NCBI RefSeq assembly: GCF_017876515.1
Contig: NZ_JAGIOC010000001.1
Span: 3,534,001-3,598,000, forward strand
Direction: 5' to 3'
Origin: Brachybacterium fresconis
GTDB taxonomy: Bacteria; Actinomycetota; Actinomycetes; Actinomycetales; Dermabacteraceae
DNA: 64,000 nt
Below the pieces are notes generated by a model, which was not told the DNA's origin, did no database searches, and saw only the letters and a list, made by a program, of their open reading frames with translations. Of the stretch, positions 1 through 64,000 are shown piece by piece; the stretch's first letter is position 1, and each line of letters opens with the position of its first letter. The position numbers were made by a program, and so were the translations under genes.

Positions 1-385
1 GCGCGAGAAGCTGGTCGATCTGCGGGTGGAGTTCGCTCCGTTCGTTGGGGTGGGGGAATCCGATGTGCTCTCCCCGCACGATCGTGGCCGTTCCCGCTGG
101 TGGACGTGGGCCGGTGGTCGTGAGAACGCCCGCACTCTCGCAGCGCTCACCCGGGTGGCCCCCGAGCTGCTCGGTGAGGCGCCAACCTGGGACAACTATG
201 CGATCACCCTGTCCGACTCGGCGACGATTCCCGCACTGCGGGCAGCGCTCGAGGAGGCACAGAGGAGGGCGGCCGAGGGTGACAACGTGTTCGCGCCGCT
301 CATCGACGACAAGGTGCTGCGCGAGGTGAAGTTCGGAGACATGGTCCCGGAAGAGATGCTGCGAGCGGAGGTCGCGGGGCGGTGA
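1..385 (+). CDS. C-terminal end of a probable SF2 helicase (partial)
   Basis: The frame is open from the first bases of the window, so the gene begins upstream; the GTG at 26 is only an internal codon. About 128 residues are visible. The segment SRWWTWAGGRENARTLAAL resembles the conserved W-W-T-(F/W)-A-G-G-R stretch near the end of Lhr-like and related DEAD/DEAH helicases, and VKFGDMVPEEML resembles the closing (L/V)KF-x-(D/E)-x-(L/V)P-(E/D) segment of the same proteins. No Walker motifs are present because the catalytic core would lie outside. The following ATPase gene starts 94 bp downstream on the same strand, so the two probably form an operon. The helicase assignment is by recalled motif similarity and is moderate. 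Confidence 0.5.
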   Translation, partial: REKLVDLRVEFAPFVGVGESDVLSPHDRGRSRWWTWAGGRENARTLAALTRVAPELLGEAPTWDNYAITLSDSATIPALRAALEEAQRRAAEGDNVFAPLIDDKVLREVKFGDMVPEEMLRAEVAGR

Positions 386-479
386 ACTGTTGGCGGCCAC
401 TCATGTCCCGCACAAAATTCTCTCGCGATTTTGGTTGATCTCCAACTCACGGGGAAGGAGCAATGCCAACATGTAAGGT

Positions 480-3107
480 ATGGAGTCGACGAGCGCATCG
501 ATCACTTTCTTCGAGCTGCAGGAGATCCTACGGGAACGGTCTCCTGACGATGTGCAGGCCTCGCGCGGAGAGCGGGGGACGGCTGAGCGGGACCCTGCGT
601 GGACGATGATCCTCGACTTGTGTGATGAGCTCGCCGAAGCGGAGGACGGCAGTTCACGACTCCTCGAGTACCGATGGGCGTTCGAGTCCCTCGAGGTCAC
701 GAACTTCCGCGGCGCGAAGCGCAAAAGCATGCTGGAGCTTGATCCGACCTATGCGCTGACAATCCTCCACGGGCTCAACGGAGCGGGGAAGACCACGATG
801 ATCGAGGCGCTGAGGGTCGCCATTCACGGAGCTCTGGACTCTTCGCACATCGGGCGCGACGGCCCCGGTATGCGAACGAAGGGGAAGCTCTGGATTGCTG
901 AGGAGCAACGGCCGGATCCGAGCGCACCGGCCAGAATCATCCTTGCGCTCAACGCGGTGGACGCCCCAGGGACCTCGCTGCAGATCACTGCAGGATTCGG
1001 TGACGATCATCAGGTGCACCGTACCGCGAATCTTCGACGAGCAGGAGAGGAGCCCCAGACCATCTCCGAAACTTCGGCTGAGTGGAGACTGTGGGATATC
1101 AGCGCACGTGCGTTTCCGCCCAGCTACAGCTATGCGTCGCTGAGCGACGAACTCCGCGATCCGCAGGACATTCACAGCTGGTTCTACAGTAGTCTCGGGC
1201 TAGGTTTGGCCCCCGCAGCACTTGAGCAGGCGCTGAAGTCACGCCAGCGCATCGCAAAGGAAGCTGACGGTATCCTGAGAGGTGCACTTCGAAGTGCGAG
1301 TGATGCCATCCAAGAAATCGACCATGAGGCACGAGAGGCTGGCATAAACATTACTGAAATCGCCTGGGACCAGCTTAGTTCCGCAACAGACGTCGAGAAA
1401 TGGTGCATCGACAACAACGTCGGTACCGGCGAAATTGTTGGTGAAAGCCTCCCCGACGATGTCGCCGAGGTGCTCGCTGCCGCCGCTCGGGATCTAAGGG
1501 CCGCTTTCGCGGGCTGGCGGGAAGCGGTGGTTGAAGGCATGGACAACCACTGTTTGGAAGCGCTTCTGAAACTTCGCAATGCGCTGGGGGAGCGGCATGA
1601 CCACACCGCCCTGGATACGTGCCCGGTGTGCGGGAGCGCTCGCAGCGACTGGTGGGAATCCTTTCAACGCCGGGCAGATACCTGGGCCGTCAATGAACGT
1701 GCGTGGCGGAACCTCGAGGTGGCCGTTGACCGACAAGGCCAACAGCTCGTCGATTTGTATCAGGCAGTGATCGAGCAGGCCCCTGAGGATCCGGTCTTGA
1801 GCGCACAGGCACAGCTGTTGCGCCAGTTACTCCCGAATCATGAGCAGAGACAACGCAGCACCTACCTGCAGAGCTCCGAGTCGAAGAACCGTCTCGAGCG
1901 ACTGGCTCAAGTGGCTGAGGAGCCGAAGACGCGGGCCCTCGTTGATAGCGCAGTGCGCACGGCAGGACGGAGGGGCCGCTGGAGGAATGCACGGCGCATT
2001 GCGCTCGCCGAATATCTCGACCTCGACGTCGAGACCAAGCGATCCGCCGAAGAGCTGCCGACGGTGAGACGTGCCGTAGCTCTGTGGAACCCGATCCTGC
2101 GCGACTTGCGGGATGAACGCACCGACATACTGCAGAGCCGCGTCGGAGGAATCATCAACGATCTGCTCGCCGAGCAGAACATTGAACTCGACAGCTTCAG
2201 CCTCCCGAAGACGGAGAAGAACTTCGAGATGCTCCTCGCTCGAAATGCGACCGATCCCGATACCGAATCAGCCGGGCATAAGGAGCAGCTGAAGCTCGCT
2301 CACCTCAGCGCGGGCCAAAGGAACATCCTCCTGCTCTCCCCTATGGTGGCTGCACCCGAGGAGGGACCTTTCGCGTTCCGGGTGTTCGACGACCCTGTCC
2401 ACGCCCTGGACGAGGTCCGGGTCGACCGACTGGCTCACAACCTCGTCACCCGAATGCCCTCCATGCAAGTGCTGGTTGCAACGCACGATGGGCGTCTCGC
2501 CGAGCACCTGACGATCCCGGCAGGAGGAGTCGTGAACACGTACGACGTCAACCTGCTGGACGGCCACGTCACGGCGTCGCCGGTGGAACGGGCATGGACG
2601 CAGCTCCTCCGGATGGCCGCGGAGACGAGGGGAGATCTGCAAGTAGCAGCACGGGAGGCAAGGGGCCAGGCCGATACTGAAGCACCCCCTGTTCAGCACT
2701 GTGCCGTCGAGGTAAGGACCCTGCTGAGGATGGCGCTCGATGCTTGCCTGGAGTATGCGCTCCGGCGCCGTGCATGGCGTGCCCAGCAGAGCTATGCACG
2801 AGAAGCTGATCCACCGGAGAGATCGGTGACCGAGTACATTGCCGCGATCGACGGCGCTCGGACTCTGAGGGCCCGAAGAGATCTTCTGCTCAGTTCCGAT
2901 CTTCCAGAGGAAATCGACCGCAGTGTCGAACGATCGCGTGAGGCGTTGGACCAGGTGGACGACTGTCTGAAGGTGTGGAACGAGGCAGCCCATGACGTCC
3001 GCAATGGTGAGGTCGAAGACTCTCAAGAGGTCGACGTCGCAACGCTGAACGGAGAGATCGACAAGTGCAAGATGGCCTGTAGGCACCTCAGTGGGATCTG
3101 GAGGTGA
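480..3107 (+). CDS. Rad50/SMC-like AAA ATPase with CxxC hook
   Basis: An 875-aa P-loop ATPase of the RecF/SMC/Rad50 class. Walker A is GLNGAGKTT (about residues 98-106), after the typical VTNFRGAKR strand. An ABC-type signature LSAGQRN lies near 609 and Walker B (FRVFDDPVHALD) near 636-645. The middle is helical with CPVCGS at about 381-386, which resembles one half of a zinc hook as in Rad50 or RloC. After the ATPase head there is an unassigned 200-residue C-terminal region. An in-frame stop at 474-476 limits the start to 480; the GGAAGGAG at 453-460 is rather far for this start. The stop overlaps the next gene by four bases. Such ATPases next to helicases are common in defence islands; the exact system is not recognised. 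Confidence 0.8.
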   Translation: MESTSASITFFELQEILRERSPDDVQASRGERGTAERDPAWTMILDLCDELAEAEDGSSRLLEYRWAFESLEVTNFRGAKRKSMLELDPTYALTILHGLNGAGKTTMIEALRVAIHGALDSSHIGRDGPGMRTKGKLWIAEEQRPDPSAPARIILALNAVDAPGTSLQITAGFGDDHQVHRTANLRRAGEEPQTISETSAEWRLWDISARAFPPSYSYASLSDELRDPQDIHSWFYSSLGLGLAPAALEQALKSRQRIAKEADGILRGALRSASDAIQEIDHEAREAGINITEIAWDQLSSATDVEKWCIDNNVGTGEIVGESLPDDVAEVLAAAARDLRAAFAGWREAVVEGMDNHCLEALLKLRNALGERHDHTALDTCPVCGSARSDWWESFQRRADTWAVNERAWRNLEVAVDRQGQQLVDLYQAVIEQAPEDPVLSAQAQLLRQLLPNHEQRQRSTYLQSSESKNRLERLAQVAEEPKTRALVDSAVRTAGRRGRWRNARRIALAEYLDLDVETKRSAEELPTVRRAVALWNPILRDLRDERTDILQSRVGGIINDLLAEQNIELDSFSLPKTEKNFEMLLARNATDPDTESAGHKEQLKLAHLSAGQRNILLLSPMVAAPEEGPFAFRVFDDPVHALDEVRVDRLAHNLVTRMPSMQVLVATHDGRLAEHLTIPAGGVVNTYDVNLLDGHVTASPVERAWTQLLRMAAETRGDLQVAAREARGQADTEAPPVQHCAVEVRTLLRMALDACLEYALRRRAWRAQQSYAREADPPERSVTEYIAAIDGARTLRARRDLLLSSDLPEEIDRSVERSREALDQVDDCLKVWNEAAHDVRNGEVEDSQEVDVATLNGEIDKCKMACRHLSGIWR

Positions 3108-3424
3108 GCATGGACCGTGACGTGCTTCTCCGCGCTGCTCGGCTACGAACCCGTATCGATCGCGCCGGTCGAGAAGCCTGGGAGCACACCGCCCGAGTTG
3201 GCCACGGCAGCCACATGCAGAAGCACGAGATCCGAGCATTCCTCGGAGCGGCAGCCGTGGGGGACGCTGAATTGACCGTTGGGCATTTCCGACTTCTGAG
3301 GCAGGTTTACTCGGATCTCAGCAATGTCATGCACGGCCGCTGGTCCGCCGCACATTTCACAGGTCGCCATGCTGAGGAATGGGAGCGCGCAGTGGACGCG
3401 ATTCTCGGCGAGGAGGCCGATTGA
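3104..3424 (+). CDS. 106-aa protein of unknown function, coupled to ATPase
   Basis: This small gene starts at a GTG that overlaps the stop of the ATPase gene (GTGA), so translation is probably coupled and the product is likely a partner of the ATPase. The protein is charged and mainly helical in character, with many Arg, His and Glu residues and no signal peptide or membrane segment. I do not recognise the family. It ends 17 bp before the end of the convergent GIY-YIG/helicase gene. Confidence 0.65.
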   Translation: MSMDRDVLLRAARLRTRIDRAGREAWEHTARVGHGSHMQKHEIRAFLGAAAVGDAELTVGHFRLLRQVYSDLSNVMHGRWSAAHFTGRHAEEWERAVDAILGEEAD

Positions 3425-3440
3425 ATAAAACCGCGGCCAC

Positions 3441-5162
3441 TCATGCTCCCAGTACTCGCCGGAACCTCTCACGCAGCAGCGGGTCGACGACGTAGACGTA
3501 CGTCCCCCGCATGCCCCGGGTGAGCAGCACGCGATAGATGTTGGTGATGTACTGCAGCAGATCGTCGTCGGTCGTGTCGCGACCGCGCATGCGGTTGTTC
3601 TGCTTGCCCTTCTTGTCGAAGTAGTTCGCCTTGTCCGCCACGAGGCGTCCGGTCTCGGGGTCGATCCGGAGGTCTCCGCCGATGAGGACGCCGGCGTAGT
3701 TGAGGTCGTAGCCCTGCACGGTGTGGATGGACCCGACCTCTTCGAGCGCGGTCTTCGACGCGATCCAGTCCACGTCGGAGACGTTCCAGTCGAGGCTCAC
3801 GCCGTCGAGCTCGATGTCGTGCTTCCCGCTCTTCTTCCGGCTGCGCCACTCCCAGGCGTACCCGGCGACGAGCCGTGCCAGCCCGTACTCGGCGTCGCGC
3901 TCCCGGATTCGCTGATGCATGGCACCGAGGTCGTCGAACAGCTCGACTTCGTAGTCCTGGAGATCCGGAGCGGTGGCAGGCGGCTCGTTCGAGATCATCG
4001 AACGTGCGAACTCGAGGTACTCCTTCCCGCCCTTGACGCGCATCTGGGTCTCCAACGGATACCAGCGCTGGGCCTCTTTCGCCTCGGCGATGACCTGATC
4101 GAACACCTCGGGCTCGATGTCCGCCGGCCGCACACTCTGCTCCGTGTCGAGCAGGAGGATCGTGTGGCGGGACCGGGCGCGGATCCAGTCGAGCTGGTTC
4201 AGTGAGTGGTCGTCGGTGCCGAACAAACGCTGGGTGATCTTGGCGTAGCGCGCGGTCAGCGTCCCGTGCGACTGCGAGGCGCGCTGCGTGAGACGGTGCG
4301 CCTCGTCCACGACGAGCACATCGAAATCCTCCTCGGCGTCGGCCACGTCGTAGGGGGTCAGTACCTGGGCGTCACGAAGCGCGGGCACCTTGCGGAACAC
4401 CGTCGAGATCGACCGTCGCAGCGATTTCTGCGGGACGACGAGACCGATCCGCAGGTCGTCGAAGAGCTCACGGTTCCCCTCGACGAAGAAGTCGGAGAAC
4501 ATCGAGTCGCCCTCGACCTCGTCCGTCGGATCGAACTCGGCGATGTCCCGCATCAGCTTCATCAGGTAGATGCCCACGATCGTCTTGCCGGTCCCCGGGT
4601 CCCCCTGGATGACAGCGAGCGATCGATCCTCGAGGGGGAGGTCCTCGACCAGACCTTCCAAGATGTCCAGCACTGCGATGCCCTGCTCGGTGTTCAGCGC
4701 CTTGTACGGGGAGAGCTTGAAGAGGTCGGAGTTCTCGATCTGTGGGATCGTGCGCTCGAAGTAGCCGCGGGCGCGGAGCTCGCCGAAGATCTCCTTGAAG
4801 GAGTCGTTGTACTCGCTGCGCTGGTAATAGTCCTGGTTGGTGATGCCCTCGTTCCGATTGAGGAGATCGAACTTCCCGTCGCCGTCGAGCAGCCGGATCA
4901 GCAGGGACTCGAGATCCAGGCAGGCGGAGCCGTTGAAGCGATCATCGATGACGATCCGTACCTCGCGGAGATGCTGCTTCTGCTGCGACTTCAGGTGCTG
5001 GCGCATGCGGCGGTCCGCGCTGCCGGTCTCGCCCACGTAGATGTCATGCCCGTCCTCGATCAGGTACACGACCGGCCAGTTCGAGAAGCGAGGGAGACGG
5101 CTCCTCGTCTCCTCGGCCGACTCCGGGGTGAAGCGGAGCTCCTCGATCTCAAAGCCGGTCAT
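3441..5162 (-). CDS. GIY-YIG nuclease fused to Schlafen group 3-type helicase (DUF2075)
   Basis: A 573-aa two-domain protein. Residues about 30-105 form a GIY-YIG nuclease domain: VVYLIEDG (31-38), IYVGET (41-46), an Arg near 52 and a candidate catalytic Glu in DLESLLI (about 83-89). The rest matches the P-loop domain once called DUF2075, now Schlafen group 3 DNA/RNA helicase: Walker A GDPGTGKT (187-194), Walker B VLVVDEAH (282-289), and a C-terminal NIYRVLLTRGMRGTYVYV block like helicase motif VI. Its start overlaps the end of the mazG-like gene by 14 bp, so the two were translated together. With that gene broken by two insertions, the promoter this gene once used is probably cut off. A role in phage or nucleic-acid defence is inference. 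Confidence 0.85.
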   Translation of the reverse strand: MTGFEIEELRFTPESAEETRSRLPRFSNWPVVYLIEDGHDIYVGETGSADRRMRQHLKSQQKQHLREVRIVIDDRFNGSACLDLESLLIRLLDGDGKFDLLNRNEGITNQDYYQRSEYNDSFKEIFGELRARGYFERTIPQIENSDLFKLSPYKALNTEQGIAVLDILEGLVEDLPLEDRSLAVIQGDPGTGKTIVGIYLMKLMRDIAEFDPTDEVEGDSMFSDFFVEGNRELFDDLRIGLVVPQKSLRRSISTVFRKVPALRDAQVLTPYDVADAEEDFDVLVVDEAHRLTQRASQSHGTLTARYAKITQRLFGTDDHSLNQLDWIRARSRHTILLLDTEQSVRPADIEPEVFDQVIAEAKEAQRWYPLETQMRVKGGKEYLEFARSMISNEPPATAPDLQDYEVELFDDLGAMHQRIRERDAEYGLARLVAGYAWEWRSRKKSGKHDIELDGVSLDWNVSDVDWIASKTALEEVGSIHTVQGYDLNYAGVLIGGDLRIDPETGRLVADKANYFDKKGKQNNRMRGRDTTDDDLLQYITNIYRVLLTRGMRGTYVYVVDPLLRERFRRVLGA

Positions 5163-5252
5163 ACTTCGTGCTCCGTCCCTTCGCCTTCTCCACGGGGTAC
5201 TTCTCGCCTGTGCGCTTGAGCTTGGTGCGGATGATCTGCTCGGGATCCAGGT
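5149..5252 (-). pseudogene. mazG-like pyrophosphohydrolase, C-terminal fragment
   Basis: This is the third and last piece of a MazG-like gene, reading to the TGA at 5151-5149. It encodes LDPEQIIRTKLKRTGEKYP and then VEKAKG, which is the conserved end of short MazG-like nucleotide pyrophosphohydrolases (the K-x-x-K-N/T-x-E-K-Y-P-V-E-K-A-G block). The reading frame runs straight into the left end of the IS21-family element at 5253. Bases 5246-5252 are the element's target duplication. The fragment overlaps the start of the GIY-YIG/helicase gene by 14 bp. Confidence 0.85.
5246..5252. repeat. Target-site duplication, left copy (TCCAGGT)
   Basis: TCCAGGT occurs here directly before the first base of the IS21-family element and again at 7833-7839 directly after its last base. 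Keeping one copy restores the mazG-like reading frame (L-D-L-D-P-E), which supports it as a true 7-bp duplication. Confidence 0.9.
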
Positions 5253-5366
5253 TGAATATTCGCGTCACTGGGGTCCGTCGGTAGCGCGTCTCGGGGCCGG
5301 TGCGCGAGTCGGGGTGTAGCGCGCTCGGGGGCCACCGACGGTGTGCTTGGGGGCCACGTCCATAGG
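5253..5366. repeat. IS21-family left end with terminal and internal repeats
   Basis: The terminal bases are TGAATATTCGCG. Inside them lie repeated GC-rich blocks such as GGGGGCCACCGACGG and GGGGGCCACGTCC, which match GGGGGCCA blocks near the right end on the other strand. Multiple end repeats of this kind are transposase-binding sites in IS21 elements. A ribosome binding site GGAAGGAG for istA follows at 5399-5406. Confidence 0.75.
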
Positions 5367-5414
5367 CTCCTTCCGCCGCGTGTATAGGGCACGTGGCGGA
5401 AGGAGCAATCGGAA

Positions 5415-6977
5415 ATGGTACGGAAGATTAGAGCGAAGCTCGTGCTGCAGCTGCGGGCGGAGGGCTTGTCCGGGCGGGCGATCGCGGCGTCGCAGGGCAT
5501 GTCGCGCAAGAGCATCACGGCAGTACTGGAAGCTGCAGACGCGGCCGAGATCAGCTGGGACGATGTCGCCGACTTCCCTGACGGGGAGGTGTATGCCTGG
5601 TTGTTCCCGGGCCGGGGTGAGCATGAGAGCGTGTTCGCCCAGCCGGACTGGGAACGCGCCCACCGCGAGATGGCCCGGGTGGGGGTGACGCTGAAGCTGC
5701 TGCACGGTGAGTACGTCGATGCCTGCGCTGCTGCGGGAGATCCGGCGATGGGCTATGACCGGTTCTGCAAGACCTACCAGCGTCATGTCCTGGTCACCGG
5801 GGCCGCCTCCCGGGTCGGGCACAAGGCTGCCGCGAGCGTGGAGGTCGACTGGTCCGGCCCCACGATGACGCTGAGCGACCCGGTCACCGGGAAGGAGACC
5901 AGGGTCTACCTGTTCGTGGGGTGCCTGCCGTTTAGCCGCTACGCGTTCGCCTGGCCGGCGCTGGATATGCGTCAGGACACCTGGCAGCGCGCGCATGTGG
6001 CGATGTTCGAGGCCTTCGGCGGGTCGACGCCCCGGGTCGTGCCGGACAACCTCAAGACCGGGGTGATCAAGCATCCCCGCGAGGGCGAGGTCGTCCTCAA
6101 CGACGCCTACCGGGAGATGGCCGCGCACTACTCCGCGGCAGTCCTTCCCGGCCGGATCAAGAAGCCCAAGGACAAGGCCAGCGTGGAGAACACGGTCGCG
6201 CACGTGGCGACCTGGATCATCGCGGGACTGCGGGATCGACGATTCACCTCGCTGCCGGAGTTGACAGCAGCGGTCGCCGAGCGGATGGACGAGTACAACG
6301 CCGAGCCGTTCCAGAAGCGGCCCGGGTCTCGGGCCAGCGTCTTCACCGCGGAGGAGAAGCCGTTGCTGACCGTGCTGCCGGCGGTGGGCTATGAGATCTC
6401 GCGGTGGGTCTATGCCCGCCGGGTCGGACGCAACGCGCACGTGGTCTGGGAACGGAACTACTACTCGGTGCCGTTCGCTCATATCGGGGAGCGGGTGGAT
6501 CTGCGGATCACCGACCGGGCGTTGGAGGTCTATCGCGGCACCGAGCGGCTGACCAGCCACCTGCTGCTGCCGGAGACTGCGGCCAATGAGTACCGCACCA
6601 ACGAGGCTGACCTTCCCGGTGGGGAGCGTTACCAGCCCTGGGACGCTGCACGAGTGAGGGCGTGGGCCGAGCGGATCGGCCCCGCAGCCGTGACCGTGAT
6701 CGACCGGATCTTCGAGTCCGTGCCCATCGATGAGCAGGGCCTGGACGCCGCGCTGGCGGTGCTGCGCCTATCGCGCCGCTACTCCAGTGAACGGGTAGAA
6801 GCGGCCTGCCAGCTGGCGCTGGCCGGGAGGGTGAGGTCGCCGCGTTATGCGCACCTGCACCCCATTTTGGCGACCGGCCAGGACCGGATGGCCGCGTTGC
6901 GGCCACCACGAGAAGAGAACGCTGAGCAGGGCGGTTACGTCCGTGGCGGCGACTACTACGCCGGAGGTGTGAAGTGA
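5415..6977 (+). CDS. istA: IS21 family transposase IstA
   Basis: A 520-aa DDE transposase. The N-terminus has an HTH for end binding (RAEGLSGRAIAASQGMSRKS, about 16-35). The integrase core has the three acidic residues in recognisable contexts: VEVDWSG, VVPDNLKTG and KASVENTVAH. A C-terminal Mu-type region follows. The length is typical for IstA. The start at ATG 5415 has GGAAGGAG about 9 bp upstream. The stop overlaps the istB start (GTGA), the usual translational coupling in this family. It would act on the element ends together with IstB. Confidence 0.95.
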   Translation: MVRKIRAKLVLQLRAEGLSGRAIAASQGMSRKSITAVLEAADAAEISWDDVADFPDGEVYAWLFPGRGEHESVFAQPDWERAHREMARVGVTLKLLHGEYVDACAAAGDPAMGYDRFCKTYQRHVLVTGAASRVGHKAAASVEVDWSGPTMTLSDPVTGKETRVYLFVGCLPFSRYAFAWPALDMRQDTWQRAHVAMFEAFGGSTPRVVPDNLKTGVIKHPREGEVVLNDAYREMAAHYSAAVLPGRIKKPKDKASVENTVAHVATWIIAGLRDRRFTSLPELTAAVAERMDEYNAEPFQKRPGSRASVFTAEEKPLLTVLPAVGYEISRWVYARRVGRNAHVVWERNYYSVPFAHIGERVDLRITDRALEVYRGTERLTSHLLLPETAANEYRTNEADLPGGERYQPWDAARVRAWAERIGPAAVTVIDRIFESVPIDEQGLDAALAVLRLSRRYSSERVEAACQLALAGRVRSPRYAHLHPILATGQDRMAALRPPREENAEQGGYVRGGDYYAGGVK

Positions 6978-7720
6978 GCGTCATCGATATCGAGACCAAG
7001 CGCAAGCTGCGCGAGATGGGCGCGGCACCGCTGCTGGAAGCGTTCGAGACCCAGGATGAGAACCTCGTGCTGGGGATGGGGTTCGAAGACCGTCTCCAGC
7101 TCGCCGTCGACGAGGCCCACTCGATGTTCACCCACGCGAAGGTCGAAGGACTGATCCGCCGGGCCAGACTGCGTTACCCCGGTGCTGACCTCCGCCGGCT
7201 CGACCTGATCGAGCAGCGCGGCCTGGACCGCAACGTGATCACCCAGCTCGCGACGTGCTCATTCATCGCCCGCCAGCAGAACGTCGTCTTCCAGGGCTTC
7301 ACCGGCTCGGGGAAGTCGTATCTGGGATGCGCATTGGCCAAACAGGCTTGCCAGCACCGAATCCGTGCCCACTACATCCGGATGCCCGACCTCGCCGAGG
7401 CCTGGGCCCTGGCCCGCGACAAGCCCCAGGGGAAGAACAAGTTCCTGCGGAAATACGCAGCGTTCAGCCTGCTGGTGATCGACGAGTGGCTCCTGGACCA
7501 CCCTGACGCGGACATGCGCTACATGCTGCTGGAGCTCCTCGAACACCGCTACGACAACGCCTCGACCGTGTTCTGCACCCAGTACGCGAAGAAGGACTGG
7601 CACCAACGCCTCGGCTCCGGAGTCCACGCCGACGCGATCATGGACCGGATCGTCCACAACACCATCTGGGTCGATACCGGCAGCCACAACATGCGCGAGC
7701 ACGTCGCCACGCTCAAGTAA
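6974..7720 (+). CDS. istB: IS21 family helper ATPase IstB
   Basis: A 248-aa AAA+ ATPase related to DnaC. Walker A is FTGSGKS and Walker B is LLVIDEWLL. IstB forms oligomers on target DNA and delivers it to IstA. The gene starts at GTG 6974, overlapping the istA stop by four bases, with GGAGGTG just upstream. Length and motifs are those of an intact member. Confidence 0.95.
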   Translation: MSVIDIETKRKLREMGAAPLLEAFETQDENLVLGMGFEDRLQLAVDEAHSMFTHAKVEGLIRRARLRYPGADLRRLDLIEQRGLDRNVITQLATCSFIARQQNVVFQGFTGSGKSYLGCALAKQACQHRIRAHYIRMPDLAEAWALARDKPQGKNKFLRKYAAFSLLVIDEWLLDHPDADMRYMLLELLEHRYDNASTVFCTQYAKKDWHQRLGSGVHADAIMDRIVHNTIWVDTGSHNMREHVATLK

Positions 7721-7728
7721 CCAACCCC

Positions 7729-7832
7729 GGTGGAGGCCGGCGGCCCCGACAGCCGCGACCGCTGGCCCCCACCGGCACTACCCCTGGCCCCCAGAGGCAA
7801 TATCCGGTGGCCTCCACAGCTTCAAATATTCA
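7729..7832. repeat. IS21-family right end with terminal and internal repeats
   Basis: The last bases, read inward on the minus strand, are TGAATATTTGAAG, matching the left end over the first eight positions. Two GGGGGCCA-type blocks lie 30-80 bp inside, again as at the left end. The element ends with CA at 7831-7832, directly before the second TCCAGGT copy. Confidence 0.75.
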
Positions 7833-7839
7833 TCCAGGT
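7833..7839. repeat. Target-site duplication, right copy (TCCAGGT)
   Basis: Second copy of the 7-bp duplication that flanks the IS21-family element; it sits directly after the terminal CA. Confidence 0.9.
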
Positions 7840-7951
7840 CGAGTCGGTCCGCGAGGAGCAGCGCGTAGGTGAGGACGTCGGCCAGCTCGTCGGCCACCTC
7901 ATCCCGGTCGCTGGCGGCGTCCCATTGGAAGCACTCGAGCAGTTCGCCGGC
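7833..7951 (-). pseudogene. mazG-like pyrophosphohydrolase, middle fragment
   Basis: This piece encodes AGELLECFQW, then DEVADELADVLTYALLLADR, the E-x-x-E and D-E-x-x-D metal-binding core of MazG-like NTP pyrophosphohydrolases. On its 5' side (7951) it is cut by the tyrosine-recombinase transposon and on its 3' side (7833) by the IS21-family element. Joined to 12729-12833 and 5149-5245 it gives a continuous 107-codon frame including the stop. Confidence 0.88.
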
Positions 7952-7972
7952 AAGTGAGCAGAGTTGCATTGG
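7951..7972 (+). repeat. Left-end inverted repeat of the transposon
   Basis: Reads CAAGTGAGCAGAGTTGCA followed by TTGG and matches the right-end copy at 12701-12720 on the other strand apart from short gaps. Each copy also has an internal GCAA...TTGC dyad, as expected of a tyrosine recombinase core site. Confidence 0.6.
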
Positions 7973-8181
7973 ATGAGTCAATGGTGTGGATGTTGACGCG
8001 GCCCCACCGCGCGCCGCAAGGCCGGTTCGACGTGACTGAGTGCCTCCGTTGCCGCGTGCCTCGCGGCGGACTCAGCTCAACAATTCCCTGATCAAGAGGC
8101 AGATCGGTGCTTGCTGCATGCTGCGGACACCGTCCCGGGCGTAGTGCCCAATCGTGGATGCCGCGTTGCACTGGCAGACTC

Positions 8182-8208
8182 CATGATACATTTATGGCAT
8201 GTATGATG
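8182..8208. promoter_or_regulatory. Palindromic operator candidate upstream of the recombinase operon
   Basis: CATGATACAT, 7 bp, then ATGTATGATG: a 10-bp inverted repeat with one mismatch, 20-46 bp before the recombinase start and AT-rich compared with its surroundings. Its position suits autoregulation by the XRE protein of the same operon. Binding is inference. Confidence 0.5.
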
Positions 8209-8227
8209 CAGTAGACGCAATGCCGAG

Positions 8228-9325
8228 GTGCGGGTGGTGACCCGCGAAGTCCGATCCCTGGCTCCGGTGTTACAGCTGGACCCGGCTCGTTCGACGTTCG
8301 AGGAGATGCTGCGCCGCTACGCCGTCTCGATGCGCTCGCGTGGCCTGTCAGAAGCCACGATCCGGACGCATCAGTTCGGCGTGAAGCGGTTCTTCCATTT
8401 CGCTGAGACCTATCCGTGGGAGTGGCGGCCGCAGGACGTTGAAGACTTCACCTCGTCGCTGCTGTCTCGTCCGGAACCGTTGGCGCACTCCACGATCCGC
8501 GGCTACCACCAGATCGTGAAGGGCTTCTGCGGGTACATCTCGCATCCGTCCTACGACTGGGTCGACGTCTGTCTGGAACGGTTCGGGGCCGCGCCAGCCC
8601 AGATCTGTCATCCGTGGAACACGTTCGCGCACCTGGCTGAGTTCGAGGCACGGCCCACTCGACGGCCGTTCGGGTATGACGAGCTCGAGGCATTCTTCGC
8701 GCAGGCCGATGAGCGCGCCCACCACCTGCTCGCGGGCCGCAAGAAGGGTGCGTTGCCCGCGCTGCGGGACGCGCAGTTTTTCAAGACAGTCTACGCGTTC
8801 GGGCTCCGACGTCGCGAGGCGGTGATGCTCGATCTGAACGACCTCCGCCCCAATCCCTACGTTCCCGAGTGGGGCACGTATGCGAAGGTGCAGGTTCGAT
8901 ACGGCAAGGCGATGAAGGGGTCACCGCCGCGCCGCCGCACCGTGCTGGCGTGCCCGGAGTTCGCGTGGGCATCAGAAGGACTGCGCTACTGGGTTGAGGA
9001 AGTGCGACCGCGGCTCGCGACTGCGACGGAAGCTCTGTGGGTCAGTGAACGACGCACCCGCATGACAACTCGCACGGTGGACCAGCGGTTCGCGCAGATC
9101 CGCGACGCGGCGGGCCTGGATTCTGCGCTGACATTGCACAGTCTCCGCCACTCCTACGTGACCCACCTGGTCGAGTTTGGCTACGCCGCCCAGTTCGTGC
9201 AGGAGCAGGTCGGACACAATCACTCCTCGACGACCGCGATCTACACGTCGGTCGGTGACGACTTCAAGAACCGCATCTTCCAAGAAGCGCTGCGACGCGT
9301 GCTCGGAGAAGGAGAAACCGCATGA
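8228..9325 (+). CDS. Tyrosine recombinase (TnpA-like) of the transposon
   Basis: A 365-aa tyrosine recombinase. The N-terminal core-binding domain covers about residues 20-110 (the SAM-like YAVSMRSRGLSEATIRTHQ start). The catalytic domain shows the Arg in YAFGLRRREA (about 194), a Lys in KVQVRYGKAMK, H304 and R307 in LHSLRHSY, H330 in VGHNHSST, and Y339 in AIYTSV as the nucleophile. All catalytic positions are present, so it should be active. The track start is GTG 8228; GTG 8237 is an alternative and has GAGGTG 6 bp before it. The gene overlaps the XRE gene by four bases. It is probably the enzyme that moves the element. Confidence 0.93.
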   Translation: MRVVTREVRSLAPVLQLDPARSTFEEMLRRYAVSMRSRGLSEATIRTHQFGVKRFFHFAETYPWEWRPQDVEDFTSSLLSRPEPLAHSTIRGYHQIVKGFCGYISHPSYDWVDVCLERFGAAPAQICHPWNTFAHLAEFEARPTRRPFGYDELEAFFAQADERAHHLLAGRKKGALPALRDAQFFKTVYAFGLRRREAVMLDLNDLRPNPYVPEWGTYAKVQVRYGKAMKGSPPRRRTVLACPEFAWASEGLRYWVEEVRPRLATATEALWVSERRTRMTTRTVDQRFAQIRDAAGLDSALTLHSLRHSYVTHLVEFGYAAQFVQEQVGHNHSSTTAIYTSVGDDFKNRIFQEALRRVLGEGETA

Positions 9326-9648
9326 CCCGTCAATTCGATTGGCATCTTCGCCGCAAGCTCGCCGAGAACGGCATATACAAGACCACCGAGCTGGTGCCGC
9401 TGCTCGCCGATCAGGGCGTGAAACTCTCACGCGAGCAGGTCTACCGCCTGGTGACATCCAACCCGCAACGGCTGAACATCGAGGTCCTCGACGCGCTCTG
9501 CGTGATCCTCGACTGCACACCGAACGATCTGATCAGCTTCACCGTCGCGGCACGCGCGCAACCAAAAGCCGCCGGTGGCGGCACGGTCACCGACATCGGC
9601 ACACTCAAGACTGTCCCGGCGCGGATCACCCGGCCCGACAAGTCGTGA
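9322..9648 (+). CDS. XRE-family HTH regulator of the transposon
   Basis: A 108-aa protein with a Cro/C1-type helix-turn-helix over roughly residues 10-72 (KTTELVPLLADQGVKLSREQ, VYRLVTSNPQ, then LDALCVILDCTPNDLI), the layout of short XRE proteins. It overlaps the recombinase gene by four bases and the zinc-ribbon gene by four (GTGA). It likely represses the operon or assists the recombinase in end synapsis; which of these cannot be told from sequence. Confidence 0.88.
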   Translation: MTRQFDWHLRRKLAENGIYKTTELVPLLADQGVKLSREQVYRLVTSNPQRLNIEVLDALCVILDCTPNDLISFTVAARAQPKAAGGGTVTDIGTLKTVPARITRPDKS

Positions 9649-11603
9649 CCCCGCGATCATCTACCGCACTTCTCGACAACACCGCCGCGCTGCTCTCCCA
9701 TGGTGACCCGTGGACGGCGGTCGGCGAGGCGGGGGTGCGGGCGCTGCTCGAGCAGGTTGCCCCCACGCCGCAGGGGCAGGCACATCTTCGACGTTTCCTT
9801 GCCGAGGCGGACGCGACCTGGATCACTGACGCCGATCCGCACCTCCCTCGTCAGGCGCAACGATTGCTGCGGATGCTCCGAGCCAGCGGGTTCCCGGTCG
9901 CCCTGCCAGTATGCAGCGGATGCGGCCGAGAACAACTGCTCACGCAAACGCTCGAGGACGGACTCCGGGTCTGCAATGCGTGCCGGAACGTTCGATACAC
10001 CCGTCGCTGCGACGGCTGCGACAAGACCAGAGTGATCTCGCACCGCATCGAGGAGAAGAGCCTATGCGAGACCTGCTACCGGCGACGGCCGGAGGCAAAG
10101 AAGACTTGCATCCGATGTGGGCATGACCGGCTCGTCCAGAACCGAACAGCGGACGGCCCGATTTGCCCCCAGTGCGCGCCCGGCAAGATCGAGCCCTGCG
10201 TCCACTGCGGCCGTGAGCGGCGAGTCCAGGTCAGGTTCCTCGGCGGCGCGACTTGCGAACCCTGCTTCAACATCATCCGCGGCACTCGCCGCCCCTGCCC
10301 GCGATGCGGCACGGTCGGCCTGGTCGCGTCGGTCGCCGACGACGGTACTCTGGCGTGCTCGGCCTGCACAGGGGTGCGATCGCGGTTCATCTGCGCCGCG
10401 TGTGGCGTCGAAGACATCCGCAACGGGAAACGCTGCTACCCGTGCCTTGCACGCATCGCCATCGACGACCTGTTCGCCACCGGAACGCCCGCCCGCCGTC
10501 AGGCTCTCGAACCGCTCCGGCAACGCCTCCTCCACCACCCCGAACCCAAGAGCATGGCACGCTGGCCCGGCCGCAGCGCATCCGCCGCGATCCTGCGCGA
10601 GATCCTTACCGAGGACATCGAGCTCACCCATGAAGCATTGGACCAGCACCCCACGCTTCAGGCGGTGAACCTGCTCCGTCATGCGCTCGTCGACGTGGGC
10701 GCACTGGAACCCCGGGACACCGCATCGGTGCAGTTCACGGCCTGGATCGACACGTTCCTCCAGGGCCGCCCCGAACACATCACGCGCACCCTCGGGCCCT
10801 TTTGCCGGTGGCACGTCCCTGCTCGCAATCAGATACTCGTCCAACGCAATGGAATCACCGACGGCACGTTCGTTCGCGCCCGCCGCTTATGCCGGATCGC
10901 CGCTGACTTTCTCGCCGACCTTGACGCAGGCGGGATCGAACTGAAGACCGCCCCGCAAGACGCCGTGGAGTCCTACCTCGACCGGCACCCGCGCAACTTC
11001 GAACCGCTCGCTGCCTTCTTGCGCTGGGCGTCGCAGAGAGGAATCGCCGAACGGATCCACCCGATCCCGTCTCCATATGCGACCCCCTACACCGCGTACC
11101 CGATCGACACCTACAGAGCCTGGATGCACCGATTCGCGACGGACGAAACAATCCGGCTCAGAACCCGCATCTGCGGACTACTCGCAGGCATCTCCGGCAG
11201 GCCAAGCACGACCATCGCAGCCCTAAGCACCACGAGCATCATCGATGACACCGACGGGATGCAACTCCAGCTCGGGGCGACACCCTTCCAGCTGCCGCCC
11301 CCGTTGCCAGCGCTGATCCGACGGCAACTCGCCGCCCCACGGCGATGGGACATGGAATCAACGTGGCTCTTCCCGTCGAAACTGCGAGCCGGCGAACACG
11401 TGCACGCCAGCCGATTCACCACAGACCTGCAGAACCTCAACTGCAGCCTCGTCGAACTCCGAGGAGCCGCACTGCTAAACCTCGCCGCCACCATGCCCGT
11501 CGCACTGCTCTGCGACCTCACCGGAGCGTCGCCAAACGTCGCCGCAAGATGGCAGACCGTCGCCGCATCCGCCTATGCGCAATACCCCGCGATCCGGCTC
11601 TGA
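9645..11603 (+). CDS. Six-zinc-ribbon protein with degenerate tyrosine-recombinase-like C-terminus
   Basis: The start is taken as the GTG at 9645 overlapping the XRE stop, which gives 652 aa; the longer upstream frame would be antisense to sense of the two preceding genes and is rejected. Residues about 90-266 contain twelve CxxC motifs (CSGC, CNAC, CDGC, CETC, CIRC, CPQC, CVHC, CEPC, CPRC, CSAC, CAAC, CYPC), that is six consecutive zinc ribbons. The C-terminal 300 residues resemble a core-binding plus catalytic recombinase fold; VELRGAALLNLA and CDLTGASPNVAARW align with the HxLR and (V/L)GH boxes of the first recombinase but lack the His residues, and a Tyr remains near the end. It is probably a DNA-binding accessory factor of transposition. 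Confidence 0.75.
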   Translation: MTPRSSTALLDNTAALLSHGDPWTAVGEAGVRALLEQVAPTPQGQAHLRRFLAEADATWITDADPHLPRQAQRLLRMLRASGFPVALPVCSGCGREQLLTQTLEDGLRVCNACRNVRYTRRCDGCDKTRVISHRIEEKSLCETCYRRRPEAKKTCIRCGHDRLVQNRTADGPICPQCAPGKIEPCVHCGRERRVQVRFLGGATCEPCFNIIRGTRRPCPRCGTVGLVASVADDGTLACSACTGVRSRFICAACGVEDIRNGKRCYPCLARIAIDDLFATGTPARRQALEPLRQRLLHHPEPKSMARWPGRSASAAILREILTEDIELTHEALDQHPTLQAVNLLRHALVDVGALEPRDTASVQFTAWIDTFLQGRPEHITRTLGPFCRWHVPARNQILVQRNGITDGTFVRARRLCRIAADFLADLDAGGIELKTAPQDAVESYLDRHPRNFEPLAAFLRWASQRGIAERIHPIPSPYATPYTAYPIDTYRAWMHRFATDETIRLRTRICGLLAGISGRPSTTIAALSTTSIIDDTDGMQLQLGATPFQLPPPLPALIRRQLAAPRRWDMESTWLFPSKLRAGEHVHASRFTTDLQNLNCSLVELRGAALLNLAATMPVALLCDLTGASPNVAARWQTVAASAYAQYPAIRL

Positions 11604-11808
11604 GCCGAGCTTGACCACGGGCCCGACGGATCCGTGATCGACGGCTTCGCATGCTCTGGCATGCACCTCGTGTGGTCGCCGACGTGGGCTGGTGGATTAG
11701 TCCCGTTGGCCAGGTAGATCGAGGGCGCCACGTGGCTGCCGCAACCTGAATGGTGTAACGTGCGTCACTCACGCATCAGCGAGAGCAATGAGAGGACGTG
11801 TTTCACGT

Positions 11809-12195
11809 ATGCGTCGCAAAGTCCTTACGGCCGCGGCAACTCTGGCAGTTTCGGCGGGAACCGCATTCGGCACTGCTGGGGTTGCTTACGCCGATAATCC
11901 CAGTGTCTCAGAGACAACCGCTACTTGCATCACTAGCGGAAGTAGCGGTGTCGAGGGCACCCCTTGGACGGGAAAGAATCCCGAAGACTGTTCGGGGGAG
12001 TATCGGCTCTATGACATTACGCGAGGCCGGCCGACACTGATCGCTCAGATTGACAATGCCGACTCGATCGGAATTAAGGAAGCTGTAGCTGGAGATTATG
12101 CGAGCGCACAGGACTGGTGTGCTGATAACTCGCTTTCCTGTAGCATCCTGACCGGTGCCGGGTTCTTCGTCTTGGGCATTCTTGTTAACAGGTAA
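11809..12195 (+). CDS. Small secreted protein, transposon cargo
   Basis: A Sec signal peptide is clear (MRRKVLTAAATLAVSAG, ending AGVAYA-D). The mature part is about 100 aa with four cysteines and ends in a hydrophobic stretch (SILTGAGFFVLGILVN). ATG 11809 is preferred because the signal peptide then starts with M-R-R-K; ATG 11788 is an alternative. The gene looks less GC-rich than its surroundings, which fits recent transfer. It is followed at once by a small membrane protein gene. A secreted toxin/bacteriocin with its immunity protein is one possibility, but no family is recognised. Confidence 0.6.
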   Translation: MRRKVLTAAATLAVSAGTAFGTAGVAYADNPSVSETTATCITSGSSGVEGTPWTGKNPEDCSGEYRLYDITRGRPTLIAQIDNADSIGIKEAVAGDYASAQDWCADNSLSCSILTGAGFFVLGILVNR

Positions 12196-12211
12196 GTACA
12201 GGAGGGTGCCC

Positions 12212-12412
12212 GTGTCGCGTTTTACGAGGTTCTGTCTACGATTTGTCGGCGGCTACGTTGGAAGTATTTTAGTACTCAAAATGCTGACAGTGGATGTCGG
12301 TCTAGAGGAGTTTCTGGCGGTCGGCTGCACTCTCCTGCTTGGGGAAGTGCTATTGCGGACTGCTCGCAAGGTCCGCTTCCGCTCCGAACGGAACGGTGCC
12401 ACTCAACCCTAA
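12212..12412 (+). CDS. Small two-helix membrane protein, transposon cargo
   Basis: A 66-aa protein starting at GTG 12212, preceded by a strong AGGAGGG at 12200-12206. It has two hydrophobic segments (FVGGYVGSILVLKML and FLAVGCTLLLGEVLL) and a basic tail. The gene begins 16 bp after the secreted-protein gene, so they are cotranscribed. Immunity or export partner of the secreted protein is conceivable but unproven. Confidence 0.55.
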   Translation: MSRFTRFCLRFVGGYVGSILVLKMLTVDVGLEEFLAVGCTLLLGEVLLRTARKVRFRSERNGATQP

Positions 12413-12728
12413 TGTCGCATTTCGTTAGTGGCGGGCGGTTCTTGGGTCGGGAGATCGGATATAGCTCCTTCCCTTGTGTTTCACGATGACGACGACGTGG
12501 AATTTCGGCGCTGGCTATTGTCCTCGACGGATGAAGTCTGCTGATCACGGGGAGCGGGCACAGAACCTACTGTTGGGATGCGAAGGTATGGCCAACATCG
12601 AGATCGCTCATCGACGCCGGGAACCTGTGCCCAGGCGGTCGGCCCGCGGCCTCAACGTGCGGGCGGTCACTCCACAACTGCGAAGTCATCCGAGTATTGC
12701 CCACTGCAATTGAGCACTTGCACCAGAC
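12413..12728. other. Right end of the transposon, no gene seen
   Basis: About 315 bp between the last cargo gene and the junction. No convincing gene: the short open frames have no ribosome binding site or family resemblance. It contains the right-end inverted repeat near its right edge. Confidence 0.5.
12701..12720 (-). repeat. Right-end inverted repeat of the transposon
   Basis: On the minus strand this reads CAAGTGCTCAATTGCAGTGG, matching the left end (CAAGTG..CA..TTGCA.TGG) with two small gaps. It stops 8 bp short of the junction defined by the mazG-like frame. Confidence 0.6.
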
Positions 12729-12833
12729 CTCGATCGCGACGGACTTGGCGAGGTTCTCCGGACTGTGGAACTGCTCCCAGTCGCGTTCGGCCATGAACGA
12801 GCGAAGAGTCGGAAGGAGTGGGGCATCGGTCAC
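12729..12833 (-). pseudogene. mazG-like pyrophosphohydrolase, N-terminal fragment
   Basis: The piece starts at GTG 12833 and encodes LRSFMAERDWEQFHSPENLA and KSVAIE, the typical start of short MazG-like proteins (R-D-W-x-Q-F-H-x-P-x-N-L-A). At 12729 the frame runs into the right end of the tyrosine-recombinase transposon. Its natural continuation, AGELLE, is found 4.8 kb away at 7951. The intact gene would have coded for 106 aa and headed an operon with the GIY-YIG/helicase gene. Confidence 0.88.
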
Positions 12834-13140
12834 GACCTCACCGTAGCAATGGTCGACACTGGGATAGGTGACGAGAGCGGAAGCGAGGGGCGCGTCTCTG
12901 GATGTCGTCCGGCGCGGTCCTCACCATCCGAACGACCGCCCCGTTGGCGCCCCGAATCCGCGGCCTCGCCGCGCAGCCCCTCAGGTCACAGAGCTGCGGC
13001 TAAGAGACGGGACCCATGCATTAAGCCATGACGCGTGCATCCGATGATGCCGCATACGGGTCATCGTTCCCTTCGCGCAGAAGCAACGCTCTCGAGGCGT
13101 CGTGCGGACATGCCCCTCGGACCTGGCGCCTCCGGCGCTG
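12834..13140. other. Intergenic region between mazG-like start and ABC operon end
   Basis: About 307 bp with no gene I can support. It should contain the original leftward promoter of the mazG-like/GIY-YIG operon. The sequence marks the edge between the accessory island and the sugar-transport cassettes. Confidence 0.4.
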
Positions 13141-14052
13141 TCACCGACCGCCGAGGCCTGCGGTGGCGATTCCGCTGACGAGGTGACGCCGCAGCAGCAG
13201 CACGAGGATCACCGTCGGGACCATCGAGACGATGGAGGCGGCCATGACGAGGTGCCACTGGCTGCCCTGCTGGCTGAAGAAGAGCGCCAGTCCGACGGGG
13301 ACCACGCCCTTCTCGTAGATGCTGTGGGTGATCACGAGCGGCCACAGGAAGCTGTTCCAGTAGGTGATGAAGGTGAAGACCGCCAGGACGGCGAGGGTGG
13401 GCCGTGCCAGGGGCAGCATCACCGAGAGGAAGATGCGAGCATGCCCCGCCCCGTCGATGCGTGCGGCGTCCTCCAGCTCAGCCGGCACCCCCAAGAAGAA
13501 CTGCCGGACGAGGAACGTGCCGAAGGCCGTGAAGGCGAAGGGGAGGATGAGCGCCTGGTACGAGTCGACCCAGCCGAACACCTGCATCTCGATGAACAGC
13601 GGGATGACCAGGACCTCCTGCGGGATCATCAGCGTGGACAGGAAGAGCAGGAAGAAGAGCGCGCGCATCCGCCACCGCAGCCGGGCGAAGGCGTATGCGG
13701 CCAGGCTGGAGACGGCGAGCACGATCACCGTCCCGGCGCCGGCCACCACGAGGCTGTTGGCGATGAACCGCAGGAACGGCAGGTACGTCATCGCCTCGAT
13801 GTAGTTTTCCCACCGGATCTCCGAGCCCAGCAGAGTCGGCGGGATGTCGAAGATGTCCGCCGGGGGCTTCAGGGAGACCGCCACGGCATAGATGATCGGC
13901 GACAGGAAGACGAGGGCGGTTAGCCACAGCAGTGCGGCGGAGATCGCGTGCCGCACCGCCCGCGGACGCCTCCTGCGGCGGGCGGAGGGCTGCGGGTTCC
14001 CGGACCGATGGCTCTGCGGCACCAGCGGCTCGCGGGTCGTCTCAGGAGTCAT
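13141..14052 (-). CDS. Sugar ABC transporter permease (MalG type)
   Basis: A 303-aa inner-membrane permease of the carbohydrate uptake family. It has a basic N-terminus, about six membrane segments, and the EAA loop EDAARIDGAGHARIFLSVML, which contacts the ATPase. It ends in a typical LRRHLVSGIATAG tail. It overlaps the MalF-type gene by 11 bp and is last in a leftward operon with a binding protein and an alpha-L-fucosidase, so the substrate is probably a fucosylated oligosaccharide or its product. No ATPase gene is in the operon; a shared MsiK-type ATPase elsewhere would be usual in actinobacteria. Confidence 0.92.
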   Translation of the reverse strand: MTPETTREPLVPQSHRSGNPQPSARRRRRPRAVRHAISAALLWLTALVFLSPIIYAVAVSLKPPADIFDIPPTLLGSEIRWENYIEAMTYLPFLRFIANSLVVAGAGTVIVLAVSSLAAYAFARLRWRMRALFFLLFLSTLMIPQEVLVIPLFIEMQVFGWVDSYQALILPFAFTAFGTFLVRQFFLGVPAELEDAARIDGAGHARIFLSVMLPLARPTLAVLAVFTFITYWNSFLWPLVITHSIYEKGVVPVGLALFFSQQGSQWHLVMAASIVSMVPTVILVLLLRRHLVSGIATAGLGGR

Positions 14053-14974
14053 AGTGCACCCACTTCTTCTGTCCGATGAACTGCACGAGTGTCACGAGCA
14101 GGATGAGGGCGAACAGGAACCAGCCCGCGGCCGCCGCCGACCCCAGGGAGAAGGCGCTGAACCCTTCCCGATAGACGAAGAGCACCAGTGTCTCCGTCGC
14201 GTTCCCGGGTCCTCCGCCCGTCAGCAGGTAGGGCTGGGCGAAGACCTGGAACGAGGTGATCAGCGTCATCGTCGTCGCGAAGAACATCATCGGGGAGATC
14301 ATCGGCAGGGTGACGGAGCGGAACCGCTGCAGCGGCGTCACCCCGTCGACGCTCGCGGCGTCCTGCACGGACTGCGGGATCTGGTCCAGCGCCGCGGAGA
14401 AGATCAGCATGTTGTACCCGAATCCCTGCCACACGCTCATCACGACCATCGAGATCATCGCCCAGGAGCTGTCTCCCAGGAAGTTGGGCGCCTCGACCCC
14501 CAGCGGTGCCAGCACTCCATCGATGGCGCCGTCGGGCTGATACATGAGCCTCCAGACCAGTACCTGCGCGACGATCGGCGTGACGACGGGGATGAAGAAG
14601 ATGACTCGCAGCGTCTGCTTCCCTCTCCTCATCGTGGAGATCCAGATCGCGAGTCCCAGCGACACGATGATGTTCAGCGGCAGGTACAGCCCGGTGTAGA
14701 GCACGGTGTTGACGATGACCCGGCGGAACTGGCGGCTGGTGAGCAGATCCGTGTAGTTCGAGAGCCCGAGGAACTCGCGGTCGCCGAAGGCCGGCCAGTT
14801 CCACAGGCTCACCACCACCGACATCACGATGGGGAAGAGCGTGAACGCCGTCAGGCCGATGAACGCGGGGGAGGTGAAGGCGGCGGCGGCCACGGAGTCG
14901 GAGCGGCGCCGCCGGCGTGCTCCGGGCGTCGGCGGTGTGCGCGTTGCCTGCGCCGCGGTTCGGGTCATCGTCAC
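14042..14974 (-). CDS. Sugar ABC transporter permease (MalF type)
   Basis: A 310-aa permease with about six membrane segments and the EAA loop QDAASVDGVTPLQRFRSVTL. The GTG at 14974 and the ATG six bases later both follow a GGAGGAGG motif. It pairs with the MalG-type permease to form the membrane channel. The gene follows the binding-protein gene by 48 bp. Confidence 0.92.
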   Translation of the reverse strand: MTMTRTAAQATRTPPTPGARRRRRSDSVAAAAFTSPAFIGLTAFTLFPIVMSVVVSLWNWPAFGDREFLGLSNYTDLLTSRQFRRVIVNTVLYTGLYLPLNIIVSLGLAIWISTMRRGKQTLRVIFFIPVVTPIVAQVLVWRLMYQPDGAIDGVLAPLGVEAPNFLGDSSWAMISMVVMSVWQGFGYNMLIFSAALDQIPQSVQDAASVDGVTPLQRFRSVTLPMISPMMFFATTMTLITSFQVFAQPYLLTGGGPGNATETLVLFVYREGFSAFSLGSAAAAGWFLFALILLVTLVQFIGQKKWVHYDS

Positions 14975-15022
14975 GTGGTCCTCCTCCGAGAGGTCGCCGC
15001 GCCTCGTCGCACGGCTTGTGGG

Positions 15023-16273
15023 TCAGCGTTCGTACTCGTCCTGGAGGATGCGCAGGACGCTCTGCGGATCCTTCTCCCCGTTGAATGCCTGCCCTCCGTA
15101 CTGGGCGATGCCGTCGGCGACCTGAGTCCAGTTCTCGCTCGTGACCAGTGGTGTGGCCGTGTCGAGCGCCGCCGACAGAGCCTCTTCGGAACCCGCCGGG
15201 GCGTTCGCGTACCAGGACGCCTGCGGTGCGGTCCGCGACGGGAAGGCTCGGCCCTCGGAGGCCAGTGCTTCCAGTGTGTCCGGTCCCGTGAGGCTGGTGA
15301 CCGCGAGGAACGCCTCGTCGACGACGGGGCAGCTCGTGGAGATGCCGAAGCCGGACCCCGCGGAGAGCGTCGCGGGACCGTTCGACCCGACGGGCAGAGG
15401 GACGAGGCCGACGGTGAAGTCCGCCTGGGCGTTGACGTTCAGGATCGCCCACGGGCCGGTGGGGACCATGGCCGCGTTCCCGGCCAGGAACTGATCGAGG
15501 GCGACGTCGGTGTTCCCCGAGATCTCCGGTGCCACTCCGAGATCGCGCACCAGTCCGGAGTACCAGCTGAAGGCCTCGATCATGGCCGGGGAGTCGAGGG
15601 TCAGCCGGCGATCGTCGGTCACCGCCGTGGCGCCGTTGTAGGACAGCAGCATGGAGAGCATGGGTTCGCTGTTGGGGAACGCGGAGTACCCGAACTGGGT
15701 ACCCTGCGTCAGGGAACGCGCCGCCTCTTCGAAGTCCTCGATCGTCCACCCCGCGCCGGGCGCAGGAACGCCGGAGGCCTCGAATATGTCCCGGTTGTAG
15801 AGCATCAGGATCGGCCCGTTGTCGTACGGCAACGCCATCTGCCTGCCCTCCGATTGCAGAGCCTCGAGGGCGTTGTCATCGAAGGCCGCCAGGTCCAGGT
15901 CGCTCTCCGCGATCAGGTCGTCCAGGGGGAGCATCGCGTCGTCGAAGGTCCCCAGCCGCAGGCTCTGCATGCTGACGACGCACGGAGCGGCGTCGCCGGC
16001 GATGCGGGTGCCGAGATTCGTGAAGTAGTCCTCGAACGCGCTGGTCTGCAGCTCGACCGTGAGATTCGAGTGTTCGCGCTCGACGGTGCGGGCGGCGTCC
16101 TGCCAGGACTGCCGCTCCTCGCTGCCGCCGGACCACATCGTCCACGAGACGGTGGCGTGGCCCGAGGAGTCGGCATGCCCGCCGGGGTCCGTCGCGGGCG
16201 CGCACGACGCCAGAAGCGGGCCGGCGAGCATCGCGGAGGTCAGCGTCCTCCGCGAGAGGGTATGAGGGAACAT
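15023..16273 (-). CDS. Sugar ABC transporter substrate-binding lipoprotein
   Basis: A 416-aa extracellular solute-binding protein. ATG 16273 is chosen over the longer frame because it gives a proper lipoprotein signal (SRRTLTSAMLAGPLLASC, Cys about residue 24) and has GAGGAG 6 bp before it. Family-1 features include TVSWTMWSGG at the mature start and IEDFEEAARSLT. It delivers sugar to the two downstream permeases. Confidence 0.9.
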   Translation of the reverse strand: MFPHTLSRRTLTSAMLAGPLLASCAPATDPGGHADSSGHATVSWTMWSGGSEERQSWQDAARTVEREHSNLTVELQTSAFEDYFTNLGTRIAGDAAPCVVSMQSLRLGTFDDAMLPLDDLIAESDLDLAAFDDNALEALQSEGRQMALPYDNGPILMLYNRDIFEASGVPAPGAGWTIEDFEEAARSLTQGTQFGYSAFPNSEPMLSMLLSYNGATAVTDDRRLTLDSPAMIEAFSWYSGLVRDLGVAPEISGNTDVALDQFLAGNAAMVPTGPWAILNVNAQADFTVGLVPLPVGSNGPATLSAGSGFGISTSCPVVDEAFLAVTSLTGPDTLEALASEGRAFPSRTAPQASWYANAPAGSEEALSAALDTATPLVTSENWTQVADGIAQYGGQAFNGEKDPQSVLRILQDEYER

Positions 16274-16313
16274 ACTGTCTCCTCGTCGAGACGGGCGGGA
16301 GTCCGCCGGCGGG

Positions 16314-17603
16314 TCATTCCTCGAGGAAGATCTCCAGGACGGGGATCCACGGATCGGGCTTCTGCACGGGCAGCTGGAAGGTGACCGTGCCGGGCTCGAG
16401 GCCACCGACATTGGTGTTCCACGCTCTCGCCTGCGGGTCCGTCTCCTGGAAGGTGACTTCAGAGGCGTCGTTGAGCAGCTGCGCGTAGGCGATCCGGCCC
16501 CCGGCGTTCGTGAGGTGGAGGTGCTTGAGGGGCCACGCCAGGAAATGCACGTACACGCGGTTCTCGCGCTGGGTCATGACGGTCCCCGCGGGTGCTGTCA
16601 GCGCAGTGGCCGGACCGGCGCCGTAGATGGACCGCTGGTGGAGGTGCATCCATCGGCCGATGTCCTCCAACCTCTGCGTGTCCTCGTCCCGGACGTTGCC
16701 GCGTCCGTCCGGGCCGATGTTCAGCAGCAGGTTCCCTCCCTTCGCGACGGAATCCACCAGCATGCTCAGGAGCATGTGCGTGCTCTTGAAGTCGAGGTTG
16801 TCCCGGTCATAGCCCCACGACCCGTTGAGGGTCTGGCACGCTTCCCAGCGCACGGGGCGTCCGTCATCGTCGGTCATGGGGCTGTCCGGCTGATACTGCT
16901 CGGGTGTGACGAGGTCGCCGGGGATGCCCAGACGGTCGTTCACGATGATCCCCGGCTGGAGTTCGCGGGTCATCGCCAGCAGCTCCTCGGCGTGCCAGTC
17001 CTCCGGGCCCTTCCCGAAGTCTCCGGGGAAGGTGAAGTCGTAGAACATGTAGTCGATCGGGCCGTAGTCGGTCAGAAGCTCGCGCACCTGTCTATGCAGG
17101 TAGTCTCGGTAGCGCGCCATGTCCTTGCCCCGGTCGACGCTGTCGATGTCGGAGCAGTCGCGCAGCGGGTGCCGCTCGTCGACCGTGTAGTCGGGGTGGT
17201 GCCAGTCGAGGACCGAGTGGTACAGCCCCACCTTCAGGCCATCGGCGCGGACGGCATCCGCGAACTCGCGCACCAGATCACGCCCGCACGACCGCGGTGC
17301 GCTGTAGTCGGAGAGCGCCGTGTCCCAGAGGCAGAAGCCCTCATGGTGCTTCGTCGTCAGGACGACGTACTTCATGCCCGCGTCCTTGGCGAGCCGCGCG
17401 AAGGTCGCAGCATCGAAGAGATCGGGATCGAAGTACCGCGCGTAGCGTTCGTACTCGGATGCGTCCCGCTCCTCGATGGACATGACCCATTCGTGACGTG
17501 CAGGCATCGAATAGAGCCCGAAATGGATGAACATCCCGAAGCGGTCGTGATCGAACCACTCGGTGGAGGGCGTCGGCGTTGTGGCGGTCGACGGTGTCGG
17601 CAT
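16314..17603 (-). CDS. Alpha-L-fucosidase (GH29)
   Basis: A 429-aa GH29 enzyme without a signal peptide, so probably cytoplasmic. The N-terminal half has the family hallmarks: FGMFIHFGLYS, YVVLTTKHHEGFCLWDT, KVGLYHSVLDWHHPDY, and the nucleophile strand IDYMFYDFTFPG. The enzyme removes L-fucose from oligosaccharides by a retaining mechanism. ATG 17603 is preferred to GTG 17606 from the spacing to GGAG. It heads the operon with the ABC importer, 40 bp before the binding-protein gene, so substrate enters first and is cleaved inside. Confidence 0.92.
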   Translation of the reverse strand: MPTPSTATTPTPSTEWFDHDRFGMFIHFGLYSMPARHEWVMSIEERDASEYERYARYFDPDLFDAATFARLAKDAGMKYVVLTTKHHEGFCLWDTALSDYSAPRSCGRDLVREFADAVRADGLKVGLYHSVLDWHHPDYTVDERHPLRDCSDIDSVDRGKDMARYRDYLHRQVRELLTDYGPIDYMFYDFTFPGDFGKGPEDWHAEELLAMTRELQPGIIVNDRLGIPGDLVTPEQYQPDSPMTDDDGRPVRWEACQTLNGSWGYDRDNLDFKSTHMLLSMLVDSVAKGGNLLLNIGPDGRGNVRDEDTQRLEDIGRWMHLHQRSIYGAGPATALTAPAGTVMTQRENRVYVHFLAWPLKHLHLTNAGGRIAYAQLLNDASEVTFQETDPQARAWNTNVGGLEPGTVTFQLPVQKPDPWIPVLEIFLEE

Positions 17604-18151
17604 CACTGATCTCCAGTAGGGGTGTCGTTGCGGTTTCCGTGGGGGACGCGATGGTTGAGCTCGGTGGGTCCCAGGGCGTCTCGAAGCGGCTTGGGAGCAC
17701 GGCCATGACGTGCATCACATGCTGTAGAGAGGTCGGAGGTATGTCAAGGGGTGTGTTCACGTCTGCCCGCCGAGCTGCGTATGACCGTGGCTCTTACCCG
17801 TGATTTCCGTTCTTGTCGTCCATAGACCTCGGATGCCTTCGCGGGGGATCTGGCGGTCATGTGCAGGTCCATGTTGTGTTCCGACGTTGTGTTCCGACGC
17901 GTCATCAGCTTCCGGGGTCTTCCGTGCTCGGGCTCCGAGCCGATGCGCCAGAACGGCGACGCCCCCTGCGGCAGCGACCGGGCGCGGGAGCCCGGCGTCG
18001 AAAACGGCTCCTGCCGTCGCTCAGCCCGACGTCCCCGAGCCGATGCTGCGGCTCTATTCCAGCGGTGATATCTGACCGAACGGAGAGGTTATGATCTCGT
18101 CGGAGTCGCGGGGCGACATGGGCGCCACGCCGCACGAGAGGCGGGGGCAAG
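17604..18151. other. Intergenic region with a 13-bp tandem duplication
   Basis: About 550 bp between the divergent fucosidase operon and FRG gene. No gene is supported; it should contain promoters for both directions. At 17873-17898 a 13-bp unit (GTTGTGTTCCGAC) occurs twice in tandem. No regulator gene for the fucosidase operon lies nearby. Confidence 0.45.
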
Positions 18152-19042
18152 ATGCCGAGCAAGAAACTCTGGCCTTGGTGGGAGCAGCCGACCGGGACCA
18201 CGGATTATCGAGTGCGAGAACTGCTGCGAGCGATTCTCGACCTCCATGGCTACTACGGCGACAAGGACGTCTGGCTGTGGCGAGGTCAGGCGAACGCTGA
18301 CCACGATCTGACCGCAGGGGTTCACACACGGATCGAGTTCTCGAACCGAGCCGTCGATGACGGCTCGGTCGTCTCGGCGACCGAGAGCCTGCTCGACGAC
18401 CTTCGCAGGGCGAAGTTGGATACTCACGAAGGGGCGGCGCTTCCCGATCTCGCGTTGCTCGCGCAGGCGCAGCACCACGGTGCGGCGACGCCCCTGCTCG
18501 ACGTCTCAATGGATCCGATGGTGGCGCTCTACATGGCAGTCGTCAGCCCGTCCTCGCGAGACGCGGAGAAGGATGGAGTTCTCTTCGCCATCCGACGTCC
18601 CACGATGACGGACGACGTCAAGGTGCTTCCGTTCGACACCCGCTCCTTCCGCAAGATCTATGGTGACCTGCCGCGAAGCAAGCCGATCCTGTACTCGGCA
18701 CCTGACGTGAGCGATCGGTTGCGCATCCAGCGTGGGCACTTCCTACTATCCACGGTGAGTACGACGGATGCCCGTGTTCGAGTGAATCTGACGGCTGAGT
18801 CGCAGGGCGCGTCGGAGACGTGGCTGGCGAACAGGCTCGCGCGACGGGGCAGACCTGGCCGAGTCGGAGCGCCGAAGTCGGATATCGCCACCTTCCGGAT
18901 CGACAAGAAGTTCAAGAGGATGCTGCAGGACTGGATCGAGGAGCGTACGGGCCTCACCGAGGAGTACGTGTACCCGACGATCTGGCACCAGCCCCACCAA
19001 GAGGTCTTCGCCAAGAGCCACGGGCGCCGTTCGAAGGTCTGA
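18152..19042 (+). CDS. FRG domain-containing protein
   Basis: A 296-aa protein with an FRG domain: WLWRGQA at about 46-52 and AQAQHHGAATPLLDVSMDPM near 106-125, followed by VALYMAV. The role of FRG domains is unclear; they occur in bacteriophage-related and defence-associated genes. The start ATG 18152 has a G-rich ribosome binding site. The gene stands alone between the fucosidase operon and the osmoprotectant transporter, and a short remnant of an SDR gene lies just after its end, so it looks like an inserted accessory gene. Confidence 0.8.
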   Translation: MPSKKLWPWWEQPTGTTDYRVRELLRAILDLHGYYGDKDVWLWRGQANADHDLTAGVHTRIEFSNRAVDDGSVVSATESLLDDLRRAKLDTHEGAALPDLALLAQAQHHGAATPLLDVSMDPMVALYMAVVSPSSRDAEKDGVLFAIRRPTMTDDVKVLPFDTRSFRKIYGDLPRSKPILYSAPDVSDRLRIQRGHFLLSTVSTTDARVRVNLTAESQGASETWLANRLARRGRPGRVGAPKSDIATFRIDKKFKRMLQDWIEERTGLTEEYVYPTIWHQPHQEVFAKSHGRRSKV

Positions 19043-19045
19043 CGT

Positions 19046-19090
19046 GTGGGCCACGGCGTGGATCGCGCGATACCGCCGGCTCGGCATGAA
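19046..19090 (-). pseudogene. Short remnant of an SDR gene 3' part
   Basis: The minus strand encodes PSRRYRAIHAVA, close to PSRRYRAIYTVA in the intact SDR at 39126-39890. The DNA match covers about 30-45 bp. The similarity ends at the stop of the FRG gene. It is very short, so coincidence or convergent reuse is not excluded. Confidence 0.4.
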
Positions 19091-19218
19091 TCCCAGCCCG
19101 CGATACCTGCCCCTGACGTTAGGATCACCCACAACGCTCGGACGGACACGTTCCGTGACCCGATGCCCGTGAGCCGAGCCGAAAGGATTCAGCCACGCTC
19201 GATCGAGGGAGTCCACCC

Positions 19219-19860
19219 GTGTGGGAGTACGTCTCCAGCCGCTTCGACCAGATCGCCTTCAGCTCCTGGCAGCACTTCAGCCTGGTGGTGCAGTGCCTGA
19301 TCCTGGCGAGCGTCGTGGGCCTCGGCATCGGAGCCCTGGTCTACCGCCGAAAGCGCTGGAGCGCCGCCGCGAACGCCGTCTCCGCGGTCGGGCTGACCAT
19401 CCCTGGTTTCGCCCTGATCGGACTGCTCATCGCCCCCTTGGGATTCGGGGTCCTCCCGGCGGTCGTGGTCGTGACCTTCTACGCGACGCTGCCGATCCTG
19501 CGCAACGCGGTGGTGGGGCTCGCGGGAGTGGATTCCGCGCTCGTCGAGTCGGCGCGCGGCGCCGGGATGAGCAGAATGCGCACCTTCTTCCAGGTGGAGC
19601 TGCCGCTGGCCTGGCCCGTGGTGCTCAGCGGGATCCGGGTCTCGGCGCAGATGGTGATGGGCATCGCCACCGTCGCCGCCTACGTGCTGGGCCCCGGACT
19701 GGGCGGCTACATCTTCTCCGGGCTCTCCCGCCAGGGCGGAGCCAACGCGCTCAACTCGGTTCTGGTCGGACTGATCGGCGTGATCATCCTCGCGCTCATC
19801 CTCGATCTCATCCTGCTCGGCATCGGCCGACTGACCACGTCGAAAGGTATCCGTGCCTGA
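19219..19860 (+). CDS. Osmoprotectant ABC transporter permease (OpuCB/ProW type)
   Basis: A 213-aa permease with five to six membrane segments. Conserved stretches include TIPGFALIGLL, FYATLPILRNAVVGL and ALVESARGAGMSRMRTFFQV, the EAA loop of the ProW/OpuBB family. Start is GTG 19219. It overlaps the ATPase gene by 8 bp. With the ATPase, the second permease and the binding protein it forms a full importer for glycine betaine, carnitine, choline or similar compatible solutes. Confidence 0.93.
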   Translation: MWEYVSSRFDQIAFSSWQHFSLVVQCLILASVVGLGIGALVYRRKRWSAAANAVSAVGLTIPGFALIGLLIAPLGFGVLPAVVVVTFYATLPILRNAVVGLAGVDSALVESARGAGMSRMRTFFQVELPLAWPVVLSGIRVSAQMVMGIATVAAYVLGPGLGGYIFSGLSRQGGANALNSVLVGLIGVIILALILDLILLGIGRLTTSKGIRA

Positions 19861-21094
19861 CACTGCCTCCGCCACAGAAACGCCCGACGCAGCCGCCGTC
19901 ACCGGCCGCTCGATCACGCTCGATGGCGTCACCAAACGCTTCCGCGGCCAGAAGGCACCGGCCGTGGACAGCATCACCCTGGAGATCCCCGCCGGGCAGG
20001 TGGTGATGCTCGTGGGTCCCTCAGGGTGCGGCAAGACCACCACGCTGAAGATGATCAATCGGCTGGTCGAGCCCTCCGCGGGGCGCATCCTGCTCGGTGG
20101 TGAGGACGTCACCGACATCGACGGGGACAGGCTCCGGCGGCGGATCGGCTACGTGATCCAGGCCGGCGGGCTGTTTCCGCACATGAGTGTGGCCGCCAAC
20201 GTGGCCCTGGTGCCCAAGATGCTGCGCTGGGACGCGGATCGGATCGAGGAGCGCGTGAACGAGCTGCTGGAGCTGGTCTCGCTCGACCCCGACATCTACC
20301 GGGACCGGTACCCCCGGGAGCTCTCCGGCGGCCAGCAGCAGCGCATCGGCGTGGCGCGCGCACTCGCCGCGGACCCCCCGGTGCTGCTGATGGACGAGCC
20401 GTTCGCCGCGGTGGACCCGATCACCCGGCAGAGACTGCAGGACGAGCTGATCGGGATCCAGCACGAACTCAACAAGACCATCGTCATCGTGACCCATGAC
20501 TTCGACGAGGCCGTCAAGCTGGGCGATCGGATCGCCATCCTCGACGAAGGCGCCCGAGTGGTGCAGTACGACACGCCAGAGCGCATCCTGGGCGATCCCG
20601 CGGACGACTTCGTCGAGGACTTCATCGGTTCCGGCGCCGGCTTGAAGCAGCTCTCGCTGCGCCGTGTACGGGACGTCGAACTGGTCGAGGCGATCACCGT
20701 CACCCCCGACGTCTCGAGCGCCGATGCCCTGGCCCGCGCCCGGCACGCCGGCCACGATCACGTGGTCGTCGTGGACCGGAACCAGCGACCGGTGGCCTGG
20801 CCATCACTGCGGGAGCTGGAACGCCTCCCGCAGCTGCCCAGCAGAGCTGATCCCGACCTCCCGCTGGTCGGGATGGGAGCACCGCTGAACGACGCGCTGG
20901 ACACCATGCTGGTCATCAGCGTGGGTGGAGCCCTGGCCACGAGCAACCGGGGACAGTTCGCCGGTGTCATCGACGTGGAGACCGTGATGAGAGCCATCAC
21001 CGAGGTCCGCGAACAGTCCGCCCCGGACCCCGACGCGCCCATCGGCACCAACACCAGTGACATGCCCGCGGTGACGAAGGCCGACGATGACTGA
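19853..21094 (+). CDS. Osmoprotectant ABC transporter ATPase with CBS region (OpuCA/ProV type)
   Basis: A 413-aa ATPase. Walker A is GPSGCGKTT, the signature LSGGQQQR, and Walker B VLLMDEPFAAVDP. After the nucleotide-binding domain (about residues 20-260) comes a C-terminal part with a CBS-like region (DHVVVVDRNQRPVAWPS, and a later GQFAGVIDVETVM). In OpuA-type systems such tandem CBS domains sense ionic strength or c-di-AMP. It overlaps both flanking permease genes by 8 bp. Confidence 0.93.
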   Translation: MPDTASATETPDAAAVTGRSITLDGVTKRFRGQKAPAVDSITLEIPAGQVVMLVGPSGCGKTTTLKMINRLVEPSAGRILLGGEDVTDIDGDRLRRRIGYVIQAGGLFPHMSVAANVALVPKMLRWDADRIEERVNELLELVSLDPDIYRDRYPRELSGGQQQRIGVARALAADPPVLLMDEPFAAVDPITRQRLQDELIGIQHELNKTIVIVTHDFDEAVKLGDRIAILDEGARVVQYDTPERILGDPADDFVEDFIGSGAGLKQLSLRRVRDVELVEAITVTPDVSSADALARARHAGHDHVVVVDRNQRPVAWPSLRELERLPQLPSRADPDLPLVGMGAPLNDALDTMLVISVGGALATSNRGQFAGVIDVETVMRAITEVREQSAPDPDAPIGTNTSDMPAVTKADDD

Positions 21095-21881
21095 GATCCC
21101 TCTCGAGGACCGCACGAGCACGGAGGAGCCGCGGACGAAGGAGGCCACCGGTGCGCTGGGTGCGGGCTGGCGGGCGCTCCTGATCCAGCTGGTGGTCATC
21201 CTGGTCGCCGTGGGAGCAGTGCTGACCTACGTCGCGGTCGCGCCGCTGACCGACACCGAGCGCAGCACGCTGAACGCGGGCTCGCTGCAGCGATACACCC
21301 TCGAGCACCTGCAGCTGACCTTCCTGTCCGCGCTGCTCGTGCTGGCCATCGCCATCCCGCTGGGCGTGCTGCTCACCCGGCCGAGGTTCCGCAAGGCCAG
21401 CGGCCCCGTGATCGCCGTGGCCAACGCCGGACAGGCCGCCCCGTCCATCGGACTGGTCGTCCTGCTCGCCGCCCTGATCCCCTCCGGCTTCTGGGCTGCG
21501 ATCGTCGCCCTGGTGGTCTACTCGGCGCTGCCCGTGCTGCGCAACACGATGGTGGGGCTGCGTGGGGTGGACCAGCGTCTGGTCGAGGCCGGCCGGGGGA
21601 TGGGGATGAGCGCCGTCGCGGTGCTCGTCCGGATCGAGCTGCCTCTGGCCGTGCCGGTGATGCTGGCCGGTGTGCGCACCGCCCTCGTGCTGCTCGTCGG
21701 CACCGCGTCCCTGGCCACGTTCATCAACGGAGGGGGCCTCGGGGTGCTGATCACCACCGGCGTCAACCTGGACCTCAACCCGGTGCTCGTCGTGGGCGCG
21801 CTCCTGATCGCCCTGCTGGCCCTGTTGATCGACTGGCTGGGCCGGGTCGTCGAGCACATCGCACGTCCGAAGGGGATCTGA
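21087..21881 (+). CDS. Osmoprotectant ABC transporter permease, second subunit
   Basis: A 264-aa permease with a longer N-terminus than its partner, about six membrane segments, and VEAGRGMGMSAVAVLVRIEL as its EAA loop. The YSALPVLRNTMVGLRGV stretch parallels the first permease. The two permeases form the heterodimeric channel typical of OpuB/OpuC. The binding-protein gene follows after 2 bp. Confidence 0.92.
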   Translation: MTEIPLEDRTSTEEPRTKEATGALGAGWRALLIQLVVILVAVGAVLTYVAVAPLTDTERSTLNAGSLQRYTLEHLQLTFLSALLVLAIAIPLGVLLTRPRFRKASGPVIAVANAGQAAPSIGLVVLLAALIPSGFWAAIVALVVYSALPVLRNTMVGLRGVDQRLVEAGRGMGMSAVAVLVRIELPLAVPVMLAGVRTALVLLVGTASLATFINGGGLGVLITTGVNLDLNPVLVVGALLIALLALLIDWLGRVVEHIARPKGI

Positions 21882-21883
21882 TC

Positions 21884-22885
21884 ATGGGTTTTCGTCCGAA
21901 CCGTCGGCTGGCGCTGAAGACTCTCCTCGGCGCGAGTCTGCTCACCGTGGCGGGCTGTGGGCTGGAACCGGCCGCATCGCTCATCCCCCAGGTGGGACCG
22001 GGATCGATCCGACGGATCGAGAACCTGCCCGACGACGCCAAGATCACCGTGACCTCGAAGAACTTCACCGAGCAGATCATCCAGGGGAAGATCGCGCTGC
22101 TGGCCCTCACCGCCGCCGGATTCGGCGTCGAGGACCTCACCAATGTGCCGGGCAGCCAACCGGCGCGCGGCCTGATGGAAACCGGCAAAGCCGATATGAC
22201 CTGGGAGTACACGGGGACAGCCTGGTTGACCTATCTGGGGCACGAGAAAGGGATCCCCGACCGCACGGAACAGTGGGAGGCCGTCAAGGAGGAGGACGCC
22301 GCCAACGGCCTGACCTGGCTCGAGCCGGGACCGCTGAACAACACCTACGCCCTGGCGGTGCGCGACGAGGCCGTCGACGAGCTCGACGGGGTGGAGACCC
22401 TGAGCGACATCGCCGAGCTGCCGGTCGAGGATCGCACGATCTGCGTCGAGGCGGAGTTCAACTCCCGCCAGGACGGGCTGGACCCGATGCTCGAGGCCTA
22501 CGGCATACCGCGCGGACAGGCCGACGGCGTTCCCGAGGAGAACATCTCGCTGTTCGACACCGGAGCGGTCTACACGGCCACCGACCGCGGCACGCCCTGC
22601 AACTTCGGTGAGGTGTTCACGACCGATGGCCGCATCGACAGCCTGGGGCTGACGGTGCTGGAGGACGACAAGCGCTTCTTCCCCTCCTACAACGTCGCCC
22701 CGGTGCTCAACACCCGGACTCTCGAGGAATATCCCAGCCTGGCCGACGTGTTCAGCGAGGTCACACCGAAACTGACCGACGCGACGATGCGGAAGCTCAA
22801 CCTGAGGGTCGACGAGAACGGCGAGGAGCCGATCGACGTCGCCTATGACTTCATGCTCGACGAAGGCCTCGTCACCGAGCCCTGA
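21884..22885 (+). CDS. Osmoprotectant-binding lipoprotein (OpuCC/OsmF type)
   Basis: A 333-aa binding protein with a lipobox (LLTVAGC, Cys about residue 25). It has the OpuAC family features: ITVTSKNFTEQIIQGKI near the mature start, MTWEYTGTAWLTYLG, and VAPVLNTRTLEEYPSLADVF. It belongs to the quaternary-amine group and would hand the ligand to the two permeases. The gene completes the operon; a stem-loop follows it. Confidence 0.92.
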   Translation: MGFRPNRRLALKTLLGASLLTVAGCGLEPAASLIPQVGPGSIRRIENLPDDAKITVTSKNFTEQIIQGKIALLALTAAGFGVEDLTNVPGSQPARGLMETGKADMTWEYTGTAWLTYLGHEKGIPDRTEQWEAVKEEDAANGLTWLEPGPLNNTYALAVRDEAVDELDGVETLSDIAELPVEDRTICVEAEFNSRQDGLDPMLEAYGIPRGQADGVPEENISLFDTGAVYTATDRGTPCNFGEVFTTDGRIDSLGLTVLEDDKRFFPSYNVAPVLNTRTLEEYPSLADVFSEVTPKLTDATMRKLNLRVDENGEEPIDVAYDFMLDEGLVTEP

Positions 22886-22891
22886 ACGCGG

Positions 22892-22937
22892 CAGGGAGCG
22901 GGCCAGCGGATCTCCTCCCCGCCCGCCCCGCTCCCTG
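22892..22937. terminator. Stem-loop between convergent genes
   Basis: CAGGGAGCGGG and CCCGCTCCCTG form a perfect 11-bp stem around a 24-base loop, between the osmoprotectant operon and the convergent kinase gene. There is no T-run, so it may act on both strands as a weak terminator or as a 3'-end stabiliser. Confidence 0.6.
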
Positions 22938-22943
22938 AGTTCG

Positions 22944-24371
22944 TCACCCGAGAGTCTCCCGAGTACGTCGGTAGATCCCATCGGTCGCAGCGCGCACATC
23001 CCGGTACACCGTCTCGAGGTCCCGGTAGATCTCGGTGTTCTCGGGGATCGGCTCGGTGCGGTCCGTCACGACGGCGAATCGCTCCACCCCGTCGGAGACG
23101 GTGGGGACGAGGCCGGTGGCGACGGCGGCGCAGATCGCCGCGCCGCGCCCGGCGGAGCTTCCCCCCTCCAGCCGGAGGCATTCGAGGTCGAAGACGTCGG
23201 CGAGGATCTGAGTCAGAAGGTCCGAGGATGCCCCGCCACCGGTGACGACCAGATGCTCGAATGTCGTCCCCAGCTCAGCCGCCATCGCGTCCGTCCGCTC
23301 CTTCATCGTCATGGCGATGCCTTCGAGGATCGAGCGGAACATGTGCGCTCTGCCCTGGCGTCCGTCGAATCCCAGGATGCTGCCCTTGCGCGACGGCACC
23401 TCGGCGGGGGCGAGCCAGTCCGGCACGGTCAGCAACCCGTCGGATCCCGCCGGAACGCCGTGCGCTTCCCGCCCCAACAGCTCCTCGACGCTCTCACCGC
23501 GCGACTCGGCTTCGCGTACGGTTCCTTCGCCGAGCAGGTCCCGGAACCAGCTCACCGTCCACATCCCCCGACGGATCCCGCCGCTCTCGTAGAGATGCTT
23601 GCCGGGTTCGGCACCGAAGTTCGTCCAGAAGGACGTGGCCCCGGTCCTCCCGGCATCGCCCACGGACATCCCGGCGATGTAGGTGCCGAGGGACAGCAGG
23701 AGGGACTGCGGATCCTGCAGGCCCGCCCCCAGCGCTTCGACCGCCTTGTCGTTCGCGGTGGCGATCACAGGCACCCCGGCGGGCAGCCCCGTCGACCCTG
23801 CGGCGGCCGGCGTCAGGGTCCCGAGCTGTTCGCCCGGCATGACCAGGTCGAACAGCATGCGGCGGGGCATGCCCGTGCGCCGGTAGTCCTGCTCGTCGCT
23901 GGACCATGCCCAGTGCGCGGCATCGAGGGGCCACACGCCCTGATAGTTCGCCACCGTGTCCGTGAAGTTCCCGGTCATGCGGTGAGTGATGTACCCCGAG
24001 GAGGTCGTGACGTAGGCGGCGTCGGGAACCTCCGCGCGATAGGGACGGCCGACGCGCTCGTCCATCCAGCTCTGCACGGGCTGTGCCAGAGAGCCATCGG
24101 AGCGCAGGATCGCGCGGCAGAACCGGATCGTGCACAGGCCGATCCCGACGATCCCTCGAGGATCTCCCGAGAAATCCGACAGGGCGCGACGACAGGCCTC
24201 GGCGATCGACTCCCACAGGACGTCGTCGGGGTATTCCACCACGCCCGGCCGAGGGGAGTCGTTCGAAGGGAGCGGCACCCTACCCACGGCGCAGACGCGG
24301 CCGTGATCGTCGTAGATGGTGACCTTGGAGGATTGCGACCCGTTGTCGATCCCGACCACGTATCTCGTCAT
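22944..24371 (-). CDS. FGGY-family carbohydrate kinase
   Basis: A 475-aa kinase of the glycerol/xylulose/gluconate kinase group. It starts with MTRYVVGIDNGSQSSKVTIY (ATP-binding fold) and contains IATANDKAVEALGAG with the likely catalytic Asp and the C-terminal VVTGGGASSDLLTQILADV block. The much longer upstream frame is not coding; ATG 24371 overlaps the oxidase stop by four bases. It ends the operon MFS, SDR, FAD oxidase, kinase. The substrate is probably a polyol or keto sugar; the GlpP-type regulator suggests a glycerol-like phosphate as inducer. Confidence 0.9.
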   Translation of the reverse strand: MTRYVVGIDNGSQSSKVTIYDDHGRVCAVGRVPLPSNDSPRPGVVEYPDDVLWESIAEACRRALSDFSGDPRGIVGIGLCTIRFCRAILRSDGSLAQPVQSWMDERVGRPYRAEVPDAAYVTTSSGYITHRMTGNFTDTVANYQGVWPLDAAHWAWSSDEQDYRRTGMPRRMLFDLVMPGEQLGTLTPAAAGSTGLPAGVPVIATANDKAVEALGAGLQDPQSLLLSLGTYIAGMSVGDAGRTGATSFWTNFGAEPGKHLYESGGIRRGMWTVSWFRDLLGEGTVREAESRGESVEELLGREAHGVPAGSDGLLTVPDWLAPAEVPSRKGSILGFDGRQGRAHMFRSILEGIAMTMKERTDAMAAELGTTFEHLVVTGGGASSDLLTQILADVFDLECLRLEGGSSAGRGAAICAAVATGLVPTVSDGVERFAVVTDRTEPIPENTEIYRDLETVYRDVRAATDGIYRRTRETLG

Positions 24372-25900
24372 GAATCGGTGCTCTCGAGGTCGCGCCCGCT
24401 CTCTCGGGACTGCGGCTGCGCAGCTTCCGGCTGGATCGCGCCCTGCGCCGGGATGATCGTTCCCTTGTTCATGATGCCGTTCGGATCGAAGGTCTCCTTG
24501 AGGGCCGCGAGCACCGGGTAGGCGGTGCCGTGCTCCTGCTCGGTCCAGGGGGTGCGGTACTTGCCGATCCCGTGATGATGCACCATGGATCCCTCGTGCC
24601 GCAGCGCCTCCTCGACGATGATCGCGTTGAGCGGGAGGTGGTACTTCTCGATCTCCTCCTCGGGCGAGGCGTCGATCCGGTAGTCGTACACGAAGTACAT
24701 GTTCGTCCCGGTCTGGTAGCTGTGCGAGGAGTGGCCACCGAGCATGGTCAGGTCCTCGGCATGCGGGTACTCTTCGCGCACTCGACGGATGACGGCATCG
24801 TACAGATCGGCCACCTGGGACCAATTGGCGGAGACCTCCGTCGTATAGCCCAGGTGCTGGGAATCGAGCATGGCGACCTTCTCCGCGTCGATCTTGTCCT
24901 GGCCCCAGTTCAGGTGGTCGAACCAGTCCTCGATCAGTGCGGGATCGACCTCGTCGTGCTCGTGCAGATCGAGGACCCGCATGATCTCCTCGCTGGTCGC
25001 ACGGACCAGGCCCCTCGGTCCTTCCGCCACGAACACGACGACGCACTTGCCCTGGCTGAAGTGGGAGAAGTGCTGGTCGGCGTCCTCCGGCGAGTACAGG
25101 CGAGCGACCGAGGGGTGGAAACCGTTGGTGATGACCTCGCGGAGAATGGCGATGCCGGTGCGCATGTCGTCCACCAGCGCCCCCCGGAATTCGTTGTTGT
25201 GCGGGTAGTGGCGGAACACCTTGAGGGTGACCTCGGTGATCACGGACAGGGCGCCTTCGTTGCCGATCACGACATGACGGATATCGGGCCCGGCCGCACG
25301 CCGGGGGACGGCCTTGATGCGCGCGGTCCGGCCGCCCGGGAAGACGGTCTCCAGGCCGACGACCATGTCCTCGATCGCGCCGTACAGCGTGGAGAACTGG
25401 CCGATGCTGCGCGTGGACACGAGGCCGCCGTACTGGGCCAACGGCTTGGACTGGGGGGAGTGGCCCGTGGTCAGTCCCTGTGCGCGCAGCACATCTTCCA
25501 GAGATTGCAGTGTCACGCCGGCCTCGACGGTGACCTGCATGTTCTCAGGATCGATCGACAGCACCCGGTTCATGCGGGAGACGTCCAGCACGATCGTGTC
25601 GGCGACGCTGGTCTCGAGGCCGCCCTCGGTGCCGGTGCGGCCGCTGCGCGGCACGATGTTGACGAGGTTCTCGTCGGCGAACTCGAGCACCGAGGCGACA
25701 TCTGCCGTGGACGTGGCGTAGACGATCGCGACCGGGAGCGGGGCGGTGAAGATCCCGTGCGCCGACTGGTACTTCTTGAACCGATCGACGCTGGCTTCCT
25801 GCAGCGAGGTCTCATCGGTCTCGATCTGGGAGGGGTTCAGGAGCTCGTGCAGCCGGTCGAGGATCTGGTGGCGGTCCAGGGGGGAACGTGAATCGATCAT
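24368..25900 (-). CDS. FAD-linked oxidase of the VAO/alkyl-DHAP-synthase type
   Basis: A 510-aa FAD-binding oxidoreductase. The PCMH-type FAD domain includes IVPRSGRTGTEGG, VEAGVTLQSLEDVL and VVIGNEGALSVITEVTL. The C-terminal part has MVHHHGIGKYRTPW, like the catalytic His region of alkyldihydroxyacetonephosphate synthase and related lactate/glycolate oxidases. ATG 25900 is chosen from the spacing to GAGAGGACC. It likely oxidises a hydroxyl of the sugar, polyol or polyol phosphate handled by this operon. Exact substrate unknown. Confidence 0.87.
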   Translation of the reverse strand: MIDSRSPLDRHQILDRLHELLNPSQIETDETSLQEASVDRFKKYQSAHGIFTAPLPVAIVYATSTADVASVLEFADENLVNIVPRSGRTGTEGGLETSVADTIVLDVSRMNRVLSIDPENMQVTVEAGVTLQSLEDVLRAQGLTTGHSPQSKPLAQYGGLVSTRSIGQFSTLYGAIEDMVVGLETVFPGGRTARIKAVPRRAAGPDIRHVVIGNEGALSVITEVTLKVFRHYPHNNEFRGALVDDMRTGIAILREVITNGFHPSVARLYSPEDADQHFSHFSQGKCVVVFVAEGPRGLVRATSEEIMRVLDLHEHDEVDPALIEDWFDHLNWGQDKIDAEKVAMLDSQHLGYTTEVSANWSQVADLYDAVIRRVREEYPHAEDLTMLGGHSSHSYQTGTNMYFVYDYRIDASPEEEIEKYHLPLNAIIVEEALRHEGSMVHHHGIGKYRTPWTEQEHGTAYPVLAALKETFDPNGIMNKGTIIPAQGAIQPEAAQPQSRESGRDLESTDS

Positions 25901-26006
25901 GATGCGGAGGGTCCTCTCGGGGTGGTCCGTGTCGTCGGGTGGATGGTGGTGGCCAGGAGGTCGGTCGCCGTGGGGCACGCGGACGCGGTGCGCGGCGCGG
26001 GAACGG

Positions 26007-26783
26007 TCAGCGGACGAGGTAGCCCCCGTCGACGGTCAGAACGTGTCCGTTGACGTAGTCGGAGGCACGGGACGCGAGGAACACAGCAGCCCCCATGAGG
26101 TCGGCGACATCTCCCCACCGGCCCGCCGGGATGTGCTCGAGGATGCGACCACTGGCGTCGGGATCCGCGCGGGTCGTCGCCGTCAACGCCGTCGCGAAGT
26201 ACCCGGGGGCGATCGCATTGACCTGGACGCCGTGCTGGGCCAGCTCATCACAGTACGCCTTCGTGAATCCGACGATGCCGTGCTTCGTCGCGGCGTACGC
26301 GGGGGAGGACTGGCCGCCGAGGAATGCGAAGAGCGACGCGATGTTGATGATCTTTCCGGAGCCCTGATCGATGAAGTGGTCGACGGCTGCCCGCGACAGC
26401 GCGAAGGGCGCCGTGAGGTTCAGCTCCACCATCGGGTCCCACTTCTCGCGGGAGAATTCCTCGACGGAGCCGAGCTTCGACATGCCGGCGGAGTTGACGA
26501 TCACGTCGAGTCCGCCCAGGGAACCGAGAGCCTCTGCGATGACGCGGTCAGGGGCCTCGGGGTCGGTGATGTCGATCTCGAGGAACTCATAGCGGCGTCC
26601 GGTCGCCTCGATGAGCGAGCGCGTGGTGCCGTCGTCGTCGACGATGCTCGGGACGAGGATGTCGGCCCCGGCCTTGGCGAGGGCGAGGGCGAAAGCCTGG
26701 CCGAGACCGGAGTTGCCTCCGGTGACGACCGCGACCTTTCCGCGGAGCGAGAAGAAGTCGAGCGAGAATTCAGTGATGTCCAT
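26007..26783 (-). CDS. Short-chain dehydrogenase/reductase (KduD-like)
   Basis: A 258-aa classical SDR with the cofactor motif TGGNSGLG, the structural NSAG, and the catalytic S...YAATK (IASLFAFLGGQSSPAYAATK). It resembles 2-deoxy-D-gluconate or polyol dehydrogenases. The ATG at 26783 has GAAGGA 8 bp upstream, better than the GTG at 26789. It lies between MFS and oxidase genes in the GlpP-linked operon and likely interconverts a hydroxy and keto form of the substrate. Confidence 0.9.
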   Translation of the reverse strand: MDITEFSLDFFSLRGKVAVVTGGNSGLGQAFALALAKAGADILVPSIVDDDGTTRSLIEATGRRYEFLEIDITDPEAPDRVIAEALGSLGGLDVIVNSAGMSKLGSVEEFSREKWDPMVELNLTAPFALSRAAVDHFIDQGSGKIINIASLFAFLGGQSSPAYAATKHGIVGFTKAYCDELAQHGVQVNAIAPGYFATALTATTRADPDASGRILEHIPAGRWGDVADLMGAAVFLASRASDYVNGHVLTVDGGYLVR

Positions 26784-26837
26784 GGTCACGGTCCTTCGGT
26801 GAGGGGTGCAGAGGTGGTGGGATGCGGCGAGGCGGTG

Positions 26838-28115
26838 TCATGCGGGCGTGGGGACGGACTCGGGGGCGCGCGTTTCGCGTGAGTGGATGCGCATCGTCAC
26901 GGTGCACAGGACCATGCCGATCACGGCGGCGCCGATGAGGACGAGGAACATCGAGGAGAAACCACCGCCTTGGGAGGGGATCCCGTTGCTCGGATCGCCG
27001 ATCCACCACGAGGCCACGGCGGGCAGGAAGGCGTCGGGCAGGTATGCGAGGCCGGACGCGAGCCCGATCACGCCCCCGCGTTGAGCGGCGGGGATGCCGA
27101 GTTCGCCGACCGACGCCCAGTACACGCCGCGGGCGGCGAAGACGGCCAGGCTCATGATGACCATCAGTGCTACGGCGATCCACAGCAGACCGGCTCGTGG
27201 GGGCAGGAGAAGATAACCGACGGCCGTCAGCCCGACGATCGCGAAGGTCAGGCGGAGGAACCGGGGCGTGGATCGGAACATCTTGTCCACCAGCACTCCG
27301 CCCACGGGGCCAGCGACGAACTGGAAGACGTAGGTGCGGATGACGCCGATGACGCCGATCATGCCGGCCGCGACCCCGAAGCCGTCCTGCAGCAGCGGCG
27401 AGAGGTACCCCATCAGCGTGTAGAAGGAGTACATCATCATGACGGTGCCGCCGATGAGCCAGGTGTATTTGTTGGTCGCGGCCTTCAGCAGCTCCCGGAG
27501 GCCGACGGACTGGCGCTCGGCCTTGCCCAGCTCGTCCTCGCCCTGGTGGACGACGAGGTGCACGAGAACGGCGAGCACGAGCGCGAGCACCCCGTAGATG
27601 CGGATCAGCGTGGTCACGCCGGCGCTGGCCACGACGGCCTGCGCGACGATCGCGGAGCCGACGAGACCGATGACCGTCGTCGTCAGTCCACGGATCCCCT
27701 CCAGGAAGCCGAAGAGGCGTCCCTGTTCTCCCTCGCTCCCGAGCAGGCTGATCGACTTCACCAGCGCCGACCAGTACAGACCCATTCCGAGCACCGCGAA
27801 GAGTGCATGGACGATGAGCACCATCCAGTATCCGGGCGCGGTGGCGACATACAGATCGAGCGCACCGGTACCCGCCATCGCGATGATGATGAGCAGCTTC
27901 GGGGAGAACTTGTCGGCGAACCAGCCGCCGAGGAAGTACATGACGACGGCCACCGCCCCGAAGACGGAGGTGACGGTGCCATACTCCTGCACCGTCAGCC
28001 CGAGTGCCTCCGCGCCGTCGCTGAGGAACAAGAACCGTAAGTAGGCGACCTGGAAGATGACACCGCCGGTCATCGCCAGGATGAGAAAGCTTGCTGACCT
28101 CCGCAGTCGAGTCAT
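26838..28115 (-). CDS. MFS transporter
   Basis: A 425-aa major facilitator with about twelve membrane segments. It starts at ATG 28115 with GAAGGAG 8 bp upstream; the longer frame through the leader is not coding. It has the loop motif GGWFADKFSPKLL (like G-x-x-x-D-R-x-G-R-R between segments 2 and 3). It is the first gene of the operon behind a leader terminator, so it presumably brings in the substrate used by the SDR, oxidase and kinase. Confidence 0.9.
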   Translation of the reverse strand: MTRLRRSASFLILAMTGGVIFQVAYLRFLFLSDGAEALGLTVQEYGTVTSVFGAVAVVMYFLGGWFADKFSPKLLIIIAMAGTGALDLYVATAPGYWMVLIVHALFAVLGMGLYWSALVKSISLLGSEGEQGRLFGFLEGIRGLTTTVIGLVGSAIVAQAVVASAGVTTLIRIYGVLALVLAVLVHLVVHQGEDELGKAERQSVGLRELLKAATNKYTWLIGGTVMMMYSFYTLMGYLSPLLQDGFGVAAGMIGVIGVIRTYVFQFVAGPVGGVLVDKMFRSTPRFLRLTFAIVGLTAVGYLLLPPRAGLLWIAVALMVIMSLAVFAARGVYWASVGELGIPAAQRGGVIGLASGLAYLPDAFLPAVASWWIGDPSNGIPSQGGGFSSMFLVLIGAAVIGMVLCTVTMRIHSRETRAPESVPTPA

Positions 28116-28215
28116 GGGGCCACTCCTTCGTGGAGGAAGTCGGGGGTTGGCGGGGGAGTCGTCGCAGCCGGTCCGGGCAGCTGCGGCGCGTGTCGTGCAT
28201 GGGGAATCGGGCATG

Positions 28216-28278
28216 AAAAAAGAGACCAGCAAGCAGTCGCCCCCTGACGGGAGCGACGCCACTGATCTCTTGGTCTCT
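28216..28278 (-). terminator. Leader terminator, probable GlpP-type antitermination site
   Basis: On the minus strand, AGAGACCA (28278-28271) pairs with TGGTCTCT (28228-28221), followed directly by six T. Inside lies a second stem, GTCGCTCCC with GGGGGCGAC, around a GTCA loop. The structure sits 100 bp before the MFS start and downstream of the glpP-like gene, in the same direction. GlpP proteins act by letting RNA polymerase read through such leader terminators. Confidence 0.8.
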
Positions 28279-28430
28279 GTCGTGACGTCCGGGAAGAACC
28301 CGGAGTTATGAAGTTTTGTCGGACGGTACCAGCGCCTCGCTCGCGGTGTCCATTCCGTCATCGCCCGGGCGGCCGCGGGCCGTTCGAGCACGGGGCGAGC
28401 ACGGCGATCGTCCTGCTTCGCTCGCAGTGG

Positions 28431-29018
28431 TCACATGTCCCAGACGAGCTGGTCGGACGTGGCGATCGCCAGTGCCCCGGCGCCGAGGGCCGCATCGACG
28501 TCGCCCCGTTCGCAGACCAGTCCGCCGGCGATGATCGGCGTCGAGATGTCATCCTGCAACCACTCGATCACCCGAGGGACACAGCCCGGCAGAATCTCCA
28601 CCATGTGCGGCTCGCCCTGTTTCAGCACGCGTCCCAGCTGGTGGTACGAGATCGAGTCGACCAGGAAATACCGTTGGACGGCGGCGAGATGTGCGCGGCG
28701 AGCTGCACGCACGACGCTCGGTTTGGAGGAGAGGACCCCGTCCGCGTCCGTGTGGGTCGCCAGCCACTCGACGGCGGCGTCCTGGGAGGACAAGCCGTCG
28801 ACGAAGTCCACGTTCACCAGCACGATCTTCCCGGCAGACTTGCCCCGGGCGACGGTGTGCACGATGTCGACCAGACTCCCGTAGAGCAGGAAGAGCACCT
28901 CGTGCTCGGACTCGAGCGCAGCGGTCAGCCCCGCCTGGTCCTTGACACTGGCGATGACGGGATCGGACTGCAACGACTCGAGAACTGCCGTCGCGCGTGA
29001 TGAGTCGATTCGCTCCAC
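28431..29018 (-). CDS. glpP: GlpP-family glycerol-3-phosphate-responsive antiterminator
   Basis: A 195-aa protein with the features of the G3P antiterminator family: a TIM-barrel-like layout with VIASVKD, LVNVDFVDGLSSQD, GVLSSKPSVVRAARR, RYFLVDSISY, VEILPGCVPRVIEWL and IIAGGLVCERGDVDAAL. GTG 29018 is preferred, with AGGAGG 7 bp upstream. In Bacillus subtilis GlpP with glycerol-3-phosphate binds leader RNA of glpD and prevents termination. Here a leader terminator lies 150 bp downstream in front of the MFS/SDR/oxidase/kinase operon, so it probably controls that operon, with a phosphorylated polyol as signal. Confidence 0.88.
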   Translation of the reverse strand: MERIDSSRATAVLESLQSDPVIASVKDQAGLTAALESEHEVLFLLYGSLVDIVHTVARGKSAGKIVLVNVDFVDGLSSQDAAVEWLATHTDADGVLSSKPSVVRAARRAHLAAVQRYFLVDSISYHQLGRVLKQGEPHMVEILPGCVPRVIEWLQDDISTPIIAGGLVCERGDVDAALGAGALAIATSDQLVWDM

Positions 29019-29284
29019 GAGCACTCCTCCTGGGTGGGATCTCCGGGGCCTGCGCGGCCGATGACCGGTGCGGACGGTGCGTGACGTCGCCATCGGTAGC
29101 GGATCACATGCCGAGGCGCGTGGCGCCCCGGCGCACGCTACCGGACCGGGGACGAGAGCCGTGCTGTCGGGTCGGATCGATGTCGGGTCCGTCGTGACGG
29201 GTGGGCCGGGGCCGAGGCGCACCCGGTTGCCCCGATCACATATTGCATACCATCGCGCCGCTCAAGGACACCTTCCGCAACATG

Positions 29285-29296
29285 TCAGATATCTGA
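29285..29296. promoter_or_regulatory. Palindrome TCAGATATCTGA, operator candidate for the GntR regulator
   Basis: A perfect 12-bp palindrome 12 bp before the GntR gene start. Position and size fit an autoregulatory FadR-type operator, although the typical TNGTNNNACNA consensus of that group is not obvious. Confidence 0.5.
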
Positions 29297-29308
29297 TAAC
29301 TTCACTCC

Positions 29309-30013
29309 ATGACCCACGTCACACCTCGCTTCGAGACCCTTCAAGCCGAGCTCCTGGAGCTGATCCAGACGCTCGGCCTGAAGTCCCACGACGCTCTGCC
29401 CTCCGAAGGCGAGCTCGCTGAGCGGCTGGGCGTGAGCCGAGCGACCCTGCGTGAAGCAACACGGGCGCTGCAGTCCCAAGGGGTGCTGGACGCTCAGCAG
29501 GGGCGGGGCCTCTTCCTGCGCTCGTTCTCCGTGGAACCGGTCATCTCCCGCCTTCCGTACCAGCTGATCGAATCCGGTGCCGATCTCGACGAACTGCTCG
29601 TCGCCCGCGCTGCGCTGGAGCGCGGGCTGATCCGCGAGGTGGCAGAGCGCATCGGCGAACAGCGCCTGGCCCGACTCGACGAGATCGTCCAGGAGATGCA
29701 CGAGCTCGAGGCGAAAGGGCTCGCGTTCCCTGCGCAGGACCGCGAGTTCCATCGCTGCCTGTACGTCGACCTGCACAACCGCGTGATCGACGGGACGCTC
29801 GAGGCGTTCTGGCAGTTGATGGACAAGATGCGCGACCGGCTCCCGCCCCTGCGCTACGACGACCTGGCCGACCGGCACGCGGCGATCGTCGCCGCGCTCC
29901 GCGACCCGCAACGTCACGACCCGGTCGTCGCCCTGGACGACCACTTCATCGACATCCAGCAGCGCAGCGATGCGCTGGCGCACCGCGACTCCGTCGTCCC
30001 CGAGGAGAACTGA
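29309..30013 (+). CDS. GntR-family regulator, FadR subfamily
   Basis: A 234-aa regulator. The N-terminal winged HTH has ALPSEGELAERLGVSRATLR and the wing QGRGLFLR; the C-terminal helical FCD domain has LLVARAALERGLIREVA and metal/ligand His residues (DREFHRCLY, RHAAI, DDHFIDI). It is first in a rightward operon with a DapA/NanA-type lyase and a sugar importer, 3 bp before the lyase gene, and should control that operon in response to its substrate. Confidence 0.92.
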   Translation: MTHVTPRFETLQAELLELIQTLGLKSHDALPSEGELAERLGVSRATLREATRALQSQGVLDAQQGRGLFLRSFSVEPVISRLPYQLIESGADLDELLVARAALERGLIREVAERIGEQRLARLDEIVQEMHELEAKGLAFPAQDREFHRCLYVDLHNRVIDGTLEAFWQLMDKMRDRLPPLRYDDLADRHAAIVAALRDPQRHDPVVALDDHFIDIQQRSDALAHRDSVVPEEN

Positions 30014-30016
30014 GCC

Positions 30017-30916
30017 ATGACCTCATCCGAGACCCTGAGCAGGGCCGACGGGATCGTCGCAGCCCTCCTGACTCCCTACCGCGCTGACGGGTCGATCGCC
30101 GTCGACGTCCTCCGGAGGCACACGGCACGCCTGGTCGACGCCGGTATCGACGGGCTCTACGTGTGCGGATCCACCGGTGACGGCGTCGCATTGGACGAGG
30201 ACGCTCGCGTGCTGTGCACCCGGGTCGTGGCCGAGGCCGTGGATGGTGAGGTGCCGGTGATCGCCCACGTGGGCACCAACTCCACCGAGCTGACTCTGCG
30301 GTTGGCCGACCGCTGCGTGGGGGTGGGTGCCGACGCCGTCTCCTCGATCCTGCCGTCGATCCCGCTGACCGAGGCCGAGGTCCGTGATTACTTCCTCGAT
30401 CTGATCCGCAATGCTCCTGCACCCTTCATCGCCTACAACTTCCCCGCCCGGTCCGGAGTCAGGCTCTCCATCGACCTCCTGGCAGAGCTTGCCTGCGAGC
30501 CCAACCTCCACGGACTCAAGAACACCTCTGGGGACGTGTTCGAGATGTCGGCGTTCACCCGGCTTCGGGACGGAGACTTCCGCGTGTGGAACGGCCACGA
30601 CGAGGTGCTCTACGCCGGATTGTCCGTCGGTGCCTGCGGGGCGATCGGCAGCACCTTCAACGCGTTCCCGACTCTGTACCTGGATCTCCTGCGGCAGTAC
30701 CGAGACGGCAATCATGAGGCGGCCATGACGCGGCAGCGCCAGGTGGAGGACCTCGTGCGGGTTCTCGCCGGCTATGGAGTCATGCCCTCCCTGCGGGCCG
30801 TCCTCGACGCGCAGGGACTCGACATGGGTCCGAGTCGCCGCCCGCTGCTCGATCTCGACGACGCCGGCCGGCGCCGCCTCCTCGACGACATCGCCGCTCT
30901 CGACCTGACCGCGTGA
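30017..30916 (+). CDS. Dihydrodipicolinate synthase/N-acetylneuraminate lyase family aldolase
   Basis: A 299-aa TIM-barrel aldolase with the class I machinery: Schiff-base Lys in HGLKNTSGD, Tyr in AYNFPARSG, and the CGSTGDG carboxylate-binding loop. The housekeeping dapA would not sit with a GntR regulator and ABC importer, so this is more likely a sialate lyase or a keto-deoxy sugar-acid aldolase. The substrate cannot be fixed from sequence. Confidence 0.88.
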   Translation: MTSSETLSRADGIVAALLTPYRADGSIAVDVLRRHTARLVDAGIDGLYVCGSTGDGVALDEDARVLCTRVVAEAVDGEVPVIAHVGTNSTELTLRLADRCVGVGADAVSSILPSIPLTEAEVRDYFLDLIRNAPAPFIAYNFPARSGVRLSIDLLAELACEPNLHGLKNTSGDVFEMSAFTRLRDGDFRVWNGHDEVLYAGLSVGACGAIGSTFNAFPTLYLDLLRQYRDGNHEAAMTRQRQVEDLVRVLAGYGVMPSLRAVLDAQGLDMGPSRRPLLDLDDAGRRRLLDDIAALDLTA

Positions 30917-30965
30917 CATCGCCCTCTCTCCGCTACCTCATCAGTTTGGCCATGAAGGAGTCGTC

Positions 30966-32240
30966 ATGATGAACCACCACCAGAATCTCACCCGGCGCAG
31001 CGCACTCGTCGGCGGTGCCGGTCTCACCGCCGCAGCCCTCGCGGCCTGCACCCCCGGGGGTACCCCGGCCACGGGCGGATCCGGAGGAAGCGACGGCGGC
31101 GGCGGTTCCGGCGCCCTCACCTTCTGGCACTACTACGGAGGAGCCGCGACCGCCCCGATCGAAGCACTCGTGAAGCGCTACACCGAGGAGACCGGCAACG
31201 ACGTCGATATCCGCTTCATCCCCTTCGGCGACTTCAATCGGACTCTGCTCCAAGCCGCGACCGGGGGCGGGCTGCCGGACATCGCGCTGATCAATGCCTT
31301 CGACACTGCGCTCTTCGCCGGCTCGGACGTGCTCACCGACCTCAGCGACCGCGTCACCGAATGGGGTGAACAGAACGCGTACTTCACCGGCCCGTGGGAC
31401 ACCACGCAGGTCGGCGGGTCCACCTACGCCATCCCGCACGTGGCCGACACCTATTCCTTGTGGACCAACACCGGTGTGCTCGGCGAGGCCGGCGTCGAGG
31501 CCCCCACGACATGGGACGAGACCGAGCAGGTCGCGGTCGACACGGCGGCCGACGGTCGCTTCGGCCTCGCGTACTGCGGGATCGATGGTGTGGAAGGCGC
31601 CACGGCGTGGCTCCTGCGGTTCCTCGCCGCCGGCGGGGACGTCACCGACTTCACCGGCGATGCCGGCACCCGGGCCATGGGCTCCTTTCAACGAATGCTC
31701 GAGGACGGGGGCTTCTCCGAAGGTGTCCTGACCTGGAACGAGGACGACGTCTACACGCAGTTCCGGACCGCAGCGTCCGCGATGATGATCAACTCCGCCT
31801 CGTACCTGACCTCGCTCGCCGAGGAAGCACCTGACCTCGAGGTGGACATCGTGCCGATGCCCGCCGACGAGACCTCCGTGTCCTGGCTCTCGGCCGAGAA
31901 CCTGACGATCACGAGCACCGTGAGCGACCCCGACTCCGCATGGGAGCTGATCACCTGGATGCAGCAGCCCGACGTGATGAACGAGTACCTCCCCGATCGC
32001 AACAAGCTCCCCGTGCGTACGGATGTCGCCGAGGACGAACAGTGGCAGGACCCGGTCAAGAAGGTCTTCGTGGACCAGCTCGAGATCGCGTGGGCACCCG
32101 ACGAGAGCGTCTCGCCGTCCTCGGCCGAGATCTTCACGGCCGTCCAGGCGGCCCTGCAGTCCGTGCTCAGCGGCTCGGCGAGTGTCGACGACGCCCTGTC
32201 GACGCTGCAGTCGACCACCGACGAGGCGCTGCAGGCGTGA
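30966..32240 (+). CDS. Sugar ABC transporter substrate-binding lipoprotein
   Basis: A 424-aa family-1 solute-binding protein. The signal has twin Arg (TRRSALVGGAGLTAAALAAC) with a lipobox Cys about residue 28, then a Gly/Ser linker and LTFWHYYGG. GAAGGAG lies 5 bp before ATG 30966. It serves the two permeases downstream; context suggests a sialic-acid or sugar-acid ligand. Confidence 0.92.
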   Translation: MMNHHQNLTRRSALVGGAGLTAAALAACTPGGTPATGGSGGSDGGGGSGALTFWHYYGGAATAPIEALVKRYTEETGNDVDIRFIPFGDFNRTLLQAATGGGLPDIALINAFDTALFAGSDVLTDLSDRVTEWGEQNAYFTGPWDTTQVGGSTYAIPHVADTYSLWTNTGVLGEAGVEAPTTWDETEQVAVDTAADGRFGLAYCGIDGVEGATAWLLRFLAAGGDVTDFTGDAGTRAMGSFQRMLEDGGFSEGVLTWNEDDVYTQFRTAASAMMINSASYLTSLAEEAPDLEVDIVPMPADETSVSWLSAENLTITSTVSDPDSAWELITWMQQPDVMNEYLPDRNKLPVRTDVAEDEQWQDPVKKVFVDQLEIAWAPDESVSPSSAEIFTAVQAALQSVLSGSASVDDALSTLQSTTDEALQA

Positions 32241-32325
32241 GGGCGCACCCTTCGGCCGTCACGCGGTACCGAGGGGAGCGCCCGCCGTCGCGCGCTGTCC
32301 CCCGCCGCTCAGAAAGGACCCGACG

Positions 32326-33273
32326 ATGACGACGACGCGCGTTGCGGCCGCGACGAAGACGTCACCGGGCAAGCCACCGCGTGCCGGACGGAAGCGGAAG
32401 CGCTCCCGGAGCCTTGGCACGTACCTGTTCATCCTCCCGGCAGCCCTCTTCGTCGTCGCGACGACGGTGTACCCCCTGCTGTACAACGTGAATCTCGGCT
32501 TCTACGACGCCCCCATCCAGAAGTTTCTGCGCGGGACCGTCGAGTGGGTCGGCCTGTCGCAGTACCAGGAGGCGCTCGGAGACCCGAAGACCTGGGTCAG
32601 CCTCGGCACCTCTCTGGTGTACACCCTCGCGACGATCGCCCTCATGCTCACGGTGGGCACGGCCTTCGCGATTCTCTTCACCAAGACCTTTCCGGGGAAC
32701 AAGCTGCTGCGGTCGCTCCTGTTCCTGCCCTACATCCTGCCCTCGGTGGTCGCCGCCAACGTCTGGCGCTGGATGCTCGACGGCACCAGCGGCTTGGTCA
32801 ACTACCTCCTCACGACGGTGCGGATCATCCCCGAGCCCGTCTTCTGGCTGGGGAGCCCCACGTTCGCGCTGCCGGCAGTCATCCTCGCGACCGCGTGGAC
32901 GATGGTGCCCTTCGCGATGTTGCTGATCATCGCCGGCCTCCAGAACATTCCCCGGGCCACCTACGAGGCGGCCGAACTCGATGGGGCAGGGCGGTGGAGC
33001 ACCTTCTGGCGAATCACCGTTCCCCTGCTGCGCCCGGTGCTGTCCGTGGTGGCGCTCTTGGGATTCATCTACACCTTCAAGACCTTCGACACGATCTTCA
33101 TCATGACCAGGGGCGGTCCCGGCGATGCGACGACGGTGCTCCCGATCCTCGCGTACAACGAGGCCTTCGTGAACTTCGACCTCGGATCGGGAGCGACGGT
33201 GAACACGCTGCTGCTGGTCATCCCGATGGTGCTGGCCATCATCTACTTCCGGTCGACCAGGAAGGAGGGATGA
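32326..33273 (+). CDS. Sugar ABC transporter permease (MalF type)
   Basis: A 315-aa permease. ATG 32326 is used, with GAAAGGA about 7 bp upstream; the longer frame overlaps the preceding gene and is not coding. The basic N-terminus precedes about six membrane segments; the EAA loop is YEAAELDGAGRWSTFWRITV. Partner of the following permease, with a four-base overlap. Confidence 0.92.
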   Translation: MTTTRVAAATKTSPGKPPRAGRKRKRSRSLGTYLFILPAALFVVATTVYPLLYNVNLGFYDAPIQKFLRGTVEWVGLSQYQEALGDPKTWVSLGTSLVYTLATIALMLTVGTAFAILFTKTFPGNKLLRSLLFLPYILPSVVAANVWRWMLDGTSGLVNYLLTTVRIIPEPVFWLGSPTFALPAVILATAWTMVPFAMLLIIAGLQNIPRATYEAAELDGAGRWSTFWRITVPLLRPVLSVVALLGFIYTFKTFDTIFIMTRGGPGDATTVLPILAYNEAFVNFDLGSGATVNTLLLVIPMVLAIIYFRSTRKEG

Positions 33274-34100
33274 ACGGCATGAAGAAGCCGTTTGCGCTCA
33301 CCGTGGCGGCCACCGCCCTGGTGCTGGTCTATCTCATCCCGGTCTACTGGATGGTCGCGACCTCTCTGAAGGAGCCGGCCGACGTCTTCAACGTCCCGCC
33401 GGACATCATCCCGACCCCGGCCACGGTGCAGGCCTATCTCGACACCGTCTTCTCTGACCCTGCGATCTGGCGCGGACTCCGGTCGAGCACGATCATCACC
33501 ATTCCCACCTTGGTGCTGACTCTGGTGATCGGGGCACCGGCCGCATACGGGCTCGCGAAGTACCGCTACCGCGTCACCGGAGGAGTGCTGTTCCTCCTGC
33601 TCGCGGCCCAGATGCTCCCGACCATCAGCCTGGCGCTGCCGATGTTCGCCATCTTCAGCCAGTACGGACTCGTCGACACATATGCCGGGCTGATCATCGC
33701 CAACGTCTCGGTCACCCTGCCTTTCGCCGTCGTGCTGCTGCGTCCCTACATGGGCGCGATCCCCGGGGATCTGCTCGAAGCCGCCCGACTCGACGGCTGC
33801 ACCGCCTTCGGTGCCTTCCGCAGGGTGGGCCTGCCCCTGGTGCGGCCCGGCCTCGTCATGGTCGCGACACTCACCTTCGTGATGACCTGGGGAGAGTTCG
33901 TCTTCGGGCTCACTCTTGCCACCAGCGACGACAAGCAACCGATCACCGTGGTGCTGAACAGATTCATCGCCAGCTTCGGTACCCAATGGACGAATCTGAT
34001 GGCGGTCTCCACCGTCATCGCGATCCCGATCATCGTGGTGTTCATCGTCCTTCAGAAGCACGTCGTCGCAGGCCTCACGGAGGGCGGATTGAAGGATTGA
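33270..34100 (+). CDS. Sugar ABC transporter permease (MalG type)
   Basis: A 276-aa permease with about six membrane segments and the EAA loop LEAARLDGCTAFGAFRRVGL. ATG 33270 overlaps the preceding stop; ATG 33279 is an alternative with better spacing to the GGAGG at 33264. It ends the GntR-lyase-importer operon. No ATPase gene is present here either. Confidence 0.92.
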   Translation: MNGMKKPFALTVAATALVLVYLIPVYWMVATSLKEPADVFNVPPDIIPTPATVQAYLDTVFSDPAIWRGLRSSTIITIPTLVLTLVIGAPAAYGLAKYRYRVTGGVLFLLLAAQMLPTISLALPMFAIFSQYGLVDTYAGLIIANVSVTLPFAVVLLRPYMGAIPGDLLEAARLDGCTAFGAFRRVGLPLVRPGLVMVATLTFVMTWGEFVFGLTLATSDDKQPITVVLNRFIASFGTQWTNLMAVSTVIAIPIIVVFIVLQKHVVAGLTEGGLKD

Positions 34101-34217
34101 GCGACGGCGCCAGCCATCTCCCAGCCTCCGATCGCGCATGACGCAGCGGTGATATCTGGAGAACGGCATCTCACGGAGACTCATGCTGCCTCGCCTGACC
34201 AGCCCCGCCGCAACCCC

Positions 34218-36509
34218 TCATCCAGCCACCTCACCGAGCCCCGTGATCCCCCGCACCAACCCGGTGTTGTCGATCGTGACCAGCAGGTCCAACCCCTCAT
34301 CGGCCAGCGGCGCCGGCGTGGACATAGTGTACGTATTCGAGACCTTCAGGACGGTCGTGATCTCGGGCTGGGCGAGGTCGATTCGCACTAGCAGCCCCGC
34401 AGTCGAGACCATCCAGTAGATGGCCGGGTCGGCGGTGGGCACGGGGGAGGAGCCCCAGCTGGCGCTGGATCCGGGGACGAAGGGCAAGGTCTCGGGGCCG
34501 TCCTGCCACAGGGTCTCGCCGGTGGCCTCCTCGAGCAGGAGCACGGCGCCGTTCTTGCCGTCGATCACCAGGACCCCGAACTCGCTGATCACGGGTCGCG
34601 TGAACTGCACCCGGTGCAGGCCGTCGACGCTCCAGCGCACCTCACCGCTGTCCGCGGACAGCGTGGTCGCGCCCGTGTGGGCGGGGACGAAGAGATCTCC
34701 GGTCGGCAGCATCTGCAGCGGGGCCGCCCACGGGCCGTAGATCGTGCGGTGGTACGGGGTGTCGGTGCGGCCGGCGACCATGGTCGTCCACGCCTGCTCG
34801 CCGGTGCCCGCCTCGAGCGCGTGGACCTGGCCGTCGCTGCTGCCGGTGAAGACCAGCTTTCCGTCGGTGCAGGCCTGTCCGGTGAAGGTGCCGCCGATGT
34901 CTGCCTGCCAGACCGGGGATCCGTCCAGGCTCAGCAGGAAGAAGGTGGTGCCCGCGGCGACGCCGATCCGTGGGCCGTCGGGAAGGTCCAGGACGGCGAT
35001 CTCGCACTGGACCGGGGCGCCCAGGTCGTAGCTCCACACCGTGCGGCCGGTCTCCGCCTCGAGGGCATAAAGCTGGTGGTCGGCGCTGCCGATCAGGACG
35101 GTCTTCTCGTCCGGGGCCATGACCGGGGCCTTGTAGACCCCGCCCAGCTCACGCTGCCATGCGGACTGCGCGCCGCCGGTGCCGACGGTCAGTGCTTCGA
35201 CTGTGCCGTCGGTGGCGGCTGCGATCACCAGGGTCCCGCGCCGGGCCAGACCTGCCATCACGGTGGACATCGACAGCGGGTGGCTCCAGGCCACCTGGGC
35301 CGACGACGAAGACGGGACGGTCACCGGGGCGACCGCATTCCACACCGGGTCCTCGCCGCCATCGCTCGCCCGCAGCTGGACGCGATGCTCCCCCGGGGGA
35401 AGTGCCGCGACGTCGAGGTGGCCGTCCCAGCGCGGCCCCTGGCCGCGTCGTTCCAAGGGAGTCCACGGCAGCGGCGCCACGCCCTGCGGATAGATCCGCG
35501 CCGCCAGCTGCGAGGGCCACTGCGCGCTGCCTCGCCCTTCGCTGCGGGCCCGCACCGTGACCTCCTCCCGGTCACCGGAGAGGTCCACGTCCAGTGGGCC
35601 GAAATCGTCCCCGGGCCCGGACTCGCCCAGCGGCGCCTCGGTGACCAGGCTTTCGGTCGCCTCGCCCGAGGCAGGGACGTGTACCTCGGTGAGTGCGAGC
35701 CGGTCCTCGTCCGCGTCGGTGATGCGCTCGGCCCAGTAGTAGACCGGAGCCTGCATGAGGGCATCGCCGACCACGTGCGTAAGCCCGTTGAACTTCCGGA
35801 CCTGCAGCTTGTGGATGTGCCCGGCGAACATCGCGCGCACGCGGTACGGCTCGATGATCTCCAGCAGCTTCTGCGCGTTGTTGACGAACTGGTGGTCGTC
35901 GCTGAGCGGGAAATGGTTGAACATGATGATCGGCACGTCGTCGGGCACGTTCTTCAGGTCCGCGCGGAGGAACTCCAGCGACTCCTCGCTGAACTGATAG
36001 GAGGGCCACTGCTGGGAGACCAGCGGATCCAGTCCGATCATGTGGAGTCCGGCGGCGTCGAAGCTGTGGCGGCCGGGGCCGAAGTGCCGGTGGTATTCCT
36101 CCCAGGCGTCCGCGTTCCACTGGGTCTCGTGGTTTCCCGGGACGTAGTGGATGCGGGAGGCGAGACCCGGCGGGACGGCGGAGAGATAGTGCTCGACCCC
36201 GTCGGCCCCGCCGAACTCGGTGATGTCGCCGCAGTGCAGCACGAAGTCCGGATCCCGCGACTCGATGTGCTCCAGGACCCTCGCCACGGTTTTCGTCTCC
36301 TCGGGGGCGGCGCCGTCAAGCTGTGAATCCGCGATCACGGCGAAACGTGCGGAAGGCTGCGGCGGCGAGTTCTCGGCCTGCGCCGCTGAGGTGGCCCCCG
36401 CGGCGGCGGCGCCGGCCAGCGTGGCACCCAGCAGGCGGCGGCGGGTGAGGCCCGCCTCGGGACCGGCTCCGGTCGGGATCATCGAGTGGTCGGCGGGTCG
36501 CTGCCTCAT
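34218..36509 (-). CDS. Tat-exported metallophosphoesterase fused to PQQ-like propeller
   Basis: A 763-aa protein. The N-terminus is a Tat signal (LTRRRLLGATLAGAAAAG). Residues about 55-270 form a calcineurin-like phosphoesterase: FAVIADSQ (Gln replaces the usual His of D-x-H), HCGDITEF, PGNHE, FNHFPL and GHIHKL. The C-terminal half has repeated WSYDLG, WQADIGGTF and VHALEAGTGEQAW segments like PQQ/pyrrolo-quinoline beta-propeller repeats. It would act outside the membrane, on phosphoesters, perhaps guided by the propeller. It stands alone in its operon. Confidence 0.87.
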   Translation of the reverse strand: MRQRPADHSMIPTGAGPEAGLTRRRLLGATLAGAAAAGATSAAQAENSPPQPSARFAVIADSQLDGAAPEETKTVARVLEHIESRDPDFVLHCGDITEFGGADGVEHYLSAVPPGLASRIHYVPGNHETQWNADAWEEYHRHFGPGRHSFDAAGLHMIGLDPLVSQQWPSYQFSEESLEFLRADLKNVPDDVPIIMFNHFPLSDDHQFVNNAQKLLEIIEPYRVRAMFAGHIHKLQVRKFNGLTHVVGDALMQAPVYYWAERITDADEDRLALTEVHVPASGEATESLVTEAPLGESGPGDDFGPLDVDLSGDREEVTVRARSEGRGSAQWPSQLAARIYPQGVAPLPWTPLERRGQGPRWDGHLDVAALPPGEHRVQLRASDGGEDPVWNAVAPVTVPSSSSAQVAWSHPLSMSTVMAGLARRGTLVIAAATDGTVEALTVGTGGAQSAWQRELGGVYKAPVMAPDEKTVLIGSADHQLYALEAETGRTVWSYDLGAPVQCEIAVLDLPDGPRIGVAAGTTFFLLSLDGSPVWQADIGGTFTGQACTDGKLVFTGSSDGQVHALEAGTGEQAWTTMVAGRTDTPYHRTIYGPWAAPLQMLPTGDLFVPAHTGATTLSADSGEVRWSVDGLHRVQFTRPVISEFGVLVIDGKNGAVLLLEEATGETLWQDGPETLPFVPGSSASWGSSPVPTADPAIYWMVSTAGLLVRIDLAQPEITTVLKVSNTYTMSTPAPLADEGLDLLVTIDNTGLVRGITGLGEVAG

Positions 36510-37048
36510 GGAACCTGTCCTTCGTCTCGCGGTGCTGGACTGCTGCGTCGTCGGCCGTTGCCTGGAACCACGCCACGAGCCGTCGATCGGGTTCAGGAGG
36601 TGTCGATCCCGTTCCCGATGCTGTCCGTGGCGGTGCGTGCCCGGGCCGGAGGCGACCGGGGGTCACCGTCGCCGACGCGCTCGCTTGTTATTCGTCTCAC
36701 CGTAGAGTGGATGCGAGCCGAAAGGTGCCTGTTGCAGTGAATCGTGGGTGACCGGCCAAGGAACTCCGGACTATCCGGGGCTCGACTGTTCGCTCCAGGT
36801 GCCCGACCCTCGTCGTCGCATCCCCGTACTCGCATGTGCAGTGCTTCGCGCATCCGGGCGCGTCCTGGGGAACACCTACCGGGCGAGCCGTGCTGAAGGC
36901 GGCGACGCATCCCCTCACGCATGAAACCGGGCCGTCACCGCTGCGATGTGCAGCGACGACGACCCGGTCTTCCCAGGCGGCGGCCCTCACGGGCGGGGCC
37001 CTGGTGCGTATCACCCCGGGATGGCGACCGGGACCCGTGCCCGTCAGA
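36510..37048. other. Intergenic region, no gene supported
   Basis: About 540 bp upstream of the metallophosphoesterase gene. The open frames have biased, shadow-type compositions and no ribosome binding sites. I see no RNA gene or strong repeat; it should contain the leftward promoter of the phosphoesterase. Confidence 0.4.
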
Positions 37049-37567
37049 TCAGGCCTTCCCGTAGGCCCAGGACGACCAGCCGCCGAAGCCCTCGGCGTCC
37101 ATCCGGATCGCCACCCAGCGGCCCTCCTTGATGTTGCCGGCGCCGTCCGGGGTGCCGAGGTTGAACACCTGCTCGCGGTCGAAGCCAAGGAAGGTGTCGG
37201 TGTCGAGCAGTCCGTACGGGGCGCCGCTCGCATCGGCGGAGTGATAGACCTTCACCTCGACCCGGACGCCGTAGTTCTTCTTCCCCACCCGGATCTCCAG
37301 AAGGTCGCCATACGGTTCGAACACCGCGCTCTGCACGGAGCCGTCGTTGAAGGTGGCGCTGACCGCCGCGATGTACCCACCCGTGTCCATGTTGTCCTCG
37401 ACGTAGCTCTGGCATGCGTAGTCGGACTCGGTGCCGTAGCCCCTCTCGTCCCGGCCTTCGCCCCGTGCAGCGGGCGCCAGACCCGCCACCACGGCGGTCG
37501 CGGCGAGCCCGAAGCCCGCTCGTCGGGTCACGCGGTGGTTCAGTCCGGTCGTGAGATGCGTTTTCAT
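37049..37567 (-). CDS. Small secreted protein of unknown function
   Basis: A 172-aa protein whose Sec/Tat-like signal (RVTRRAGFGLAATAVVAG) ends near residue 32. ATG 37567 has AAGGGGAG upstream and is preferred over the longer frame. The mature domain is about 140 aa, with GRWVAIRMDAEGFGGWSSWA at the C-terminus. The family is not recognised. A frameshifted copy of its 3' part lies at 41441-41541, so the locus once held at least two paralogues. Confidence 0.7.
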   Translation of the reverse strand: MKTHLTTGLNHRVTRRAGFGLAATAVVAGLAPAARGEGRDERGYGTESDYACQSYVEDNMDTGGYIAAVSATFNDGSVQSAVFEPYGDLLEIRVGKKNYGVRVEVKVYHSADASGAPYGLLDTDTFLGFDREQVFNLGTPDGAGNIKEGRWVAIRMDAEGFGGWSSWAYGKA

Positions 37568-37839
37568 CGCAGTGGTCTCCCCTTCGTAGATAGCGACTCT
37601 GCTCTCTGTGCGCTCACGGATCGTGGTGAGCTCCCGGTAGCCGACCACATCCCGTGCTAACGGGTCAAGGGGTTCGTAGACCATTAGGAGAGGTGGGGCG
37701 CTCACCCCGCTGTCGGGTCGGTGATCGCCCCGCGCTCCGGGAGGGCGGGAGCGGGCAGAAAGGTCGCTTCTGTCGCGCCGAGGCGGAACGGTGGCGCGAC
37801 CAGGCACATGGGGGCATGCCCGGGCGTACCATTAGAGTC

Positions 37840-38451
37840 ATGGATCAGCTGCCCGCCGTCCTGTCGAATCCCACCTTCACCGCATTCCTGCGCTCCGAAC
37901 CGCTCGCGGTGGACCTGGTCAACACCCGCCTGTTCCTCGAGGACTCCTGGGTGGATCTGCTCGATGACCGGCCGACGCGGCAGGAGTGGCTGATCGCGGA
38001 GGTCGGACGTCTCGGCGTCGGCGGGGAGGACGCCGTCGGGTTCACCGATGCCGCCGTCGACGACCTGCGACCGGTGCGCACGCACGCCGCAGCGGCCATC
38101 GACGCCGTCCGCCACGGCGCAGCCCCGTCGGCCCGCAGTCTCTCCGGCCTCAACCGTGCCCTCCGCGCCGCGCCGGTCGTCCCGCAGCTGCACTGGGACG
38201 GCCACGCCGTGGTCGCGGCGACCACTCGACGTTCCGGGCCGCTCGGGCCGCGTCTGGCGGCCGGATTCGCCCACGCCACCCTGGACCTCCTCACCGGCTC
38301 CGACATCAGCCAGGTCCGGCGCTGCGAAGCTCCTTCGTGCGTGATGCTGTTCCAGGCCAGGAACGCCAGGCGCCGCTGGTGCACCCCGTCCATCTGCGGC
38401 AACCGCACCCGCGTGGCGCGCTACTACCGGCGCCATAGCTCAGAGGGGTAG
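37840..38451 (+). CDS. CGNR zinc finger / ABATE domain regulator
   Basis: A 203-aa protein starting at ATG 37840. The N-terminal ABATE domain (LRSEPLAVDLVNTRLF) is a predicted ligand-sensing part; the C-terminal CGNR finger shows CEAPSCVMLF, RRRWCTPSICGNR and RVARYYRRH. These proteins are predicted stress or metabolite-responsive transcription factors. It is a single gene; its target is unknown. Confidence 0.87.
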   Translation: MDQLPAVLSNPTFTAFLRSEPLAVDLVNTRLFLEDSWVDLLDDRPTRQEWLIAEVGRLGVGGEDAVGFTDAAVDDLRPVRTHAAAAIDAVRHGAAPSARSLSGLNRALRAAPVVPQLHWDGHAVVAATTRRSGPLGPRLAAGFAHATLDLLTGSDISQVRRCEAPSCVMLFQARNARRRWCTPSICGNRTRVARYYRRHSSEG

Positions 38452-38521
38452 ACGGGGCGGCTGGGTGAGGCCCGATGGGGGCGCGGGCCATCGGTGCGCG
38501 TGCCTGTGGTGGACTGGCGTC

Positions 38522-39094
38522 ATGGCTGTGAACACGATGTGGCCGCGTCGGACCTCGCGTCTCCACCTCCGCGAGATGGAGCCCGGCGACGTCGCGCGCA
38601 TCGTGCAGATCAGGCAGCTTCCCGAGGTGGATCGCTGGCTGCTGATCGACGCGGTCGATCCCGGCCAGTACCGCGAGCAGCTGCTGTCTGACATCGGCGA
38701 CCCGCGTCACCACGAGATCGTCGCCGTGCGAGAGGACGCAGTCATCGCCCACGCCGGCATCACCGTGCTCGATCCCCGGGCCCAGGCCAGCGCCTCGCAG
38801 GCCCGCGGTGAAGGGGGTATCGGATACGTGCTGGACCCCGCCTGCGCTGGTCAAGGACTTACGACCGAGATCGCCGAAGAGCTTCTGCTCGTGGCCTTCG
38901 AGGAGCTCGATCTGCACCGCGTCACCTCCGACACCCTCGCCGGCAACATCGCCTCCTGGCGGGTGCTGGAGAAGATCGGGATGCGGCGCGAGAAGCACGC
39001 GCTGTCCAGCGTGTGGCACCGCGAGCTGGGCTGGGTCGACGAGTACGAGTACGCGATCCTCCGCCAGGAGTGGCTCCGCCGCAGCGAGGGGTGA
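38522..39094 (+). CDS. GNAT N-acetyltransferase (RimJ/RimL type)
   Basis: A 190-aa acetyltransferase starting at ATG 38522. RLHLREMEPGDVARI opens the fold, and GIGYVLDPACAGQGLTTEIA is motif A with the acetyl-CoA loop (Q-G-L-T-T). NIASWRVLEKIGMRRE is the typical RimJ/L motif B. The substrate could be a protein N-terminus, a polyamine or an antibiotic; no neighbour tells which. Confidence 0.88.
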   Translation: MAVNTMWPRRTSRLHLREMEPGDVARIVQIRQLPEVDRWLLIDAVDPGQYREQLLSDIGDPRHHEIVAVREDAVIAHAGITVLDPRAQASASQARGEGGIGYVLDPACAGQGLTTEIAEELLLVAFEELDLHRVTSDTLAGNIASWRVLEKIGMRREKHALSSVWHRELGWVDEYEYAILRQEWLRRSEG

Positions 39095-39125
39095 CCGGCG
39101 GGTCAGCGGGCCCCGTCGTGGATCG

Positions 39126-39890
39126 TCACCGCCCTCGCGCAGCGAGCCTCGCCACGAGCCCCGACGGCGCGAATCCCGCGACCGTGTAGATCGCCCGGTA
39201 CCGCCGGCTCGGCACGGAGACGGCCTTGCCCCGCTCGACATCTCGCAACGACTCGGTGACCACCCGTGGTGCCTCGAGCCAGAGCCAGCTCGGGATGCCC
39301 TCCTTGCCCTTCGGCAACCCGAGCCGTGCGTGGAAGTCCGTGTGCGTGTAGCCGGGGCACACGGCCGTGACGGTGACCCCGCGGGATCTGTACTGCGTGT
39401 TCGCCCAGCGGGAGAACATCACCAGCCATGCCTTGCAGGCGGCGTAGGTGGAGCGGGGCATCACGGCGGAGGCCGAGGCGATGGTGAGGATGGTGCCCGA
39501 GCGCCGGGCCAGCATGCTCGGCAGCACGGCGTGCATGAGGCGCATCGGCACCTCGTCGTGCAGCCGGAGGTGACGCACCTCGTCCTCGATGTCGTTGGTC
39601 TCGAAGGCCAGCGGCAGCCCGAACCCGGCGCTGTTGATCAGGGTCTCGACGGGCCGGTCCGGGTCGGTGAGCCGGTCCGTGACCGCGGCGATGCCGTCGG
39701 GGGACGACAGGTCCGCGGCCAGCACCTCGACGTCGGCCGCTCCCTCGCGCGTCAGCTCGGCGATCAGCTCTTCGAGCCGGGTGGCATCCCGGGCGACGAG
39801 CACGAGGAGGTCGCCGCGTCGGGCGAGCTGGCGCGCGTACTCGGTGCCGATCCCGGAGCTGGCGCCGGTGATCAGGGACGTCGATGTCAT
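39126..39890 (-). CDS. Short-chain dehydrogenase/reductase
   Basis: A 254-aa SDR. The cofactor loop is TGASSGIG, the NSAG motif is present, and the catalytic residues lie in ASASAVMPRSTYAACK (Y-x-x-x-K). It has an extended C-terminus (SRRYRAIYTVAGFAPSG). ATG 39890 gives a normal SDR N-terminus. A fragment of a related gene end is found at 19046-19090. It stands alone here. Confidence 0.9.
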   Translation of the reverse strand: MTSTSLITGASSGIGTEYARQLARRGDLLVLVARDATRLEELIAELTREGAADVEVLAADLSSPDGIAAVTDRLTDPDRPVETLINSAGFGLPLAFETNDIEDEVRHLRLHDEVPMRLMHAVLPSMLARRSGTILTIASASAVMPRSTYAACKAWLVMFSRWANTQYRSRGVTVTAVCPGYTHTDFHARLGLPKGKEGIPSWLWLEAPRVVTESLRDVERGKAVSVPSRRYRAIYTVAGFAPSGLVARLAARGR

Positions 39891-40014
39891 GATCTCGAGG
39901 GTAGCCACCGCCGGGTGTCGGGGGAGTCCACCGGAGATCGACGCGAACGGCATGTGGGGCCCTTCGGCGCGACGACGCGCACGGGGTGGGCGGAAGACTC
40001 CGCATAATGGACGA

Positions 40015-41406
40015 ATGGTGTCCCTGCCGACGAACCCTTACAAGCTCTCCATGATCGTGATAGCGGTGGCGATGGTGATCGTCGTGGCGGGCTACATGGT
40101 CTTCCGTGCGGTGACCGCGCCGTCTCTGGAGGGGCGGGTGCTCTGGCACGAGAAGACCGCGGTGTCCCAGCTGGGCCCGAACGGCTGGATCGCTCTGCGC
40201 AGCGACGGCGACGTCATGATGCAGAACGTCGTCACGGGCGAGCAGTACGTCGGCGCATCGGACGGGCAGCTGGCCTATGTTCTGCCGGACGGCGGGTACC
40301 TCGATGCCTACGACACCCTCGTGATCCACGGCTCTGACGAGGACGAGGGCATCCGCTTGGAGCGGGAGCAGATCGGTGTCGGCGTCGAGAGCATTGCGGG
40401 CCTGGAAGCCGGTCCCCCCGAGATCCTCGGCGTCTCGGAGACGACGGTCGCCGTTCTGTCCTGCTTCGCGGCCGAATCGGAGTTGCTGGGGTCGGAAGCG
40501 CCCGGTGGGCACACGGTCATGGCGGGGTTCTCTCTGGCAGACGGAGAACGGCTGTGGGCGCGCGACACCGGGCAGGGCTGCGTCGGCACGGACCTCTTCT
40601 CTCCTCCCGTGGCGTCGGTGGGCGCCATGGACTACGTGATGACCTACGACGGCGACCAGGCGACGGTCACCGACCTGGCCGACGGGAGGATCGCCGCCAC
40701 GTGGCCGGATTCTCCCCGGTACTCCGATCGGTTCGACGACGATTCGGTGATCCTGCAGGACGGGCTCGCCCTCCGCCGCACCGGCGAGACCACCATGGAG
40801 GTGGTCGACCTGGAGGAGGGGGAGACGCTCGCCGAGACCAGCTGCGCCGATGCCCGACTGATGGACCCGGGGCCGACGGTGAACCTCTCCTCCGAGGCCG
40901 CGCTGGCCGTCGAATGCGGGGAGGAGGAGGTGCGGGTCTTCGAGCGCGACGCGCAGGAGTTCACCACGATCCAGGCCCCGTCCCTCCGCATCGTCCCGGA
41001 CGGCGGCTCGGCCGTGTACGACAAGTACATCCTCAGCCGGGACGGCGAGACCGTGACCATCACCGACGGTCTCAGCGGCACCGAGATCGGCAGCTTCTCC
41101 GCTCCCGTGGAGATGCGGACCTCGAACACCGCCGCACGTGGCCGCGTGCTCCTGATGTACATCCGAACGGACAGCGGCGAGTTCGCCGAGCAGCAGATGA
41201 TCGCGGTCGACCTGCGCACGGCGGACATGCTCATCACCGACTCCCGCGGACTGAGGGTCGGGGCCGGCGTCGATCCGTCCGGGTTCGCGCTGGCCTCCTC
41301 CGGCGAGTTCGTGGACCACGGCGGCGGCCGGTACGGGGACGACTGGACCGAGCACCGGATGGAATCGTGGCTCGTCGGAGTCGACGGGACCCCGATCGAC
41401 AGCTGA
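40015..41406 (+). CDS. Membrane-anchored propeller-like extracytoplasmic protein
   Basis: A 463-aa protein with one N-terminal membrane anchor (MIVIAVAMVIVVAGYMVF, about 13-30) and an extracytoplasmic domain rich in short beta-repeats (VMMQNVVTGEQ, GFSLADGERLWARD, MEVVDLEEGETL), like PQQ-type propellers. It lacks enzymatic motifs. ATG 40015 is preferred. CATAAT at 40003-40008, only 6 bp before it, could be the -10 box of a leaderless transcript. Family and role are unknown. Confidence 0.75.
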   Translation: MVSLPTNPYKLSMIVIAVAMVIVVAGYMVFRAVTAPSLEGRVLWHEKTAVSQLGPNGWIALRSDGDVMMQNVVTGEQYVGASDGQLAYVLPDGGYLDAYDTLVIHGSDEDEGIRLEREQIGVGVESIAGLEAGPPEILGVSETTVAVLSCFAAESELLGSEAPGGHTVMAGFSLADGERLWARDTGQGCVGTDLFSPPVASVGAMDYVMTYDGDQATVTDLADGRIAATWPDSPRYSDRFDDDSVILQDGLALRRTGETTMEVVDLEEGETLAETSCADARLMDPGPTVNLSSEAALAVECGEEEVRVFERDAQEFTTIQAPSLRIVPDGGSAVYDKYILSRDGETVTITDGLSGTEIGSFSAPVEMRTSNTAARGRVLLMYIRTDSGEFAEQQMIAVDLRTADMLITDSRGLRVGAGVDPSGFALASSGEFVDHGGGRYGDDWTEHRMESWLVGVDGTPIDS

Positions 41407-41440
41407 GCGCCCGTCGCGCGCGATGCCGCCGTCTGCGGGA

Positions 41441-41541
41441 TGCAGGCCCACGGCGGCCAGGCGTCGGTGCCCTCCGCGCCCATCCGGATGGCCACCCAGC
41501 GGCCCTCCGTGATGTTCCCGTACCGTCCGGGGCGCCGTCGG
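41441..41541 (-). pseudogene. Frameshifted remnant of the secreted-protein gene
   Basis: The minus strand matches the 3' end of the secreted-protein gene at 37049-37567: DGAPDGTG in one frame, then NITEGRWVAIRMGAEG in the next, against DGAGNIKEGRWVAIRMDAEG in the intact gene. One base is missing at the GTG/NIT boundary. No start or upstream part survives. Confidence 0.75.
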
Positions 41542-41590
41542 ACTTGACGCCGGCCGGACCTGACGTCCGCTCACCGATTACCGTGTCCCC

Positions 41591-43021
41591 ATGACTCCCG
41601 CCGACGGCTCCGAGGCCGATTTCCGCCGCCGCTTCGACGAGATCGTCGCGGACATGCCCGCCGACCAGATCCACGAGCTGCTCGGAACTCTGCTTGGCGG
41701 TGGCTCCGACGTCGGCGCCGTACCGCCGGCTCCCGATCTGCGCCGCGCGCCGCTCGACCAGCCCGCGATCCTCACGATGCGCCTGGACCTCGAGGGCGCG
41801 ACACCGCCCATCTGGCGGCGGCTCGAGCTGCGCAGCGACCTCACGCTCGCCGAGCTGCATCGCATCATCCAGATCAGCTTCGACTGGATGGACTCCCATC
41901 TGCACCGCTTCGCGCTCGGCGGGAGCCCCTTCGACCCCAGCGCCCAGCTGTTCCTGTGCCCCTTCGACGTCGAGGAGGGGGAGGACGAGGGCCTGCCGGA
42001 GGCCGAGGTGCGGCTCGACGAGGCCGTGCAGGAGGTGGGCGACACGCTCCGCTACGTCTACGACTACGGCGACGACTGGCAGGTCCGGCTGAAGGTCGAG
42101 GCGGTCCGTCCGGCACCCGAGGACGCTCCGGCCGCGGTCGTCGTCGGCGGTCGTCGCGCTGGGCCGCCCGAGGACTCCGGCGGCATCACCGACGCCGAGA
42201 GCCTGGCCGAGGTGCTGGCGGATCCGGCCCATTTCGACCTCGACGCGGTGCAGCAGGCGCTGGAGGCCGAGGAGCGCGGCCTGCTGGTGCCCGGAGCGCA
42301 TCCAGCGCTCGCGGAGGTCGTCGAAGCCCTGGACGGGACGCCCGCCGCGTACGAGGTCTCGCTGCGCCTGATCGACGTGGTCAGCGCCCCGGAGCCGCCC
42401 GAGGAGGACGAGCTGGCCTCGGCGCTGCATCCCGTGCTGTGGTTCCTGGACCGTGCCGGGGACGGCGGCATCGCCCTCACCCAGGCGGGATACATGAAAC
42501 CGGACATGGTCATCGCTGCCAGCATCGTCGTGCCGGACCAGGACACCTGGTACGGGAAGAACAACCGCGAGACGCTCGCGATCCACGTCCTGGACTTCCG
42601 CGAGGCGCTGCAGAGCGTGAAGCTGCTGCGCAAGTACAAGGGGCAGCTGCTGCCCACCCGTCGGGCGGCCGCAGCGAAGACCGATCCCGGTGCCGTCTGG
42701 GAGCTGCTGGTCGAGACGCTGATCCCGCAGAAGGAGGGGTTCGTCCGGGAGGCGACCGCGCTGCTGCTGCTCCACATCGCCGGCATGCGACCGGGGGAGT
42801 CGGTCTCCTTCGACCAGGTGGCCGAGGAGCTCACCCAGCGCGGCTGGCGGGTGGGCGGCGACCCCGTGGGCTTCATGAGCATCCGGGAGCTGCCGGCCGT
42901 CTCCCTGCTGCGCAGCTTCACCCCGGCTGAGGAGGGAACGAGCCGGGCGCTCGAGTCCTTCTCGCCCGTGGCTCGGACCCTGGCGGCGACGGTCCTGGCC
43001 CCGCCGATCAGCGAGGACTGA
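41591..43021 (+). CDS. pRiA4b ORF-3 family protein
   Basis: A 476-aa protein whose central part matches the pRiA4b ORF-3 (IS1096 TnpR-like) domain: TPPIWRRLELRSDLTLAELH, ISFDWMDSHLHRF, and the YVYDYGDDWQVRLKVE strand. The function of this family is not established; it occurs on plasmids and chromosomes and is not a proven recombinase. The C-terminal 200 residues are unassigned. It is a stand-alone gene. Confidence 0.87.
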   Translation: MTPADGSEADFRRRFDEIVADMPADQIHELLGTLLGGGSDVGAVPPAPDLRRAPLDQPAILTMRLDLEGATPPIWRRLELRSDLTLAELHRIIQISFDWMDSHLHRFALGGSPFDPSAQLFLCPFDVEEGEDEGLPEAEVRLDEAVQEVGDTLRYVYDYGDDWQVRLKVEAVRPAPEDAPAAVVVGGRRAGPPEDSGGITDAESLAEVLADPAHFDLDAVQQALEAEERGLLVPGAHPALAEVVEALDGTPAAYEVSLRLIDVVSAPEPPEEDELASALHPVLWFLDRAGDGGIALTQAGYMKPDMVIAASIVVPDQDTWYGKNNRETLAIHVLDFREALQSVKLLRKYKGQLLPTRRAAAAKTDPGAVWELLVETLIPQKEGFVREATALLLLHIAGMRPGESVSFDQVAEELTQRGWRVGGDPVGFMSIRELPAVSLLRSFTPAEEGTSRALESFSPVARTLAATVLAPPISED

Positions 43022-43040
43022 CGGCGAAGCACCGGATCGG

Positions 43041-43057
43041 GGTCCGTCGGGCGGACC
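43041..43057 (+). terminator. Small stem-loop after the pRiA4b ORF-3 gene
   Basis: GGTCCG, TCGGG, CGGACC: a perfect 6-bp hairpin 20 bp after the stop, without a T-run. Weak evidence of termination. Confidence 0.35.
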
Positions 43058-43186
43058 GAGCGGTCTTCCCCCCAGGGTCTGCTGGGGCTGAGAGATACGG
43101 TGGCCGACCGAGACCACCGGACACGGCACCCGCATGACGCAGGATCGATGCCGCCGTGTCCGCGCCGACGCGAAAGGCTGGTGCGC

Positions 43187-44896
43187 ATGAGCGGCGATGC
43201 CGATACCCTCCGACAGCTCCTCACCTCGATCGACGGCCGCGGATACGGTTCCTACAAGCAGCTGAAGGGCTCCTACGACCTGGGATCCTGCCGCCTGCTG
43301 ATCGACCACGTGCAGGTGGATCCCTTCGCGCCGCCGTCCCTGATGCGCCTCGTCGTCGACGCCGGCACCGCTGCTCTCCCCGAAGACCTCATCAGCGACC
43401 GTCACGGACACGTCGCGACCACCGACTACCTGGCCCGCGCCGTCGCCGCCACCTCGCACTCCATCGAGGGGGTCAGCATCGGGACCCCGCAGCAGGAGGT
43501 CCTCGAGCGCACCAGCGTCGCGATCACCGAGGACGGGGTCGAAGCGCGCATCGCGGTCCAGCTGCCTGCCTCCGGCCGTCGGGTCCGAGGTCGCCAGGCC
43601 GCGCGGCTGCTCACCGAGGACCTGCCCCGGATCGCCCGGGCCGCCCTGGTCCATGTCAGCCTCGACGCGGCGGCCCTGCACGCCCACGTCACCCTCCACC
43701 GCGACCAGGAGGCCCTGCGCGATCAGCTCGCCGAGCGCGGCCTGGTGGCCTTCGTCGGCGACGGCGCGATCCTGCCGCGCCGCTCCGGCGACTCCGACCT
43801 GCCCCTGCAGCAGGGAGCCGTCCCGTTCCGCAGCCCCGAGACCCTGCAGGTCAGCTTCGACCTGCCCAGCGGTGCCCGGGTGGCCGGGATGGGCGTCCCC
43901 GACGGGATCACCGTCATCGTCGGCGGTGGATACCACGGCAAATCCACGCTGCTGCGCGCCATCGAACGCGGCGTCTACCCGCATCGCCTCAGCGACGGCC
44001 GCGAATGGGTGATCACCCGGGACGACGTGGCCTCCGTCCGCGCCGAGGACGGGCGCTCCGTGGCCGGGGTCGACATCTCCCCGTTCATCACCGGCCTGCC
44101 CTCGGGCACCGATACCCGCAGCTTCTCGACCACCAACGCCTCGGGCTCGACCTCGCAGGCCGCCACCCTCGTCGAGGCGGTCGACGCGGGTGCGTCAGCG
44201 CTGCTGATCGACGAGGACACCTCGGCGACCAACTTCATGATCCGCGACGAGCGCATGCGCCGGCTGATCCCCGCCGAGCGCGAACCCATCACCCCGTTCG
44301 TCGACCGCATCCGCCCGCTGCACACCGAACGCGGAGTCTCCACCGTGCTGGTGGCGGGAGGGTCCGGGGCCTTCTTCGACGTCGCCGACCACGTGATCGC
44401 CCTGGACGAGTACGTGCCCCACGATGTCACCGAGCAGGCCCGCGCGCTCGCGGACGACGCGAGCTCGCTGCCCGACGAACCGGTGTTCGGGCCGTCGCGG
44501 GCCCGGGTCCCGGCCGCCGGGGCTCTGCGTCCGCCGGGGAAGACCAAGCCGGCCACGGGGCGCGGACGCGAGACCGTCCGGTTCGGGCGCGAGAACATCG
44601 ACCTGGCGGCCGTGTCCCAGCTGGTCGATGCCGCACAGACCGAGGCCATCGCCAAGGCTCTCGACCGCCTGGCCGACCTGCTGGACCAGGCGGGACCGGC
44701 CGAGCGCACCGGGTCGTCGGACTCCGGCCTCACGCTCGACGCGGCGATCTCCGACGTGTTCGACCGCCTCGACGCCGAGGGCCTCGAGGCGCTCTCACCC
44801 CATCGCGGCCACCCGGGCCACCTCGCACGCCCGCGCCCGCTGGAGGTCCATGCCGCCGCCAATCGCTACCGAGGGCTGCGGCTCGACCAGGGGTGA
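43187..44896 (+). CDS. P-loop ATPase of the PF09818 (ABC_ATPase) type
   Basis: A 569-aa protein; ATG 43187 has AAAGG 9 bp upstream. It matches the predicted ABC-class ATPase family: GGYGSYKQLKG-like opening (RGYGSYKQLKGSYDLGSCRL), P-loop VGGGYHGKSTLL near residues 244-255, FSTTNASGSTSQAATLVEAV, and LLIDEDTSATNFMIRD as Walker B. The family is widespread but uncharacterised, with no known substrate. It stands alone. Confidence 0.9.
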   Translation: MSGDADTLRQLLTSIDGRGYGSYKQLKGSYDLGSCRLLIDHVQVDPFAPPSLMRLVVDAGTAALPEDLISDRHGHVATTDYLARAVAATSHSIEGVSIGTPQQEVLERTSVAITEDGVEARIAVQLPASGRRVRGRQAARLLTEDLPRIARAALVHVSLDAAALHAHVTLHRDQEALRDQLAERGLVAFVGDGAILPRRSGDSDLPLQQGAVPFRSPETLQVSFDLPSGARVAGMGVPDGITVIVGGGYHGKSTLLRAIERGVYPHRLSDGREWVITRDDVASVRAEDGRSVAGVDISPFITGLPSGTDTRSFSTTNASGSTSQAATLVEAVDAGASALLIDEDTSATNFMIRDERMRRLIPAEREPITPFVDRIRPLHTERGVSTVLVAGGSGAFFDVADHVIALDEYVPHDVTEQARALADDASSLPDEPVFGPSRARVPAAGALRPPGKTKPATGRGRETVRFGRENIDLAAVSQLVDAAQTEAIAKALDRLADLLDQAGPAERTGSSDSGLTLDAAISDVFDRLDAEGLEALSPHRGHPGHLARPRPLEVHAAANRYRGLRLDQG

Positions 44897-45072
44897 GCGA
44901 CGAGCCGTTGCACCTGAGGGCCCCTGGGCCTGGTCGGCGCAGACCCCCGTCCGACGAACCGCGCGCGCCCATCCCACTCGTATCGACCGTTCGGCCCGGA
45001 AGATTGCCGGACCCTGCGGCGCTCGTTAGCGTGAGAGGCGTCCGAGCATGTCATCGACAAGGAGGACCTCTC

Positions 45073-45603
45073 ATGAACGACACCATCACGGTTCCCGATT
45101 CCGCCGGCGCGAAGCGCACGAAGAAGGAGAACGCCGAGAGCGGCTTCCTCGCTCCCGCGGCGCTGGCCAAGAACCTCCAGGCCGTCCTCGTGGACCTCAC
45201 CGCGCTGCACCTGGTCGGCAAGCAGGCGCACTGGAACATCGTCGGCCCGAACTTCCGCGACCTGCACCTGAACCTCGACGAGGTCGTCGACATCGCCCGC
45301 GCGAGCGCCGACGACATCGCCGAGCGGATGCGCGCCCTGCATGCCACGCCCGACGCCCGACCAGCCGTGGTCGCCGAGCAGACCTCCCTGCCCGAGTTCC
45401 CGCAGGGCGAGGTGCTCACCCACGACGCGATCGACCTGATGACCGCCGCGATCGAGAAGACGGTGGGAACCATGCGCACCGTCCACGACGAGGTCGACGA
45501 CGCCGACGCCACCTCGGCCGACATCCTGCACGCCATCCTCGAGAAGCTCGAGCAGCAGGCCTGGTTCATCAGTGCGGAGACCCGCACCCCGAAGCAGCGC
45601 TGA
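45073..45603 (+). CDS. dps: Dps-family DNA-binding/ferritin-like protein
   Basis: A 176-aa ferritin-like protein. ALHLVGKQAHWNIVGPNFRD, then LHLNLDEVVD, carries the His/Asp/Glu ligands of the inter-subunit ferroxidase centre of Dps. The Lys/Arg-rich N-terminus (GAKRTKKEN) could bind DNA. It would protect DNA by oxidising iron with hydrogen peroxide. Start ATG 45073 follows GGAGGA by 6 bp. It is followed by a good stem-loop. Confidence 0.93.
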   Translation: MNDTITVPDSAGAKRTKKENAESGFLAPAALAKNLQAVLVDLTALHLVGKQAHWNIVGPNFRDLHLNLDEVVDIARASADDIAERMRALHATPDARPAVVAEQTSLPEFPQGEVLTHDAIDLMTAAIEKTVGTMRTVHDEVDDADATSADILHAILEKLEQQAWFISAETRTPKQR

Positions 45604-45621
45604 CCGGCGTCCCCGACGGCG

Positions 45622-45655
45622 AGGGCCGGGCTGCGAGTGATCGCGGCCCGGCCCT
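45622..45655 (+). terminator. Terminator hairpin after dps
   Basis: AGGGCCGGGC pairs perfectly with GCCCGGCCCT over 10 bp around a 14-base loop, 19 bp after the dps stop. There is no clear T-run. Confidence 0.65.
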
Positions 45656-45768
45656 TCGCTGTGACCGTGGCAGACCGCCCGGAGCAGGTACCGTCGACAC
45701 CATCGACGGCGGCGCCCTCCTCACCCGGACCCACCGCCACCTGCTCACCCTCGGAGACCCCGCTCTCG

Positions 45769-45824
45769 GAGAACTCACCCCCGAGAACTCACTCTCTAGA
45801 ACTCACCCTCGAGACCTCATCCTC
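45769..45824. repeat. Degenerate tandem repeat, about 14-bp unit, four copies
   Basis: Units GAGAACTCACCCCC, GAGAACTCACTCTCT, AGAACTCACCCTC and GAGACCTCATCCTC follow one another just before the VOC gene. Function not evident; slippage in the 5' region is possible. Confidence 0.6.
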
Positions 45825-45853
45825 GAGGCCCCGACCCCGGACGAAGGAGCGCC

Positions 45854-46504
45854 ATGAGCGTCCCCCATCTGCTCGACCACATCGTCATCGCCGGCCCCGA
45901 CCTGGGCGAGATCGTGGACTGGTTCCACGAGCTGACCGGCGTCACCGCCGCACCCGGCGGCGCCCACCCCAGTGGGACCGCCAACGCGCTGGTCGCTCTC
46001 ACCGTCGGCGGCCAGCCGCGTCCGCACTACCTCGAGCTGATCGGCCCCGATCCCGACCGGGACGAGGAGGAGCTGCCGAAGACCTTCAGCATCAACCGGC
46101 TCAAGAAGCCCACACTGATCACCTACGCCGTGCACCCCACGGGGATCGACCAGGTCGTCGAGCACGCCCGCGCCGAGGGCTTCGACCCCGGCGACGTGCA
46201 GGACCTCTCCCGCCGCACCCCGGACGGCGAGCTGCTGCAGTGGCGGCTGACCCAGGCGCAGGCCCCGCGCAACTACGGCGTCCCCTTCCTCATCGACTGG
46301 GGCGAGACGACCCAGCCCGGTCTCGGCGAGCTGCCGTCGATCGAGCTGGTCTCCTTCGAGCGCATCGAGGTCAACCCCGGCCCGCAGCAGAAGGCCACCG
46401 CCGCGCTCGGCCTCGGCGACGGGGTCGCCGCGATCCGCGAGGCGCAGGGTTCCCGGTTCGTGCTGCGGCTGCGCACCGAGGACGGCCGCGAGATCGAGAT
46501 CTGA
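45854..46504 (+). CDS. VOC superfamily protein (glyoxalase-like)
   Basis: A 216-aa protein of the vicinal-oxygen-chelate fold: LDHIVIAGPDLGEIVDWFHE opens the first module, and HYLELIGPDPD carries the metal-ligand-like Glu. It resembles the glyoxalase-like domain of PF13468. The substrate is not known. The start ATG 45854 has GAAGGAG upstream. Confidence 0.82.
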   Translation: MSVPHLLDHIVIAGPDLGEIVDWFHELTGVTAAPGGAHPSGTANALVALTVGGQPRPHYLELIGPDPDRDEEELPKTFSINRLKKPTLITYAVHPTGIDQVVEHARAEGFDPGDVQDLSRRTPDGELLQWRLTQAQAPRNYGVPFLIDWGETTQPGLGELPSIELVSFERIEVNPGPQQKATAALGLGDGVAAIREAQGSRFVLRLRTEDGREIEI

Positions 46505-46733
46505 GGCGACGTCGAGCTCCGGCCACCCGGGTGGCAGCCCCGCCGAGCGGGGGAGGAGGTGCCTCGCGGCCTCACGGAAACGGGTCGCGAGTGCCGACGC
46601 GCGGTGAGCGGGAGCCCGCGACGAGGAGCCCGAGCGGGACTATGGTGCTGACAGGCGAGCCGGGGACCGACGGCACGCGGACGAGGAACGTCCGAGCACG
46701 GCAGGGCACCGGAACGATCCACGACCGGAAGAG

Positions 46734-47186
46734 ATGATGCACATGTCGCACGCACAGCGACTCGATATCGCCGCCATCGACAAGAGCGCCTACGCGCCGC
46801 TGCTGGCCCTGGAGAAGTACGTCCACGCCGGGCACCTCGGCGAAGCGCTGCTGGCACTGGTCAAGCTGCGGGCCTCGCAGCTGAACGGCTGCGCCTACTG
46901 CTTGAACATGCACGCCCACGAAGCCCGCACGGCCGGCGTCGCCCAGCAGAAGCTGGATGTCCTCGCGGGCTGGGACGAGGCCCCAGAGGTGTATAGCGAC
47001 CGGGAGAAGGCCGCGCTGCGCTTGACCGAACAGGTCACTCTCATCCGCGACGGCGTCTCGGACGAGACCTGGAAAACCGCGGCATCTCGGTTCGACGACC
47101 AGGAGATGGTCGAGCTTCTCATGGCGATCTCGGCGATCAACGTCTGGAACCGCCTCGCCGTGAGCACGCATCAGCACCTGGACTGA
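46734..47186 (+). CDS. Carboxymuconolactone decarboxylase/AhpD-like protein
   Basis: A 150-aa protein with ASQLNGCAYCLNMHAHEAR: the CxxC...H signature of AhpD-like alkylhydroperoxidases. Such proteins reduce peroxides with a thiol relay. ATG 46734 and ATG 46743 are both possible starts after GGAAGAG. A stand-alone gene, often regulated by oxidative stress. Confidence 0.9.
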   Translation: MMHMSHAQRLDIAAIDKSAYAPLLALEKYVHAGHLGEALLALVKLRASQLNGCAYCLNMHAHEARTAGVAQQKLDVLAGWDEAPEVYSDREKAALRLTEQVTLIRDGVSDETWKTAASRFDDQEMVELLMAISAINVWNRLAVSTHQHLD

Positions 47187-47433
47187 GCCCCGGTCCCAGG
47201 CCCCCGGGGCCGGCCGTCAGCTCTGCCTCGGAGGGTCCCGCGCTCCGCGCATCGGCCCGGTGTCGTGGCGACGGAGCGCGACCGTTGCGTTGATGGCTCT
47301 TTCGAGGTCGCAGAACGCCATCTGCGCAACGGTGGAAGGTACCGGGTGTCATGGCCTCGTCGACCCCCTCCTCTGCCGAGACGTTCCCGCTATCGTCGGT
47401 GCCCCCAGACGGCACAGGAATTCGAGACCACCG

Positions 47434-48606
47434 ATGCTCACGATCTCCCGGGTCGACACCTTCGTCCTCACGGTGCCTCTGGGCGCCGACCGCTTCTACT
47501 CCTCCCAGGCCGAGTTCCCCGAGCGCACCTCGCTGCTCGTGCGCCTGACCACCACCGAGGGAGAGGTCGGCTGGGGAGAGGGCGGTCAGTACGGTCCCGC
47601 CGAGCCGGTCCGCTCCTGTATCGAGGACGTGCTCGCCCCGCAGCTGCTGGCGATGCGCGATGCCTCGCCCGGTGTGGTCTGGGACCTGCTGTACGCCCGC
47701 ACCCGGGACTTCGGCCAGCGCGGCCCCTACATCGAAGCGCTCAGCGCGATCGACATCGCTCTGTGGGACCTGCTCGGCACGCGCCTCGGCACCCCGATCA
47801 GCGAACTCATCGGCGGCCGGCACCGCGAGAGCGTCCACGCCTACGGTACCGGCGGCTACTACACTTCCGTCGACTTCGACCCGGCGCGGGACCTGCAGCA
47901 ACTCGGCGACAGCGTCGCCGGATACGCTGAGCAGGGTCTGACGATGCTGAAGATGAAGATCGGCCTGCTACCCATCGCCCAGGACGCGAAGCGTGTCGCC
48001 ACCGTGCGCGAGCGGCTCGGCGACGAGTTCGTGCTCGCGGCCGACGCGAACCACGCCTACAACGCCCGAACCGCGATCGCGATGGGCCGCGTGCTGGACG
48101 AGCACGGCTTCGTCTTCTTCGAGGAGCCCGTCCCGCCGGAGGACCGCGAGGGCTACGCGAGGGTGCGGGATCGTCTGGATCTGGCGATCGCCGGAGGAGA
48201 GGCCGAGTACACCCGCTTCGGTTTCCGGGACCTCATCGGCGCCGGCTGCGTGGACATCATCCAACCGGATATCTGCGTGACCGGCGGGATCTCGGAGGTC
48301 CTGCGCATCATCGCCCTCGCGTCGGCCCACAACCTGCGCATCATCCCGCACGTGTGGGGCTCCGGGATCGCCGTGGCCGCGGCGCTGCAGGTGTGCAGCA
48401 CGTTGCCGCAGGTGCCGTCCACGCATCGCCCGGTGCCGCTGGAGAACGAGCCGGTCATCGAGTTCGACCGCACCCGCAATCCGCTGCGCGACGACCTGCT
48501 GACCGTTCCGCTCACCCTCGAGGGCGGACGGGTCGCGGTGCCGGACGGTCCCGGGCTCGGCGTCGAGGTGGACCTGGACGTCGTCGAGAGGTACACCGTG
48601 GGGTGA
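47434..48606 (+). CDS. Enolase-superfamily (mandelate racemase/muconate lactonizing) enzyme
   Basis: A 390-aa enzyme with the capping domain and TIM barrel of the superfamily. Metal and catalytic residues are seen: KMKIG (K-x-K), AADANHAY, FFEEPVPPED, GGEAEY, and IIPHVWGSG with the His of the MR subgroup. It probably dehydrates or epimerises a sugar acid. ATG 47434 is preferred; the longer frame upstream is not coding. Substrate unknown; the next gene is an SDR that could use the product. Confidence 0.9.
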   Translation: MLTISRVDTFVLTVPLGADRFYSSQAEFPERTSLLVRLTTTEGEVGWGEGGQYGPAEPVRSCIEDVLAPQLLAMRDASPGVVWDLLYARTRDFGQRGPYIEALSAIDIALWDLLGTRLGTPISELIGGRHRESVHAYGTGGYYTSVDFDPARDLQQLGDSVAGYAEQGLTMLKMKIGLLPIAQDAKRVATVRERLGDEFVLAADANHAYNARTAIAMGRVLDEHGFVFFEEPVPPEDREGYARVRDRLDLAIAGGEAEYTRFGFRDLIGAGCVDIIQPDICVTGGISEVLRIIALASAHNLRIIPHVWGSGIAVAAALQVCSTLPQVPSTHRPVPLENEPVIEFDRTRNPLRDDLLTVPLTLEGGRVAVPDGPGLGVEVDLDVVERYTVG

Positions 48607-48817
48607 CCCCCGTGACCGGCCCGCTGTTCGCGCGCGGTGATGCGTCCAGCGCCCGGCGACGCGGAATCGGGGTGGATGCTCAGTCGGCCCAGAACTCGTC
48701 GGCCTCGAGGATCATGACGTCCAGCGCCCCGGGCCCGCTCGGCGTCCAGTCGGATCTGGATATCGTCGCGGTACGCGCTGCGGGACGATCCTGCGGCATG
48801 GAGCGGAGGAGCATCAG

Positions 48818-49654
48818 ATGCAGGACGTCCTGGTCGTGGTCGGCACCGGCGGCATGGGGGAGGCGATCGCCCGGCGCAGCGGGGCCGGCCAGCAGGTGCT
48901 GCTCGCCGACTTCGACGAAGCAGCCCTCGAGCGCGTCGGCACCGCGCTGACCGGAGACGGCTTCGCCGTGACCACGCAGCAGGTGGACGTCACGTTTCGC
49001 GACTCCGTGGCGGCGCTCGCCGCGGCCGCCGCGGAGCTCGGGCCCGTGCGACGTGTCGTCCACACCGCGGGCCTCTCGCCCCAGCAGGCACCCACCGCTG
49101 CCGTGCTCAAGGTCGATCTGTACGGCGTGGCCGTCGGCCTCGAGGAGTTCGGGAAGGTCATCGCCCCCGGCGGCGCGGGCGTGGTGATCGCGTCGATGGC
49201 CGGGGCCCTGGCGGTCGGTCGCTTCCCGGCCGAGCTGGAGGGCGCGCTGATCTCCACGCCCACCGAGGAGCTGCTGTCCCTGCCGTTCCTGCAGGAGGGC
49301 GCGCTGCCGGATTCCGGCGCCGCCTACAGCATCGCCAAGCGCGCCAACCAGCTGCGCGTGCACGCCGCGGCCACCGACTGGGGCGCTCGCGGGGCCCGCA
49401 TCAACTCCATCAGCCCCGGCGTGATCTCCACCCCCATGGGCCAGCACGAGCTGGCCGGCGAGAGCGGCGCCGGCATGCGCACCATGATCGAGGCCTCCGG
49501 CACCGGACGCATCGGCACCCCTTCGGACATCGCTGGCGCCGCCGCCTTCCTGCTCGGCCCCGACGCCACCTTCATCACCGGCACGGACCTGCTGGTCGAC
49601 GGGGGAGTGGTGGCCGCTGTGCGGACGGGAGGGATCCAGCTGCCCGGAGCCTGA
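48818..49654 (+). CDS. SDR-family oxidoreductase
   Basis: A 278-aa SDR with a cofactor loop VVVGTGGMGEAIARR (G-T-G-G-M-G instead of the common T-G-x-x-x-G-I-G), and catalytic AAYSIAKRA (Y-x-x-x-K). The C-terminal TGTDLLVDGG is typical. It follows the enolase-superfamily gene by 210 bp; they may act in one sugar-acid pathway, which is inference. Confidence 0.88.
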   Translation: MQDVLVVVGTGGMGEAIARRSGAGQQVLLADFDEAALERVGTALTGDGFAVTTQQVDVTFRDSVAALAAAAAELGPVRRVVHTAGLSPQQAPTAAVLKVDLYGVAVGLEEFGKVIAPGGAGVVIASMAGALAVGRFPAELEGALISTPTEELLSLPFLQEGALPDSGAAYSIAKRANQLRVHAAATDWGARGARINSISPGVISTPMGQHELAGESGAGMRTMIEASGTGRIGTPSDIAGAAAFLLGPDATFITGTDLLVDGGVVAAVRTGGIQLPGA

Positions 49655-49818
49655 GGCGGGGCGGAGCAGTCGACGGACGGCATGCCTCCATGTGCATGCC
49701 TCGGAATGACCTGGTACGTCTCGAGATGCCCACGGGCTGTCCGACCCGTCGCACATTCTCCGCCCATGACCTCCGCCTCAGCGTCCTCGAGGCCGCCCGG
49801 GGCCCTCGTCGCAGTTCC

Positions 49819-51789
49819 TCAGAGGATGTCGAGCAAGGTCGAGATGAAATCCTCGTAGCTGCTGCCGTGCGCGGCGAGCAGTTCGATGTTGCGGGGCTTG
49901 GAGAGCACGCGGATCACGGACTCGAACAGCTCCCCGAACTCCTCGCGGCTGTCCTTGCTGAAGGCCATCATGGCGACCAGGGACACCGGATCGCCGTCCC
50001 AGTCGATGGGCTCGGTGGGGACGTGCACGGCGATCGAGGAGGCATTCGCGCCCATGATCATCGAGTGGGGGATCGCGACCCCGCTGCCCAGCGACGTCGA
50101 GGCCATCGCCTCCCGCTCGAGCACACCGCGGTGGAAGTCCGCATCGACCACGCCGGCGCTCGTCAGCGCCTCCGACATCTGGGCGAGGACGTCCTCGCGG
50201 GAGGTGGCCGTGAGGTCGAGGAAGAACTGCGGCTCGATGAGGTTCACGAGGGTGGAGCCCACTCGGGCCCGGCGCTTGGTCTGGGCGATGTCGAGGACGA
50301 CGCCCCGCACGCGTTCGAGGTCCTCGGCGTCGGGCAGAGCACTCAGCTGCACGACGGGCCTGTCGAGCGTCTGGGGCAGTCCCACGAGCGGGACGGTGGA
50401 GACGATCAGATCGGGCCCCGGCAGATCGGTGGCCAGCTCTGCTTCGTCCACGGCGACCAGTTCGATCTCGCCGACTCCGGCGATCGCGGACTGCAGCAGG
50501 GTGCGGGCGGAGTCCTGCAGATCCAGGTAGGTCGGGGAGATCAGGGCGATCCGCACCCGCTGTTCTCGCGCGTAGACGCTCTCGAAGTGTGCGCCGACGT
50601 GGAACGAGATCAGCCCGATCTCGTCGGCCCGGATCTCGATGCCGAGTGCCAGCTCGAGCCGGCGGGCGATGAAGATCCCGATCTCGTAGATCAGCGGGTG
50701 GGTGTCCTTGATGGACTGTCCGATCGGGATGTGGGCGGCCTGGCCCCGCTGGGCGCGGCGCACGAGGTTGCGCGAATGCACGCTGAGGAACCCGATGAAG
50801 CGGTCGTTGTCCAGATCGATCAGATAGTTCTCGCCCACCTGGCCCACGATCCGGCGCACCAGGGCCACGTAGTCGACGTCGCCGTCGGCGATGACCCGTT
50901 CTGTGACCAGGAGCGAGAGATCCTCGGGGGTCGTGTTCTCGTCGAGGAGGCCTTCGAGGTAGTCCACTTCGCCGGCGGGCAGGCGCAGCTCGAAGGTCGA
51001 CTCGACCAGGGCTGCGATGCGGAGAGCGGCTTCGTGGCGCAGCGCGTCGTCGTCGGCCGCGGTGTCCGGGGACTCGAGCTCGTGGCCCTGCCGCAGCCTG
51101 CCCACCATGACGGCCACGTGGGCGAGGATCGCGTGCTGGCTGTTCTCGGTGGCGAGCAGTCCCAGCTCGGACAGGATCCGGGTGAGCCCCTCGCGGAACG
51201 TCAGCAACGAGGGCTCGGCGGATTCGATCGCGAGCTCGCGCACCGAGACGAACTGGGTGCGGGAGCGGGCCGCGTCGGTCATGATCTGGCGCACGAGGCG
51301 GCGCTTGGCGGATTCGGTGCCGACGATCCGCAACGACGGGCCGCGACGCTCCAGAGTGAGCTGATGGATGGACAGCAGGGCACGGCACTTCGTGAGGTCC
51401 GCCTCGAGCGTCGAGTCGCTGACCCTCAGCTCCTCGGCCAGCTCGTGCACGTCGGCACCGTCGGCCGTGCTCAGGGAGCGCAGCAAGGAGGAGAGCCGCT
51501 CACCCGGGCTGAGCACGCGCCGGGACGCCGCCGGGCGCTGGTCGTCGGCCGAGGCGAGCGCCGCGAGATCGAGCGCGTACCCCTCGCGGGAGGAGGTGAC
51601 CACCTCGCGATCGTGCTCCGTGTTCAGCCGGGAGACGTAGCTGCGCACGCTGCGGGTCGAGACGCCGAGGCGTCGGGAGAGGTCGTCGGCCCCCATCCGC
51701 TCGGATCCCGCCTCGACGAATGCACCCAGCATGCGCTGGCGCGTGGTCTCCCACGGGTCGCGGCGTCGTGCGGTCATCGAAGCGGTCAT
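49819..51789 (-). CDS. PRD-containing PTS regulator (MtlR/BglG type) with EIIA domain
   Basis: A 656-aa regulator. N-terminal HTH segments (DDLSRRLGVSTRSVRSYVSR; DVHELAEELRVSDSTL), two PRD-like domains (about 190-410, with H residues in HAILAHVAVMVG and FLSVHSRNLV), an EIIB-like part, and a C-terminal EIIA domain with the phospho-His in LGSGVAIPHSMI. It starts at ATG 51789, overlapping the kinase gene by four bases. Phosphorylation by PTS proteins sets its activity on the PTS operon, of which it is the last gene. Confidence 0.9.
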   Translation of the reverse strand: MTASMTARRRDPWETTRQRMLGAFVEAGSERMGADDLSRRLGVSTRSVRSYVSRLNTEHDREVVTSSREGYALDLAALASADDQRPAASRRVLSPGERLSSLLRSLSTADGADVHELAEELRVSDSTLEADLTKCRALLSIHQLTLERRGPSLRIVGTESAKRRLVRQIMTDAARSRTQFVSVRELAIESAEPSLLTFREGLTRILSELGLLATENSQHAILAHVAVMVGRLRQGHELESPDTAADDDALRHEAALRIAALVESTFELRLPAGEVDYLEGLLDENTTPEDLSLLVTERVIADGDVDYVALVRRIVGQVGENYLIDLDNDRFIGFLSVHSRNLVRRAQRGQAAHIPIGQSIKDTHPLIYEIGIFIARRLELALGIEIRADEIGLISFHVGAHFESVYAREQRVRIALISPTYLDLQDSARTLLQSAIAGVGEIELVAVDEAELATDLPGPDLIVSTVPLVGLPQTLDRPVVQLSALPDAEDLERVRGVVLDIAQTKRRARVGSTLVNLIEPQFFLDLTATSREDVLAQMSEALTSAGVVDADFHRGVLEREAMASTSLGSGVAIPHSMIMGANASSIAVHVPTEPIDWDGDPVSLVAMMAFSKDSREEFGELFESVIRVLSKPRNIELLAAHGSSYEDFISTLLDIL

Positions 51790-52448
51790 GCCCTTTCCTT
51801 CTCGATCAGGTCTGTGCCCCGGTCGGTCCGAGCAATCCGGGAAGCCTGCGATATCCGGGAGATCAGGTCGTCGTCGTCGATCTGCTCGAAGTCCGTCGTG
51901 TCGATCTCGATCGTCGTCCCGAGGGCGAAGGTGCCGTAGCCGCGGTGCAGGTAACGGTCGAGGAACACCTCTCGGCGCAGCAGTCGGGGCGCAGCTCGAC
52001 GGTCGACGAGCGTATCGCCGGGGCGGTACGTATCGACAAGGTGTCCCACGTGACGGCTCGGATCCAGGTCCCGCTCGCGCTGACGCTCGAAGAGCACCTC
52101 GAAGTCCGCGACCAGGCGCACGGTCACGGGCCTGACCTCGTAGTCGGCGCAGGCCGCCTCGAGCTGCGGCCGCTGCTTCTCGCTGAACGGGTACTCGGCC
52201 AGGATCGGACGACCGGCGGCCATCATGGTGCGGACCTGGGCGAGGAAGATCTCCAGCGCAGCCCGGTCCAGGTGCTCGCGGGCTGCCGAGTCGACGAAGC
52301 CGCGGCAGTCGTACAGCTCCTCCTTCACATCGTCCAGCGACAGGGACGCGAACGGCCCCAGACGCTTCTGCACCAGGGTGCGCAGGCGGCTCTTGCCGGT
52401 CCCCGGGAAACCGGCGACCAGCAGCAGGATCTGTTCGCTGCTCATCAT
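51786..52448 (-). CDS. P-loop kinase (AAA_33/zeta-like) in PTS operon
   Basis: A 220-aa protein with LLLVAGFPGTGKSRLRTL as Walker A, then SLDDVKEELYD and the AEYPFSEKQRPQLE region of the AAA_33 kinase group. Kinases of this fold phosphorylate sugars, nucleotides or antibiotics. Between aldolase and regulator genes it may add the second phosphate that turns the PTS sugar-phosphate into a ketose bisphosphate. That is inference from context. Confidence 0.8.
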   Translation of the reverse strand: MMSSEQILLLVAGFPGTGKSRLRTLVQKRLGPFASLSLDDVKEELYDCRGFVDSAAREHLDRAALEIFLAQVRTMMAAGRPILAEYPFSEKQRPQLEAACADYEVRPVTVRLVADFEVLFERQRERDLDPSRHVGHLVDTYRPGDTLVDRRAAPRLLRREVFLDRYLHRGYGTFALGTTIEIDTTDFEQIDDDDLISRISQASRIARTDRGTDLIEKERA

Positions 52449-52453
52449 CGCGC

Positions 52454-53299
52454 TCAGCCGACGGTGGCCGGGAGCATCCGCCCGATCTTGTGCGCCACGA
52501 TCTCCGCGACCGCCGTGTTCGCCGGGACGATGTTGTTGCGCAGCGAGGCATGGAGCTCGGTGGCGCCGAAGGTCTCCTTGGCGCTGCGGGTCCAGCCCAC
52601 GATCAGCTCGGTGCCGATGTTGAACTTCCGCACGCCGCGCTCGCGCAATTGCGCGTAGTCGGCCTCGTCGACGCCGGTGCCGCCGTGCACCACCAGGGGC
52701 ACGTCGACCTCGGCGTGGATCTGCGCGATGAGATCGAGATCGATCGCGGTCTTGCCGAGGTACGAGCCGTGATGGGTGCCGACGGAGACCGCGAGGGCAT
52801 CCACCCCGGTGGCCTCGGCGAAGGCGCGCGCCTCCTCGGGCTTGGTCAGCGCGCCCACCTGCACGGAGATCCCTTCCTCGGTGCCGCCGATGGTGCCGAT
52901 CTCGCCCTCGACCGAGACGCCCCGGTCATGGGCGAACTCGACCACGCGACGGGTCTTCAGCACGTTCTCGGAGTAGGGGAGCGCGGAGCCGTCGAACATG
53001 ACGGAGCTGTAGCCGGCGTCGACCGCGTCGCGGATGTCGGCGAGGTTCGTGGAATGGTCCAGGTGCAGGACCACGTCGACCGGCTCGCGCTCGCCGATGC
53101 CCTTGCACAGGGCCACCAGGTTCTCCATCCCGATGTACCGGGCGGTGCCGATGGAGGTCTGGATGATGATGGGGCTGCCGGCGTCCCGGGCCGCGGAGAT
53201 CATCGCGGGGATCATCTCGAGGTTGTGCGCGTTGAAGGCGCCGACGGTCGAGCCGATCGTCTCGGCCTCGGTGAGGACTTCGGTGAGGGTGACGTACAT
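52454..53299 (-). CDS. Class II ketose-bisphosphate aldolase (GatY/KbaY/FbaA type)
   Basis: A 281-aa zinc-dependent aldolase. VVLHLDHSTN provides the first zinc His and the catalytic Asp; VSVEGEIGTIGG, THHGSYLGKT and VVHGGTGVD hold the other ligands and phosphate loop; VRKFNIGTEL is the C-terminal part. It cleaves a ketose bisphosphate to dihydroxyacetone phosphate and an aldehyde. It follows the PTS genes, so the substrate comes from the imported sugar or polyol. Confidence 0.93.
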   Translation of the reverse strand: MYVTLTEVLTEAETIGSTVGAFNAHNLEMIPAMISAARDAGSPIIIQTSIGTARYIGMENLVALCKGIGEREPVDVVLHLDHSTNLADIRDAVDAGYSSVMFDGSALPYSENVLKTRRVVEFAHDRGVSVEGEIGTIGGTEEGISVQVGALTKPEEARAFAEATGVDALAVSVGTHHGSYLGKTAIDLDLIAQIHAEVDVPLVVHGGTGVDEADYAQLRERGVRKFNIGTELIVGWTRSAKETFGATELHASLRNNIVPANTAVAEIVAHKIGRMLPATVG

Positions 53300-53313
53300 G
53301 GTGACTCCCGATC

Positions 53314-53727
53314 TCAGTAGTTCTCGCGCATGATGCGCTTGGAGGTGGCCAGCAGCTCGTCGATCTTCGACATCCAGGCATTGATCCCGTCGCCGTCGCC
53401 GGCGGCCGAGGACTGGGAGAGCTTGGTGTTGTAGAGCGTCATGAGGCGGTTGTACGACTCGCCGTACTGCGTGTGCTCCGCGAGCGCGCTCTCGTGGTCG
53501 CAGATCGCGGCGTCCGGATCCCCGAGCCGCTCATGGAGGATCCCTGCCTCTCGGTGGAGCTCCCAGCTCTCGCCCTCACCGGCGGCGAGGGACTGCCGGA
53601 TCTCCGCCAGCCGGGCGATGGCACTCTCGCGCTCGGCGCCGTCGAGCTCGGGGGCGTCGGTATCTCTCGGGTTCGTGGTGGTGGTGGAGGATGCGGGCCT
53701 GCCCAGCAGGCGGTTGAAGAATCCCAT
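53314..53727 (-). CDS. Small TPR-like protein in PTS operon
   Basis: A 137-aa protein with helical, TPR-like repeats (LHREAGILHERLGDPDAAIC, then HESALAEHTQYGESYNRLMT). No signal peptide. It is located between IIC and aldolase genes with small gaps (14 bp). A scaffold role is only a guess. Confidence 0.75.
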   Translation of the reverse strand: MGFFNRLLGRPASSTTTTNPRDTDAPELDGAERESAIARLAEIRQSLAAGEGESWELHREAGILHERLGDPDAAICDHESALAEHTQYGESYNRLMTLYNTKLSQSSAAGDGDGINAWMSKIDELLATSKRIMRENY

Positions 53728-53741
53728 GTCTTCTCCTTGTC

Positions 53742-55031
53742 TCAGAAGGCCTTCATGAGGGGGCCGACGACCCAGGCGAACAGCAGCGCTGCCACGATGG
53801 TGTCGACGTCGGTCGCGGAGAGGCTCGGGAACCCGAGGCTCTGGAATGTGCCCACGAGCAGCGCGGGCAGCAGAGTGATGAAGAAGCCGTGCACCAGGCC
53901 GCCGATGAGCGCACCGCGTCGCCCGCCCACCGCATTGCCGAAGATCCCGGCCGTGCCGCCGGCGAAGAAGTTCGTGAGCATCCCGGGCACGATCACCGCG
54001 AAGCCAGCGAGCGGAAGCACGAACATGGCGATGACGGTGCCCACCGTGGTGGTCAGGAACCCGATGATCACGGCGTTCGGTGCGTACGGGAACAGCACCG
54101 GGGCATCCAGCGCGGGCTTGGAGTTCGGGACGAGCTTCATGGAGATGCCGCGGAAGGCCGGCACGATCTCACCGAGCAGCAGTCGCACACCGGCCATCAG
54201 CACGTACACGCCGACCACGAACTGCATCGACTGCAGGAAGGCGTACACCAGGTAGTTCGTCTCCCCGGCAGCCTCGGCGGAGGCTGCCGGACCGGCGAAC
54301 AGAGCGGTGATCAGGTACAGCGGGATCATCACGACAGCGAGGGACATGTAGGTGTCCTGGAGGAACTCGAATGCCCGGGGGAGCTTGAGGTCCTCGGTGG
54401 TCTTGCGGTCCGGACGGCGGTCGCGGACGAGGTAGGCGACGCCGGATTCGAGCAGGTACCCGATCGTGCAGAAGTGACCGAGGGCGATCGCGTCGTTGCC
54501 GGTGATCCTGCGGACGATCGGCTGGGCCAGCGCGGGCATCGCGACGGCGAAGACGCCGCCGACGATGCTGCACAGCAGGATCAGCCAGATGCCGCTGAGC
54601 CCCACGGCCGAACCGAAGACGACGGTCATCGTCGCCATCCACAGCAGCGCCTGCCCGGTCAGGAAGATGTACTTCCAGGGGGTGACGCGGGCGAGCACGA
54701 CGTTGACGATGAAGATGCCGAGGAACGAGATCGCGATCGGCCCTCCGAGCCCGAGATCGTTCGTCGCGAAGCCGTTGACCGCCTCGATGGACGGGACGAT
54801 CCCGGTGAGGTTGAAGGCGGCTTCGAACTGCGTCCCGAAGTAGGTCAGGGTCGCGACGAGGACCGCGGAGCCCGCCGCGAGGACCATGAAGCCCAGCAAC
54901 GTCTTGAACGTTCCGGAGACGACGGATCCGGCATCCTTGCGCTGCAGCAGCAGACCGAGCATCGCGATGAGCGCGATGACGATCCCCGCCTGCGTGAAGA
55001 TGTTGGAGATGATCCATTCGAGGACGGCCAT
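53742..55031 (-). CDS. PTS EIIC, ascorbate (UlaA) / SGAT type
   Basis: A 429-aa membrane protein with about ten to eleven segments. FKTLLGFMVLAAGSAVLVAT near 43-62, EDLKLPRAFEF, and PYAPNAVIIGF match UlaA of the ascorbate-galactitol superfamily. The gene lies 1 bp from the IIB gene. Substrate may be ascorbate, galactitol or a similar polyol; with the aldolase of the GatY type, a polyol or ketose is more likely than ascorbate. Confidence 0.88.
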   Translation of the reverse strand: MAVLEWIISNIFTQAGIVIALIAMLGLLLQRKDAGSVVSGTFKTLLGFMVLAAGSAVLVATLTYFGTQFEAAFNLTGIVPSIEAVNGFATNDLGLGGPIAISFLGIFIVNVVLARVTPWKYIFLTGQALLWMATMTVVFGSAVGLSGIWLILLCSIVGGVFAVAMPALAQPIVRRITGNDAIALGHFCTIGYLLESGVAYLVRDRRPDRKTTEDLKLPRAFEFLQDTYMSLAVVMIPLYLITALFAGPAASAEAAGETNYLVYAFLQSMQFVVGVYVLMAGVRLLLGEIVPAFRGISMKLVPNSKPALDAPVLFPYAPNAVIIGFLTTTVGTVIAMFVLPLAGFAVIVPGMLTNFFAGGTAGIFGNAVGGRRGALIGGLVHGFFITLLPALLVGTFQSLGFPSLSATDVDTIVAALLFAWVVGPLMKAF

Positions 55032-55032
55032 G

Positions 55033-55335
55033 TCAGACCTCGCGCCCTGCGATCGCCGGGACGAGCTTTTCCGTGATCTCGTTCTTGTCGACGATGTTGT
55101 GCAGGTAGACGATCGTGACCGAGGGGTCGATCTCGTACTTCTCGATCTGGGGGCGGAAGCTCTCCGCCGAGACGATCACGTCGGTCTTCAAGCCGGCGAC
55201 CGACGAGACGGACTCGTGCTCGAGCTTCGCACGGACCTTGTGCGAGGCCAGCACTTCCTCGGCCTCCATCTGGCAGGCGAGGCTGCTGCCGAGACCGGCG
55301 CCGCAGATGAAGTAGATGGTGGGGATCTGGGCCAT
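55033..55335 (-). CDS. PTS EIIB (lactate/ascorbate/galactitol type)
   Basis: A 100-aa cytoplasmic protein. The phospho-Cys is in TIYFICGAGLGSSLACQM, the classical IIB loop. ATG 55335 has AAAGGAG 7 bp upstream. It passes phosphate from IIA to the substrate carried by IIC. Confidence 0.9.
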   Translation of the reverse strand: MAQIPTIYFICGAGLGSSLACQMEAEEVLASHKVRAKLEHESVSSVAGLKTDVIVSAESFRPQIEKYEIDPSVTIVYLHNIVDKNEITEKLVPAIAGREV

Positions 55336-55411
55336 GATGTTGCTCCTTTGCACGGTGCCTGTGACATGCGGGCAGAACGGAATGATGCCCGGTGAACAGG
55401 GACGGGGAGGG

Positions 55412-55870
55412 TCAGGCGTCCGTCGGGACCAGGCCCGAGGAGAACTCCTGAGGTGACGCGGCGGCGATCAGCCGCTCCACGGATTCGGGGGCGCGGATGA
55501 TCTGCACGAACGCCTTCAGCGCCTCGAGGTGGGAGGTGCTGTCCTGCGCGGCGAGGCAGAAGACGAGTCGGACGGGATCGTGCTCGGACTTGCCGAAGTC
55601 GACGCCCCGGGGCAGGGTCGCCGCGCTCATCGAGGTGCGGGAGACGGAGCCGTCGGGCTGGGCGTGCGCGAGCGCCACCCCGGGGGCGAGCACGATGTAC
55701 GGGCCGAACTGGTCGACCACGTCGATCATCCGACCCACGTACTCCTCCGTCACCGCCTGCGAGCGGAGGAGGGGGAGAGCGGCCTGGCGGATGGCTTCCT
55801 GCCAGGTGTCAGCGGATGCACCGAGGACGACATGGTCGTCGGTGACCAGCTGAGAAAGGGATGCCGACAT
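55412..55870 (-). CDS. PTS EIIA (mannitol/fructose type 2)
   Basis: A 152-aa IIA protein. The phospho-His is in APGVALAHAQPDGSV, as in PTS_EIIA_2. It heads the PTS operon, 76 bp upstream of the IIB gene. It receives phosphate from HPr. Confidence 0.92.
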   Translation of the reverse strand: MSASLSQLVTDDHVVLGASADTWQEAIRQAALPLLRSQAVTEEYVGRMIDVVDQFGPYIVLAPGVALAHAQPDGSVSRTSMSAATLPRGVDFGKSEHDPVRLVFCLAAQDSTSHLEALKAFVQIIRAPESVERLIAAASPQEFSSGLVPTDA

Positions 55871-56099
55871 CGCGGAACCTCTCTGTCGGGATGAACGTCC
55901 CGATCAGTCTGCGAGGACGGTGCTGCGGTTCGCCAACAGGGTTTCTTCCGCGAGAAGCCGGGACGGCGGAAGGACGGAGGGGGACCTCCACGGACGCGTA
56001 TGGCTGCGTTCGGACGTGTGTGGCGCAGGCAACGGCGCGCTCGGTAGGGTCGCTCGACCTGCTCCCGCGCGGAGCGCCCAACCCCACCAGGAGTCATCG

Positions 56100-57524
56100 G
56101 TGACTGCGTCCTCCTCCTCGTCCGAGCTCTCGGAGAAGCCCACTGAGCGGTTCGTCAGCGGCGACCCGTACCGCCTCGACCCATCGGCCGTGAAGGAGCC
56201 GCCTGTCGGCTGGCGGGCCTCGTCGAAGTTCTTCGGGCCGGGCCTGATCGTCTCCGCCTCGGTGGTGGGTGCCGGCGAGCTGATCACCGCGACGTCCCTC
56301 GGCGCCCAGGCCGGCTTCGTGCTGCTGTGGCTCGTGTTCGTCTCCACCATCGTCAAGGTGGCGGTGCAGGTGGAGATGGCCCGCTACTCCATCGTCACCG
56401 GCGAGGGCGGCATGGAGGGCTACAACCGCGTCCCTCCGCGCCTGGGGCGGGTCAGCTGGGTGTTCCTGATGTGGGCGCTGATGGCGCTGAGCAAGCTGAT
56501 CCAGACGGGCGGGCTCATCGGCGGCATGGCCGCGGCCCTGTCGATCCTGGCCCCGCTCGGATTCGGGCCGCTCTCCCCGGCGGCCGTGACGATCTGGGCC
56601 GTGATCGTCACCGTGATCGCCATCGCCACCTTGATCTCGAATCGCTACGGACTGATCGAGAACGTCGCCACGTTCCTGACCATGGCGTTCGTGGTGGTCA
56701 CCGTGCTGGTCGTGATCGCGCTGCCCGCCAGCGAGTTCGCGTACACGGGAGCGGACCTCGCCTCCGGCCTCAGCCTGCAGCTGCCGCTCGGCGCCGTCGG
56801 CATCGCGCTGACGATGTTCGGCCTGACCGGCGTGGCCTCCGAGGAGATCACCGCCTACACGTACTGGTGCCTGGAGAAGGGGTACGCCCGCTGGTCCGGT
56901 CCCAACGATGGCTCCGCGGAGTATCGCCGACGCGCCCTCGGCTGGATCGCCGTGATGCAGAAGGACGCGATGGTCTCGTGGCTCATCTATACGGTCTCGA
57001 CCGCGGCGTTCTTCATCCTCGGCGCCGCCGTCCTGCACCCGCAGGGCCTCGTCCCCGAGGGCAACGAGATGATCCTGACCCTGTCCGAGACGTTCTCCGG
57101 AGTCTTCGGCGACGTGGGGAGGATCGTCTTCCTGTTCGGTGCGCTCGCCGCGCTCGGCTCGACGATCTGGGCGGCGATCCCGTCCTGGTCGCGGTCCTGG
57201 GCGAACGCCCTGTCCATCGTCGGCGTCTTCGACTGGACCGATGGCCGCAAGCGCACCCTCTGGATGCGCGTGTTCATCGCCTTCCTGCCGACCATGTGGC
57301 TGCTGACCTTCCTCTGGATCAACCAGCCGCTGATCATGATCATGGTGGGCGGCATCGCCGGCGGCATCTTCCTCGCCGCCGTCGCGGTCTCCGCGCTCTA
57401 CCTGCGCCGTCGCATCGAACCCGCGCTGCGGGGCGGACGCTTCCTCCACATCGCGCTGATCGTCAGCTCGCTCGCCATCATCGCGCTGGGCGTGTACTCG
57501 GCGGTGACCACGGTGGCGGGCTGA
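56100..57524 (+). CDS. Nramp-related transporter with altered binding motifs
   Basis: A 474-aa membrane protein with about eleven segments. GTG 56100 follows AGGAG by 7 bp. SSKFFGPGLIVSASVVGAGE matches the start of Nramp proteins, but the canonical DPGN of segment 1 is replaced by VGAGEL, and the MPH motif of segment 6 by GVASEEITAYTYW. It is therefore unlikely to be a normal Mn(II)/Fe(II) importer. It is divergent from the PTS operon. Confidence 0.82.
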   Translation: MTASSSSSELSEKPTERFVSGDPYRLDPSAVKEPPVGWRASSKFFGPGLIVSASVVGAGELITATSLGAQAGFVLLWLVFVSTIVKVAVQVEMARYSIVTGEGGMEGYNRVPPRLGRVSWVFLMWALMALSKLIQTGGLIGGMAAALSILAPLGFGPLSPAAVTIWAVIVTVIAIATLISNRYGLIENVATFLTMAFVVVTVLVVIALPASEFAYTGADLASGLSLQLPLGAVGIALTMFGLTGVASEEITAYTYWCLEKGYARWSGPNDGSAEYRRRALGWIAVMQKDAMVSWLIYTVSTAAFFILGAAVLHPQGLVPEGNEMILTLSETFSGVFGDVGRIVFLFGALAALGSTIWAAIPSWSRSWANALSIVGVFDWTDGRKRTLWMRVFIAFLPTMWLLTFLWINQPLIMIMVGGIAGGIFLAAVAVSALYLRRRIEPALRGGRFLHIALIVSSLAIIALGVYSAVTTVAG

Positions 57525-57574
57525 GGGTATCGCCTCGCTCGCCAGGGTGCGCGCCGGATCCGGCACGCCGCGCG

Positions 57575-58027
57575 TCAGGGTTGAGTCACGGCGTGGAGCG
57601 GCTGCGCGGACGCGCGCTGCGGGGAGAGCGACTGCGCGAGGTATCCGAGTGCCAGGAGGAGGAAGACCGCAGCGGTGACCCACCCTGCTGCGCTCTGCCA
57701 GACGGCGACCTGCTGCGTGACGGCCGCCAGGGCGCCGACCGCGCTGGTGGCGCACAGCGCACCGGCGACGCGCCGACCGAACGGAGAAGCGCCGATGTCG
57801 CGGAGCGCGAGGAGAAGCACGCCGAAGCCGACGCACACCACGCCCAGGAGCCGACCGAGCGCATGTGGTGCATAGGTCGTACCGGCGCCCTCGCCCGCGA
57901 TCTGCGACGCGTCGCCCAGCGAGAAGCCGTACCCCTGGAGGAGCAGGTTCGCCGTGCCCGCCCAGAACAGGACCCCTGTCGAGATCAGCAGTGCGGCGTG
58001 CACCATCAGCAGATTCCGGAGCGTCAC
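57575..58027 (-). CDS. Small membrane protein, unknown
   Basis: A 150-aa protein with four hydrophobic segments (LMVHAALLISTGVLFWAG, LLGVVCVGFGVLLLAL, VAGALCATSAVGALAAV, AAVFLLLALGYLAQSL). GTG 58027 is preferred, with GGGGGAAG just upstream. Family not recognised. It converges with the Nramp-related gene. Confidence 0.65.
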   Translation of the reverse strand: MTLRNLLMVHAALLISTGVLFWAGTANLLLQGYGFSLGDASQIAGEGAGTTYAPHALGRLLGVVCVGFGVLLLALRDIGASPFGRRVAGALCATSAVGALAAVTQQVAVWQSAAGWVTAAVFLLLALGYLAQSLSPQRASAQPLHAVTQP

Positions 58028-58412
58028 GAGCTTCCCCCTGTGGTCGTGAGTCGAAGTGCGTATCAGGCGGAGCGTCGGGTCGACGGGACGAGATTCCGGA
58101 GTCCTCGTCCTTGCCCACGGCGTCGTGGTTCGAACCCGGTCCGCTTGTGTCAGTGTAGGGATCGGTGGGGAGCAGGGCAAGAGTCGCTGCGGGACGCTGC
58201 GGCGGAGGCGGCCGTCGCCGCCGCAGCCGACATGGTCCGCGTCCCGGACGCCGACCACAGCAGACGGCTGGTGAGGGGACACCGATGGTGTTCATGCCAT
58301 CGGACGAAAGCCGCATCATGGCGGTGGGCGGCACCCGGCACGGCATTCCGCCGTTCCGCTCCCTTGCCGTCGGGCCGACCACCACCGCGCAGAGCGTGCG
58401 ACCGACGGGCCG
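58028..58412. other. Intergenic region with a GC-rich hairpin
   Basis: About 385 bp without a supported gene, between the small membrane protein and the end of the LacI gene. At 58196-58227 GCTGCGGCGG pairs with CCGCCGCAGC around 12 bases; it could end leftward transcription from the lacI-type gene, although it is about 190 bp after the stop. Confidence 0.45.
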
Positions 58413-59483
58413 TCAGCGCGGCGGTGCCGTGGACTGACGGACCACGAGCGACGGCGTCACCAGCCGTCCCACCGAGCGGCGTCGGGGGTGCGTACCTTCG
58501 GGTGGCACCGTGGCGGCATCGCCTCCTTGCCCGTCGGCCTCGATCAGGCCCAGCAGGTATGTGAGGCTGCGCCGCCCCACCTCCTCGAGGTCCTGCGCGA
58601 CCGACGTCAGCGGCGGAGTGAGGAACGGTGCGAAGTCCTGATCGTCGTAGCCGACGATGCTGAGGTCCTCGGGCACCCGGATCCCCTTCTCGGTCGCGGC
58701 CCGCAGCACCCCGGCGGCCATCTGGTCGTTGGCGGCGAAGATCGCGGTGGCGTCGTCGCGTTCGAGCAGCTCGAGGGTGGCACGATGTCCGGAGGTCGGG
58801 GACCAGTCGCCGTGGACCACCGCAGGCACCGGGCGGGCGTTCCGGGTGAGCATCCGCTGCCACGCGGTGCGGCGGCGCCGGGCCGGGTTGGATCCGGACG
58901 GCCCGGCAAGATGATGGACCGTCCGATGGCCCAGTTCGAGCAGATGGCCGACAGCCGCGCGGGCGCCGGCGGCCTCGTCCATCCCGAACGTGGGGTGGTC
59001 GTGGGAGGTGCCGCTGTCCGCGATCACGACGGGGACCTCCTGCGGCAGCTGGAGATTCGGCGTGTCCAGCACCCGTGCTTCGATGACCACGATCCCGTCG
59101 ACGGCCCGATCGGTCAGCGTGCGCACGGCGGCACGGACGTCATGCTCGGTCGGCGCCTCGACCACGGCCATGTTCACCGCATAGCCCCGTGCCTGAGCTT
59201 CGGCGATGACGGCATCGACGATCCGGATGTTGCCGACGGCGGTGAGGTTGAAGGTGACCACGCCGATGGTGCGGAAGCGGCCCGTCGCCAGGGCACGGGC
59301 GGCAGCGTTCGCGCGATACCCCAAGCGCTGCATCGCGGCTTCGATGCGCTCGCGGGTCTCGGCGGAGACGCCGGGATTGTTGTTCACCACGCGCGAGACC
59401 GTCTGTCCGGAGACCCCGGCCAGACGCGCGACATCGGACATCGAGGCACCCTTGGAGGCGCCGGTGCCGGGCCGTCGGGTCAC
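58413..59483 (-). CDS. LacI-family transcriptional regulator
   Basis: A 356-aa repressor. HTH: MSDVARLAGVSGQTVSRVVN and hinge AARALATG; the ligand domain has IGVVTF, DGIVVIEARV, VGYDDQDFAPFLTPPLTSV. GTG 59483 is preferred with GAGGAGG 5-6 bp before it. The sulfatase gene ends 40 bp upstream on the same strand. A perfect LacI-type palindrome lies at 61212-61223, between the sulfatase and the importer, and is the likely operator. Confidence 0.93.
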   Translation of the reverse strand: MTRRPGTGASKGASMSDVARLAGVSGQTVSRVVNNNPGVSAETRERIEAAMQRLGYRANAAARALATGRFRTIGVVTFNLTAVGNIRIVDAVIAEAQARGYAVNMAVVEAPTEHDVRAAVRTLTDRAVDGIVVIEARVLDTPNLQLPQEVPVVIADSGTSHDHPTFGMDEAAGARAAVGHLLELGHRTVHHLAGPSGSNPARRRRTAWQRMLTRNARPVPAVVHGDWSPTSGHRATLELLERDDATAIFAANDQMAAGVLRAATEKGIRVPEDLSIVGYDDQDFAPFLTPPLTSVAQDLEEVGRRSLTYLLGLIEADGQGGDAATVPPEGTHPRRRSVGRLVTPSLVVRQSTAPPR

Positions 59484-59523
59484 CAGAGCCTCCTCTCGCG
59501 CAGTTCGGGACGTCGAGCACACC

Positions 59524-61047
59524 CTATTGTGCGCGGTCGGCCGCCGACGCCTCCTGGTGGAGCTCTCCTTCGAAGTCGCTCAGCGAGGTGTCATAGCCCT
59601 TGCCGCCGACCGGGTACATCGAGGTCATCCAGTGATGGAAGTTGTCGCCGCGCACGCGCAGCTGCTCGTACAGCCGATGCAGCAGGTCGTCGCGGACCTC
59701 CCGGTACGCCGGATCGAGATACCGGTTGTGGAGCTCGTCCGGATCGGCAACCAGGTCGTAGAGCTCATTGACGCTCTCCGGGTTCACGATCAGCTTGTGC
59801 GAGGGGGTGCGCAGCATCCGCTGGGGGTAGGGGAAGTGGTGCCCGTGGAACTCCGCAGTGATGTCCTGTCGCCAGTCGGTCGGCGTCTGGCCCCGCGTGA
59901 TCGGCAGCAGGCTGAGTCCATCGGCCTCCGGATCGGGCTCCACCCCCGCGAGGTCGAGGATCGTGGCCGTGAGGTCGACCAGGCTGGTGAAGTCCTCGGA
60001 CTCGACCCCGACCGGGTCTCCCGGGACTCGCAGCAGACCGGGAATGCGGTAGATGTCGTCGTACATCGCCGGACCCTTGTCGTGCAGACGGTGGGCCCCG
60101 GTGAACTCGCCATGGTCGGCGGAGAAGGAGACCGCCGTGGAGTCCCACAGGTCCAGCCGCTCCAGGGTCTCGACCAGGCGGCCCACCTGCTCGTCGATGA
60201 GCGTCACGTACCCCCAGTACGCGGCGATCAGCCAGCGACGGGTCTCCGGATCCAAGGTGTCGTGGGTCCAGTGCTCACTGTATCGCTGCTGGACGAGAGG
60301 CTTTCCCTCGAAGGTCTCGGCCGCCGAGGCGGGCAGCTGGATCGCGCCCGGGTCGTACATCTCGAGGTACTCGCGCGGCAGCAGGTAGGGCAGGTGCGGC
60401 CCGAAGAAGTGGGTGGCCATGAAGAACGGGCGGCCCTGTCGGTGGTAGTCCGCTCCGTACTGCTCGAGCCAGGCGATCGTGCGATCGGTCAGAAAGTGCT
60501 CGAACGTGGCGTCGGCCGGCTGGTTCAGGGTGCCGGCCAGAAGGTTGCCGGGCTCCCCGTTGGGGAAGGTGCCGCGCACCTCCTGGGACACGGCGGGCTC
60601 GGGCAGACCTCGCTCAGCCAGCCAGGCCCGGTACTGGGGATGAGCGATCGGATTGTGCCAGCCCGGATAGTGCGGACCGTCGAATCCGAACTCGCCCGGC
60701 CCACGCTTCTTGCCGACGTGCCACTTGCCCTCCAGGCCGACGTTGTAACCGGCGTCCCGCAGGCGGCGGGAGAACGGGGTGAACTCGTCCGAGAGTTCCT
60801 CCGCGTACCCGACGTTGCGCTCGTAGTTGGCCAGCAGCTTGTGGCGGAACGGCAGCACGCCGGTCAGCAGGCTCGCCCGGGCAGGGGTGCAGATCGCCGA
60901 GGGGGTGAAATGGGCGTCGAGCCGGGTGCCGGCGGCCGCGATGGCGTCGAGGTGTGGCGTGTGCACGATGGGATTGCCGTAGCAGCCCAGAGTGTCCACG
61001 CGATGTTGATCCGTCATCAGGAACAGCATGTTGGTGCCGCGGGTCAT
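59524..61047 (-). CDS. Type I sulfatase
   Basis: A 507-aa sulfatase. MLFLMTDQHRVDTLGCYGNP holds the first metal ligands, and CTPARASLLTG is the C-x-P-x-R motif whose Cys becomes formylglycine. GKWHVGKK and SADHGEFTGAH are the other catalytic blocks. ATG 61047 has AGGAGG 5 bp upstream. There is no signal peptide, so desulfation probably occurs in the cytoplasm after import by the neighbouring ABC system. An activating enzyme is not in the window. Confidence 0.92.
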   Translation of the reverse strand: MTRGTNMLFLMTDQHRVDTLGCYGNPIVHTPHLDAIAAAGTRLDAHFTPSAICTPARASLLTGVLPFRHKLLANYERNVGYAEELSDEFTPFSRRLRDAGYNVGLEGKWHVGKKRGPGEFGFDGPHYPGWHNPIAHPQYRAWLAERGLPEPAVSQEVRGTFPNGEPGNLLAGTLNQPADATFEHFLTDRTIAWLEQYGADYHRQGRPFFMATHFFGPHLPYLLPREYLEMYDPGAIQLPASAAETFEGKPLVQQRYSEHWTHDTLDPETRRWLIAAYWGYVTLIDEQVGRLVETLERLDLWDSTAVSFSADHGEFTGAHRLHDKGPAMYDDIYRIPGLLRVPGDPVGVESEDFTSLVDLTATILDLAGVEPDPEADGLSLLPITRGQTPTDWRQDITAEFHGHHFPYPQRMLRTPSHKLIVNPESVNELYDLVADPDELHNRYLDPAYREVRDDLLHRLYEQLRVRGDNFHHWMTSMYPVGGKGYDTSLSDFEGELHQEASAADRAQ

Positions 61048-61211
61048 GAGGCCTCCTGAGGCATGTGTGCGCAAACAGTATGGGCGGTCGTCGGAGCTCC
61101 CGAAGGGGCTCGGGCCGACGAGATGCGCGGTCTCGTCGACCCTGTGAACTGGTCCTCATAGCGTCATCACACCATGTCGAGCTCTTGACGCATGAGCTTC
61201 GTCACTCTACG

Positions 61212-61223
61212 TTAGCGCTAACA
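61212..61223. promoter_or_regulatory. LacI-type operator palindrome
   Basis: GTTAGCGCTAAC, a perfect 12-bp palindrome with the central CG step typical of LacI/GalR operators. It lies between the divergent sulfatase and binding-protein genes and can serve both. Confidence 0.75.
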
Positions 61224-61292
61224 TACAGGAGTCCGGACGGACGGCAGACGAACGGACGCCACCTCGAGTCGACGACGACGAAGGGCATTTCC

Positions 61293-62789
61293 ATGGGTTC
61301 ACAGCGCAGCACCACCACATCCCCGTCCAGCATTGGCCGCCGCACGGTGCTCGGTGCGTCCGGTGCCGGAGCCGTGGCCGCCGCCCTGGCCGCCTGCACC
61401 GGCGGCGGGCAGTCCGCCCAGGAGGCAGGCGGCGGGGGCGGAGGAGACGGCACCCTGCAGTGGTGGGACCAGTTCCGTCCGCTGACCGATACCTTCGAGC
61501 AGGACCTGTTCGGGCCGTTCATGGAGGAGAACCCGGAGATCACCGTCAAGCGGCGCCAGCTCGCGGCGGCGGACCTCGGACAGGCCCTGCAGATCGCCAG
61601 CCGCAGTGACCAGCTGCCGGACGTCCACTCGCTGGCCGGGCTGGACTCCTCACCTGCGGCGCTGGTCAGCGACGACTGGTTCCAGCCCATCGGCGAGTAC
61701 GCCGACTTCGAATCCAGCGAGATCGCCGACCAGCTCTACGACGGCATCCAGCGGTTCGACGACGAGCTGTACACCGTGCCCATGTTCTCCGGCAGGTGGC
61801 ACGAGAACGTTCCCTGGTTCAACACCGCCCTGATGGAGAAGGCGGGGATCGATCCGGAGGGCGAGGGACCGGCCACCTGGGACGAGCTGCGCGACGTCAC
61901 GCGCCGGGTCATGGGCGGGGCCGATACCGAGGGCATCTTCATCCCCGGTCAGGACCCGGCCTACCTCAACCAGCTCGTGACCCGCCTGGCCCAGACCGCC
62001 GGCGCTCCCGGGACCATCGACTGGGCCACCGGCGAGTACGTGCAGGATTCCCAGCCGTTCCTCGACGTCTTCGAGTTCCTGCAGTCCCTGCTCCAGGACG
62101 GCCTGATCCACCCCTCCTCGCCCTCGATGAACCCGCGCGACGCCCGGGCCCGATGGGCCGCGGGGGAGGGGGCGATCTACCCGTGGGGCGCCTGGTTCAT
62201 CGGGGGGCTCTCGGTCGAGGAGCCCGAGGCCGTCGAGCGCGGCATCTCCTGCTGGCACCTGCCCGGACCCGAGGCCGAGCGCAACCCGATCTACTCCGGA
62301 CCCTCCGGCGGGACCTTCTGGGTCTCCGCGGACGCCCGGGAGCCGGAAGCCGCCGGGCAGCTGCTGCATCGGCTGACCACCCGTGACTTCCAGATGGCGC
62401 TGGCTGCAGCGATGGATCAGCCGCCGGCGCTGCTGGACGTGATCGAGGAGGCCGACGTGCACCCCGCCTACGCCCGGTGCGTGTCCTTTTTCCAGGACGA
62501 CGTCCTGATCTCCCCTGTTCCCGAGTCCGGTACCCCGGGCGCGTGGCGGGTGGCCGCCGAGATGCGGGACATCCGCCCGGACGTCGGAGATCTGCTCCAG
62601 TCGATGCTGGCCGGCGAATCGGTCGACGTCGCCGGGGAGCTGACCCGCTTCACCGACGAGCTGAGCAAGGAGCGGGACCGCGCCATCGAGGCCGTCCAGG
62701 ACGAGACCGATGTCGACCTCGGCGCCTGGGTCTTCGAGAACTGGGATCCCAGCCGCGACTACGAGCGGACGGACTATGACGCACGCTGA
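61293..62789 (+). CDS. Sugar ABC transporter substrate-binding lipoprotein
   Basis: A 498-aa family-1 binding protein. Twin-Arg-like signal (IGRRTVLGASGAGAVAAALA) with lipobox ALAAC, then a Gly-rich linker and LQWWDQFRP. ATG 61293 is used; the long upstream frame crosses the operator and is not coding. Likely ligand: a sulfated oligosaccharide. Its end overlaps the next gene by 14 bp. Confidence 0.9.
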   Translation: MGSQRSTTTSPSSIGRRTVLGASGAGAVAAALAACTGGGQSAQEAGGGGGGDGTLQWWDQFRPLTDTFEQDLFGPFMEENPEITVKRRQLAAADLGQALQIASRSDQLPDVHSLAGLDSSPAALVSDDWFQPIGEYADFESSEIADQLYDGIQRFDDELYTVPMFSGRWHENVPWFNTALMEKAGIDPEGEGPATWDELRDVTRRVMGGADTEGIFIPGQDPAYLNQLVTRLAQTAGAPGTIDWATGEYVQDSQPFLDVFEFLQSLLQDGLIHPSSPSMNPRDARARWAAGEGAIYPWGAWFIGGLSVEEPEAVERGISCWHLPGPEAERNPIYSGPSGGTFWVSADAREPEAAGQLLHRLTTRDFQMALAAAMDQPPALLDVIEEADVHPAYARCVSFFQDDVLISPVPESGTPGAWRVAAEMRDIRPDVGDLLQSMLAGESVDVAGELTRFTDELSKERDRAIEAVQDETDVDLGAWVFENWDPSRDYERTDYDAR

Positions 62790-63777
62790 CGGCACTGTGC
62801 TCCGAGACGTGAGCGAGCCAGGACCGGACCGCGCACCCGGTGACTCCGCCACGAGCTCCCGCTCTCGCCCGTCGCTGCTGCGGCGACTGCGTCGGGACTG
62901 GTGGATCTACCTGTTCCTGCTGCCCACGATCCTCGGCTACGGGGCGTACACGGTGTACCCGCTGGTGGCCTCCTGGTGGTTCGCGCTGCTGGACTGGCCG
63001 GGATTCGCCGCCGTCGGCACCTTCACCGGACTGGACAACTTCGCGCGGCTGATGGGCGACGACCTCTTCTGGAACGCCTTCGGCAACTCCCTGATCTTCC
63101 TGGTCTGCGCGGTCCCGCTGCGGGTGGGGATCGCGCTGATCCTGGCGATTCTGCTGAATCGCCGCGCGACCCCGTTCAAGGGGTTCCTGCGGACTCTTTT
63201 CTTCCTGCCGGTGGTGACCACCGGCGCGATCATCGGCGTGGTGTTCACCCTGCTGCTGGACGCCGGCGGACCGATCAGCCTCGCGATGGTGGCCTCCGGG
63301 CTGCTGGATTCGCCCGCGAACTTCGTCGCCGACACCGGCACCTCGCTCTTCGCCGGCGTGGCCGTGTGGGTCTGGAAATGGCTGGGCATCACGATGATCT
63401 ACTGGCTGGCCGCCCTGCAGACCATCCCCGATGAGGTGCGCGAGGCCGCCATGATCGACGGCGCCGGCCCGGTGCGCGAGTTCTGGCACGTCACCCTGCC
63501 GCTGCTGATCCCGTTCCTGGTCATCATCACCTTGATCGACACCGTCGGCGCCCTGAACGTCTTCGATCTGATGTACACCATGACCGGCGGCGGACCGTCA
63601 TTCTCCTCCGAGGTGATCGAGATCTTCATCTACCGCACCGCCTTCGGAGCGACCGTGCCCCAGCTCGGCTACGCCTCCGCGGCCGCCGTGCTGTTCGGAC
63701 TGCTGACGATGGGGCTGGCCGTCGCCCAGGCCGTCGGGGTCCGGTGGGCCCGCCGCGCGACAGGAGCGATGACATGA
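62776..63777 (+). CDS. Sugar ABC transporter permease (MalF type)
   Basis: A 333-aa permease; start ATG 62776. A basic N-terminus (LLRRLRRDWW) precedes about six membrane segments. The EAA loop is REAAMIDGAGPVREFWHVTL. It overlaps the binding-protein gene by 14 bp and the next permease by four. Confidence 0.92.
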   Translation: MTHADGTVLRDVSEPGPDRAPGDSATSSRSRPSLLRRLRRDWWIYLFLLPTILGYGAYTVYPLVASWWFALLDWPGFAAVGTFTGLDNFARLMGDDLFWNAFGNSLIFLVCAVPLRVGIALILAILLNRRATPFKGFLRTLFFLPVVTTGAIIGVVFTLLLDAGGPISLAMVASGLLDSPANFVADTGTSLFAGVAVWVWKWLGITMIYWLAALQTIPDEVREAAMIDGAGPVREFWHVTLPLLIPFLVIITLIDTVGALNVFDLMYTMTGGGPSFSSEVIEIFIYRTAFGATVPQLGYASAAAVLFGLLTMGLAVAQAVGVRWARRATGAMT

Positions 63778-64000
63778 CCGCCCCCGGCTCTCTCGACCGG
63801 GCCCCCGAGACCGGCACGACCCGTCGGCCCGTCGGCGGTGGACCGCAGCGTCACGAGCTCGCGCGCGTGCGCCGGGCACGGCGCTGGCAGGCGATCCGCG
63901 CCCGGCCCGGCAACCTCCTGATCTTCCTGGGCCTGCTGATCCTGGCCGCCCTGTGGATCTACCCCTTCATCTGGCTGATCTCGGCCTCGCTGAAGACTCC
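63774..64000 (+). CDS. Sugar ABC transporter permease (MalG type), partial
   Basis: The gene starts at ATG 63774, overlapping the previous stop (ATGA), and runs off the window. The visible 75 residues are a long charged N-terminus and the first membrane segment (LLIFLGLLILAALWIYPFIW, then LISASLKT), as in MalG-type permeases. Confidence 0.88.
   Translation, partial: MTAPGSLDRAPETGTTRRPVGGGPQRHELARVRRARRWQAIRARPGNLLIFLGLLILAALWIYPFIWLISASLKT

Follow-up and report, generated by a model that had tools for sequence, protein, structure and literature searches.

A family of int-xre-znr transposons in actinobacteria whose ends suggest insertion by a one-sided crossover

Integron cassettes are moved by a single recombinase that exchanges one strand at one point, with a site of some 60 bp lying 3′ of each unit and units standing in tandem. 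Transposons of the Tn554 type carry two recombinases, both reported with the catalytic motif in the 2012 work on Tn554-related transposons (PMC3414803). For the elements named SE, a survey (PMC10214605) describes a circle that takes the hexamer beside the left end and an insertion that puts this hexamer on the right, as a footprint of the previous site, likewise for Tn554-related transposons; SEs were found in Gammaproteobacteria only in that survey. Further literature for comparison is given in PMC8138268 and PMC7843796. Among the matches listed in a search of the open-access literature, covering titles and abstract openings, no description of an int-xre-zinc-ribbon element was found, and none of transposons in nrdH.

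The element analyzed here is 4,777 bp long and splits a mazG-like gene of Brachybacterium fresconis within a stretch of 64,000 nt (hereafter the window); it is a real mobile element and a member of a large actinobacterial family. Joining position 7951 to 12729 restores the mazG-like frame (...SVAIE^AGELLECFQW...), and since the bases at 7951 and 12728 are both C, the two sets of element coordinates given in Table 1 are equivalent. When the region 6500–14200 was compared by blastn with Brachybacterium sp. FME24 (locus L023), the only matches were 7951–11618 and 12641–12728, so that the homology (90% identical) begins at 7951, ends at 12728 and encloses an unshared cargo segment (11619–12640). 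The right border was also met in blastn by L024 and L025 (12728) and by L027 (12729), while L023 was the one locus with blastn support at the left border and the match of L026 was confined to 8275–11600, inside the genes. Alignment of uninterrupted mazG-like genes (11 same-genus genomes) was gap-free at the junction in 12 of 12, with no residue gained or lost, one of them (L062) having a 1-residue gap about 10 residues past it. The preliminary description had taken the borders from the interrupted gene and had claimed a join without duplicated or lost bases, and both claims are confirmed: the blastn ends and the empty-site alignment agree, the conserved region ends near 7951/12729 in those relatives that could be aligned (at both borders in L023), and extra residues at the junction occur in none of the 12 empty sites. 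The mazG-like gene is in fact broken twice, by the element and by the end of an IS21 copy that cuts its 3′ side, with EYLKLWRPPDIASGGQG recurring at four more places of the genome (L065–L068). The source genome of the window comprises 4.63 Mb in 2 contigs.

Table 1. Coordinates of the element, its genes and ends, and the interrupted gene (window positions, or residues where stated)
Feature	Position	Strand	Evidence or remark
Whole element	7951..12727, equally 7952-12728	+	blastn ends in L023, empty-site alignment, att table
Left end, CAAGTG arm and TTGCA half-site (7964-7968)	7951..7969	+	CAAG in group A left ends
int, tyrosine recombinase, 365 aa, complete H-R-H-Y	8228..9325	+	PF00589 Phage_integrase, E 1e-20
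xre, HTH_26 Cro/C1-type DNA-binding protein, 108 aa	9322..9648	+	PF13443, E 4e-14
znr, six zinc ribbons and predicted degenerate tyrosine-recombinase domain, GTG start	9645..11603	+	A2L_zn_ribbon, E 5e-6
znr, zinc ribbons	residues 90-267		12 CxxC, i.e. six ribbons
znr, putative recombinase-fold domain	residues about 377-652		predicted model
Cargo ORF, 135 aa, signal-peptide-like start (by eye)	11788..12195	+	ORF list; within 11619-12640, unshared with L023
Cargo ORF, small hydrophobic protein (by eye), GTG start after AGGAGG	12212..12412	+	sequence
Right end of about 64 bp, CACTTGC arm followed by hexamer ACCAGA (12722-12727), which stays with the element	12664..12727	+	TTGCACCAGA then C
mazG-like gene, 5′ part	12728..12833	-	alignment (L064)
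mazG-like gene, middle part	7832..7951 (inner limit approximate)	-	alignment (L056)

A canonical tyrosine recombinase, an XRE protein and a six-zinc-ribbon protein with a recombinase-like tail had been proposed, adjacent operon genes sharing four bases, and the first two assignments as well as the overlaps (int/xre and xre/znr, ATGA and GTGA) hold. The catalytic residues H304, R307, H330 and Y339 of Int are kept in 44 of 44 sequences, five of which do not reach Arg I. For ZnR, the zinc ribbons, whose cysteines are invariant in 19 aligned proteins, and the predicted model bear out the proposed architecture, but the tail had not been recognized as catalytically degenerate: the recombinase domain lacks a complete catalytic set in all 46 sequences, a count outside which Arg I falls, the alignment being uncertain there. 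The model supports a tyrosine-recombinase fold for this tail that would have lost its catalytic function, and comparing ZnR by hhalign with Int and with two long recombinases of Tn554-like type gave nothing significant. The same three genes in the same order, int-xre-znr, were also found in other actinobacteria, namely in 43 of 45 fetched loci and in 6/6 plasmid loci opened out of 221 records; the exceptions are L100, which starts inside znr at a contig end, and L105, without detected int or xre. The core of the family consists of int with its catalytic residues, xre with its HTH, and znr with zinc ribbons and a recombinase fold without the catalytic set. Variable cargo sits between znr and the right end. 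In both the window and L023 it comprises two ORFs, the first beginning like a signal peptide and the second small, neither of a known family (in the window, the 135-aa ORF had no Pfam family over the cut-off and no NCBIfam match, and the small hydrophobic ORF, scanned as 12209–12409, no Pfam or NCBIfam match), while L025 carries an MFS transporter and an HTH-ImmA/IrrE-type protein.

ZnR relatives were detected in 8 of the 38 genomes of the window's genus, in 32 of 396 genomes sampled from the order (E ≤ 1e-30), in 86 of 366 genomes of the genus around G215 (E ≤ 1e-20) and in 221 of 72,556 plasmid records, 147 of these 221 being Streptomyces or Rhodococcus; given the last two counts, the group is widespread and not a single oddity. 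Carriers include Microbacterium, Brachybacterium, Rhodococcus, Streptomyces and Paenarthrobacter, and the plasmid records label the long gene as 'recombinase XerD', 'Fis family transcriptional regulator', 'XRE family transcriptional regulator', or leave it a hypothetical protein. No plasmid matched when the entire element was searched by megablast. A phage origin was ruled out, as ZnR was found in 0 of 50,697 phage records.

The imperfect terminal inverted repeats of the preliminary description (CAAGTG and TTGCA on the left, CACTTG and TGCAA on the right) are largely conserved in relatives. In the window's own subfamily (group A, ZnR 47–90% identical), left ends read N6/CAAG..TTGCA and right ends ..TTGCACCAGA/C. 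CAAG is present in 9/9 non-tandem left ends, all of which were located with a CAAG motif, and the last ten bases TTGCACCAGA with C next are shared by 14 of 14 right ends, five placed by alignment or empty site and nine with the motif's help. The hexamers beside the left end are CGCCGG in the window (mazG), TGTAGA, AGTAGA, TGTACA and CCCAGA in nrdH, and further GAGGAA, AGGGCA, CCGCTA and GTGGGA. Group B (ZnR 27–28% identical) has the right end CTACCAGTA, for which matching of the exact motif gave 11 different right flanks at non-tandem ends, six of them placed by alignment, and group C has CCGCC[AG]GTC; the right hexamer ACCAGA of the window has similar counterparts (ACCAGT, ACCGGT, CC[AG]GTC) in distant subfamilies. 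The left hexamer differs from the subfamily's right-end hexamer at every non-tandem left junction counted (24 of 24: nine in A, nine in B and six in C), by one base in L101, by two in L026, L114 and L132 and by at least three in the rest, a count that leaves out group D (L130, L133, L137; borders less sharp), L124 (a copy of L123), L118 (which starts inside the element) and the tandem junctions (L115, Leaf151, G547). In inserted copies, the left-junction hexamer varies with the site and the right-junction hexamer is fixed.

In 6/6 group B loci tested, a 15-bp dyad, TTGCAN5TGCAA, marks the left end and recurs ahead of int; in group A it was seen at the left end of three of nine elements (L098, L101, L104); it is absent in the window, L023, L025–L027, L099, L123, L130, L133 and L137 (the stretch of the last lacking the tip). 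At the right ends, RNAalifold returned only a weak 4-bp helix (−1.25). Several have a subterminal dyad (GAGAACT..AGTTCTC, GAGCACT..AGTGCTC), and some 7-bp dyad with at most one mismatch occurs in 11 of 14, compared with a mean of 3.85 and a maximum of 9 in 200 letter shuffles.

The commonest identified target of group A is nrdH, accounting for 5 or 6 of 13 sites, the others being mazG, intergenic or unidentified. Insertions in nrdH are those of L025, L026, L027, L101 and the G547 array; L024 probably belongs with them, only five codons (MKITV) being readable there; the joined flanks read MTVTVYTKPSC (L025), MTITVYTKPSC (L027) and VWEKPSC (L101). Group C elements occupy the 3′ end of nrdH. In the window, mazG was the site used even though the same genome contains a nrdH without interruption. 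Tandem units without recombinase genes also occur: in Microbacterium Leaf151, an autonomous element of 10.7 kb is followed by a second unit of 6.8 kb, joined at ACCAGA/CAAG, which ends GGTTGCACCAGA/C at what reads as an nrdH start, has no int, xre or znr matches and carries a P-type ATPase, a DUF305 protein and an M23 peptidase. Two units lacking matches to any of these three genes come after nrdH in G547, the first without a clear left end, and a further right end lies in G569, where the 18 kb examined contain no recombinase genes; neither genome gave a match to ZnR (E ≤ 1e-20). These recombinase-less units resemble the four autonomous elements compared over 48–65 bp at the right end only. 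Searching with a right-end pattern gave seven matches in 6 of 366 genomes and none in the reversed control, though the pattern does not catch, for example, the right-end variants of L101, L099 and the first unit of G547. Two group A arrays were observed (Leaf151, G547), and in group B the right end of L115 abuts a left end.

The element ends suggest insertion by a one-sided crossover, unlike in the closest known relatives. From these static sequences we lean slightly towards a transposon family with a single live recombinase that would exchange one strand at one point, formally like an integron cassette. The excised circle would join the right and left ends as CACTTG-CACCAGA-CAAGTG, i.e., inverted arms around a 7-bp spacer, and, as the right hexamer is constant while the left one varies, it would have to take its hexamer from the right end. 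At each site Int would cut a single strand, at the edge adjoining CAAG, and ZnR would sit on the other arm, where it could not cut, so that the second strand would not be exchanged and the half-reaction would be finished by replication or repair. The same spacer edge would be used in both excision and insertion, and with the same strand serving in both the hexamer would stay with the element. A simple reason for a spacer derived from the right end would be the presence of just one live recombinase, the ZnR domain occupying the uncut arm. XRE would bind TTGCA both at the end and ahead of int, linking regulation to recombination; binding to both TTGCAN5TGCAA sites is what we infer for group B, the case being weaker for the window, where there are half-sites only. 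The right end (about 60 bp) may act like a cassette-borne recombination site, which would explain the tandem recombinase-less units in nrdH. The fullest version of this model is doubtful: that a dead recombinase-fold partner is permanently seated on one crossover arm, so that the live recombinase exchanges one strand and the hexamer is inherited for ever, and that the 60-bp right end is a mobile cassette site building integron-like arrays in actinobacterial nrdH.

Chance similarity or an assembly artefact, for which no support was found, has practically no probability and was ruled out, since relatives have the same ends at other sites and the target genes are uninterrupted elsewhere; a classical integrase with a shared core was also ruled out, as the two junctions have no direct repeat. 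A conventional integrase element of the coupling-sequence type, such as Tn916, would exchange two strands and leave a spacer heteroduplex, the fixed right hexamer being due to selection for functional ends. Such an element would suit the membership of Int in the general Phage_integrase family and the attP-like arms around a 7-bp spacer, but we hold it unlikely, because unbiased strands predict the element hexamer at about half of the left junctions, where it was seen at 0 of 24 non-tandem ones, and because such an element would not account for the degenerate partner with a recombinase fold that accompanies int in 43 of 45 loci. It is rather unlikely, too, that ZnR works outside the recombination complex, as a repressor or a target-choosing DNA-binding protein of the kind that the recombinase-fold proteins YopR and SroF may be, with the strand bias caused otherwise: znr is co-encoded with int in those same loci and in all six plasmid loci, like the dead Tfp of SE and GinC of GInt, systems in which the core genes are reported necessary for recombination (PMC10214605, PMC5385486).

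A mechanism of the Tn554/SE type would make the right hexamer the footprint of the previous site's left flank, all copies deriving from donors with the same flank. The plan is indeed common to both, with no target duplication, inverted terminal motifs, a 6-bp spacer, a left-end operon and specific targets (PMC10214605), yet we consider this very unlikely: donors like the copies seen would give CGCCGG, TGTAGA, TGTACA, AGTAGA, CCCAGA etc., while the right hexamer is ACCAGA in 14 of 14, five of them located without the motif, with similar hexamers in distant subfamilies, and one full-motif recombinase is present here, not two.

The nearest class found in print comprises the Tn554-related transposons of actinobacteria described by Van Houdt et al. 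2012 (PMC3414803), a set with hosts that are largely actinobacteria, as here. Identity with the Famint36/41 class of that report was rejected, as ZnR was found in 0 of the 4 plasmids compared (E ≤ 0.001; controls 3/3), NC_003903 and pBD2 lying outside this comparison; two long recombinases from two of its plasmids keep the catalytic motif by eye. The preliminary description had judged the element Tn554-like in plan and different in make-up, and this proved apt. The Tn554 family shares the lack of target duplication, a specific target and two adjacent recombinase-type proteins, one of about 350 aa and one of over 600 aa, but is reported to have two complete recombinases, whereas only one is catalytically complete here and the long protein lacks the set in 46 of 46. 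Tn554 encodes TnpA, TnpB and TnpC, and the middle gene here encodes an HTH_26 XRE. The right-junction 6-mer of Tn554 and SE is reported to be donor-derived, while static copies here have a fixed ACCAGA with varied left hexamers. As to the further proposal of a distinct, poorly described transposon class, no description was found among the matches listed, the group is widespread and its plan is of a known kind.

According to the SE survey (PMC10214605), SEs also have inverted motifs around a short spacer, a target hexamer at attL and an element hexamer at attR, and their Tfp is, like ZnR, a recombinase-fold protein without the catalytic motif; they differ by description in having four core genes (intA-tfp-intB-srap) with two motif-bearing recombinases, compared to three genes and one such recombinase here, and in taking the spacer from the left flank on circularization, where the present family apparently takes it from the right end. 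GInts (ginABCD), as described in PMC5385486, likewise have an operon at one end, cargo, the motif-less GinC and site-specific integration, but besides GinC and GinD they have two motif-bearing recombinases, and imperfect direct repeats on their flanks, in contrast to one recombinase and no direct repeats here. RIT elements have overlapping genes too, though for three active recombinases, compared with a single motif-bearing one and overlaps of 4 bp here. Against the Gamma-mobile-trio, Int scored 14.3 bits (GmtY) and 17.8 (GmtZ) versus cut-offs of 340 and 600, and ZnR gave no match.

The family is also a little-noticed carrier of cargo, with metal-transport and regulator genes observed. With integron cassettes it may share a single recombinase, tandem units and a 3′ site of some 60 bp; it would do without an attI platform, carries its recombinase within the lead element, has its observed arrays in nrdH, and encodes XRE and a partner with a recombinase fold in addition. 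With one motif-bearing recombinase, one conserved motif-less partner and a spacer that seemingly is never replaced, it offers a minimal comparison for why SE, Tn554 and GInt use several recombinases; if the model is true, the number of live recombinases would explain the origin of the 6-bp footprint.

The mazG-like gene interrupted by the int-xre-znr element is truncated in its 3′ part by the end of an IS21-type element, and the terminal peptide EYLKLWRPPDIASGGQG is also found at four other places in the genome. Judging from sequence similarity, the three other genes listed in the table are possible defence genes.

Features of the window around the int-xre-znr element
Feature	Position in window	Remark
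AAA ATPase	480-3107	possible defence gene; weak or partial match
GIY-YIG + Schlafen-type helicase	3441-5162	possible defence gene; weak or partial match
IS21-type element (istA, istB)	5415-7845	
Protein similar to PADLOC PDC-S15 (E 1e-20)	18152-19042	possible defence gene; weak or partial match

The second contig of Brachybacterium fresconis carries a relative of the int-xre-znr module (C2:31990-33327, L002 and L003; ZnR 27%), which looks decayed, as other transposase-like genes lie within or adjoin it. In G020, a genome from the same-genus ZnR comparison, contigs C1 and C2 each carry equal-scoring ZnR-type genes close to either end, in inverted orientation; the contigs may belong to linear replicons with terminal repeats, or the assembly may have been broken at a repeat. 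Among six plasmid relatives of ZnR (L165-L170), the number of CxxC motifs ranges from 6 to 18, as if zinc ribbons had been gained and lost.

The inner element sequence of locus L099 (ca. 21 kb) matches that of L100 from another species (genomes G637 and G632, respectively); the right ends are identical while the right flanks differ, and a recent transfer may perhaps have taken place. One element is common to all five loci L108-L112, with the match to int confined to its final part; their long flanks are also shared (98–99.9% identity), and the element is perhaps a piece of a larger island. In several genomes, members of a distant subfamily (ZnR ca. 657 aa; L119-L123, L125) were inserted in the 3′ end of nrdH, the commonest identified target in the element's own subfamily, and thus related elements target this gene at two positions.
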